In this document: positions 1 through 46,510 of the stretch, piece after piece
How positions within the stretch are numbered: the stretch's first letter is position 1
Layout: every line of letters starts with the position of its first letter
NCBI GenBank assembly: GCA_022566265.1
Contig: JADFJG010000013.1
Location: forward strand, 1-46,510
From: Pseudomonadota bacterium
GTDB taxonomy: Bacteria; Pseudomonadota; Alphaproteobacteria; SMXQ01
DNA: 46,510 nucleotides
Direction: 5' to 3'
The notes under the pieces: model-generated
What the model saw: only the letters and a program-made list of their open reading frames with translations
Told to the model about the DNA's origin: nothing
The model's database searches: none
Position numbers and translations under genes: made by a program

Positions 1-11
1 TCCGATTCGGC

Positions 12-1277
12 CTACTGGCTGGATGAGGAGGTCACGGGTTTCACCCGCTCAGCACTGTCGAGCGCTGCCGTGTACAACTGCTTACTCGACACACCAATAC
101 CCCCCAAGGGCATGAACGGTGCCTTGGTTTTCTCACCCCGGTGGCGCTGAATGATCCGGATAATCGTAAACAGGATCAGTACGCTATTTATGCCAATGAT
201 GAACAGGAAAAAACCTGTAGGTCCATACATCGCCATAGACTGCGCGGCCAGAACCGGACCGATGCTGGCGCCGATCCCATAAGCAATGAGCAACCCCGCA
301 GCCACCTGCACCAGTCGATTCGGGTCTGCCAAATCATTCACCTGTGATGCTGAAAGGGGATAAATCGTAAAACAGAACCCACCGTAAATTGCCGCTGTAA
401 TAATCAGTATCACCACGGTCTGACTGGTTGCCCAGATCACCGCAAGAGCGGCGAGGCCGGTTGCTAGAGATGCAATCATCAGAACCGTCCGCCGATCAAA
501 TTTGTCTGAAAGGCGTCCGATAGGGAACTGCAAGGCCATGCCGCCCAAAATGGCTGTGGCCATGAACGTCGAAACTTCTGCTACCGAAAGGCCGACCTCT
601 TTCGCAAAAACGGCGCCCATGCCGATCAGTGACGAGTTTGCCATTCCGGCACAGACCGTACCAAACACGCCCACCGGCGAAATGGCAAAAAGCTCCCGGA
701 ACTTCATGCGCTGCGGTGAGCTAGGTATGGGGGCGCTGGCCCGCGTTAGCAAAATGGGCACAAGGGCGAATGAATAGACCATGGAGGCAACGATGAACAA
801 TTGGAATTGAGCCGGGTCCCCCACCAGCATCATAAACTGCCCAAGCCCGGCGCCCAGGTAGTTTGTGATCATATAGAGGGACAATACCTGGCCCCGCGTC
901 TTGTTCGTGGCGCGCTCATTAACCCAGCTTTCCACAACCATCACCATGCCCGCCATACAGAACCCGGCAACGACACGCAGCACGAACCAGGTGACAGGGT
1001 CGATTTGCAGGACGTGGGCCAGAACGGCAACGGACATAATCGAAGCAAAAGCGGCGAAGGCGCGAATGTGGCCAACGGCGGCGACCACGCGCACCGCAAA
1101 AAGCCCGCCCATCAATATGCCAACAAAAAAACCGGCCATGATGAAGCCGGTAATTTCCGTGGAGAAACCCTCCAGCCTGCTTCTGAGACCAAGCAGAATG
1201 CTGATCATGCCGTTGCCCAGCAACAGCATGCCGTAACTCAGCAATAGCGAGGAAATGGACTTGATGGTATTCCACAT
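12..1277 (-). CDS. MFS transporter (YcaD/UMF2-like)
   Basis: 421-aa ORF of about 12 hydrophobic segments; MFS-type motifs (GRLSDKFDRR, NERATNKTRGQVLSLYMI); visibly lower GC than neighbours. Confidence 0.9.
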   Translation of the reverse strand: MWNTIKSISSLLLSYGMLLLGNGMISILLGLRSRLEGFSTEITGFIMAGFFVGILMGGLFAVRVVAAVGHIRAFAAFASIMSVAVLAHVLQIDPVTWFVLRVVAGFCMAGMVMVVESWVNERATNKTRGQVLSLYMITNYLGAGLGQFMMLVGDPAQFQLFIVASMVYSFALVPILLTRASAPIPSSPQRMKFRELFAISPVGVFGTVCAGMANSSLIGMGAVFAKEVGLSVAEVSTFMATAILGGMALQFPIGRLSDKFDRRTVLMIASLATGLAALAVIWATSQTVVILIITAAIYGGFCFTIYPLSASQVNDLADPNRLVQVAAGLLIAYGIGASIGPVLAAQSMAMYGPTGFFLFIIGINSVLILFTIIRIIQRHRGEKTKAPFMPLGGIGVSSKQLYTAALDSAERVKPVTSSSSQ

Positions 1278-1519
1278 GAGCTAAGCCTCCAGCGGCATAA
1301 GGCTCAATCGATCAGCCATAACATCCAGAATGTTGGGCGGTATGCCGAACGGTTACGTGCCAATGTCCGCAATGGGTCATGAGCAGAAGTGCCGGTGACC
1401 CTGCGCCAATGTCCGTCGTTGGGCATAACGCAGACATGATCCGATAAAAAGCGGACGTTCAGGGTGTTGGTTCGGCGGGATTTCAAACTGAGACACTACC
1501 GCAATGGGCCGGGCGGCGC

Positions 1520-3925
1520 TTAGCTCCGCAAGACACCGCCGGTCGCCTTGTTGACGGCGGCGATCACCGAGGCCGAGACCGCCTCGATCTCGGCCTCGGT
1601 CAGGGTCGCCTCGGTCGGTTCGAGGCGCACCGAGATGGCGATCGACTTCTTGCCGGCGCCCAGTTCCTCGCCGCCATACTGGTCGAACACCGAGACCCCG
1701 GCGATCAACTTCTTGTCGGCGGATTGGGCGGCGCGCACCACCGCCTCGGCGCCGACGTCGGTGTTAATGACGAAGGCGAAGTCGCGCTCGACCGCCTGGA
1801 AGGGCGAGGCGCCGAGCGCCGGGCGCGCCCTGCCGTCGCGCTGGCGCGGGGCGGGGAGCAGATCGAGGAACACCTCGAAGCCGCATATCGGGCCCTTGAC
1901 GTCGAGCGCGCGCAAGACCCGGGGGTGGATCTCGCCGAAATGCGCGAGGACCGTCTTCGGGCCGAGGCGCATGGCGCCCGAGCGGCCCGGATGGTACCAG
2001 GCGGGCGCGCCGGGGGTGACCCGAAGGCTCGCCGCCGGCGCGCCGGCGGCGCCAAGGGCGATCAGCGCATCGGCCTTGGCGTCGAACACATCGACGGCGC
2101 GGCCCGGCGCCAGCCAATGGCGGGGCCCGGAAGCGCCGGCGCGCACCCCGGCGGCGACCGCCCCCTGGCCGTCGGGCGTATCGTCGGCGAACGCCGGCCC
2201 GACCTCGAACAGCGCCAGATCGGGCGAGCCGCGATCGGCGTTGCGCTTGCAGGCGCAAATCAGGTTGGGAAGCAGCGAGGGGCGCATGTCGGTCAACTCG
2301 GCGCTGATCGGATTGGCGAGGGTCAGTCTCGGATCGCCGCCGCCGAAAAGCCTGGCCTGCGCTTCCGCCAGGAACGAATAGGTCACCGCCTCGACCATGC
2401 CGTTGGCGGCGAGGGCGCGGGCGGCCTGGCGGCGGCGGCGGGGAACCGGCGCCTCGACGGGTTTCGACAGCACGCCCTCCTTGGCGAACGGCGCCGCCGG
2501 GATGCGGTCATAGCCATAGACCCGCAACACCTCCTCGACCAGATCGGCTTCGCCTTCGATATCGGGACGCCAGGAGGGAACCCGGACCTCGATGGCGCCG
2601 TTCATCGCCGAAACGCCAAATCCAAGGGCTTCGAGTATGCGCCGGCTCTCGTCTTCCGCCACATCGACGCCGCCGAGCGCCATCACCCGCTTAAGGTCGA
2701 AGCGGATGGCGGAGGCGCCTTCGGGCACGGCGCCGGTGACGGTCACCCGGCTGGCCTCGCCGCCGCAAAGCTCGACGATCAGCCGCGTCGCCGCCTCGAT
2801 CCCGGGCAAGGTGCTGGCCGGATCGACGCCGCGCTCGAAGCGGTACCGCGCGTCGGATTCGATGTTGAGCTTGCGCCCGGTGGCGGCGGTGCGCACGGGG
2901 TCGAAAAACGCCGCCTCGACGAAGACGTTGACGCTTTCATCGGTGCAGCCCGTGCTCTCGCCGCCGATGACGCCGCCGAGGCTCAACACGCCGCCCTCAT
3001 CGCAGATCACCGTCATCGAAGGATCGAGCTCGTAGGTCTTGCCGTCGAGCGCCTGGAGGGTTTCGCCCTGGCGCGCCAGCCTGACCGTCAGATCGCCGGC
3101 GATCTTGTCGGCGTCGAACACGTGGAGCGGCCGGGCGCGGTCGAGCGTCAGGAAGTTGGTGATGTCGACGAGCGCCGAGATCGGCCTCAGCCCGACGGAA
3201 AGCAGCCTTTGTCGCAGCCAATCGGGGCTCGGACCGTTCTTCAGCCCCCGGATGGCGCGCCCGGCGAACAGCGCGCAGGCATCGGCCGCATCATTCGTGA
3301 AGTCGAAGGAGACGCCGGTCGGGTTTTCGAAACCGCCCTCGACCGCCTCGGGGCTAAGGGGAATGAGCTTGCCCACGCCCGCCGCCGCGAGATCCCGGGC
3401 GATGCCGTGAACGCCGAGACAATCGCCGCGGTTGGGCGTGATGGCGACGTCGATCAGCGGATCGTCGAGGCCGAGGACGGAAGCCGCGGGGGCGCCGATC
3501 GGCGCGTCGTCGGCAAGCTCGATGATGCCTTCGTGGTCCTCGCCGATGCCGATCTCCCGCGCCGAGCACAGCATCCCGGCGCTCTCGACGCCGCGGATGA
3601 CGCTCTTCTTGAGGTCGAGCCCGGTCCCCGGGATCCTGACGCCGGCGGCGGCGAAGACCCCCTTCATGCCGGTCCGCGCGTTGGCCGCGCCGCACACCAC
3701 CTGGACCCGCCCGCCGCCGGTATCGACGATGCAGACCGTCAGCCGGTCGGCGTCGGGATGCTTTTTGGCCTCGACGACATGGCCGACGACAAACGGCGCC
3801 AACGCCGCCGCCCGGTCGATCACCTCTTCCACCTCGAGCCCGAGATCGGTGAGCGCCCGGGCGATGTCATCGACGCCGGCCTCGGTTTCGAGATGGGTCT
3901 TCAGCCAGCCCAGCGTGAACTTCAC
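1520..3925 (-). CDS. pheT: Phenylalanine--tRNA ligase beta subunit; likely GTG start (VKFTLGWLKTHLET) at 3925, overlapping the pheS stop (GTGA)
   Basis: PheT motifs (tRNA-binding domain VVGHVVEAKKHPDADRLTVC, ITPNRGDCLGVHGIARDLAA, DARYRFERGVDP); follows pheS; the ORF track start at 4156 is over-extended into pheS. Confidence 0.96.
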   Translation of the reverse strand: MKFTLGWLKTHLETEAGVDDIARALTDLGLEVEEVIDRAAALAPFVVGHVVEAKKHPDADRLTVCIVDTGGGRVQVVCGAANARTGMKGVFAAAGVRIPGTGLDLKKSVIRGVESAGMLCSAREIGIGEDHEGIIELADDAPIGAPAASVLGLDDPLIDVAITPNRGDCLGVHGIARDLAAAGVGKLIPLSPEAVEGGFENPTGVSFDFTNDAADACALFAGRAIRGLKNGPSPDWLRQRLLSVGLRPISALVDITNFLTLDRARPLHVFDADKIAGDLTVRLARQGETLQALDGKTYELDPSMTVICDEGGVLSLGGVIGGESTGCTDESVNVFVEAAFFDPVRTAATGRKLNIESDARYRFERGVDPASTLPGIEAATRLIVELCGGEASRVTVTGAVPEGASAIRFDLKRVMALGGVDVAEDESRRILEALGFGVSAMNGAIEVRVPSWRPDIEGEADLVEEVLRVYGYDRIPAAPFAKEGVLSKPVEAPVPRRRRQAARALAANGMVEAVTYSFLAEAQARLFGGGDPRLTLANPISAELTDMRPSLLPNLICACKRNADRGSPDLALFEVGPAFADDTPDGQGAVAAGVRAGASGPRHWLAPGRAVDVFDAKADALIALGAAGAPAASLRVTPGAPAWYHPGRSGAMRLGPKTVLAHFGEIHPRVLRALDVKGPICGFEVFLDLLPAPRQRDGRARPALGASPFQAVERDFAFVINTDVGAEAVVRAAQSADKKLIAGVSVFDQYGGEELGAGKKSIAISVRLEPTEATLTEAEIEAVSASVIAAVNKATGGVLRS

Positions 3926-4998
3926 CGCGCCAGCCCTCCGGTCATGCTGGGGACGTCGCCCGGGGCGAAGCCGTAATGCGAAAGCCAGCGCAGATCGGAT
4001 TCGAAGAAGGTGCGGGTATCGGGGATGCCGTATTTCAGCATGGCGATGCGCTCGACGCCGAGGCCGAAGGCGAAGCCCTGGAATTTTTCGGGGTCGATGC
4101 CGCAATTGGCCAGCACCTTGGGATGGACCATGCCGCAGCCGAGGATCTCGAGCCAATCGCCGCCGCCGCCGATCTTGAGCCGGCCGCCGCCGCGCTTACA
4201 GCCGATATCGACCTCGGCCGAGGGTTCGGTGAAGGGGAAGAAGGACGGACGGAAGCGCACCGGGACGTCGTCGACCTCGAAATAGGCGCGGCAGAACTCG
4301 ATCAGACAGCCCTTGAGATGCCCCATATGGGTATGCCGGTCCACCACCAGCCCCTCGATCTGGTGGAACATGGGGGTGTGGGTGATGTCGGAATCGCACC
4401 GGTAGGTCCGGCCCAGCGCGACGATGCGGTGCGGCGGCGGCGTCTTTTGCATATGGCGGATCTGCACCGGCGATGTGTGGGTGCGCAAAAGCTTGCGGGC
4501 GCCGTCCGGCCCTTCCGGCAGATAGAAGGTGTCGTGCATCTGCCGCGCCGGGTGATCCTCGGGGATGTTGAGCGCCGTGAAGTTGTGGAAATCGTCCTCG
4601 ATATCGGGGCCCTCGGCCAGGGTGAAGCCCATCTCGCCGAAGATGGCGAGCAATTCGTCCATGGTCTGGCTGATCGGATGGATGCGGCCGTCGGCCTGGG
4701 GCCGCGCCGGCAGGGTGACGTCGACGCGCTCGCTCTCCAGCCGTTCCTCGAGCCCGGAATCCTCGAACGCCGCCTTCCTGGCATCGATGGCGTCGGCCAG
4801 GACCTGCTTGACGGCATTCAGCGCCACGCCCGCGTCCTTGCGTTCTTCGGGCGCCAGGGCGCCGACGCCCTTCATGCGCTCGGTGATAAGCCCCTTCCTG
4901 CCGAAGACGCTGAGGCGAACCTTCTCGAGACTCTCGAGACCCTCCGCCCCGGCGACGGCGGCCAGGAGCTGGTTACGCAATTGATCGAGGTTTTCCAT
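3922..4998 (-). CDS. pheS: Phenylalanine--tRNA ligase alpha subunit
   Basis: Class II aaRS motifs (HTSPVQIRHMQ, GRTYRCDSDITHTPMFHQIEGLVVD, FGLGVERIAMLKYGIPD). Confidence 0.97.
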   Translation of the reverse strand: MENLDQLRNQLLAAVAGAEGLESLEKVRLSVFGRKGLITERMKGVGALAPEERKDAGVALNAVKQVLADAIDARKAAFEDSGLEERLESERVDVTLPARPQADGRIHPISQTMDELLAIFGEMGFTLAEGPDIEDDFHNFTALNIPEDHPARQMHDTFYLPEGPDGARKLLRTHTSPVQIRHMQKTPPPHRIVALGRTYRCDSDITHTPMFHQIEGLVVDRHTHMGHLKGCLIEFCRAYFEVDDVPVRFRPSFFPFTEPSAEVDIGCKRGGGRLKIGGGGDWLEILGCGMVHPKVLANCGIDPEKFQGFAFGLGVERIAMLKYGIPDTRTFFESDLRWLSHYGFAPGDVPSMTGGLAR

Positions 4999-5001
4999 TA
5001 C

Positions 5002-5272
5002 CTAGAGCGGGTCTTGGTAGATAGGAACCATTTGACCGGGATTATTTTGCGTCCTGGCTAGGCGCGGAATGCGTAGTGATGCTAGCGCATCACAAGCGTT
5101 TCGCAACGACGCCAGGGCGCAAAAGAACCCGGCCTTCGGTGGGGCAAATCGGCCCCTCGGCGTCGTTGCGACGCTAGCCCGATGCTCAAGCATCGCGCGG
5201 CGCGCCGCGCCTAGCCGAAGGAGCCGATTTGCACCCATCAAATTGATTCCTATCTACCAAGAACCGCTCTAG
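5002..5272. mobile_element. MITE-like or structured repeat element with about 34-bp imperfect terminal inverted repeats
   Basis: Left end CTAGAGCGGGTCTTGGTAGATAGGAACCATTTGA; reverse complement of right end CTAGAGCGGTTCTTGGTAGATAGGAATCAATTTGA; further inverted matches inside (GGCTAGGCGCGG/CCGCGCCTAGCC, GCAACGACGCC/GGCGTCGTTGC). Confidence 0.8.
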
Positions 5273-5363
5273 CCCGGCGGCCTGCCTGTTCCGGCGGCTT
5301 GCTTGGCGAACAAGTCTGGCGGCCGGAAGGGCCGTCGGCCGCGAGATGATCCAAGATAGGCGT

Positions 5364-5729
5364 TCAGGCGGCCTTGGCAAGCGCCGTGCGTACCTGCTCC
5401 ACCAGGCCCGAAAAAGCGTCCGGATCCCTGATGGCGATGTCGGATAGAACCTTGCGGTCGATCTCGATGCCTGCCCTCTTGATGCCGTTCATGAACTCGG
5501 AGTAGGTCAGCCCGTGAGCGCGGACGGCGGCATTGATGCGCTGGATCCAAAGCCCCCGGAACGTGCGCTTGCGGACGCGGCGGTCGCGATAGGCGTATTG
5601 CAGCCCCTTTTCGACCTTCTGCAGCGCCGTGCGGAAGGTATTCTTCGACCGGCCGCGATAGCCGGCCGCCATACGGAGAACCTTTTTATGGCGAGACCGC
5701 GAGGTCACGCCCCGTTTGACACGAGCCAT
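5364..5729 (-). CDS. rplT: 50S ribosomal protein L20
   Basis: [27 protein letters not shown]...; 121 aa. Confidence 0.98.
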
Positions 5730-5741
5730 GGGACCGTTTCC

Positions 5742-5939
5742 TTAACCGTAGGGCAGAAATTTCCTGACGACGGCCGAGTCGGGCTTCGATAGAAGGGTCG
5801 AGCCGCGGGCCTTGCGCTTCATCTTCTGGGGCCGTTTTCTCAGATTGTGGCGCTTACAGGCATGGTTCATGCGCAGCTTGCCGCTCCCGGTCAGGCGAAA
5901 CCGCTTCTTGGCGCCACTCTTGGTCTTAAGTTTCGGCAT
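5742..5939 (-). CDS. rpmI: 50S ribosomal protein L35
   Basis: MPKLKTKSGAKKRFRLTGSGKLRMNHACKRHNL; 65 aa. Confidence 0.98.
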   Translation of the reverse strand: MPKLKTKSGAKKRFRLTGSGKLRMNHACKRHNLRKRPQKMKRKARGSTLLSKPDSAVVRKFLPYG

Positions 5940-6171
5940 CTCTATCTACCCGAATGCTTGGCTACCCGAAAGCACGGTTGAAGATGAAACTGGCGGCGGG
6001 ACCGGCCGGCGGGGCCAGGCCCAGCCGGTGAGCTTCGTCGCGGCCAGGGTTATAACCCACCCAGGCCCTCGAATGCAAGGGCGCGGCGGGTAGGCGGAGG
6101 CGAACCCGTTGCCGCCATGTGGGGTCGGAGGAGGGTGAAACCCGGGCGCCGCCCAAGCCAAGCCCGCCGCG

Positions 6172-6693
6172 TTATCTCGGCGCCATGACCATGGTCATCT
6201 GGCGGCCTTCCATCTTCGGGAACTCCTCGATCTTGGCCAGTTCGAGGAGTTGGTCGCGCACCCGGTTGAGGACGGCGAGCCCCAATTCCTGATGCACCAT
6301 TTCGCGGCCCCGGAAACGGACGGTCACCTTCACTTTGTCGCCTTCGCCCAGGAACTTGACGATGGCGCGCATCTTGACGTCATAGTCGTTGGTATCGATG
6401 CTTGGACGCATCTTGATTTCCTTGACGTCGAAGGTCTTTTGCTTCTTGCGGGCTTCGGACCGCTTCTTCTGTTCCTGGTATTTGAATTTGCCGTAATCGA
6501 GGATTTTGCAGACCGGCGGCTCGGCGGTCGGGGACACCTCCACCAAATCAAGCCCGGCCTCTAGGGCCATCTCCAATCCCTGGCCAACCGGAACGACTCC
6601 GACCATCTCACCGGTTTCATCAACCAGGCGGATGGTCGCGACCTGGATATTTTCATTGACGCGCGGCCCTTTGCGTACCGGGGGCGTCATCAT
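6172..6693 (-). CDS. infC: Translation initiation factor IF-3
   Basis: [20 protein letters not shown]..., [16 protein letters not shown]-type IF3 signature; conserved position upstream of rpmI. Exact start codon uncertain. Confidence 0.97.
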
Positions 6694-6776
6694 GCGTGGT
6701 CTTGCTATGTAAAATCCTCCGTTTTTCGTTGCGACCGAAGTCGTAGCTTCAAAGCCGTAGCGTCACCGGCCCCGGT

Positions 6777-8690
6777 CTATCCCGCCGGCATCGCGGCCTC
6801 TGATTTCAGTCTAGCGACTGCCTCTTCAAGCGCAAGATTTTCTTGCTCCTTGCCGCCCAAACGGCGCACCGCCACGGTCCCGTCCTCGGCCTCCCGCCTG
6901 CCGATGACAAACAGCACCGGCACCTTGGCCAATGAGTGGTGGCGCACCTTGAAGCCGATCTTTTCGTTGCTGACATCGAGCTCGGCGCGGAGTTTGGCCT
7001 CCTTGAGGGTTTCGATCACCTTCGCGGCGTACGCATCGCCGTCGCTGGTGATCGTCGCCACCACCACCTGCACCGGCGCCAGCCACAACGGCAGGCGGCC
7101 GGCGTAATGCTCGAGCAGGACGCCGATGAAGCGCTCCATCGAGCCGAGGATGGCGCGATGCAGCATCACCGGGCGGTGCCGCGCCCCGTCCTCGCCGACG
7201 TAAGAGGCGTCGAGGCGCTCGGGCAGGACGAAATCGACCTGCAGGGTGCCCAGCTGCCAATCCCGGCCGATGGCGTCGCGCAGCACGAATTCGAGCTTCG
7301 GCCCGTAAAAGGCGCCCTCGCCGGGGTTGAGCTGGTATTCGAGGCCGCTGGCGTCCACCGCCGCCTTGAGCGCCCCTTCCGCCCGGTCCCAGACCTCGTC
7401 GGCGCCGACCCGCACATCCGGGCGGTCGGCGAAGTTCACGATCACGTCGGTGAAACCGAAATCCTTGTAAATGCTGATCAGAAGGTCGCAGAAGTCCTTG
7501 GTCTCCGACGTGATCTGGTCCTCGGTGCAGAAGATATGGGCGTCGTCCTGGGTGAAGGTCCTGGCCCGCATCAGCCCATGGAGCGCGCCCGAGGGCTCGT
7601 TGCGGTGGCATGAGCCGAACTCGGCCATGCGCAGCGGCAGGTCCCGGTAGCTCTTGATCCCCTGCTTGAATATTTGCACATGCGCCGGGCAGTTCATCGG
7701 CTTGAGCGCCAGAATCTTGTCCTCGGACTCGGCGGTGAACATGTATTCGCGGAACTTCTCCCAATGGCCGGACGCCTCCCACAGCGACCGGTCGATGAGT
7801 TGCGGCGTATGCACCTCGACATATCCGGCGTCTTCCAGTCTGGCGCGAACGTATCTCTCGATGATCCGATACAGCGTCCAGCCCTTGGGGTGCCAGAAGG
7901 CGCTGCCGACGGCGACGTCCTGGAAGTGAAACAGGCTCATCTCGCGCCCCAGGCGGCGATGGTCGCGGCGCTCGGCCTCTTCGAGCCGGAACAGGTGTTT
8001 CTTGAGCTGCGCCTCCTCGGCCCAGGCGGTGCCGTATATGCGCTGGAGCATGGCGTTGCGCGAATCGCCGCGCCAATAGGCGCCGGCCAGCTTCATCAGC
8101 TTGAAGGCCATGGGGAGCTTGCCGGTCGAGGGCAGATGCGGCCCCCGGCAGAGGTCGATGAACCCGCCCTGACGGTAGAGCGTGATCTCCTCGCCCTCCG
8201 GCAGGTCCTCGATGATCTCGGCCTTGTAGAACTCGCCCTGGTCCTTGAAGAACGCGATCGCCTCGGCCCGGTCCCAGACCTCGCGGCTGACCGGCTCGTC
8301 GCGCTCGACGATCTCGCGCATGCGCCCCTCGATCTTCTCGAGGTCCTCGGGCGTGAAGGGCGTCGGGCGGGCGAAATCGTAGTAAAAGCCGTTCTCGATC
8401 GCAGGCCCGATGGTCACCTGGGTGTCGGTGTAGAGCTCCTTGACCGCCTCGGCCATGACGTGGGCGGCGTCGTGGCGAATGATCTCGAGCGCATCGTCAT
8501 GGTCACGGGTGACGATCTCGATCCTGGCGTCATCGATGATCGGGCGAGAGAGATCCCAAAGCTCGCCGTTGACGCGAATGGCGAGGGCGGCCTTGGCCAG
8601 GCCGGGGCCGATGGCGGCGGAGACATCGGCGCCCGAAACCGGTCCGTCGAATTCACGCACGTTTCCGTCGGGAAGGGTAATGGCGACCAT
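6777..8690 (-). CDS. thrS: Threonine--tRNA ligase (start probably [14 protein letters not shown] at 8690)
   Basis: TGS domain, class II motifs ([49 protein letters not shown]). Confidence 0.97.
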
Positions 8691-8793
8691 CAAAGTCCTT
8701 GCGGTTCCGTGCGCTGCATCCAACGCTAGTGCCCGAAATTTATGAATTTTACCGGAAGTGTCAAGGATACCCTGGCTGATTAGCGCATCGGCA

Positions 8794-9759
8794 TTAACGC
8801 AGACTTAATGCCGCGTCGACCTCGCCGAGCGCCAGATCCTCCAGCGACCCCCGGCGCAAAACCGTGACCGACGCCGCGCCCCCGGGCCCCCGTGGGGCGC
8901 ACAGCGCCGGATCGGATTCGTCGGAGAACAGGACCACCGACGGACAACCGGTGGCGGCGATCAGGTGCATCGGCCCGGTGTCGTTGCCGACGGCCCCCGC
9001 CGCGCCGCGCGCCAGCGCGATGATGTCGATGAAAGAGGTCATGGCGCAAAGATTGCGCGCCTCCGGGCAAAGATCGCAAACGGCGTCGGCCACCTCGCGC
9101 TCCGCCCCGGCGCCGAGGACCACCGGCGTCACCCCCTTGGCCGCAAGCCTCGCCGCGAAGGCGGCGAATCGCTCCATCGGCCAGCGCTTCCTTGGCCGGT
9201 GCCGGGCGCCACCGGGCGCGATCAGCACGTAGGGCGGCGCGTCGCCGTCCGGGGCGTCACCGGCGAGGCCGTAGCGGGAGATATCGGCCACGGCCCAGCC
9301 GAGATCGGCGGCACGCACGTCGGTTATCCCGGCCGCCGCCAACTGGTCCTTCTGGCGCTCGACGGTGTGCATGATGGGCCGGTCCGAATTCAGGTGGGGG
9401 TGGGAGCAGCCCCGCGCGACGCCCGACCATTCGGGGCGCACACCGCCGAGGAGCGATCCCATCAGGCGAAAATAGCCGCTCGATCGGGTCGAGGTCTGCA
9501 AATCGTAGACCCGCTCGAAACCGGCGCCGTTGAGGCGCCGGGCGAGCTTGAGGAGCGCGAGGGGTTGGCTGAGCTTGGGCCGCGTATCGATCCACACCGC
9601 GTCGAAATAGCCGCTGGCCCCGGCCAACTCCCCGAAAGGCGCCGTCGTGAGGAGGGTGATGGCGGCCTCGGGATGGTGGCGGCGGATGGCGGCGAAAGGC
9701 CCCATGGCCAGCACGAAATCGCCGAGCGCGCCGTGCTTGATGACGAGGATTTTGCTCAT
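8794..9759 (-). CDS. Glycosyltransferase family 9 (heptosyltransferase-like); likely start [18 protein letters not shown]
   Basis: KHGALGDF N-terminal motif, [22 protein letters not shown], [21 protein letters not shown]. Confidence 0.9.
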
Positions 9760-9784
9760 CCCCGCCCCCACCGCCAAGGACAAA

Positions 9785-11002
9785 TCATGGCGCCGCCGTG
9801 CCCTTTCCCCCGTCCCCCGAATTCATCACCTCGGCGTAAACGGCGAGGGTCTTCTGGAACATCTCGTCGTTGCTGAAATGTTGGCGGATGTGGGCCATCG
9901 CCCTTTGCGCCAGCCGCTCCCGCGCCGCGCCGTCGAGGGAAAGCGCCTTATCCAGCGCTTCCGCCAGGGCGTCCGGATCGCCGGGCGGCACCAGCCATCC
10001 GGTCTCATCCCTGATCATCGTCTCGAGCGCCCCGCCATGATCGGTGGCGACCACCGGCCGGCCCATGGCCTGGGCTTCGGCGACGACGCGGCCGAAGGCT
10101 TCCGGCCGTGTCGAGGCCGAGACGACGACATCGGAAAGCTTGTAGGCCGCCGCCATGTCCCGGCAGTGATCGAGGATGCGCACCACGTCCTGGAGTCGCG
10201 CACGCTTGATCTGGGCCTCGATCCTGCGTTGGTACCCGCCCTGTCCTTGCCCGGCGCCAAGGAGCAGGCAGGAAACGTCGCGGCGCCCGAGCCGCTTGAG
10301 CGCTTCGATCAGCACGCGCTGGCCCTTCCAGCGGCTCAGTCTGCCGGGCAACAGGATGATCTTCATGTCGTCGGGTAGCCGCCACCTGCCGGCGAAGTGG
10401 ATCATGCGCTCGTCGGTGACCTTGAGGGGGTCGAATTCCGCCAGATCGACGCCGCGGTGAATGACCCGGATCTTCTCGGGCGCCACATGGTAGGTTTCCT
10501 GGATCTGGCTGGCGACGAAGTTGGAAATGGCGATCACCCTCTCGCCCCGGGTCATCACCTTGTTGTAACGCCTCTTGAGGACCGAACCGGTGGAATAGGT
10601 TCCGTGGACGGTGGTCACGAAGTGAGCGCCCTCGCGCCTTGCCGCCGCCTCGGCGCTCCACGCCGGGGCCCGCGAACGGGCATGGACGATATCGACGCCG
10701 TGATCGCCGATCACACGCGCCAGCCGGTCGACGTTGGCGCGCATGACGAAAGGGTTCTTGGAATCAAGCGGCAAGGTTATATGCCGGACCCCGGTGCGCT
10801 CGATAAGACGCACCATCGGCCCGCCGGCGGAAGCGACGAGGGAGCGCCCCCCGGCGCGGACGACGGCGGCGGCGATATCGGCCGTGCCTCGCTCGACCCC
10901 GCCCGAGACCAGCCGCGGCAGGACCTGGAGCACCGCCGGCCGATAGGCTTTGGCGTCGCCGCTTTCGATGGTAACTTGGCCGTCCTCCTCGCTCATACCC
11001 AA
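9785..11002 (-). CDS. Glycosyltransferase family 4 (group 1)
   Basis: LPGRLSRWKGQRVLIEAL, STRPEAFGRVVAEAQAMGRPVVATDHGGALETM. Confidence 0.92.
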   Translation of the reverse strand: MGMSEEDGQVTIESGDAKAYRPAVLQVLPRLVSGGVERGTADIAAAVVRAGGRSLVASAGGPMVRLIERTGVRHITLPLDSKNPFVMRANVDRLARVIGDHGVDIVHARSRAPAWSAEAAARREGAHFVTTVHGTYSTGSVLKRRYNKVMTRGERVIAISNFVASQIQETYHVAPEKIRVIHRGVDLAEFDPLKVTDERMIHFAGRWRLPDDMKIILLPGRLSRWKGQRVLIEALKRLGRRDVSCLLLGAGQGQGGYQRRIEAQIKRARLQDVVRILDHCRDMAAAYKLSDVVVSASTRPEAFGRVVAEAQAMGRPVVATDHGGALETMIRDETGWLVPPGDPDALAEALDKALSLDGAARERLAQRAMAHIRQHFSNDEMFQKTLAVYAEVMNSGDGGKGTAAP

Positions 11003-11045
11003 CGCTTATGGCCGATTCGGATACATCATTGCAACAAGACTTAAC

Positions 11046-11789
11046 ATGAAGAAGCTCCAGCGCGAGGACGGCGCTTCGATCGCCTATGAACACTCGCCGG
11101 GCAAGGGTCCCGGCGTCGTCTTCCTTTGCGGCTTCAAATCCGACATGACCGGGGAGAAGGCGCTGGCGCTGGAGGGGTTTTGCCGGCGGCGCGGCCAGGC
11201 CTATCTGCGCTTCGATTACACCGGCCACGGCGCCTCTTCCGGCGCCTTCACCGACGGCACCATCGGCGCCTGGACGGCCGATACCGTTTTCGTCCTCGAT
11301 GAACTCACCGAAGGTAGGCAGATCCTTGTCGGCTCGTCCATGGGCGGGTGGCTGATGGTGCTCGTCGCCCTCGCCCGGCCCGAGCGCATCAGTGGGCTCC
11401 TCGGCATCTCCTCGGCGCCCGATTTCACCGAGGAGCTGATCTGGAACGGCCTCACGGCGGAGGAGCGCCAAAGACTGCGCGCCGACGGCGTCATCCACCA
11501 GCCCAGCGATTACGGCGAGGAGCCCACCCCGATCACCAGGGCCCTGATCGAGGACGGACGCCGCCATCTGGTGCTCCAGCAGCCCATTGGGCTCACCTGC
11601 CCGGCGCGGCTGCTTCACGGCATGGCGGACACCGACGTGCCGTGGCGGGGGTCGGTGACGTTGGCGGAAAAGCTGGCGGCGGAGGACGTCGTCGTCACCC
11701 TGATCAAGGACGCGGAACACCGGCTGTCGCGCGCCGGCGACATCGAGCGCATCAAGGGCGCGTTGGCCGAGCTATCGGAGATGGCCTGA
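11046..11789 (+). CDS. Alpha/beta hydrolase (start MKKLQREDGASIAYEH)
   Basis: LVGSSMGGWLMVLVAL nucleophile elbow (GSSMGG), LLHGMADTDVPW, catalytic His near the C-terminus (DAEHRLS). Confidence 0.9.
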   Translation: MKKLQREDGASIAYEHSPGKGPGVVFLCGFKSDMTGEKALALEGFCRRRGQAYLRFDYTGHGASSGAFTDGTIGAWTADTVFVLDELTEGRQILVGSSMGGWLMVLVALARPERISGLLGISSAPDFTEELIWNGLTAEERQRLRADGVIHQPSDYGEEPTPITRALIEDGRRHLVLQQPIGLTCPARLLHGMADTDVPWRGSVTLAEKLAAEDVVVTLIKDAEHRLSRAGDIERIKGALAELSEMA

Positions 11790-11806
11790 GCCCTTAGTAC
11801 TTACCT

Positions 11807-12742
11807 TCACGTGCCTCTTCCACGGGCCTCTTCCGCCAGCGCGGCGAGGCCCTGTTTGTAGTCGGGGTACCGGAGGCGGACGCCGAGCTCGGACTTGATG
11901 CGTTGGTTCCCGACCCGCTTGTTGTCGGCATAGAAGCTCCTGGCCATCTCCGAAAGCTCGGCCTCGGCGAAGGCCACGATGGGCGGCGGCGCCATGCCCA
12001 AAAGCTCGCAGGCAAAGGCCAGCACCTCGTCCGCCGGCGCCGGGGTATCGTCCGAGACGTTATAGATCGCCCCCGCATTGGGCCCGGCCATGGAGGCCAT
12101 GAGCACGGCGGCGATGTCGGCGACATGGATGCGCGAGAACACCTGGCCGGGTTTTCGGATGCCGACCGCCCCACGGCTGCGCGCCTGATCGAGCGCGCTA
12201 CGGCCCGGTCCGTAAATGCCGGCGAGGCGGAAGATGTGCACCGGCACTCGATCGCGGCGGGAGAGATCGAGCCAACCGGCCTCGGCGGCCATGCGCTTGC
12301 GCCCCCGCGCGCCGCTGGGCGAAAGCGCGGCAGTTTCATCGACCCAACCGCCGCCGCGATCGCCATAGACGGCGGTGGTCGAGAGGTAGCCGAGCCAGCG
12401 AAGCCGAGGTTCCGCCGACGCCAGGGCGGCGATGTCGCGGCGGTGATGGCGAAGCACCACATCGCCTTCGTCCGTCGGCGGTATGGAGACCAGGATATGG
12501 GTCGCGCCTTCGAGCGTTCGAGGCGCGTCTTCCATCGCCTTGGCGCCGTCGAAAACGAAGACCTCGATGCCGCGGTCCCGGAGCGCCGCCGCGTCCTCCC
12601 GGCCCCGGCAGGTACCGGCGACGCGGCGTGCGCCCGCGTCGCCGTCCTCGGCGCCAAGCGCATCGATAAGCGCCAGGGCGGTATAGCCGAGGCCGAAGCA
12701 GAACAGGCGATCGGGCGGATCTTGAGCCATGGCCCCAACCAT
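11807..12742 (-). CDS. NAD(P)-binding SDR/epimerase family protein (YeeZ-like)
   Basis: LFCFGLGYTALALIDAL, YLSTTAVYGDRGGGWVDE, FRLAGIYGPGRSALD. Confidence 0.88.
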   Translation of the reverse strand: MVGAMAQDPPDRLFCFGLGYTALALIDALGAEDGDAGARRVAGTCRGREDAAALRDRGIEVFVFDGAKAMEDAPRTLEGATHILVSIPPTDEGDVVLRHHRRDIAALASAEPRLRWLGYLSTTAVYGDRGGGWVDETAALSPSGARGRKRMAAEAGWLDLSRRDRVPVHIFRLAGIYGPGRSALDQARSRGAVGIRKPGQVFSRIHVADIAAVLMASMAGPNAGAIYNVSDDTPAPADEVLAFACELLGMAPPPIVAFAEAELSEMARSFYADNKRVGNQRIKSELGVRLRYPDYKQGLAALAEEARGRGT

Positions 12743-12795
12743 GACACACTCGCCGATAGACGCGCCAGCCCCCCGAGCCCGCCGAGCATGGACCG

Positions 12796-13683
12796 GTGAA
12801 GATGGCGGTTGCGTTCCGGGTGCGGCTCGGACAAGCTCGGCCCGCCATGGCATACCGAAGGCTTGCTGCATCGAACGCCCGGATCTTCATCGCCACCGTG
12901 CTGGTGGCGGCGGTACTCATCGGTGCCCTCGTCTTGGGCAACGCCGGCCGCGCGGCGGCCGAGGCCGCCCCCGGCGCCGCCCCGGGCGATCCCAATTCGA
13001 TCGAGCCATCGAGGGAATACGCCGCCTGCATGGATCTCGCGCGGGCCGATCCGCTAAAGGGCTTCGAGCGGGCGCGGCTGTGGTTCGAGCGTGGCGGCAA
13101 GGCGGCGGCCGTTCACTGCTCGGCGGTGGCGCTCATCGGCCAGCGCCAGTTCGCCCTTGGGGCCAAGACTTTCGAACATCTGGCCGAGGACGGGCAGGGG
13201 ACGCCCGTCGCGCTCAAGGGGGACCTGCTGGGCCAGGCGGGCCAGGCCTGGCTGATGGCGGGGAAGGACAGGCGCGCCATCGCCGCCTTCTCGAAAGCCG
13301 TCGCCGCCCAGCCCCGAGACGTGGAGCTGCTGATCGACCGTGCCTTCGCCTATGCCGGTCTCGGGCGCTACGCGGAAGCGATCGGTGATCTGAGCCGGGC
13401 GCTCGAGATGACGCCCGGGCGCGCCGACGCCTATCTCTACCGCGCCAACGCCTACCGCCGGGTCGACGACCTTGCCCTCGCCGTCCGGGACATCGACCGG
13501 TCGCTGTCGCTAAGGCCCGGGAACGCCGACGCCTATCTCGAACGGGGCATCATCCGCCGCCTCTCGGGCGACGACCGGGGCGCCGCCGGCGACTGGCGCC
13601 GCGTCATCGAGACGGCGCCCAAAAGCGCCGCCGCCAGGGACGCGCGGCGCAACCTGGATCAGATCCGCGCCCCGGCGCGGTAA
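12796..13683 (+). CDS. Tetratricopeptide-repeat protein with N-terminal membrane segment
   Basis: Tandem TPR-like helices (AFAYAGLGRYAEAIGDLSRALEMTPGRADAYLYRANAYRRVDDLALAVRDIDRSLSLRPGNADAYLERG); start could also be 12847. Confidence 0.85.
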   Translation: MKMAVAFRVRLGQARPAMAYRRLAASNARIFIATVLVAAVLIGALVLGNAGRAAAEAAPGAAPGDPNSIEPSREYAACMDLARADPLKGFERARLWFERGGKAAAVHCSAVALIGQRQFALGAKTFEHLAEDGQGTPVALKGDLLGQAGQAWLMAGKDRRAIAAFSKAVAAQPRDVELLIDRAFAYAGLGRYAEAIGDLSRALEMTPGRADAYLYRANAYRRVDDLALAVRDIDRSLSLRPGNADAYLERGIIRRLSGDDRGAAGDWRRVIETAPKSAAARDARRNLDQIRAPAR

Positions 13684-13689
13684 GCGGTT

Positions 13690-14358
13690 TCAGAAATCGA
13701 GATCGGCGTAATGCTTCGGCGGACGGATGCCGGGGATGTGATCGCCCAGCAAGGGGCGGAACGAAGGCCGGGACTTGATGCGGGCGTACCAGTCCTTGGC
13801 CGCCGGATAGTCGTCCCACGGCACGTCGCCGATATAATCGACCGCCGAAAGATGGGCCCCGGCGGCGATGTCGGCGAGCGATATCCCCTCCCCCGCCAGC
13901 CATTGGCGCCGCTCCGACAGATAGGCGATATAATCGAGATGGGTGCCGATGTTGGCGAGCCCCGCCCGGATGGCGCGGGAATCGGGCTGGCCGAGGCCGA
14001 GGAATTTCTTTTGCACCTTCTGGCCGACGAGATTCACCGTCACCTCCCGGTCGAACTTTATATCGAACCAGTTGACCAGCCGGCGCACCTCGGCGCGCTG
14101 CCTGGCATCTTCGCCCAAGAGAGGGCGTTCGGGATAGACCTCTTCGAGATATTCGCAGATCGCGTTGCTGTCGGCGATGACGGCGCCGTCCGGCTCGACC
14201 AGCACCGGCACCTGGCCGGCCGGGTTGATGGCGAGGAAACCGGGACGGCGTTCCCACACCTTTTCGACCTTCATGTCGAAATCGAGGTTCTTTTCCCGCA
14301 GCGCGACCCGCACCTTGCGCGAGAAGGGCGATAGCCAGAGATGATAGAGCAGGCGCAT
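13690..14358 (-). CDS. Glutathione S-transferase family protein (start MRLLYHLWLSPFSRKVR)
   Basis: N-terminal thioredoxin-like SPFSRKVRVALREK, VPVLVEPDGAVIADSNAICEYLEE. Confidence 0.92.
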   Translation of the reverse strand: MRLLYHLWLSPFSRKVRVALREKNLDFDMKVEKVWERRPGFLAINPAGQVPVLVEPDGAVIADSNAICEYLEEVYPERPLLGEDARQRAEVRRLVNWFDIKFDREVTVNLVGQKVQKKFLGLGQPDSRAIRAGLANIGTHLDYIAYLSERRQWLAGEGISLADIAAGAHLSAVDYIGDVPWDDYPAAKDWYARIKSRPSFRPLLGDHIPGIRPPKHYADLDF

Positions 14359-14410
14359 CGGCGGGGACTCTAACCCAACGGCGCGGGTGGGAACAGGGGG
14401 TGGCATGGGG

Positions 14411-14519
14411 TAATTAAGGGGACACCATAATTAAGGTGACAGCTTACTTAATTCCATAGCCCTGAATTGCCGGGACGGGGAATTAAGTAAGCTGTCACCT
14501 TAATTCCTCACCTTAATTC
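14411..14519. repeat. REP-type palindromic repeat (perfect 27-bp inverted repeat plus outer partial copies)
   Basis: AATTAAGGTGACAGCTTACTTAATTCC (14429-14455) is the exact reverse complement of 14479-14505, spacer 23 nt; partial copies AATTAAGGGGACACC and CACCTTAATT on either side. Confidence 0.92.
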
Positions 14520-19097
<4,578 letters not shown>

Positions 19098-19123
19098 CCG
19101 ATCCGTTCTCCTTGCGCCCGGGC

Positions 19124-20581
19124 TCATGACGCCGCGGCGAGGACAGGGGCGATCCTCTCGGCCCTGACCGTCAGGTATGAATGGATGGACTCGGCGGCGT
19201 CCCGGCCGTCGCGGATCGCCCACACCACGAGGGAGGCGCCGCGCACGATATCGCCGGCGGCGAAGACGCCGTCGATCGTCGTCATCGTCGTCCGGTAATC
19301 GATCTTGATCGTGCCCCAGCGGGTGACGCCGAGGTCCGGCGCGTCGAACATCACCGGCAGATCCTCGGGATCGAACCCCAGGGCCTTGATCACGAGGTCG
19401 GCCTCGACCACGAAGTTCGATCCCTCGATGGGCTGAGGGGATTGGCGTCCGGAGGAATCGGGGACGCCGAGATGGATGCGGATGGCGCGCACGCCGGAGA
19501 CCCGGTCATCGCCGAGAAAGGCCTCGGGCGCCGCCAGCCAGAGGAACTCGACCCCTTCCTCCTCCGCGTGGGCGACCTCGCGCATGGATCCCGGCATGTT
19601 GGCGTGGTCGCGGCGGTACAGGCACTTGACCGACTTCGCGCCCTGGCGCACCGCGGTACGGACGCAGTCCATCGCCGTATCGCCGGCGCCGATGACCACC
19701 ACGTCCTTGCCGACGGCGTTGAGCGCCCCGTTGTCGAACTCCGGCACCCGATCGCCCAGCCCCTTGCGGTTCGACGCCGTCAGATAGTCCATCGCCGGGA
19801 AGATGTTGCCAAGACCGATCCCGGGCATGGCGAGATCGCGGCCGGTGTAGACGCCGGTGGCGATCAGCACGGCGTCATGCTTGACCCGCAGCTCATCGAG
19901 GCTGGCGTCGCGGCCGACCTCGAAGTTGAGATGGAACTTGATGCCGCCTCGGGCCAGCAGCCTGGCGCGGCGTTCGATGATGTCCTTTTCGAGCTTGAAA
20001 TTGGGGATGCCGTAGATCATCAGGCCGCCGACACGATCGTAGCGGTCATAGACATGGACCTCGTAACCCTTGCGGCGCAACTGCTCCGCCGCCGCCATAC
20101 CGCCCGGTCCGGCGCCGATGACGCCTACCGATTCGTCGCGCTCGCGGAGCGGCCTGGGCGGCTTGACCCAGCCCTTCTCCCAGGCCTGGTCGGTGATGTA
20201 CTTCTCGACGGCGCCGATGGTCACGGTCCCGTGGCCGGCCTGTTCGAGCACGCAATTGCCCTCGCACAGGCGGTCCTGGGGGCAGATGCGGCCGCAGATC
20301 TCGGGAAAGTTGTTGGTCGCGGCCGAGGCCTCGTAGGCCTCCTCCAGCCGGCCCTCGGCCGAGAGCTTGAGCCAGTCGGGAATGTTGTTTTGCACCGGGC
20401 AATGGATCTGGCAGAACGGGATGCCGCATTGGGAGCAACGCGAGGCTTGCTCCCTGGCCTCCTCGGTCTCGTAATCGCCGTAGATCTCGTCGAAGTCGCC
20501 ACGGCGCTCCCGAGCGTCGCGCTTGTCGGGCATCAGGTTGTCGATCATCAGAAATTTGAGCATCTGTGACGGCATTCTCAC
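19124..20581 (-). CDS. gltD: Glutamate synthase small subunit
   Basis: ASRCSQCGIPFCQIHCPVQNNIPDWL, two dinucleotide-binding sites (VIGAGPGGMAAAEQLRRKG, VVVIGAGDTAMDC). Confidence 0.97.
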   Translation of the reverse strand: MRMPSQMLKFLMIDNLMPDKRDARERRGDFDEIYGDYETEEAREQASRCSQCGIPFCQIHCPVQNNIPDWLKLSAEGRLEEAYEASAATNNFPEICGRICPQDRLCEGNCVLEQAGHGTVTIGAVEKYITDQAWEKGWVKPPRPLRERDESVGVIGAGPGGMAAAEQLRRKGYEVHVYDRYDRVGGLMIYGIPNFKLEKDIIERRARLLARGGIKFHLNFEVGRDASLDELRVKHDAVLIATGVYTGRDLAMPGIGLGNIFPAMDYLTASNRKGLGDRVPEFDNGALNAVGKDVVVIGAGDTAMDCVRTAVRQGAKSVKCLYRRDHANMPGSMREVAHAEEEGVEFLWLAAPEAFLGDDRVSGVRAIRIHLGVPDSSGRQSPQPIEGSNFVVEADLVIKALGFDPEDLPVMFDAPDLGVTRWGTIKIDYRTTMTTIDGVFAAGDIVRGASLVVWAIRDGRDAAESIHSYLTVRAERIAPVLAAAS

Positions 20582-20837
20582 TCACTCGACTCGGTTTCAC
20601 ATTCCCGGCGTCCACGTTACCGGCGCCTTCCGCCCCTTGGCGGCCCACCTCTTGCGAGCAGGGAGCGGGGCCTTAAAAACGGCGGTGGCCCGGTTCACTT
20701 CACCCGGTCGAATAGCTCCGGCCTGGAGTCGCCCGGGCTGCCTTCGCCGCCGCTCGGTGGCACGCGCTTATCCAGGGGAAGTGTCCCGCGCACCTATCCG
20801 CGTCGGGCCACTATCGGGCCGCCCCTCCGGCTAACAT

Positions 20838-20868
20838 TAAAAACCGGGAACCCAAAATGGGTTTCCCG
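20838..20868 (-). terminator. Rho-independent-like terminator on the minus strand
   Basis: Minus strand CGGGAAACCC-ATTTT-GGGTTCCCG followed by GTTTTT. Confidence 0.65.
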
Positions 20869-21151
20869 ATCTCCCCGCCCAAAACAGACCACCAAGGACT
20901 AACGCCTTGTTTCAAGGGTCCATCATCAAAAAACCGCCTATTCTATAAGCCAAAATCCCCGAAAACGCGAGCGAAATCGAACATATATGTCAATCATATT
21001 GACCTAAAATGGTTAAAATTTGAGGGAAAAATCCCGGGGTGGGACGGATTTTAACCAAATAGGCCCCAAAATTAGTTCCAATTCAGTACTAATTCTTCTG
21101 TTGGGTTCCACAAATCCAAGTGATATAAGCGGCTTGGCACAATATCTCGGG

Positions 21152-21958
21152 GTGGCATTGACCCTAATCCACATCATCGTCCTCGCCCTCATCCAGGGAA
21201 TCACCGAGTTCCTTCCCGTTAGCTCGTCCGGGCATCTCATTCTCGTATCCAAACTCACTCCCTGGCCCGACCAGACACTGGTGGTCGATATCGCGCTCCA
21301 TGTCGGCACCTTGGCGGCGGTCATGGTCTATTTCCATCGCGAATGCTGGTCGATGGTCCTCGGCGTTTTCAATTTGCTGCTGTTCCGCGGCGGCCCCGAG
21401 GCCAGGCTTGCCCTTTACGTCGTCGTCGCCACCCTGCCGATGATCCCGGCGGCGCTTTATCTCAAGGACTATGTGGCCGGTGACTTCCGTCAGGGCGTCG
21501 CGCTGATCGCCTGGACGACGCTCGGCTTCGGCCTACTGCTTTACGCCGCCGACCGGCTGGGACTGAGGGTACGCCGGGTCGAGCACATGACCATCGGCGC
21601 CGCCTTGATCATCGGGTGTGCGCAAATCCTCGCCCTGGTCCCCGGCACCAGCCGCTCCGGCATCACCATGACGGCGGCGCGGTTCCTCGGCTTCGAGCGG
21701 GTCGAGGCGGCGAGGTTCTCCCTCCTGCTGTCGATACCCGTGATCATCGGCGCCGGCACATTGGCGGGGGCCGACCTCTACCGGATGGGCAGCGTGGAGA
21801 TGAATACCGTCACCGTGTTGGCGATTTTGTTCTCTTTCGTCTCGGCGCTCATCGCCATCGCCGTGATGATGCGCTGGTTGAGGCGCGCCAGCTTCACGCC
21901 CTTCGTGATCTACCGGATCTGCCTCGGCGCCGGGCTTCTCTACTGGGTCTACGGATAG
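21152..21958 (+). CDS. uppP: Undecaprenyl-diphosphatase; start probably GTG 21152 or TTG 21158
   Basis: LALIQGITEFLPVSSSGHLIL and LVPGTSRSGITMTAARFLGF motifs; the ORF track start at 21020 appears too long. Confidence 0.95.
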   Translation: MALTLIHIIVLALIQGITEFLPVSSSGHLILVSKLTPWPDQTLVVDIALHVGTLAAVMVYFHRECWSMVLGVFNLLLFRGGPEARLALYVVVATLPMIPAALYLKDYVAGDFRQGVALIAWTTLGFGLLLYAADRLGLRVRRVEHMTIGAALIIGCAQILALVPGTSRSGITMTAARFLGFERVEAARFSLLLSIPVIIGAGTLAGADLYRMGSVEMNTVTVLAILFSFVSALIAIAVMMRWLRRASFTPFVIYRICLGAGLLYWVYG

Positions 21959-21962
21959 TGGG

Positions 21963-22946
21963 CTAGGGCGAGGCCTCGAACCGGCCGTGGCGGCGGAACC
22001 GGTCGAGATAGGTTGGCAGGATGATCTCACATGCCGTCGGGGTAATGCCGAGATCGGCGAGGCCGGGTAAGTCCCCGGACACCACGTTGTCGGTGCGCAG
22101 GAGCTTGGCCTGATCCCCGGTGAGCGGCGGCGCCACCTCGAAGGGAAGGGGCAGGGATTGCAAGACCGCCACCATCGCCTCGGCGACGGACCCCATGGCG
22201 TCGGCGACGAAGAAGGGCAGCGGTAGGAGTATCCGCTTGCGTCCGATCTCGGCGAGTATCAGTTCCATCAATTGACGAAAGCTGTAGACCCGGGGGCCGC
22301 CGAGTTCATAGGTCGTACCCGCCGTCCCCTCGTCGGTCAGCGCCTCGACGACGGCATCGGCGACGTCGCCGACATAGACCGGCTGAAACCGCGTTTCGCC
22401 GCCGCCGAAAAGCGGCAGCGCCACCGAGACGCGGGCCATGGCCGCGAAGCGGTTGAAGAATTCGTCCTCGGGTCCGAAGATGATGCTGGGCCTCAAGATG
22501 GTGGCCGCCGGATAGGCCGCCGCGACGGCGGCCTCGCCGGCCGCCTTGGAACGGGCGTAAGCGGCACTCGAATGGCGGTCGGCGCCGATCGCCGAGACGT
22601 GGACCAGCCGCTTCGCGCCCGCCGCCTTGGCCGCCTTGGCGATGCGCTCGGCGCCTTGGGCATGGATGGCGCCGAAGCTCTGGCGCCTGGTCTCGTAGAG
22701 AACGCCCACCAGGTTGACCACCCAATCGGCCCCTTGCACCGCCGCCACCACCGCCGGGCCGTCGCGCACATCCGCCCCGACCGGCGTGATCTGGCCGACA
22801 TCGCCCATCGGCTTGAGGAACAGCGCGCTCTCGGGGTTGCGCACCGCGACCGTGACCCGCGCGCCCCTCGCCGCCAGCCGCCGCACCAGATGGCGGCCCA
22901 AAAAACCGGAGCCGCCGAATACGGTCACCAGAGATGGTGTCATCAC
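21963..22946 (-). CDS. NDUFA9-like NAD(P)-binding protein (complex I-associated, SDR family)
   Basis: VTVFGGSGFLGRHLVRRLAARGARVTVAVR, RLVHVSAIGADRHSSAAYARSKAAGE. Confidence 0.9.
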   Translation of the reverse strand: MMTPSLVTVFGGSGFLGRHLVRRLAARGARVTVAVRNPESALFLKPMGDVGQITPVGADVRDGPAVVAAVQGADWVVNLVGVLYETRRQSFGAIHAQGAERIAKAAKAAGAKRLVHVSAIGADRHSSAAYARSKAAGEAAVAAAYPAATILRPSIIFGPEDEFFNRFAAMARVSVALPLFGGGETRFQPVYVGDVADAVVEALTDEGTAGTTYELGGPRVYSFRQLMELILAEIGRKRILLPLPFFVADAMGSVAEAMVAVLQSLPLPFEVAPPLTGDQAKLLRTDNVVSGDLPGLADLGITPTACEIILPTYLDRFRRHGRFEASP

Positions 22947-23027
22947 GCTCTCCCCCTTGAGGCCGGGTCCTCCCCTTTCAGGAAGGCACCGAACAGCCTA
23001 TATTAGATAGTCGAAGCTGGCGACAAT

Positions 23028-23091
23028 ACGATTGACCCTCGGGACGATTGACCCTCGGGACGATTGGCCCTCGGGACGATTGGCCGTCGGG
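23028..23091. repeat. 16-bp tandem repeat, 4 copies (ACGATTGACCCTCGGG)
   Basis: Copies at 23028, 23044, 23060 and 23076; the last two differ by 1-2 nt. Confidence 0.95.
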
Positions 23092-23175
23092 CGGCGGCGG
23101 CGATGCCCGAGTGCCGAAGGCGGCCGTGGTTGACTTTCGATACCGCCGGCGTTATCCAGGCCGGCCTGCGAACGT

Positions 23176-23261
23176 GCCCAGGTGGCGAAATGGTAGACGC
23201 GCTAGTTTCAGGTACTAGTGGGCGAAAGCCCGTGGAAGTTCGAGTCTTCTCCTGGGCACCA
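23176..23261 (+). tRNA. tRNA-Leu(CAG), CCA encoded
   Basis: GCCCAGG...CCTGGGC acceptor stem, anticodon arm CTAGT-TTCAGGT-ACTAG, long variable arm, TTCGAGT T-loop, ACCA end. Confidence 0.96.
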
Positions 23262-23297
23262 CCGCCGTTCCCCCTTTCCCTTCCAGGACACCCCTAG

Positions 23298-23918
23298 TTG
23301 GCCAACCATCTCCATCACGGCGACCTGCCCGACGGCCTCGATCTCGGGAATATCATCGCCGTGGACAGCGAGACCATGGGGCTCAACCCGCTGCGCGACC
23401 GCTTGTGCCTGGTGCAGATTTCGGCCGGCGATGGCGACTGCCATCTCGTCCAATTCCCCATCGACGCCGCCATTCCCTACGACTCGCCGAGGCTCAAGGC
23501 GCTGTTGGCGGATGAGGCTGTGACCAAGCTCTTCCATTTCGCGCGCTTCGACCTGGCCACCCTTCACCGCTATCTCGGCGTCGCCTGCGGCCCGGTCTAT
23601 TGCACCAAGATCGCCTCGCGCCTGGCCCGCACCTTCACCGACCGCCATTCGCTCAAGGATCTGTGCCGGGAGCTGCTCGGCATAGATATCTCCAAGCAGC
23701 AGCAGACCTCCGATTGGGGCGCCGAAAACCTCACCGACGAGCAGCTTAAATACGCCGCGGCCGACGTCCTGCATCTCCATGCCCTCAAACGGAAACTCGA
23801 CGAGATACTGGAACGCGAAGGACGAGCCCAGCTCGCCGCGGCCTGTTTCCGCTTCCTGCCGGTGCGGGCCGAGCTCGACCTCTCGGGCTGGGCGGCGGAC
23901 GATATTTTCGCCCACTGA
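23298..23918 (+). CDS. rnd: Ribonuclease D / DEDD 3'-5' exonuclease (TTG start)
   Basis: IAVDSETMGLNPLRDRLCLVQIS (DxE), LFHFARFDLATL, YAAADVLHLHALK (YxxxD). Confidence 0.92.
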   Translation: MANHLHHGDLPDGLDLGNIIAVDSETMGLNPLRDRLCLVQISAGDGDCHLVQFPIDAAIPYDSPRLKALLADEAVTKLFHFARFDLATLHRYLGVACGPVYCTKIASRLARTFTDRHSLKDLCRELLGIDISKQQQTSDWGAENLTDEQLKYAAADVLHLHALKRKLDEILEREGRAQLAAACFRFLPVRAELDLSGWAADDIFAH

Positions 23919-23947
23919 GCTTGAACACCATTACCGTGGGTTTGTTG

Positions 23948-23975
23948 TTTACTTGGTCTTTTATGGGACTATTCT
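23948..23975 (+). promoter_or_regulatory. Candidate sigma70 promoter for the kdsD-lptCAB operon
   Basis: TTTACT-N16-TATTCT, about 55 nt upstream of kdsD. Confidence 0.4.
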
Positions 23976-24028
23976 CTCGGGGCGAGCCTAAATTCGGGGG
24001 GCTTTGACCAGAGAGCGGGTTCATCTCA

Positions 24029-25009
24029 ATGACGGTTCAGTCCATGGCCCAAACCGTGTCCGACGATCACAGCGCGGCCCAGCGTGTCTTCAGGCTCGAG
24101 GCCCAGGGCATCATGGACCTCGCCGAATCGCTCGATGACCGTTTTTGCCAGGTGCTCGACAAGATTTCCGCGGTCGAGGGGCGGGTGATCGTCTCGGGCA
24201 TGGGCAAGAGCGGCCACATCGCCAACAAGATCGCCGCCACCCTCGCCGCCACCGGGACACCGGCTTTCTTCGTCCATCCGGCGGAAGCCAGCCACGGCGA
24301 TCTCGGCATGATCACCAAGGACGATTTGGTGCTGGTCATTTCCAATTCCGGAGAGACCCGTGAACTGTCGGACCTTTTCGCCCACACCCGCCGGTACGGC
24401 ATCCCGCTGATCGCCATAACCGGGGGCGGGGAAAGCTTCCTCGCCAAGAACGCCGATGTGGCGCTGCTCCTGCCGCCGACCGACGAGGCCTGTCCCATGG
24501 GGTTGTCGCCGACCACCTCGACGACCATGACCTTGGCGCTCGGCGACGCCATCGCCATCGCCTTGCTTGAAAGACGGGGGTTCACCAGCGACGATTACGA
24601 GCTCCTGCATCCCGGCGGCCAGTTGGGACGGCTGCTGTTGAAGGTCGGCGACATCATGCATGGCGGCAAGGACATACCGATGATCGACGCCGACGCATCG
24701 ATGGCCGACGCGATCCTGGAGATGACGGAAAAGCGCCTCGGTTGCGTCGGCGTGACGGGGCCGGACGGCGGACTTGCCGGCATCATCACCGACGGCGATT
24801 TGCGCCGGCAGATGACACCGCGGCTGCTGGAGAAGACCGCCGGGGAAGCCATGACCGCTTCGCCGGTCACCATCCGTCCCGAGGCGCTGGTGGTGGAAGC
24901 CGTCAGGATCATGAACGAACGCTCGATCACCAACCTGTTCGTCATCGGCGACGATGAGGTGGCCGGCATCATCCATATCCACGACTGCCTGCGCGCGGGC
25001 ATCAGTTGA
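24029..25009 (+). CDS. kdsD: Arabinose-5-phosphate isomerase (KpsF/GutQ family; SIS + 2 CBS)
   Basis: VIVSGMGKSGHIANKIAATLAATGTPAFFVHPAEASHGDLGMI; CBS domains. Confidence 0.96.
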   Translation: MTVQSMAQTVSDDHSAAQRVFRLEAQGIMDLAESLDDRFCQVLDKISAVEGRVIVSGMGKSGHIANKIAATLAATGTPAFFVHPAEASHGDLGMITKDDLVLVISNSGETRELSDLFAHTRRYGIPLIAITGGGESFLAKNADVALLLPPTDEACPMGLSPTTSTTMTLALGDAIAIALLERRGFTSDDYELLHPGGQLGRLLLKVGDIMHGGKDIPMIDADASMADAILEMTEKRLGCVGVTGPDGGLAGIITDGDLRRQMTPRLLEKTAGEAMTASPVTIRPEALVVEAVRIMNERSITNLFVIGDDEVAGIIHIHDCLRAGIS

Positions 25010-25011
25010 TC

Positions 25012-25761
25012 ATGGACCCCTCGGCGGCAAAGACGGCGGACCCGGCCCCTTCACACCGGTCGACGGCGGCGAAGGACGGGGCCGCGAACACCGCCGGACC
25101 GTCCGGCCCGAAGCCCGGGAAAACGCGCGGCGCCTATAGCCGCTTCGTCACTCTGATGAAAATTTGCCTTCCCGCCGGTGCGTTGGCGCTTGCCGGCCTG
25201 GTGGTGCTGTGGCCGCAAATGCAAGTCGGCGACAAAGGATTCCGGCCCGGCGTCGCCAGCGTAGGTCCCCAAGACGCCGATCGTCTGCGCATGGTCAACG
25301 CACGTTTCTCGGGCCTCAACAAAAAGACCCTGCCCTATACGGTGACGGCGCCTCTCGCCGTCCAGGACAACCCCCAGGCCGACGAAATCGAGCTCTCCAG
25401 CCCGAAGACCGACATCACCTTGAAGGACGGTTCGTGGCTGGCGATCACCGCCGACAGGGGGCGGTACTTTCAGAGCCGGCAGGTTCTCGAACTCTTCGGT
25501 ATGGTGAACCTGTTTCACGATTCGGGCTACGAATTCCAAAGCACCCGCGCCCATATCGATCTGGCCGCCGGGACCGCCGAAGGGGATCAACCGGTCACCG
25601 GCCAGGGTCCCTTCGGCGAGTTGACCGCCGAGGGCTTCCGTATCTCCGATAAGGGAAAGTCGATCCTTTTCACCGGCAACGCGAAGCTCGTCATCTATCC
25701 CCGCGACAGGCGACCGGCAACCGATGAGCCGAAAGCCGGGAGTCGGCCCGATGGCTCCTGA
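25012..25761 (+). CDS. lptC: LPS export ABC transporter periplasmic protein LptC
   Basis: Single N-terminal TM then LptC-type beta region; position between kdsD and lptA. Confidence 0.88.
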   Translation: MDPSAAKTADPAPSHRSTAAKDGAANTAGPSGPKPGKTRGAYSRFVTLMKICLPAGALALAGLVVLWPQMQVGDKGFRPGVASVGPQDADRLRMVNARFSGLNKKTLPYTVTAPLAVQDNPQADEIELSSPKTDITLKDGSWLAITADRGRYFQSRQVLELFGMVNLFHDSGYEFQSTRAHIDLAAGTAEGDQPVTGQGPFGELTAEGFRISDKGKSILFTGNAKLVIYPRDRRPATDEPKAGSRPDGS

Positions 25762-26710
25762 GTCCCCACATCCGTTCGAGGCGCCAAATCCGTTCTGGCG
25801 GTCCCTTGGTCACCGGTTTCGCAACGCCGCCGGACCCGTCGCCGGCGGCTTCGTGCTGGGCGCCTTTTTAGCGGCGGCGCCGGCGCTGGCGGCGGCGGAC
25901 AAGGCGAAAGGCGCGGAGCCGAAAACGATCCCGATACAGAGCGATAAGCCGATCGAGGTCTATGCCCATGAGGGCATCGAATGGGATCAGAACGCCGGGA
26001 CCTATATCGCCCGGGGTAACGCGCGCGCGATCCAGGGCGATATCACCATCTACGGCAATGTCCTGACGGCCAGGTACCGAAAGGTCGCCGACGGCGGGTC
26101 GGAAATCTGGCGTCTGGACGCCGACGGGAAGGTCAGGATCGAATCGCCGAAAGGCACCGTCTACGGCGATAAAGCGGTCTACGATATGGACACCTCCATC
26201 CTCGTCGTCACCGGCAACAATCTGAAGCTGGTGACGGCGAAGGAAACCGTGACGGCGCGCGATAGTCTGGAATATTGGCAGCTCAAGGACATGTTCGTGG
26301 CCCGCGGCAACGCCCTTGCCATCCTGGAAGAGAGGAAGATCAAGGCCGATATCCTGACCGCCCATTTGCGCAAGGACGAAAACCAGGAGTCCAAGGTTTA
26401 CCGTGTCGACGCCTTCGGCTCGGTGCTGATCACCACCCCGACGGACATCGCGCGGGGCGATAAGGGGGTCTATTTCGTCGACACCGGTATCGCCACGCTC
26501 ACCGGATCGGTTAAGATTACCCGCGACGACAACCAGTTGAACGGCGAGATCGCCGAGATCAACATGAACACCGGCGTCAGCCGGATATTGGCCGGCGCCA
26601 AAAAGGACGGCGAATCCAAGCCCGTACGGGCCCTTATCATTCCGACCAGGAAATCGGCCAAAAAACCGGCGGCAAAATCGAACAAACGTTCAGAAAAAAT
26701 CAAGAAATAA
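25751..26710 (+). CDS. lptA: LptA/OstA family LPS transport protein (start MAPESPHPFE)
   Basis: Repeated OstA beta motifs (ARGNARAIQGDITIYGNVLTARY, YGDKAVYDMDTSILVVTGN); lptB follows. Confidence 0.9.
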   Translation: MAPESPHPFEAPNPFWRSLGHRFRNAAGPVAGGFVLGAFLAAAPALAAADKAKGAEPKTIPIQSDKPIEVYAHEGIEWDQNAGTYIARGNARAIQGDITIYGNVLTARYRKVADGGSEIWRLDADGKVRIESPKGTVYGDKAVYDMDTSILVVTGNNLKLVTAKETVTARDSLEYWQLKDMFVARGNALAILEERKIKADILTAHLRKDENQESKVYRVDAFGSVLITTPTDIARGDKGVYFVDTGIATLTGSVKITRDDNQLNGEIAEINMNTGVSRILAGAKKDGESKPVRALIIPTRKSAKKPAAKSNKRSEKIKK

Positions 26711-26731
26711 GGCCGTTATATTCAATCTTAA

Positions 26732-27526
26732 ATGACCAATACCGCGCCATCCACATCCCCCAGCGAGCCGAGCGACAAGCCGTCGCCCCGGCTGGTGAAT
26801 GACAAGCCGGGCCTGGCGGCAAGCAACATCGGCAAACGGTTCAAGAAGCGCCCGGTCCTGCGCGACGTCTCTATCTCGGTGCGGCGCGGCGAGGTCGTCG
26901 GTCTGTTGGGGCCGAACGGCGCCGGAAAGACGACGTGCTTTTACATCATCACGGGTCTGATGGCGGCCGATTACGGGACCATAACGCTGGACAACCAAGA
27001 CATATCGGATCTGCCGATGTATCGCCGCGCCCGGCTCGGCATCGGTTATCTGCCGCAGGAGGCCTCGATCTTCCGGGGCCTTAGCGTGGCTAACAACATT
27101 CGTTCCATCCTCGAGGTGACGGAACCGATTCGCGAGCTACGCGAATCCCTGCTTGACGATCTGCTCGCCGAGTTTTCCATCTCGCATCTGCGCCGCACGC
27201 CGGCGCTGGCCCTTTCCGGCGGCGAACGCCGCCGTGTCGAGATCGCCAGGGCGCTCGCCTCGAAACCCCAGTTCATGCTTTTGGACGAGCCGCTCGCCGG
27301 CATCGATCCCATCGCGTTGAACGACATTCGTGATCTCGTGCTTCACCTGAAGAACCGCGGCATCGGCGTGCTGATCACCGATCACAATGTGCGCGAGACC
27401 CTCGAAATCGTCGACCGCGCCTACATCTTGCATGACGGGATGGTCCTGATGGAGGGGACGCCATCGGATATCGTCGCCCACGAAGATGTCCGCCGGGTCT
27501 ATCTCGGAGAGCGCTTCGTCCTCTGA
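26732..27526 (+). CDS. lptB: LPS export ABC transporter ATP-binding protein
   Basis: GLLGPNGAGKTTCFYIITGL Walker A, LSGGERRRVEIARALA signature, FMLLDEPLAGIDP. Confidence 0.97.
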   Translation: MTNTAPSTSPSEPSDKPSPRLVNDKPGLAASNIGKRFKKRPVLRDVSISVRRGEVVGLLGPNGAGKTTCFYIITGLMAADYGTITLDNQDISDLPMYRRARLGIGYLPQEASIFRGLSVANNIRSILEVTEPIRELRESLLDDLLAEFSISHLRRTPALALSGGERRRVEIARALASKPQFMLLDEPLAGIDPIALNDIRDLVLHLKNRGIGVLITDHNVRETLEIVDRAYILHDGMVLMEGTPSDIVAHEDVRRVYLGERFVL

Positions 27527-27529
27527 GCG

Positions 27530-29080
27530 GTGTCTGAAATGGCCTTGTCCCCGAAATTAAGCCAACGGCAAACCACCGCCCTGGTCATGACGCCCCAGTT
27601 GCAGCAGGCGATCAAGCTGCTGCAGATGTCCAACCAGGAGCTGACGGCTTACGTCGAGCAGGAGTTGGAGCAAAATCCCCTTCTCGAGATCGACGAAGGC
27701 GGCAAGGACGACGTTGGCCCCGACGCCGGCGCCGCCGGCGAGGACAAATCCGATCGGAGCGGGGATGACACCGGCGGCGACGCCGAGGCCACGGGCACCA
27801 AGGAACTTTCCGGGGCTGAAGAAAAAGTGACGGATCTCGACCAGGCGCCGCTGGAGACCGACTTCGAGGACGCCTGGACCGGCGAGCACCAGACCGATAC
27901 CTCGGGCGGCGCGGCGGAAGCCTTTGCCGCCTGGAGCGAACGCGGCGGCGGTTTCAACGACAGCGAATACAACATCGAGGAGTTCCTGGCCAAGGAAACA
28001 AGCCTCAGGGATCATCTCGTGATCCAGCTCAACGTCGATATCGACGATGCCGTCGACCGGATGATCGGACTGCACCTCATCCACATGATCGACGAGGCCG
28101 GATATCTCGCCGGCGAGCTCGGCGACGTCGCCGAGCTTCTCAATTGCCAGCCCGGGCGCGTCGAAGCGACCCTCGGGAAGCTCCAGCAGTTCGACCCGCC
28201 GGGAATATTCGCGCGATCGTTGGGCGAATGCCTCGCCCTGCAACTCCGCGAGCGCAACCGGCTCGACCCGGCGATACAGTGCCTGCTCGACAACCTCGAC
28301 CTGCTTGCCAAACGCGACATCGCGGCGCTCAGGAAGGTCTGCGGGGTGGACGCCGAGGACCTCGCCGAGATGATCGAGGAAATCAAGGCCCTCGATCCCA
28401 AGCCGGGCCAGGCCTTCGAACACGACATCGTCCAGTCGGTTACGCCCGAGGTCGTGGTCCGGCCCGACCCCGGCGGCGGCTGGCACGTCGAACTCAGGAC
28501 CGAGACCCTGCCCAGGGTGCTGGTCAACCACCGGTACTTCGCCAAGATCAAGGGCCAGGCGCGCAGCAAGGCGGACAAGGAATTCATCACCGAGCGGCTC
28601 CAGACCGCCAACTGGCTGGTCAAGTCCCTGGATCAGCGGGCCAACACCATCCTCAGGGTGGCATCGGAAATCGTCCGCCGCCAGGACGGCTTCCTCAAGC
28701 ACGGCGTACAGCATCTGCGTCCCCTCATCCTGCGCGATATCGCCGATGCCATCGACATGCACGAAAGCACGGTCAGCCGCGTGACCACCAACAAATACAT
28801 GTCGACACCGCGCGGCATTTACGAAATGAAGTATTTCTTCACCTCGGCCATCGCCAGTTCCGAGGGCGGCATGGCCCATTCGGCGGAGGCCGTGCGTGCC
28901 CGCATCAAGGAACTGATCGACAGGGAAGAGGCCGGCGCGGTGCTTTCCGACGACAAGATCGTCGACATCCTGAGAAGCGACGGCATCGACATCGCCCGGC
29001 GCACGGTGGCCAAGTACCGCGAGGCCCTGCGGATTCCCTCCTCGGTCCAGCGCCGGCGGGAGAAATCGGTGGTGCTCTGA
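27530..29080 (+). CDS. rpoN: RNA polymerase sigma-54 factor
   Basis: SQRQTTALVMTPQLQQAIKLLQMSNQEL; RpoN box ARRTVAKYREALRIPSS. Confidence 0.97.
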   Translation: MSEMALSPKLSQRQTTALVMTPQLQQAIKLLQMSNQELTAYVEQELEQNPLLEIDEGGKDDVGPDAGAAGEDKSDRSGDDTGGDAEATGTKELSGAEEKVTDLDQAPLETDFEDAWTGEHQTDTSGGAAEAFAAWSERGGGFNDSEYNIEEFLAKETSLRDHLVIQLNVDIDDAVDRMIGLHLIHMIDEAGYLAGELGDVAELLNCQPGRVEATLGKLQQFDPPGIFARSLGECLALQLRERNRLDPAIQCLLDNLDLLAKRDIAALRKVCGVDAEDLAEMIEEIKALDPKPGQAFEHDIVQSVTPEVVVRPDPGGGWHVELRTETLPRVLVNHRYFAKIKGQARSKADKEFITERLQTANWLVKSLDQRANTILRVASEIVRRQDGFLKHGVQHLRPLILRDIADAIDMHESTVSRVTTNKYMSTPRGIYEMKYFFTSAIASSEGGMAHSAEAVRARIKELIDREEAGAVLSDDKIVDILRSDGIDIARRTVAKYREALRIPSSVQRRREKSVVL

Positions 29081-29312
29081 AGTGTTATCCGATCAGCTTG
29101 GCGGGGTAAATTCCGGCCCACCAGGATTGCCGGGCGGCGGCCGTGGAAACCATATCCAGTCCCCGCCGGTAGGGCCGATACGGAAGGGTGATGGTGGCCG
29201 GCCGAAACCGGGATCGGCCGACGGGAGACGTTTCGACATGGCCCTCGCGCCCGCCCGCCGGCGCGGCCGGAGCGGCGCCGCCTCGGCGTGGCGAAGGCCC
29301 GCCCAGGGGCTA

Positions 29313-29341
29313 TTGACTCCGATAACCGCCGGACCTATGTT
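29313..29341 (+). promoter_or_regulatory. Candidate sigma70 promoter for hpf-ptsN
   Basis: TTGACT-N17-TATGTT, about 85 nt upstream of the hpf start. Confidence 0.5.
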
Positions 29342-29424
29342 GCGTCCCTTCTTCGAGCCCCCGTGAAATCCCCGCGTTCGGAATTCGGGCGGCACGTGGG
29401 TATTGACTCCGGACATCAGGGCCT

Positions 29425-30015
29425 ATGCAGCTCTCCGTGACAGGCAAACAACTTGACGTCGGGGACGCCTTGCGGACCCATGTCGAGGAGAGTCTGGAGG
29501 CATCGGTCGGCAAATATTTCGATAATGCGATAGAGGCCAACGTCGTGTTCTCGCGGGTCGCGCACCGTTACAGGACCGACATCTCGGTGCATGTCGGGCG
29601 GGGTATCCTGGTCCAGAGCCACGCCGAGGTCAGCGAGCCCTACCCCGCCTTCGACGCCGCCCTGGAGCGCCTCGGCAAGCGGCTCAGACGCCACAAGCGC
29701 CGCCTGCGCAACCACCACAAGGGTGCCAAGGAGAAGTTTCTTCCCGCCCAGCAATACATCCTTGCCGGCGAGACGGAGGAGTCCCCGGCCGAGGAAAGTG
29801 AGAAACAATGGCCCGTCATCATCGCCGAAATGGCTACCGAGATTCCGACGCTTACGGTGGAGGAAGCGGTGATGCGGCTGGATCTTGGTGAGTTGCCGGC
29901 GCTGATGTTTTCCAACAGCGCCCATTGTGGCCTCAACATGGTTTACCGGCGGTCCGACGGCAACATCGGTTGGATCGACCCCCAGGGCGAGCGGCCGGCA
30001 CCGAAAAAATCGTGA
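29425..30015 (+). CDS. hpf: Long-form ribosome hibernation promoting factor
   Basis: QLSVTGKQLDVGDALRTHVEESL N-terminal domain plus C-terminal FSNSAHCGLNMVYRRSDGNIGWIDP. Confidence 0.95.
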   Translation: MQLSVTGKQLDVGDALRTHVEESLEASVGKYFDNAIEANVVFSRVAHRYRTDISVHVGRGILVQSHAEVSEPYPAFDAALERLGKRLRRHKRRLRNHHKGAKEKFLPAQQYILAGETEESPAEESEKQWPVIIAEMATEIPTLTVEEAVMRLDLGELPALMFSNSAHCGLNMVYRRSDGNIGWIDPQGERPAPKKS

Positions 30016-30019
30016 GGAA

Positions 30020-30490
30020 ATGTCAGTGGAAATCATCGATCTGATCACGCCGCAAGGCATGTTCCCGAATTTACACGTAACCAGCAAGAAGCAGGTGCTT
30101 CAGGCACTGTCCCGCCGCGCCGCCGAAATCACGCAAGAGCACGAACGCACGATATTCGAGGTCCTGCTCGCCCGCGAGCGTCTCGGCACCACCGGCGTCG
30201 GCGCCGGTGTCGCCATTCCCCACGGCAAGCTTCCCGGGCTCGACCGTATTTTCGGCGTTTTCGCCCGCCTTGACTCGGCGGTCGATTTCGAGGCCGTCGA
30301 CGATCAGCCGGTGGATTTGCTGTTCTTGTTATTGGCGCCGGAATCGGCGGGCGCCGATCATCTCAAGGCGTTGGCCCGGGTCTCGCGTCTTTTGCGCGAC
30401 AAGGAGACCTGCGATAAGCTGCGCGGCTCCGAGACCGCCGAGGCGCTCTATTTCCTCCTGACCGAAACCACGGCAAGCCACGCCGCCTAG
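30020..30490 (+). CDS. ptsN: PTS IIA-like nitrogen regulatory protein
   Basis: TTGVGAGVAIPHGKLPGLDRIFGVFARL active-site His region; position after rpoN-hpf. Confidence 0.95.
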   Translation: MSVEIIDLITPQGMFPNLHVTSKKQVLQALSRRAAEITQEHERTIFEVLLARERLGTTGVGAGVAIPHGKLPGLDRIFGVFARLDSAVDFEAVDDQPVDLLFLLLAPESAGADHLKALARVSRLLRDKETCDKLRGSETAEALYFLLTETTASHAA

Positions 30491-30628
30491 ACCCCTCCGG
30501 CCCAACGCCAGACGACTGGCGGGGCGCCGATGGCGTCCTCCAGGGCCGGGCCAAGCCGGTCGGGTGCACGAATATCGGAAAGAAATGAGACTGGGCCGCA
30601 GGGGGCCCCCGAGGTCAGTGGAAGCGGG

Positions 30629-30847
30629 TCAGTGGACGCTTACCGGCTCCAACTCATGCTGGCGAACGGTGGCAAACGCGACCTCGCGGTCGGCCATGAC
30701 GGCAATGGCCGTGCCGTCCGCGGCGTGGATCGAATAGGCGTTCTCGCCGTCGACGACCACCCGCTTGATATAAGCGAGATCCTGGAGACCGAGAACAGCC
30801 AGGTCCTGATCGGACATGATCCGTAATTGTTCAGGCGCTTGCATCAC
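30629..30847 (-). CDS. DUF1150 family protein
   Basis: 72 aa, MSDQDLAVLGLQDLAYIKRVVVDGENAYSIHAADGTAIAVM; paired with hsp20 as is common in alphaproteobacteria. Confidence 0.88.
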   Translation of the reverse strand: MMQAPEQLRIMSDQDLAVLGLQDLAYIKRVVVDGENAYSIHAADGTAIAVMADREVAFATVRQHELEPVSVH

Positions 30848-30977
30848 TAAGGTCCTTTCACCCCCCTAGAGTACCTTTATTTCCTTAAAGTTTATTAAAC
30901 CGCCGGGGACGCTATAACCCGCCGAAAACGGGAAATTCAGCCGTCTCGAGGGTCGTGGAGCGGTATAGAGATACCGT

Positions 30978-31454
30978 TCAGGTCCGTTTGCGGTGGGGCT
31001 CCACGCTGATCTCCTGGCCGCCATCTTCGGCCTCGGATCGGGCGCCGGCGCCCTGGATTTCGATGGTGCGGGAGTGGGCCTCGATTTCGGGCCTCACCAG
31101 ATCGATATGCAAGAGACCGTTGTCGAGCGTGGCGCCTTGGACCTCTATCCCCTGGGCGAGGACGAAGCGCCGTTGGAACTGGCGCGCGGCGATGCCCCTG
31201 TGGATGTAGACCCGGTCGGCGTCGTCGACCTGCTTGCCGGCGATGGCCAGCTCATCGTCCTCCACCGATACCGATAGCTCATCCTTGGAAAACCCCGCCA
31301 CCGCCAGGGTGATACGCAAGGCATTGGCGCCGGTCTGCTCTACATTATAGGGCGGGTAGCCGTCGGACGAGGCCTTGGAGACGCGATCGAGGACGCGCTC
31401 GAAATGATCGAAACCGAGCAGCAGCGGACTGTTGAAAAGGGTCAGGCGAGGCAT
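30978..31454 (-). CDS. Small heat shock protein, Hsp20 family
   Basis: FDHFERVLDRVSK, YPPYNVEQTGANALRITLAVAGFSKDELSVSVEDDELAIAGKQ, GIAARQFQRRFVLAQGIEVQGATLDNGLLHIDL. Confidence 0.95.
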   Translation of the reverse strand: MPRLTLFNSPLLLGFDHFERVLDRVSKASSDGYPPYNVEQTGANALRITLAVAGFSKDELSVSVEDDELAIAGKQVDDADRVYIHRGIAARQFQRRFVLAQGIEVQGATLDNGLLHIDLVRPEIEAHSRTIEIQGAGARSEAEDGGQEISVEPHRKRT

Positions 31455-31461
31455 GGCGCAA

Positions 31462-31481
31462 CCTCCTCATCTTGAGCGAGA
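31462..31481 (-). promoter_or_regulatory. Candidate ROSE-like RNA thermometer hairpin occluding the hsp20 Shine-Dalgarno
   Basis: mRNA UCUCGCUC-AAGAU-GAGGAGG: CUC[G]CUC pairs with GAGGAG, leaving a bulged G within UCGCU (ROSE motif UYGCU). Confidence 0.65.
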
Positions 31482-31559
31482 CGCATGGGCGGGCCCGTCA
31501 CCGGCGCCCTATGGACAGTCGACCGTGGCGGCCCTTTGCGGCGCCGCCTCCTCCTTCAT

Positions 31560-31588
31560 ATTTGGGGGTCCCGGCGGGCGGAATCAAG
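31560..31588 (-). promoter_or_regulatory. Candidate sigma32 (RpoH) promoter of hsp20
   Basis: Minus strand CTTGAT-N14-CCCCCAAAT, about 106 nt upstream of the start codon. Confidence 0.65.
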
Positions 31589-31743
31589 CGCCGGCGCAAG
31601 GCCCCGGCCCCCTGGCACGCAAACGCCGGTCAGCCGAAGGGCGCGAGTATGTACAGCGCGCGCCGGCGGCTCATTGCGGCGCCCGGGTCTTGGCCGGCAC
31701 GGTAAAAGGGCCTGGCCGGTCCCGGCCAGGCCCTTGAATGAAA

Positions 31744-31819
<76 letters not shown>

Positions 31820-31979
31820 AAAAACTCGCCTACGTACTCGCCCTTCGGGACCGCCATCGGCCACCGCCGGTGGCGGCGAGCCGCAAGCCCCTGAAAATTA
31901 AGAGTTGGCTCGATCCCGGGCAAGCAAAATCTTGGGCCCTGAAAGTACCCCCGCCAGTTCAGGGATGACCCCGCGCGCC

Positions 31980-32387
31980 TTAAGCGTTCTCCTTGCCAGC
32001 GACATTGTCGATGACCCCGGCCACATCGTCGTCGTCCTCGCCAAGCTCCGAGGGGTCCTCGATCAATGGCTCGTCCTTGCCGGTCTCGGCGTCCTCGACG
32101 TCCCCGATCGCCTCGAGTTCCTTGTCATTGAACTCCTTGTTCTCGACTTCGGTCGAGGCCCCCAACTCCCTTTTCGGTTCGGCGGCGGCGGCGGCGGCGA
32201 TCACCACGGCTTCCTCCACCTGCTTAGCCGCCTCCACGGGGACACGGGTACGCTTGGGCTTGACGTTGATTTTGCCGCCATAGGGCGTATCGCATTTGGG
32301 ACAGGCGACCGAGGGACGCCTGAGATCATAAAAGCGTACGCCGCAACTCGGGCAGGTGAGCTTGGTTCCCCAGGTTAGCTTAGCCAC
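31980..32387 (-). CDS. TIGR02300/FYDLN acid-domain zinc-ribbon protein
   Basis: MAKLTWGTKLTCPSCGVRFYDLRRPSVACPKCDTPYG plus acidic tail. Confidence 0.92.
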   Translation of the reverse strand: MAKLTWGTKLTCPSCGVRFYDLRRPSVACPKCDTPYGGKINVKPKRTRVPVEAAKQVEEAVVIAAAAAAEPKRELGASTEVENKEFNDKELEAIGDVEDAETGKDEPLIEDPSELGEDDDDVAGVIDNVAGKENA

Positions 32388-32720
32388 CCCAATCCTCCGA
32401 TTGACGTAACCCTACAAGGTATGTACGGGCCTTGTTGACACCGCCTTATGAACCTTTCGTTAGTTGCCAATTGCCACGATCCGGCGTGTCTGTCAAAAAC
32501 AAATTTGCCTCGGCGGAAATTTCCTGAAAACGTTGCCGCCGGCCCAAGGGCGCGCCCGGACCCTCGGCCGCGAGATCACCGCCGCCAAGGGGCGCCGGCA
32601 CGAGACACCGGAGCTGGCCCGGACTTCTCACCGTGGACAGGATATGATAGACGGGACCACGGCGGTCCGGGGCTCCCGACGCCGTCTTGGGCCCGACCGA
32701 CGAGAATTGCTGGAGCCAGC

Positions 32721-34061
32721 ATGGCAACGCCGTTGATGTCCATCCGCTCGGGCGTGCTCGAGGGTGATGTCCGCGTCCCGGGCGATAAGTCCATCTCCCA
32801 TCGCGCCCTGATACTCGGCGCCGTCGCCGTCGGCGAGACCGCGATCGACGGCCTGCTCGAAAGCGACGACGTGATGTGCACGGCGGCGGCGCTTGGCGCG
32901 CTTGGCGCCAGGATCGAGCGTGGCGATGACGGCGTCTACAGGGTACAAGGCGTCGGCGTCGGCGGCCTGGCGGCGCCCGGGACCGTGCTCGATATGGGCA
33001 ATTCCGGGACCGGCGCCCGGCTGCTGATCGGGCTCGTGGCGAGCCACCCCTTCACCTGCCATTTCACCGGCGATGCCTCGCTCAGGTCGCGGCCCATGGC
33101 CCGCGTCGCCACGCCGCTCAGGCGAATGGGCGCCAGGTTCGTCGCCTCGCCCGAGATGCGGCTGCCCCTTGCCGTTATCGGAACGGAAATGCCGGTGCCC
33201 ATTACCTACCGCCTGCCGGTGGCCTCGGCCCAGGTCAAATCGGCGATCCTGTTGGCCGGGCTCAACACTCCCGGCGTGACCACGGTGATCGAGCCGGCGC
33301 CGACGCGCGATCACAGTGAGATCATGCTCGGCCATTTCGGCGCCGAGGTAGGGGTCACGGAGACCGGCGAGGGCGGGCGCGTGATCACCCTTGCCGGGCA
33401 ACCCGAAATCTCCGGCCGCGAGATCAGCGTGCCGGGCGATCCCAGCTCCGCCGCCTTCCCCGCCGTCGCCGCCCTCCTGGTGCCGGGCTCCGATGTCGTG
33501 CTGCGCGGCATCGGCATCAACCCCCTGCGCGCCGGGATTTATGAGACGCTTCGGGAGATGGGCGCGGACATCGAATACCGGAACCGGCGCCTTATCGGCG
33601 GCGAACCCATCGCCGATATCGCCGTTAGCGCCGGTGCGCTTCGCGGCGTCGACGTGCCGCCCGACCGCGCCCCGGCGATGATCGACGAGTATCCCGTCCT
33701 GGCGATCGCCGCCGCCTGCGCCGAGGGCACCACCCGGCTCAACGGTCTTGGCGAACTCCGGGTCAAGGAGAGCGACAGGCTCAGCGCCATCGCCGAAGGG
33801 CTGGCGGCCTCGGGCGTCGAGGTCGAGGAAGGCGAGGACAGCCTGATCATCCAAGGCGCCGGCGGGCCGCCTCCAGGCGGCGGGCGGATCGAGAGCCAAC
33901 TGGATCACCGCATCGCCATGGCCTTCCTTATTCTCGGCATGGTGGCGGACAAACCGGTCCATATCGACGACGCCTCGGTGATCGACAGCTCCTTTCCGGG
34001 GTTCGCCGAGTTGATGAACGGGCTCGGCGCCGAAATCCGCGAGGAACCCGAGGCCGCATGA
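32721..34061 (+). CDS. aroA: 3-phosphoshikimate 1-carboxyvinyltransferase (start MATPLMSIRSG)
   Basis: VPGDKSISHRALILGA, MGNSGTGARLLIGL, RVKESDRLSAIA-type motifs. Confidence 0.97.
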   Translation: MATPLMSIRSGVLEGDVRVPGDKSISHRALILGAVAVGETAIDGLLESDDVMCTAAALGALGARIERGDDGVYRVQGVGVGGLAAPGTVLDMGNSGTGARLLIGLVASHPFTCHFTGDASLRSRPMARVATPLRRMGARFVASPEMRLPLAVIGTEMPVPITYRLPVASAQVKSAILLAGLNTPGVTTVIEPAPTRDHSEIMLGHFGAEVGVTETGEGGRVITLAGQPEISGREISVPGDPSSAAFPAVAALLVPGSDVVLRGIGINPLRAGIYETLREMGADIEYRNRRLIGGEPIADIAVSAGALRGVDVPPDRAPAMIDEYPVLAIAAACAEGTTRLNGLGELRVKESDRLSAIAEGLAASGVEVEEGEDSLIIQGAGGPPPGGGRIESQLDHRIAMAFLILGMVADKPVHIDDASVIDSSFPGFAELMNGLGAEIREEPEAA

Positions 34062-34121
34062 GAAAACCCTGCCGCGCCGCCGCCGCCATCGGCGACCGCC
34101 CCGGGCATCGCCGCCAGCGCC

Positions 34122-34175
34122 ATGATCGTCGGCATTGCCATGATCGTCGCCATTGCCATGATCGTCGCCATTGAC
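34122..34175 (+). repeat. 18-bp tandem repeat x3 over the cmk start
   Basis: ATGATCGTCGGCATTGCC/ATGATCGTCGCCATTGCC/ATGATCGTCGCCATTGAC. Confidence 0.95.
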
Positions 34176-34784
34176 GGACCGGCGGCGGCCGGCAAGGGCA
34201 CGCTGGCGCGGAGGCTTGCCGATCATTTCGGCCTGGCCTATCTCGATTCCGGCAAGCTCTACCGCGCCGTGGGCCTCAAGCTGTTGCGCCAGGGACTCGA
34301 TCCCGCCGACGCCGGAGCGGCGGCAAGGATCGCCCGGACGGTCGGCATCGGCGACCTCGATGAGGCGGGGCTCGATGACGAGGCGACGGCCAAGGCCGCC
34401 ACCCTCGTCGCCGCATACGTGGAAGTGCGTGAAGCGCTGCTCCTCGTCCAGCGGGACTTCGCCGCCCATCCGCCGGGAAACCGCCCGGGCGCGGTCATCG
34501 ACGGGCGCGACATCGGTACCGTGGTATGCCCCGACGCGGACCACAAATTGTTCGTCACCGCGAGCCTGGAAATCCGCGCCGCCCGGCGCCTTAATGAGTT
34601 GCTAGAACGTGGCGTGGAGAGTATACATAGCCGCGTTTTGCGGGACATGAAGGCTCGCGATGACCGTGATTCCGGGCGCGAGACGTCTCCGTTGGTGCCG
34701 GCCGGCGATGCCCACTTGCTGGACACCACCGGGCTTGACCCCGACGAGGCCTTTGCCGCCGCCCTTGCGTTGATCGAACGGTGA
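34158..34784 (+). CDS. cmk: (d)CMP kinase; canonical N-terminus MIVAIDGPAAAGKG at 34158, alternative in-frame ATGs at 34122 and 34140
   Basis: AIDGPAAAGKGTLARRLADHFGLAYLDSGKLYRAVG. Confidence 0.95.
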   Translation: MIVAIDGPAAAGKGTLARRLADHFGLAYLDSGKLYRAVGLKLLRQGLDPADAGAAARIARTVGIGDLDEAGLDDEATAKAATLVAAYVEVREALLLVQRDFAAHPPGNRPGAVIDGRDIGTVVCPDADHKLFVTASLEIRAARRLNELLERGVESIHSRVLRDMKARDDRDSGRETSPLVPAGDAHLLDTTGLDPDEAFAAALALIER

Positions 34785-34863
34785 TGGTGCGCCGCCCGCT
34801 CCGGCCGGCGGAGCGGCGGGAGCGGGTTGAAGTGATCCGGGCTCATGCTCGGTGGGAGAATTT

Positions 34864-34888
34864 ATGGTTATGAAAGTTAGGAGAGTTT

Positions 34889-34896
<8 letters not shown>
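34864..34896 (+). CDS. Candidate 10-codon leader ORF (MVMKVRRVYG*) overlapping the rpsA start
   Basis: GGGAG SD-like sequence upstream, ATG at 34864, TAA at 34894-34896 out of frame with the rpsA ATG at 34889. Confidence 0.4.
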
Positions 34897-36793
<1,897 letters not shown>

Positions 36794-36843
36794 GCGCCTT
36801 GGAGCCGGCGAGTTGACCGGGCGCCGCATCCGATCGGTTAGCC

Positions 36844-37764
36844 ATGTCGCTTGATGCCGATGCGTTGATCGACCGCAGAAGGCTGAAGAGGCGCCTCGCC
36901 CTGTGGCGGACGCTGGCGGTCCTCGCCCTCGTGACCGTGGTCGTCGTCGGCCTTGGCCGCTTCGCCGGCTTGCCGGGCGTCACGGAGGAGCGGCACGTCG
37001 CGCGCTTCACCCTCTCGGGCCTGATCCTGGATGACCGCGAGCGCGGCAAGGCGCTGGCCAAGATCGCGGCGAATTCGAACGTCGCCGCCCTGATCCTGCA
37101 CATCGACAGCCCCGGCGGCACCGTCTTCGGCGGCGAGGCGGTGTATCACAGCCTCCGCGAGATCGCCGAGAAGAAGCCGGTGGTGACGGTGATGGGAACG
37201 CTGGCGACCTCGGGCGGCTACATGGCGGCGCTGGCGACCGATTACATCTTCGCGCGGGAGGGCTCCATCACCGGCTCGATCGGCGTCGTCTTGCAGACCA
37301 CCGATATCACCGGGCTACTTGGCAAGCTCGGCATCACGGCGGAAGCCATCAAGAGCGGAGAATTGAAGGCCGTCCCTTCGCCCTTCGAGCCGCTTACCGA
37401 ACGGGGACGCCAAGTGACCCGGGAAGTGGTCATGGACATGTACGACATGTTCGTCGACCTGGTGGCGGAGCGGCGCAAGCTGCCGCGCGCCGAGGCGCTG
37501 GTGCTTTCCGATGGCCGCATTTACACCGGGCGCCAGGCGGTGGCGAATAAGCTGATCGACCAGATCGGCGGCGAAAAGGAGGCGCGGGAATGGCTGGAAA
37601 CACAACGCGACATCCCGAAATCCCTGCCGCTCCGTGACGTCAAGATCGAGCGGGAAGACGACAAATGGTACGATATCATCCGCCGCCTGGTTGGAAAAAC
37701 ATTGCTTTCTGAAAGACTTACCCTTGACGGACTGGTCTCTGTTTGGCACCCTGACGGTCGGTGA
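36844..37764 (+). CDS. sppA: Signal peptide peptidase SppA
   Basis: [52 protein letters not shown]. Confidence 0.94.
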
Positions 37765-37840
37765 ACCAAGCTTCTCGCGGCCAACGCCCGTTTTGGGCGC
37801 CCCGGCCGTTTACAGGGGTCCAGACGGAGGAGGGCGGAAG

Positions 37841-38119
37841 ATGACGAAGTCGGAACTTATTATGCGTCTCGCCGAGAAGAACCCGCACCTTTACTACCGG
37901 GACGTGGAGCGGATCGTCAGCACGATTTTCGATGAGATCGCGGCGGCGCTGTCGCGCGGCGACAGGGTCGAGTTGCGTGGTTTCGGGGCGCTGTCGGTCA
38001 AGAAGAGGAACGCCCGGATCGGACGTAATCCGCGCACCGGCGAATCGGTGAATGTGGCGGAGAAGCACGTCCCGTTCTTCAAGACCGGCAAGCATCTGCG
38101 TCAGCGGCTGAACAGCTGA
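37841..38119 (+). CDS. ihfB: Integration host factor subunit beta
   Basis: [45 protein letters not shown]. Confidence 0.96.
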
Positions 38120-38165
38120 TCGGATAGGGCCGCCGGCGGCGCCGGAATATCGTCGGTGCGATGGC

Positions 38166-38534
38166 GTGAAGCTCCTTTTCTGGATACTCGGCATCCCCTT
38201 GATTGTCGCCATCGTCGCCTTCGCGACGTCCAATCGCGCGCCCGTGACCCTGGATTTGTGGCCGTTTCCTTTCGCCGTCGAGCCACCGGCCTACGCCGTC
38301 ATCTTCGGCGCCAGCTTCGTCGGCTTCCTCGCGGGTGGCGCTTACGCTTGGACTTCGGCGACCAAGAAGCGCCGGCGCGCCCGCGCCGATGGCCGCAGGA
38401 CGAAGTTCCTGGAACGGGAAAACGAGGACTTTCGCAGGCAACTCGCCGCCGCCGAGGTCCACCGTACGGGCACCGGGCCGGGCGCCGCCGAGGCGATGGA
38501 AGCGCGCCGCCTCGCCGCCGGGGATACCGACTGA
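38166..38534 (+). CDS. LapA-domain (DUF1049) membrane protein
   Basis: 122 aa, two TM segments, SNRAPVTLDLWPFPFAVEPPAYAVIFGASFVGFLAG. Confidence 0.85.
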   Translation: MKLLFWILGIPLIVAIVAFATSNRAPVTLDLWPFPFAVEPPAYAVIFGASFVGFLAGGAYAWTSATKKRRRARADGRRTKFLERENEDFRRQLAAAEVHRTGTGPGAAEAMEARRLAAGDTD

Positions 38535-38616
38535 GCGCCAAGCGCTCCCCCGAAGGCGGCCTGTTACGCGGCCGGCAACCGATATATAAAGTAAGACCTG
38601 GTTTGGAAACCGCATC

Positions 38617-39348
38617 TTGAACGAACCCCAAGCGCGCGCCGCCATCTTCTGCGCCATCGACACTTCGTCGCTGGATGACGCCGTCGGCCTGGCCCGGCGC
38701 CTGAACGGCGTCATCGGCGGCATCAAGCTCGGAAGCGAGTTCTACACCGCCAACGGCCCCGAGGGTGTCCGCGAGATCACCATTGCCGCCCCCGGTCAGC
38801 GCCTGTTCCTCGATCTCAAGTTCCATGACATCGCCAACACCGTGGCCGGATCGGTGCGCGCCGCTACCGCGCTTTCACCCTACATGTTGAATGTCCACGC
38901 TTCGGGCGGCGCGGTCATGTTGCGCGCCGCCGCCGAGGCGGCGGCGGGGGAGGCGGCGCGGCTGGGGATCGAACGCGCTTTGGTCATCGGCGTCACCGTG
39001 CTGACCAGCCTGGATGGGGATGACCTCGCGGCCGTCGGACAGCGCCTCCCGGTCGCCGATCAAGCGCTGCGCCTGGCCCTGCTGAGCCAGCAGAACGGAC
39101 TTGACGGCGTCGTCTGTTCGGCGCATGAGATCGTCGCGCTCAGGGCCCGGTGCGGCCCTGAATTCACCCTCGTGGTGCCGGGTATTCGCCCGTCCTGGGC
39201 CGAAACGAATGAACAAAAACGCATCATGGCTCCGGCGGAGGCGCTGGCGGCGGGCGCCGATTTCCTGGTCATCGGACGGCCGATCACCGCCGCTCCCGAT
39301 CCGGCCGAGGCGGCCCGGCGCATCGTCGCCGAGATCGCCGGAAGCTGA
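38617..39348 (+). CDS. pyrF: Orotidine 5'-phosphate decarboxylase (TTG start)
   Basis: LFLDLKFHDIANTVAGSVRA, VVPGIRPSW, FLVIGRPITAAPDP. Confidence 0.96.
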   Translation: MNEPQARAAIFCAIDTSSLDDAVGLARRLNGVIGGIKLGSEFYTANGPEGVREITIAAPGQRLFLDLKFHDIANTVAGSVRAATALSPYMLNVHASGGAVMLRAAAEAAAGEAARLGIERALVIGVTVLTSLDGDDLAAVGQRLPVADQALRLALLSQQNGLDGVVCSAHEIVALRARCGPEFTLVVPGIRPSWAETNEQKRIMAPAEALAAGADFLVIGRPITAAPDPAEAARRIVAEIAGS

Positions 39349-39357
39349 GGGTCGAAG

Positions 39358-40008
39358 ATGTCACTCGAGGCCAAGATCTGCGGCATTAATTCGCCCGACG
39401 CGCTCGAGGCCGCCGTCGATGGCGGCGCGCGCTACGTCGGCTTCGTCTTCTATGCCCCGTCGCCCCGTTTCATCACCCCCGTACAGGCGGTCATGATCGC
39501 CGCCCCCGCCCCCGCCGACGTGAAGAAGGTGGGGTTGTTCGTCGACGCCGAGGATGGCGCCATTCAGGAGACGCTCGACGCCTGCCCTCTCGATATGTTG
39601 CAGTTCCACGGCGCCGAAAGTCCCGAAAGGGTGATGGAGGCCAAGGAGACCTTCGGGCTTCCCGTCATCAAGGCGATCAAGCTCGCCGGTCCCGACGATC
39701 TGTTTGTCGCCGGAGATTACCTCGGAACCGCCGATATGCTGCTGTTCGACGCCCAGCCGCCCGACGACCTCGAAGGCGCCCTTCCCGGCGGCAACGCGCT
39801 GGCCTTCGATTGGGAACTGCTGTCGGGCGCCCAATGGCCGTGTCCGTGGCTGCTTTCGGGCGGCCTCAATACCGACAACCTCGCCGAGGCGGTCGAGATC
39901 ACCGGCGCCGCGATGGTCGACGTATCGTCCGGTGTCGAGGACGCGCCAGGGCACAAGGACCCGGAGCGGATCACCGCCTTTCTCGAAGCGGTGGCGAAGA
40001 TCGGATAA
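39358..40008 (+). CDS. trpF: Phosphoribosylanthranilate isomerase
   Basis: KICGINSPDALEAAVDGGARYVGFVF, LQFHGAESPE, LLSGGLNTDNLAEAV, VDVSSGVEDAPGHKDPERI. Confidence 0.96.
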   Translation: MSLEAKICGINSPDALEAAVDGGARYVGFVFYAPSPRFITPVQAVMIAAPAPADVKKVGLFVDAEDGAIQETLDACPLDMLQFHGAESPERVMEAKETFGLPVIKAIKLAGPDDLFVAGDYLGTADMLLFDAQPPDDLEGALPGGNALAFDWELLSGAQWPCPWLLSGGLNTDNLAEAVEITGAAMVDVSSGVEDAPGHKDPERITAFLEAVAKIG

Positions 40009-40095
40009 CGGGAATGGCCCCGAAGATGCCCGGCCAGGCGGCTACCGCCGCCGATAGCCTGGCACGGGGCCGGGAGCGGGTGGCCGGATGATGCG

Positions 40096-40347
40096 CTAAC
40101 CCGGATATTTCATGAAGGGAACGGAATTTACGGCGAGCAATGTTGGTCCAAGGCGGTGTGCGAAGCCGAAAGTCATAGCACCGCTATGGCTTGAGGTTTG
40201 GCGCGCCGATTTGGATAAACAGGGCCGGCGCAAAACCGTTCAGCGGACGAGGGTACAAAGCGTCGCTTTTCGCAAAACGAATCACGCCCTTGAAGTAAAA
40301 CAGTAAACACGCTCCGAGGGAGCGCCTTCATTAAATATTCGGGCTAG
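40096..40347. mobile_element. MITE-like element, 252 bp, with about 25-bp terminal inverted repeats
   Basis: Left CTAACCCGGATATTTCATGAAGGGA; reverse complement of right CTAGCCCGAATATTTAATGAAGGCG (21/25 identical). Confidence 0.8.
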
Positions 40348-40664
40348 TCGGGGACGTCGCCGAACAGCGCCTTCAGATACTTGTGCTGGAGATCGGCGAT
40401 GTGGCGCTGGAGATCGGCGAGGTCCTGGCCGATGCGCTCCGCCATCTCCAGATCCTGGTCGATATAAAGGTCTGTCGGTTCGGCCCACCTTTGGGTGAGG
40501 TGGATGAGGGCGCGGTAGGCGGCCCGCTGGTGGGGCCTCTCACCCCGGCCCAAATCCTCGACCTTGCCGAGAATGAATTCTACACTGTCCTGGGCAGCAA
40601 GCATGTTCGATATCCAGTGATTCGCGGTTGGGCCGTAGGCACGGCTATTTAAGTCCAGCCCCAA
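40344..40664 (-). CDS. Hypothetical helical protein (start possibly about 40600, MLAAQDSVEF)
   Basis: 106-aa ORF, amphipathic composition; stop codon lies in the right TIR of the 40096-40347 element. Confidence 0.6.
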   Translation of the reverse strand: MGLDLNSRAYGPTANHWISNMLAAQDSVEFILGKVEDLGRGERPHQRAAYRALIHLTQRWAEPTDLYIDQDLEMAERIGQDLADLQRHIADLQHKYLKALFGDVPD

Positions 40665-40822
40665 GATACCTATGAGTTGGTTAACAAGTCGTTCACGAAT
40701 TACTCATATTACCGACAAGGATTTTAGCGCCCATATCGCCGCGCCCCGGATCGAGAGAAGCCGGGACGGTGGGGCTTGGCCGCCGGTTGGCGGTGATTTC
40801 GGCGGCCGTTCCTTCGCCTGAA

Positions 40823-40865
40823 CGCCTTCGCCTGTCAGTCCACTTGGTGGCCTGGCAGGCGAAGC
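40823..40865. repeat. 43-nt palindromic repeat, copy 1
   Basis: CGCCTTCGCCTGTCAGTCCACTTGGTGGCCTGGCAGGCGAAGC; 40/43 identical to copy 2. Confidence 0.93.
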
Positions 40866-40870
40866 AAGCG

Positions 40871-41110
40871 TCAGTTCCAAAACCTTTTGTTTGCAAATGC
40901 CTTGCCCGAACCTGATTTGAAATATCTTTCGAGTTCGAGCGCATTGCTCTCCGTTTCCACGGCAACATAAGATTTCAAGGTGACGGGCAGGTAAGTCTTT
41001 GTTGAAATCACCTGACCTCGTTGATGTGACGTAATGCGCCGTCGAAGGTCGTTCGTCGACCCAACGTATTTATCGCCATTGCTCAATTGAAGAAAATAGA
41101 CGTACCACAT
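40871..41110 (-). CDS. GIY-YIG nuclease superfamily mini-protein (79 aa)
   Basis: MWYVYFLQLSNGDKYVGSTNDLRRRITSHQRGQV...ALELERYFKSGSGKAF. Confidence 0.9.
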   Translation of the reverse strand: MWYVYFLQLSNGDKYVGSTNDLRRRITSHQRGQVISTKTYLPVTLKSYVAVETESNALELERYFKSGSGKAFANKRFWN

Positions 41111-41120
41111 TGTCGTGACA

Positions 41121-41154
41121 GTCTCCCTACGCTCCTAAAGGAGCTTCGGGAGAC
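41121..41154. repeat. Nested hairpin immediately upstream of the GIY-YIG gene
   Basis: GTCTCCC...GGGAGAC enclosing GCTCCT/AGGAGC. Confidence 0.8.
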
Positions 41155-41168
41155 ACTCCTACGCCTAA

Positions 41169-41211
41169 TCGCCTTCGCGTGTCAGTCCACTGAGTGGCCT
41201 GGCAGGCGAAG
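41169..41211. repeat. 43-nt palindromic repeat, copy 2 (longer palindrome, about 41162-41223)
   Basis: CGCCTTCGCGTGTCAGTCCACTGAGTGGCCTGGCAGGCGAAGC; outer GCCT...AGGC pairing extends it. Confidence 0.93.
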
Positions 41212-41225
41212 CCGAAGGCGTAGGG

Positions 41226-41301
41226 TGGTGGAGCCGAGGGGGATCGAACCCCTGACCTCGACATTGCGAACGTCGCGCTCTCCCAACTGAGCTACGGCCC
41301 C
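41226..41301 (-). tRNA. tRNA-Ala(CGC)
   Basis: GGGGCCG...CGGCTCC-ACCA, anticodon loop TTCGCAA, GGTTCGATCCC T-arm. Confidence 0.97.
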
Positions 41302-41501
41302 GGTCATTTCGCTCGCGCACGCGGATAATGTGTGGTCGCGATCTTCCCTGTCAAGTTCCCCTGACGCGCTCCGGTCTCGCGCCCGCCCGATCAGCCATCG
41401 CCGAAACCCCGGACCGGCCGATTTCTCGTGCTTGCGCGCCGGCCGAGGGAACGGTAGTTTTGGCGACCGTGACGAGATAATCCCGAACCCGAGGCCGGCC
41501 G

Positions 41502-41789
41502 ATGCATTCCCTGCTGATAATCATCGACACCGTGATCGACCTTTATTTGTGGGTGGTGATCATCTGGGTGATCATGAGTTGGCTGATCTCGTTTCAAGTC
41601 GTCAACACCCAGAACCGGTTCGTCTATCTCGTCAGCGATTTCCTTCACCGCCTGACCGAGCCGGCGTTGCGTCCGATACGCCGGGTGACGCCCAATCTCG
41701 GCGGCATCGACCTTGCGCCGCTGGTCCTGATCCTCATTCTTTATTTCGTGCGCCTTCTCCTGCGAGAGTATTTGTTCCCCGCCCTGTGA
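41502..41789 (+). CDS. YggT family membrane protein
   Basis: LYLWVVIIWVIMSWLISF, LTEPALRPIRRVTPNLGGIDLAPLVLILILYFV. Confidence 0.93.
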   Translation: MHSLLIIIDTVIDLYLWVVIIWVIMSWLISFQVVNTQNRFVYLVSDFLHRLTEPALRPIRRVTPNLGGIDLAPLVLILILYFVRLLLREYLFPAL

Positions 41790-42142
41790 GCCCCGAGCAT
41801 AAAGCACCATCTTTCACCTCCAGCCCCGATGGCGTCTCGGTCGCGGTGCGCTTGACGCCGAAGGCGGCAAAGGATCGCATCGGCGACATCCGGGCTAGCG
41901 CCGATGGCAAGGAAGCGTTGAGGGTTTGGGTCACGCCGCCGCCCGAAAGCGGCAAGGCGAACGCGGCGCTGATCGCGCTGCTGGCCAAGGAATGGAAGAT
42001 GGCGAAAGGCGGCATGACCATCAAGACCGGGGCGCGGGGACGCAACAAGACCGTGTTCCTCGCCGGCGATCCGAAGGTGCTCATGGGCAAGCTCCGGGCC
42101 TGGAGCATGAGCCGGGCCCGGAGACGGAAGCAACATGGCTGA
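41786..42142 (+). CDS. DUF167/YggU family protein (GTG start overlapping the yggT stop, GTGA)
   Basis: [52 protein letters not shown]. Confidence 0.92.
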
Positions 42143-43019
42143 GGCGCGGATCATCGACGGCAAGGCCTTCGCCGCCAGGCTCAGGGCCGAGATCGCCGTC
42201 AAGGCCGAAGCGATCAAGGCCGGCCACGACATCGTTCCGGGCCTGGCGACGGTGCTGGTCGGCGAGAACCCGGCGAGCGAGATCTACGTGCGCGCCAAGT
42301 CCAAGGCCGCCAAGGCCGCCGGTATGCTGTCGTTTGCCCACAACCTGCCGGAAGAGACCCGCGAGGCCGAGTTGCTGGCGCTGATCGACCGTCTCAACGG
42401 TGACGACACGGTCAACGGCATCCTCGTGCAACTGCCCCTGCCCGGCCATATCTCCGCCCAGGCGGTGCTCGCCGCCGTCGACCCGGCCAAGGACGTCGAC
42501 GGATTTCACCCGATCAATGCCGGCAGGCTGATGACCGGCGCCGGCGGCGGCTTCGTTCCCTGCACCCCCCAAGGCTGCATGATGCTGCTGAAAAGCGTGC
42601 GCCGCGATCTCACCGGCCTCAAGGCCCTGGTGGCGGGACGCTCGAACATCGTCGGCAAGCCGATGGCGAGCCTGTTGCTGGGGGAGAACTGCACCGTCAC
42701 CATGGCCCATTCGCGCACCCGGGACCTGGCCGAAGAGTGTCGCCAGGCCGACATCCTGATCGCCGCCGTCGGCCGGCCCCGACTGATCAAGGGCGCGTGG
42801 ATCAAGCCCGGCGCCACGGTGATCGATGTCGGCTTCAGCCGCATCGAGAGCGCGCGGGGCGAGACGCTCCTCGTCGGCGACGTCCAATTCGCCGAGGCCG
42901 TCAAGGTCGCCGGCGCCATCACCCCGGTGCCCGGCGGGGTCGGGCCGATGACCATCGCCTGCCTGTTGCGCAACACCCTGATCGCCGCCTGCCGCCAGTC
43001 CGGCGTCGAGGCGCCCTGA
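42135..43019 (+). CDS. folD: Bifunctional methylenetetrahydrofolate dehydrogenase/cyclohydrolase
   Basis: [62 protein letters not shown]. Confidence 0.97.
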
Positions 43020-43071
43020 GGGCCGGGGGTGGCGGCTTACCAAGGAGTGACCCCATGGACGTATCCGGATT

Positions 43072-43767
43072 ATGAGCGGCAGCCTAGGCGCCCTGGCGTT
43101 GGCTGCCCTCGTCTTCGTTGGCGGGCACTTCGTCCTCTCGAGCGCCCCGGTGCGCGGCGCCCTCATCGCGCGCCTCGGCAGGGTCCCCTTCACCGGCCTT
43201 TACGCGGTCTTCGCCGGCGCCACGTTCACTTGGCTGGTCATCGCTTATGGCGGCGCCCCTTTCACCGAGCTGTGGGGCGATCCCGGCTGGGCGCGTTATC
43301 CGGTGCTCCTTGTCATGCCTTTCGCCGCCATCCTCGTGGTCTGCGGTGTGCTGACGCCCAATCCGACCGGCTTGCTGGGCGAACAGGCGCGGGCGCGGGA
43401 CGATCCGGCGCCCGGCATCTTCAAGGTCACCCGCCATCCCGTGATGTCGGCCATCGCCTTGTGGGCGGCGGGGCATCTGATCGCCAACGGCGATGGCGCC
43501 TCGCTCATCTTCTTCGGCGCCATTCTAGTCCTCGCCCTCGGCGGCGTGGCCCACATGGAGGCGCGTTGGCGCGCCAAAGGCGATCCAGGCTGGCACCGTG
43601 TCGTCGCCGCGACCTCGGTGATGCCCTTCGCCGCCGCCTGGGAGGGGCGCGCCAGGATCGGCCTCGCCGAGATCGGCTGGGGACGCATGGCGCTTGGCCT
43701 CGGGCTCTATTTCGTCCTTCTGTTCGGCCACCAATGGGCGATCGGCGCCAGCCCCGGGCCTCTTTAG
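43072..43767 (+). CDS. NnrU family protein
   Basis: GHFVLSSAPVRGALIARLGRVPFTGLYAVFA; polytopic; VTRHPVMSAIALWAAGHLIANGD. Confidence 0.9.
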   Translation: MSGSLGALALAALVFVGGHFVLSSAPVRGALIARLGRVPFTGLYAVFAGATFTWLVIAYGGAPFTELWGDPGWARYPVLLVMPFAAILVVCGVLTPNPTGLLGEQARARDDPAPGIFKVTRHPVMSAIALWAAGHLIANGDGASLIFFGAILVLALGGVAHMEARWRAKGDPGWHRVVAATSVMPFAAAWEGRARIGLAEIGWGRMALGLGLYFVLLFGHQWAIGASPGPL

Positions 43768-43791
43768 CGGCCCGGCAGGGCCGTCAGGCCA

Positions 43792-43857
43792 CTAAGATTA
43801 ATCCCTTGATCTTAGTTACCTGAGGACCTATATTAAGATCAATCAACTGATCTTAAT
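43792..43857 (+). promoter_or_regulatory. Two palindromic operator-like sites (43792-43815, 43832-43857) overlapping a sigma70-like promoter
   Basis: CTAAGATTAATCCCTTGATCTTAG and ATTAAGATCAATCAACTGATCTTAAT; TTGATC-N17-TATATT at 43806-43834. Confidence 0.8.
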
Positions 43858-43865
43858 AGCCTAAC

Positions 43866-45317
43866 ATGCTTGAAGTCACTGAAAAAGAAGTCGAAACGCG
43901 CCTCACCTTTGACAATCCCTGGTGGGGTGAGCGGGCGGGAATCGCCGCCGAAATCAGGGGATGGCCCAAACGGGCCTATTTCGAGACCTTCGCCAAGCTT
44001 GTCACGGAGACGGACGTTCGCCGCGCCGTCGTCCTGATGGGACCACGCCGGGTCGGCAAGACGGTCATGATCCAGCAGACGATCCAGCATCTGATCGACC
44101 GGGGCACGGCGCCGAAATCGATTTTTTACGTCTCCGTTGACACTCCGACTTATATGGGCCTGCCGCTGGAACGGCTGTTCCGGTTGTTCACGGAGCAGTT
44201 TGGCCACCGGCGCGAAAGCCGGCTCTACGTTTTTTTCGATGAGGTCCAGTACCTGAAAGACTGGCAGGTCCACCTCAAATCGCTGGTCGATTCGTTCCCG
44301 GCCGCGCGGTTCGTCGCCTCCGGTTCGGCGGCCGCGGCGCTTAGACTCAAAAGCCGGGAGTCAGGGGCAGGACGGTTCACCGATTTCCTGCTGCCGCCTT
44401 TGACCTTCGCCGAATTCTTGTCGTTCTCGGAACGAGAGCAAGACCTTTTCCCCGATGGCGGCGATACCATCGAAGCAACGGATTTGTCCCCTGACTTCAT
44501 CAGGTTGCTTAACCGCGATTTCATCGAGTACTTAAATTACGGAGGGTTTCCAGAGGCTGTCTTTTCCGACAGGATTCGGACGGACTTCCGGCATTTCGTC
44601 GGCAGCGACATCATCGACAAGGTCCTGCTCCGTGATCTTCCCAGCCTGTACGGGATAAGCGACACACAGGAGTTGAACCGCCTGTTCGCCACTCTTGCGT
44701 ACAACACGGGCAACGAGGTCGGCCTGGAGGGCCTTTCCAGATCGTCGGGCGTCGCCAAGAACACCTTGAAGCGGTTCTTGGAGTATCTCGAGGCGGCGTT
44801 CTTGATCCGGCGCGTCCGCCGCGTCGATCAAAACGCGAAACGATTCAAGCGCTCTGTCACGTTCAAAGTTTACCTGACCAATCCTTGTTTGCGCGCGGCG
44901 TTGTTCGGACCCGTCAGTGCTTCAGACAGGGCGATGGGCCGTCTGGCGGAAACCGGCGTTCTCAGCCAGTGGCTGCATTCCCAAGGGAGCGTCGAGCAGA
45001 TCTTTTATGCCCGCTGGAAAGACGGGGAAGTGGATTTTGTGGAGTTGGATATGGCCACCCAGTCTCCGGTGAAAGCGGTAGAGGTCAAATGGAGCGACCG
45101 CCACAGGACACACCCGGGCGAGCTCGCGACTTTCACCACTTTCGTAAGGGAAAATCGAGTGCCGGAGCACTATCTGCTGACGCGATCTCATTCGGGAGAT
45201 GGCGAAGTGGCCGGCATACCTGTGCGTTTCGTGCCGGTCAGTTTCTTCTGTTACCGGTTTGGCAAGGCCGCCATAAAGATGGGATTGGCTGTTCAGTCGG
45301 TTTCTTGGCGTCTATAA
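43866..45317 (+). CDS. AAA_14 ATPase with C-terminal DUF4143 / PD-(D/E)XK-like domain
   Basis: Walker A VVLMGPRRVGKTVMI, Walker B LYVFFDEVQYLKDW, sensor ARFVASGSAA, C-terminal GEVDFVELD...VKAVEVKWS. Confidence 0.92.
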   Translation: MLEVTEKEVETRLTFDNPWWGERAGIAAEIRGWPKRAYFETFAKLVTETDVRRAVVLMGPRRVGKTVMIQQTIQHLIDRGTAPKSIFYVSVDTPTYMGLPLERLFRLFTEQFGHRRESRLYVFFDEVQYLKDWQVHLKSLVDSFPAARFVASGSAAAALRLKSRESGAGRFTDFLLPPLTFAEFLSFSEREQDLFPDGGDTIEATDLSPDFIRLLNRDFIEYLNYGGFPEAVFSDRIRTDFRHFVGSDIIDKVLLRDLPSLYGISDTQELNRLFATLAYNTGNEVGLEGLSRSSGVAKNTLKRFLEYLEAAFLIRRVRRVDQNAKRFKRSVTFKVYLTNPCLRAALFGPVSASDRAMGRLAETGVLSQWLHSQGSVEQIFYARWKDGEVDFVELDMATQSPVKAVEVKWSDRHRTHPGELATFTTFVRENRVPEHYLLTRSHSGDGEVAGIPVRFVPVSFFCYRFGKAAIKMGLAVQSVSWRL

Positions 45318-45346
45318 CTCTGGCCAACCTCTGTCGCGCCCGCGCC

Positions 45347-46510
45347 TTACCCCCGGCCCTTCTTCATCAGCCTGAGGCGCAGGGCGTTGAGCTTGATGAA
45401 GCCCTCGGCGTCGCGCTGGTCGTAGACCGTGTCGGCCTCGAAGGTGGCGAGCGCCTGGTCATAGAGGCTGACCGGCGATTTACGCCCGGTGATGGCCACC
45501 GAGCCCTTATAGAGCTTGAGCCTGACGGTGCCGGTGACGTGCTCCTGGCTGTCGTCGATCGCCGCCTGGATCATCTCGCGCTCGGGCGAGAACCAGAAGC
45601 CGTTGTAAACCAGCTCGGCGTAACGCGGCATCAGCTCGTCCTTGAGATGGGCGGCGCCGCGATCGAGGGTGATGCTCTCCACCGCCCGGTGGGCGGCGAT
45701 GAGCAGGGTGCCGCCCGGCGTCTCGTAGACGCCGCGGGACTTCATGCCGACGAAACGGTTCTCGACGATATCGGCGCGGCCGATGCCGTTCTTACCGCCG
45801 AGATCGTTGAGGCGCGCCAGCAGTTGCGCCGGCGTGAGGCGCTCGCCGTCGATCGCCACCGGGTCGCCGGCCTCGAATTCGATCTCGACATAGCTCGGCC
45901 TGTCCGGCGCCTCCTCGGGCGCGACGGTGCGGGTGAACATGGACTCGACCGGCTCGACCCAGGGGTCCTCGAGCGCCTTGCCTTCATAGGAGATGTGCAG
46001 AAGGTTGGCGTCGGTCGAATAAGGCGGCTCGCCCGATTCGTCGGTGGCAACGTCGATGCCATGGGCGGCGGCATAGTCGATCAGCTTGCTCCGGGAGGTG
46101 AGGTCCCATTCGCGCCACGGCGCGATCACCCGGATGTCGGGGTTGAGCGCGTAATAGGCGAGCTCGAAGCGCACCTGATCGTTGCCCTTGCCGGTGGCGC
46201 CATGCGCCACGGCGTCGGCGCCGGTGGCGGCGGCGATCTCGATCTGGCGCTTGGCGATGAGGGGGCGGGCGATCGAGGTGCCGAGCAGATAGACCCCTTC
46301 GTAAAGGGCGTTGGCGCGGAACATCGGGAAGACGTAATCGGTGACGAACTCCTCGCGGAGATCCTCGACATGGATCTCCTCGATGCCCATTTTTTCGGCC
46401 TTGGCCCGGGCGTCGGCGATCTCCTCGCCCTGGCCGAGGTCGGCGGTGAAGGTCACCACCTGGCAACCGTAATTCTCCTGCAGCCAGCGCAGGATCACCG
46501 AGGTATCGAG
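45347..46510 (-). CDS. argG: Argininosuccinate synthase, 5' end truncated by the window edge
   Basis: [30 protein letters not shown]..., [19 protein letters not shown]; reading frame open to 46510. Confidence 0.97.

Follow-up and report, generated by a model that had tools for sequence, protein, structure and literature searches.

In the contig stretch analysed here, referred to as the window (46,510 nucleotides at its full length), the gap between rplT and pheS of an uncultured alphaproteobacterium contains a highly palindromic non-coding element of 271 bases, which was recognised on inspection of the sequence and runs from CTAG to CTAG at positions 5002-5272 on the minus strand. The locus raises the question of whether this element is a switch that belongs to pheS or an insertion that arrived from elsewhere. 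Our analysis revealed about 40 further copies at other places in the genome, which argues for a parasitic transposable element and against a switch dedicated to pheS. The element is a genuine mobile insertion that this genome carries and a genome of the same genus lacks, and it represents a miniature inverted-repeat transposable element (MITE) of unusual architecture. The best explanation, which we consider highly probable, is that of a non-autonomous MITE mobilised in trans by a transposase of the IS630/Tc1-mariner type.

Structure of the element

The sequence-only reading had placed a 271-bp inverted-repeat element with its end 3 nt before the start of pheS, and these coordinates are right. 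The element is oriented relative to pheS in what is called here the sense direction and covers 5003-5271 if both target TA dinucleotides are counted. The terminal inverted repeat (TIR) facing pheS (5002-5027, CTAGAGCGGGTCTTGGTAGATAGGAA on the plus strand) and that facing rplT (5247-5272, CTAGAGCGGTTCTTGGTAGATAGGAA on the minus strand) differ by one mismatch and together give a repeat of 26 bp, CTAGAGCGG[T/G]TCTTGGTAGATAGGAA, which continues imperfectly inward. The inverted repeat claimed earlier is therefore real, while its proposed length of about 34 bp had counted the imperfect extension. One type of element end reads CTAGAGCGGTT.

Between the ends, the 270-bp body forms an inverted dimer of two hairpin arms, the left half matching the reverse complement of the right half at 75% over 122 columns. 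Arm 1 lies at 5145-5231 on the minus strand (alignment columns 41-129), is defined by the consensus structure of 39 copies and their compensatory changes, and carries the apical hairpin GATGC-TCAA-GCATC at 5181-5194 on the plus strand. Arm 2, an inverted copy related to arm 1, lies at 5034-5134 on the minus strand (columns 142-247) with the apical hairpin GTGATGC-TAGC-GCATCAC at 5076-5093. The coordinates of both arms were converted from alignment columns. Both apical hairpins are located as had been claimed; the loop given earlier as TTGA is the minus-strand reading of TCAA.

Folded as RNA, the element region reaches -179.1 kcal/mol as opposed to -113.3 kcal/mol (sd 5.1) for dinucleotide shuffles (z = -13), which puts the palindrome far above chance. 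A scan of the element against Rfam returned sub-threshold matches only, none above the gathering score, and no terminator-like site or promoter within the element stood out from shuffles. A transposase gene is absent. The composition is GC-rich, as in the host, so that the element does not show the AT-richness which is often quoted for MITEs and which is not a defining requirement (PMC2229807). Open frames run through both strands (5002-5241, minus, 79 codons; 5069-5272, plus, 67 codons), each ending in a terminal TAG, and are probably a by-product of the GC-rich palindrome.

Copies in the genome and in related genomes

The draft genome of the organism (3.55 Mb, 173 contigs) holds about 40 dispersed copies, with 86-97% identity over most or all of their length or, in a second subfamily with other ends, about 80-83% identity; the mosaic copies L009 and L015 combine subfamilies. 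Copies are also abundant in a genome of the same genus (G001), as well as in G003 and G007, which belong to another genus within the family, and two distant matches were obtained in a genome of another family (G017), while the other family members searched gave no element copies. When a pattern of the conserved body was compared with the GTDB contigs, at least 93 stretches matched. Among the matches listed, nearly all were in metagenome-assembled genomes labelled Rhodospirillaceae, Rhodospirillales, Alphaproteobacteria or Proteobacteria, and two were in short, oddly labelled contigs (L130, L164). The same pattern found no match in the viral contigs searched, and the search of the open-access literature returned no description of this element family. 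The sequence-only reading had named a single-copy sequence conserved at this position in distant relatives, or the lack of TIR-bounded copies elsewhere, as findings that would speak against it. Neither applies, as this genome holds many copies and relatives hold others, TIR-bounded copies lie at other places, and the rplT-pheS site is empty in the same genus.

A 33-bp form, TAGAGCGGTTC-TTGGTAGATAG-GAACCGCTCTA, is dispersed as well, seven times in G001 and once in the genome G000 (separate places L195, L197, L198, L200, L201 and L203 in G001; L204 in G000), and has the appearance of a derivative that lost its interior by deletion at a GAACC microhomology and was then dispersed again. Solitary TIR matches were considered as candidates for an autonomous element and rejected, as they proved to be fragments or such 33-bp deletion forms. 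In two contigs of relatives (L092, L114), a copy near the contig end has at least 20 nt of perfectly palindromic flank on both sides; insertion into hairpins was set aside here, the better reading of these flanks being that the assembly folded back at the contig end, probably at the long palindrome.

Target sites and empty sites

TA is present at both ends in 43 of the 55 complete copies and only once at the empty sites. In the window, the two TA dinucleotides at 5003-5004 and 5270-5271 accordingly represent the two copies of an inferred 2-bp target duplication. All 43 copies with TA on both sides lie in the context Y-TA-R, with C or T before and G or A after, the commonest flanks being C before TA and G after. 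The remaining 12 copies are without TA at one or both ends, perhaps by decay. According to published work, elements of the IS630 family duplicate TA and prefer CTAG (PMC2170065 and the work it cites), with which the Y-TA-R target of the copies agrees.

Empty sites, for which the sequence-only reading had suggested looking, were found in G001 at both rplT-pheS and secD (a gene named from its context). The rplT-pheS gap of the own genome reads GCCGCCGGGC-TA[element]TA-GGTAATGG, and the gap in G001, which is without the element, reads GCCGCCGGGATAGGTGATGG. With the element removed, the rplT and pheS flanks match G001 across the joint at 90% identity. This empty site is imperfect, as its spacer is 17 bp shorter and A stands instead of C before the TA. 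The second site is exact in length: where the own genome holds another copy, reading CTC TAG(element)...CTA AGG, the end of secD in G001 is ATC TAA with an intact stop codon, and the flanks, once joined, can be aligned along 262 nt (93%).

Candidate mobiliser

Transposons with a DDE_3 domain (PF13358) were sought in five genomes. An IS630 transposon of 1056 bp with the TIR CTAGAGCGGTTTCAAT and two overlapping reading frames was obtained from G007, and one of 1058 bp with the TIR CTAGAGCAAACACCG from G017, both with CTAGAGC termini; G001 contains a truncated relative of the G007 transposon (94% identity over 646 nt), cut by the contig end. The element has 11 terminal nucleotides in common with the G007 transposon and with its truncated relative in G001; the remainder of the TIR differs, and nothing further is shared with the G007 transposon beyond chance. 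The search of the own genome (94.7% complete) yielded neither an autonomous partner nor an IS630 helix-turn-helix match. Its only IS630-type transposons are two others (L048:328-1412 and L052:78-1338), whose termini, TATAGATCATTGC.. and CTAGTGGTCTG.., are unrelated to those of the element. Judged from these sequences, the link to IS630 appears good by target and end motif and incomplete by the length of the TIR. In the proposed mechanism, an IS630-group transposase would have recognised the ends of the element and transposed it by a cut-and-paste route.

The claim of a mobile element is thus supported by the dispersal of about 40 copies, CTAG-type inverted repeats, Y-TA-R sites with flanking TA, two empty sites in the same genus, and IS630 transposons of related genomes that share its terminal motif. 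As a separate observation, G038, G122, G127 and some other genomes of the alphaproteobacteria contain short palindromes (44-65 bp) that are dispersed and end in CTAGAGC, up to 37 per genome; the control used in this class-wide search was itself a palindrome, and these counts carry no enrichment estimate.

Covariation and evolution of the arms

The two-armed body is conserved between genera and the terminal repeats turn over. They vary between copies (e.g. CTAGAGCGGTTCTTGG, CTAGAGCACTATCCGG, CTAGAGCATTTCCGG), mostly in the outer stem, and despite this turnover the two ends of any one copy remain complementary. Covariation, which had been proposed as a check, was evaluated in an alignment of 39 copies (A1) and is extreme. 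The two-armed structure is paired in 97.2% of the cells, 48 of 87 pairs have changed on both sides in a compensatory manner, and compensatory cells number 422 as opposed to 131 in shuffles. Kinship among the copies inflates such shuffle tests; sliding the structure along the alignment, which preserves kinship, collapses the signal.

An initial tally, with 227 G-U and 32 A-C cells, had the look of strong RNA selection. This reading was rejected, because the antisense fold gives the same kind of excess, and most of the imbalance arises from picking the structure on a single strand. If the pairs are taken from folds of both strands, G-U cells are as rare as A-C cells (30 vs 29); the two structures combined have 122 and 80, or 29 and 25 if counted by pairs. 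The covariation pattern is thus close to symmetric between the strands, which speaks for a process in DNA that corrects one arm by the other, and such DNA-level correction fits better than selection on the RNA. Template switching is a published mechanism for such arm correction (PMC8794818). The complementary arms of each copy would accordingly be held matched mainly at the DNA level, by template switching or gene conversion, which would explain that copies vary widely in arm sequence and not in shape. In 48 of the 55 copies, the sense strand has a lower folding energy than the antisense strand (mean difference 6.7 kcal/mol).

Gene context and orientation

Genes next to the copies were called with a home-made codon model trained on this window, and no complete copy was found within a called gene. 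After sides with similar flanks had been merged, 174 sides with a gene within 700 nt were available. At 33 of the 92 gene 3' ends, the element's own TAG serves as the stop codon, as is expected if TAR stop codons are targets that the element end restores. The insertions that survive are intergenic, and many lie precisely within a TAA or TAG stop codon made good by the TAG of the element.

At 56 gene 5' ends it is the right end of the element that points to the gene, and at 26 the left end (p = 0.0012; post hoc, uncorrected), and within 30 nt of the start codon the ratio is 15 to 2, also post hoc. Gene 3' ends show no orientation bias (47 vs 45). The comparison of 5' with 3' sides gives a Fisher p of 0.014; two subsets by source, which overlap in part, give 0.019 and 0.031 (post hoc, uncorrected). 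The copy at pheS belongs to the 5' copies in the favoured orientation. With outer TIRs that resemble each other, only the inner body or its transcript can account for the preference.

Alternative explanations

An attenuator or regulatory leader specific to pheST that evolved at the site would suit the location, since the element immediately precedes pheS and the operon of relatives has a T-run hairpin after rplT. With some 40 copies at unrelated places, an empty site in the same genus and no terminator-like site within the element, it is refuted as the origin, and we give it next to no credence. It is also very unlikely that a repeat was misjoined between rplT and pheS during assembly of the draft genome. 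Many contigs do end inside copies, and the palindromic flanks on L092 and L114 have the look of fold-back assembly, but the window copy is intact inside a 46.5-kb contig, with TA on both sides and non-palindromic flanks that match G001 across the joint. A transposase outside the IS630 family, or a REP-type palindrome moved by a RAYT, could account for the missing autonomous partner with a full TIR and for the other short CTAGAGC-ended palindromes of the class. The TA flanks, the Y-TA-R target and the CTAGAGC-ended IS630 transposons in three related genomes render a different mobiliser quite improbable, and REPs measure 20-40 bp as opposed to 270 bp with a TIR for the element.

The body may instead be a selected RNA, i.e. 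a mobile module with a regulatory or protective role that is maintained on account of its folded transcript and acts in the sense direction in 5' untranslated regions. The very strong covariation, the conservation of the body between genera while the ends turn over, the favoured orientation upstream of genes, especially close to the start, and the lower fold of the sense strand all agree with this. RNA selection should, however, favour G-U on the transcribed strand, whereas G-U equals A-C on unbiased pairs; gene 3' ends are without orientation bias, and no Rfam family was matched. On balance we regard it as improbable. Somewhat less so, though still unlikely, is a version in which the conserved entity is the two-armed body, whose terminal repeats have been exchanged on repeated occasions (a TAGTACTTAC type stands apart from several CTAGAGC types) and which is retained in the sense direction near start codons for a useful transcript or DNA shape.

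Consequences at the pheS locus

The conserved operon order thrS-infC-rpmI-rplT-pheS-pheT, already recognised by the sequence-only reading, is matched by Pfam. The gene pheS (3922-4998, minus strand; PF01409, PF02912) starts with an ATG at 4998-4996, and the stop codon of its upstream neighbour rplT (5364-5729, minus strand; PF00453) is 91 nt away from the element. On the minus strand, the junction reads CTAGAGCGGTTCTTGGTAGATAGGAA ... TTCCTATCTACCAAGACCCGCTCTAG GTA ATG(pheS). Because just GTA is native between element and ATG, the ribosome-binding region of pheS is essentially element-derived, much as had been suggested, and the in-frame TAG of the element excludes an upstream pheS start in that frame. 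The native rplT-pheS junction of G001, inspected by eye, has no strong Shine-Dalgarno sequence.

In several relatives (L031, L034, L035 and L038), a GC-rich hairpin followed by a T-run, resembling an intrinsic terminator or attenuator, lies downstream of rplT and before pheS. By eye, a hairpin with a T-run after rplT is present in G003, G006, G010 and G011 and not clearly so in G000 and G001. Separation of rplT from pheS may therefore be usual in this group.

The sequence-only reading had proposed that a long stem-loop could uncouple pheST expression from that of rplT, stabilise it or attenuate it. An influence of the MITE on pheS or pheST expression is plausible as a putative regulation, and the orientation bias upstream of start codons lends indirect support to an effect on transcripts. 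If transcription from rplT continues, a stem of about -179 kcal/mol would form at the initiation site of pheS, and ribosomes would have to initiate right next to the foot of this highly stable structure. As the most likely consequence, which we put forward tentatively by analogy with the Correia/NEMIS elements, for which RNase III cleavage has been reported (PMC10969869), RNase III may cut the double-stranded stem, detach pheST from the upstream mRNA and leave a short 5' end at pheS. Such cleavage would solve the problem of initiation beside the stem and at the same time separate pheST from rplT.

Relation to known repeat families

By analogy, the element is an IS630-linked, TA-targeting MITE that would work like RUP, Correia/NEMIS and ERIC. 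RUP (repeat unit of pneumococcus), for which IS630-Spn1 was proposed as the mover (PMC2229807, PMC3049150), is likewise a small non-coding intergenic palindrome with TIRs, a TA target, a mobiliser of the IS630 type inferred from similar ends, and enrichment away from gene starts. In contrast, RUP measures 107 bp, occurs in one species and has TIRs close to those of its IS, whereas the element described here is 270 bp long, GC-rich and two-armed, with diverse TIRs that share only the outer 7-11 nt with the IS; the comparison is by description between unrelated hosts and no membership is claimed. The Correia/NEMIS elements of Neisseria are MITEs with TIRs of about 25 bp, TA termini and a conserved core, dispersed beside genes (PMC2229807, PMC10969869), whose two TIRs form a stem in the transcript, as is predicted for the element. 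RNase III cleavage and promoter creation have been shown there, whereas for the element the former is inferred and a promoter was not found, and the likeness noted here is one of build.

The ERIC and YPAL repeats of enterobacteria are intergenic palindromes with TA at their termini and an orientation-dependent effect on mRNA (PMC2229807); ERIC, however, is a single stem-loop of 127 bp as opposed to two arms, and the hosts are unrelated. Alphaproteobacterial intergenic repeats with an RNA model of two long hairpin arms are known as CIR in Caulobacter and Brucella (PMC2229807), but their ends do not pair with each other and they carry GANTC motifs, whereas the ends of the element form a long TIR stem. 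With the IS630 family and Tc1-mariner, the element shares the TA target within a CTAG-like sequence and the CTAGAGC termini seen in the IS630 copies of relatives, and it differs from them in having no transposase.

A second dispersed family of about 269 bp has other ends (TAGTACTTACTTTCATAGAAGGGTGAYACAT) and the same two-armed build (L217:3720-3988, L225:1290-1558, L226:2194-2461, L235:2497-2764 and L112:2899-3199). Its inner hairpins are related to those of the element at about 73-80% over 50-60 nt, and some of its copies are nested inside the element, such as L235:2497-2764, which sits in one element copy. At L213:2037-2083, a short palindrome consists of the two ends of this second family (TAGTACTTACTTTCATAG..CTATGAAAGTAAGTACT) and parallels the 33-bp form of the first.

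Implications

A mobile palindrome with textbook compensatory changes that is free of the strand-specific wobble signature of RNA selection is a warning for structured-RNA calls resting on covariation, and the family offers a natural system in which DNA-level template switching can be weighed against constraint on the RNA (compare PMC8794818). A body kept across genera while the ends change is the opposite of what is expected for MITEs recognised by their ends. Should the two-armed body be the entity that is retained, its transcript or DNA shape may be useful, for example in setting the 5' ends of mRNAs. By means of its terminal TAG, the element restores a stop codon at its landing site. For the host, an essential synthetase gene now begins beside a giant hairpin, and the effect of the element on translation is therefore directly testable at pheS.

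Follow-up and report, generated by a model that had tools for sequence, protein, structure and literature searches.

How is a lone AAA_14/DUF4143 ATPase gene controlled when two related palindromes lie across its promoter, and which protein reads them? The question arises from the window analysed here, the whole 46,510-nt stretch, where a first-pass annotation had described two palindromes with centers about 41 bp apart and a TTGATC-N17-TATATT promoter interleaved with them, and had suggested that the ATPase, or the domain at its C-terminus, might regulate its own gene. The elements preceding the gene are these.

43793–43814, no strand: putative operator O1, a 22-bp palindrome of the form TAAGATTA-N6-TGATCTTA (sequence, homologue conservation).
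43806–43811, + strand: -35 element, sequence TTGATC, within the right half-site of O1.
43829–43834, + strand: -10 element TATATT, the last T of which is the first base of O2.
43834–43855, no strand: putative operator O2, a 22-bp palindrome of the form TAAGATCA-N6-TGATCTTA (sequence, homologue conservation).

Both palindromes are present as described (O1, TAAGATTAATCCCTTGATCTTA; O2, TAAGATCAATCAACTGATCTTA) at a center-to-center distance of 41 bp, and dinucleotide shuffling of the window, repeated 100 times, produced none, the chance expectation being none. Pairing in O2 reaches beyond the 22-bp unit to 11 perfect pairs (43831–43841 with 43848–43858; 43831–43858 overall). The interleaved promoter (43806–43834) also stands, with its -35 within O1 and its -10 running into O2, and is the sole sigma70-type match in the region against an expectation of 0.1. 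The ATG does follow shortly after O2, although the gap is 10 nt rather than the 9 first given, and no clear Shine–Dalgarno sequence is visible upstream of it, unlike in some homologues that carry AGGAG before the start codon. A search of the whole 3.55-Mb genome with up to one mismatch returned no copy of the site beyond O1 and O2, and a looser pattern gave one unrelated match.

Conservation was followed in 80 homologues of 45–59 per cent identity from Pseudomonadota, Verrucomicrobiota, Planctomycetota, Nitrospirota, Myxococcota, Acidobacteriota, and Bacteroidota. The initial proposal was to be abandoned if the palindromes were not conserved before homologous genes; they are in fact kept there across phyla, with a fixed spacer and promoter geometry. 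With up to three mismatches, TAAGATCA-N6-TGATCTTA was matched 36 times within 80 bp upstream of start codons (79 loci) and twice in the ∼668 kb outside those 80 bp, so that sites of this type are ∼1,900 times denser upstream than in the remainder of the same loci. The shorter pattern TAAG-N14-CTTA gave 40 matches in 36 of 77 upstream regions from several phyla, whereas every other spacer from 6 to 22 gave 0–5 matches. When the arms were slightly relaxed, the 22-bp site was found in 57–62 of the 77 homologues, a count that includes some chance matches because other spacers yielded 2–24 loci; about one-quarter of the homologues are without a clear TAAG-N14-CTTA-like site.

Where two sites occur their spacing is exactly 41 bp in twelve homologues, and 33, 36, 39, 40, or 42 bp in one or two each. 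Across eleven aligned 41-bp loci TTGAYC stands in the right half of O1 as the -35 and is followed by N17 and a TANANT -10 that runs into O2, and the gene-conserved operator thereby overlaps the gene's own promoter, as would be expected of an autorepressor. Many homologues, a beta-proteobacterial group with its one recognized site ∼43 bp before the start among them, have a single recognizable site, and two-site cooperativity is therefore not a general requirement. At four Nitrospirota/Myxococcota loci (L045, L048, L049, and L053) the right half of the operator is TTGACATTA, which holds the perfect -35 consensus TTGACA. In three homologues of one genus at 39 per cent identity (L110, L111, and L112), a conserved upstream AATAGCGTTTATCACTATACC replaces TAAG-N14-CTTA and is possibly their operator.

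As a single motif the site is non-specific in very large data, because the exact motif was matched in 34 stretches of viral contigs, about the chance level, and none had an ATPase nearby. With one mismatch allowed, it occurred in 21 of 399 genomes of the phylum (the window's own included), mostly by chance, and in one of these, G012, it lies 20 bp before a homologue. A viral contig (L238:6542–6601, IMGVR_UViG_3300042731_005409) carries two exact TAAGATCA-N6-TGATCTTA sites 38 bp apart, preceding an ORF of 60 aa that has a CxxC zinc-ribbon-like sequence, with GAGGAG after the first site and no ATPase homologue in the stretch examined; the pair may be an operator mimic or decoy of viral origin, or else an RNA element.

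The gene that follows O2 encodes a protein of several recognizable parts.

43866–45317, + strand: AAA_14/DUF4143 ATPase gene, 483 aa, PADLOC PDC-S01 (profile searches, AlphaFold).
44019–44420, + strand: AAA_14 P-loop ATPase domain, residues 52–185, with GPRRVGKT and FDEVQ (domain match, alignment).
44715–44876, + strand: predicted winged-helix domain, residues 284–337, the presumed operator-binding part (DSSP on the AlphaFold model).
44757–44795, + strand: predicted recognition helix, residues 298–310, with Asn at residue 299 (AlphaFold/DSSP; top covarying column with the operator).
45000–45089, + strand: PD-(D/E)XK-type core, residues 379–408 (homologue alignment, AlphaFold).

The family assignment of the first-pass annotation is borne out by both Pfam domains, each above its curated cut-off (AAA_14, PF13173, E 2e-31, 109.1 bits against 27; DUF4143, PF13635, E 7e-23, 81.5 bits against 28.1), and no further DUF4143 gene was detected in the same genome. 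Seven PDC-S01 models of PADLOC match the protein, the best at E 3.5e-59 over residues 43–453; a Pfam scan found no WYL domain, and a sequence search of the PDB gave nothing useful. The AlphaFold model (mean pLDDT 90.5, pTM 0.91) contains a helix at 287–294, the recognition helix at 298–310, and wing strands at 314–320 and 332–337, which by secondary structure and model confidence amount to the winged-helix fold looked for in an autorepressor. Toward the C-terminus, E388, D390, E406, and K408 are invariant among 62 homologues and fall at the adjacent strands 387–394 and 401–407; acidic residues on one strand and E-x-K on its neighbor are the signature of a PD-(D/E)XK nuclease, and the protein is accordingly a putative nuclease. 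The AAA_14 domain together with these invariant residues suggests a nuclease under ATP control.

The connection between this protein and its operator comes from covariation. For each homologue the best 22-mer was selected on its outer arms and overall palindromic character, inner-base identity being unused, and 469 usable protein columns were ranked by normalized mutual information with operator positions 5–8. Residue 299, the second of the recognition helix, ranked first of the 469 for positions 5, 6, and 7, and kept that rank at positions 5 and 6 both when the set was strict (n = 52) and when it was de-duplicated (n = 42). Of the 34 half-sites that go with N299, 33 carry AT, and all 10 that go with E299 carry CA; a GATCA-type operator accompanies 24 of 30 N299 proteins and none of the 47 proteins without N299. 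The six N299 exceptions have no close GATCA operator: L050 and L069 are without any site, and the other four carry one that is degenerate or related.

Common descent inflates the covariation between residue 299 and the operator. A tree from which the winged-helix columns were withheld shows at least eight switches between N and non-N at residue 299; well-supported branches provide four independent pairs with a change at 299, of which the operator follows in 3.2 on average and never opposes, a number on which the sign test alone is not significant. The close sisters L059 (N299, inner ATTA/ATCA) and L061 (S299, ACTA) differ in both residue and operator, and within Verrucomicrobiota the proteins with N299 (L010 and L027) have GATYA operators, as against TAAGAC or TAAGC with A/T299 (L020, L026, L043, and L082). 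In a held-out test of 11 homologues, from which the more distant L110–L113 were left out, a GATCA-type site was present for all seven distinct N299 proteins—L114, L115, and L117 from viral contigs, L122 from a plasmid of Acinetobacter seifertii, and L106, L107, and L108 from genomes—and absent for all four proteins without N299 (L109, L119, L120, and L121). Operator bases that covary with the DUF4143 recognition helix, and held-out loci that agree, lend support to the suggestion that the ATPase, or the domain at its C-terminus, regulates its own gene.

The palindromes might instead be bound by a separate host regulator encoded elsewhere that controls the ATPase, given that dedicated regulators bind most promoter palindromes and that host genomes hold many of them. 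Such a regulator is improbable at this locus: its own genome has the site only here, the operator is kept across phyla that differ in their regulator sets, and the operator bases track the recognition helix of the ATPase itself. Nor is a regulator gene conserved beside the operator; no neighbor family occurs in more than 6 of 88 loci, and a neighbor-encoded regulator was ruled out on that ground.

Autorepression by the ATPase also agrees with the setting of the gene, which had been proposed to be a self-contained one-gene system and does look like one, being a one-gene insert missing from relatives and having no conserved neighbor.

43768–45346, no strand: inserted segment between a convergent nnrU-like gene and argG (relatives' empty site, lower G+C).

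The convergent nnrU–argG gap is 1,579 bp in the window and -4 to 170 bp in six same-family genomes, and the insert holds the operators and the ATPase gene only, at a G+C of 54–61 per cent against 64–72 per cent. In the one same-genus genome searched, argG adjoins folD, with neither nnrU nor the insert. Homologues are found on a plasmid and on viral contigs as well, and the whole pattern fits a horizontal movement of operator and gene together. The palindromes were ruled out as terminal repeats of a mobile element, the sites being at one end of the insert only. Elsewhere in the window, a small GIY-YIG-like ORF (MWYVYFLQLSNGDKYVGSTNDLRRR...) was judged by eye at 40871–41110 on the minus strand.

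That mobility, and the presence of the gene on a plasmid and on viral contigs, would also suit a palindrome serving as a target or origin-like site for an Orc/Cdc6- or Rep-like ATPase in replication, recombination, or mobility, with regulation secondary. The Foldseek neighbors of the protein do include DnaA, Cdc6/Orc1, and RuvB, and some such AAA+ proteins have winged helices, but TM-scores are only 0.2–0.4 by query length. For the Orc1/Cdc6 and DnaA initiators the matches reach E ∼1e-6, with TM-scores of 0.25–0.31 on the query. Since the sites stand at the promoter end rather than at both insert ends, in fixed register with the -35 and -10, and no replication or recombination partner is conserved, such a role is highly improbable. 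The perfect inverted repeats could fold, but the reading of them as RNA or DNA hairpins (a terminator, an attenuator, or a cruciform) and not as sites for a protein was rejected and has a very low probability, there being no terminator-like site and no Rfam match, O1 lying upstream of the start point, the spacer being fixed at exactly 14 with free inner sequence, and the arm bases following a protein residue.

There is thus good reason to think that the insert is a mobile unit of one gene, complete in itself, whose ATPase/PD-(D/E)XK product very probably represses its own promoter through O1 and O2. Promoter-overlapping palindromes could in principle serve activation instead; negative autoregulation is the best reading because the private operator covers the -35 and -10 and its bases follow the gene's own DNA-reading residue. 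O1 and O2 would be private operators of the ATPase gene, bound, possibly cooperatively, by its product through the winged helix inside the DUF4143 region. Protein on O1 would cover the -35, protein on O2 would cover the last part of the -10 and the region around the start point, and RNA polymerase would thereby be blocked, with repression rather than activation as the outcome and an ATPase/PD-(D/E)XK protein that could be dangerous held at a low level. On sensing a trigger, such as infection, or a nucleotide state, the ATPase may leave the DNA. Operator and gene would travel between genomes as one unit, and a private operator of this kind would explain how new hosts tolerate a lone, horizontally moving nuclease-like gene.

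Whether this arrangement extends further is a more tentative matter. An upstream palindrome score of at least 9 was reached by 13 of 45 distant DUF4143 genes (29 per cent), against 1.3 per cent of their own dinucleotide shuffles and 6 per cent of other genes, an indication, though not proof, that autoregulation is widespread in the superfamily. That autorepression through the effector's own winged helix is general across the DUF4143/PDC-S01 superfamily, with private operators coevolving with recognition helices, is a possibility to which somewhat less than even confidence can be given. If true, it would apply to single-gene units numbering in the tens of thousands among bacteria and archaea, and a triggered ATPase leaving its operator would link sensing, derepression, and nuclease activity within a single protein. 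One genome of the same phylum (G124) has at least 12 full-length DUF4143 genes, some in tandem (C34 and C164), and several have their own upstream palindromes that differ from one another, which makes it a natural test bed for private operators. Related distant DUF4143 proteins (L197, L209, and L218; MYRHH.../MYRNH...) have in common an upstream palindrome of the type AAAACA...TGTTTT.

PDC-S01 comprises phage-defence candidates in which an AAA_14/DUF4143 ATPase is fused to PD-(D/E)XK, with 9,986 occurrences in archaea and 29,494 in bacteria. It is reported to rank fourth in abundance among prokaryotic defence systems, candidates included, and is as yet unvalidated (PMC12988326). The window protein belongs to this family and has the same ATPase and PD-(D/E)XK layout. 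That archaeal survey describes PDC-S01 by abundance and phylogeny only; the words 'winged' and 'promoter' are absent from it, and it holds no operator, winged-helix DNA binding, regulation, or antiviral test (PMC12988326). The open-access literature yielded no report on PDC-S01 regulation. What the present analysis adds is the operator and the winged helix, and with them a first concrete testable activity for PDC-S01: the DUF4143 winged helix is predicted to bind DNA in a sequence-specific manner, with residue 299 as the expected contact and the bases that it should read also predicted. A known operator would also provide a simple reporter for trigger screens with phage, DNA damage, or nucleotide state.

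Several known systems resemble the proposed one in part. In M.SsoII-type methyltransferases a defence enzyme with its own DNA-binding region regulates transcription of its own system, although there a methyltransferase with an N-terminal regulatory region acts in a two-gene restriction-modification system (PMC6100179, PMC3978073), whereas the window encodes in one gene an ATPase/nuclease-like effector whose winged helix is internal. BrxR/CapW, CapR, RptR, and C proteins are likewise repressors at defence gene promoters, but they are separate regulator genes (PMC12255303), and the window system has neither a separate regulator nor a WYL domain. Autoregulated toxin–antitoxin operons with paired palindromic operators share the short palindromes overlapping the promoter and the autorepression; the window gene, in contrast, is without an antitoxin partner, and DNA binding would reside within the presumed effector. 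Self-regulating defence enzymes and separate defence repressors are thus already known, and what would be new here is a one-gene system in which the presumed effector is its own repressor.
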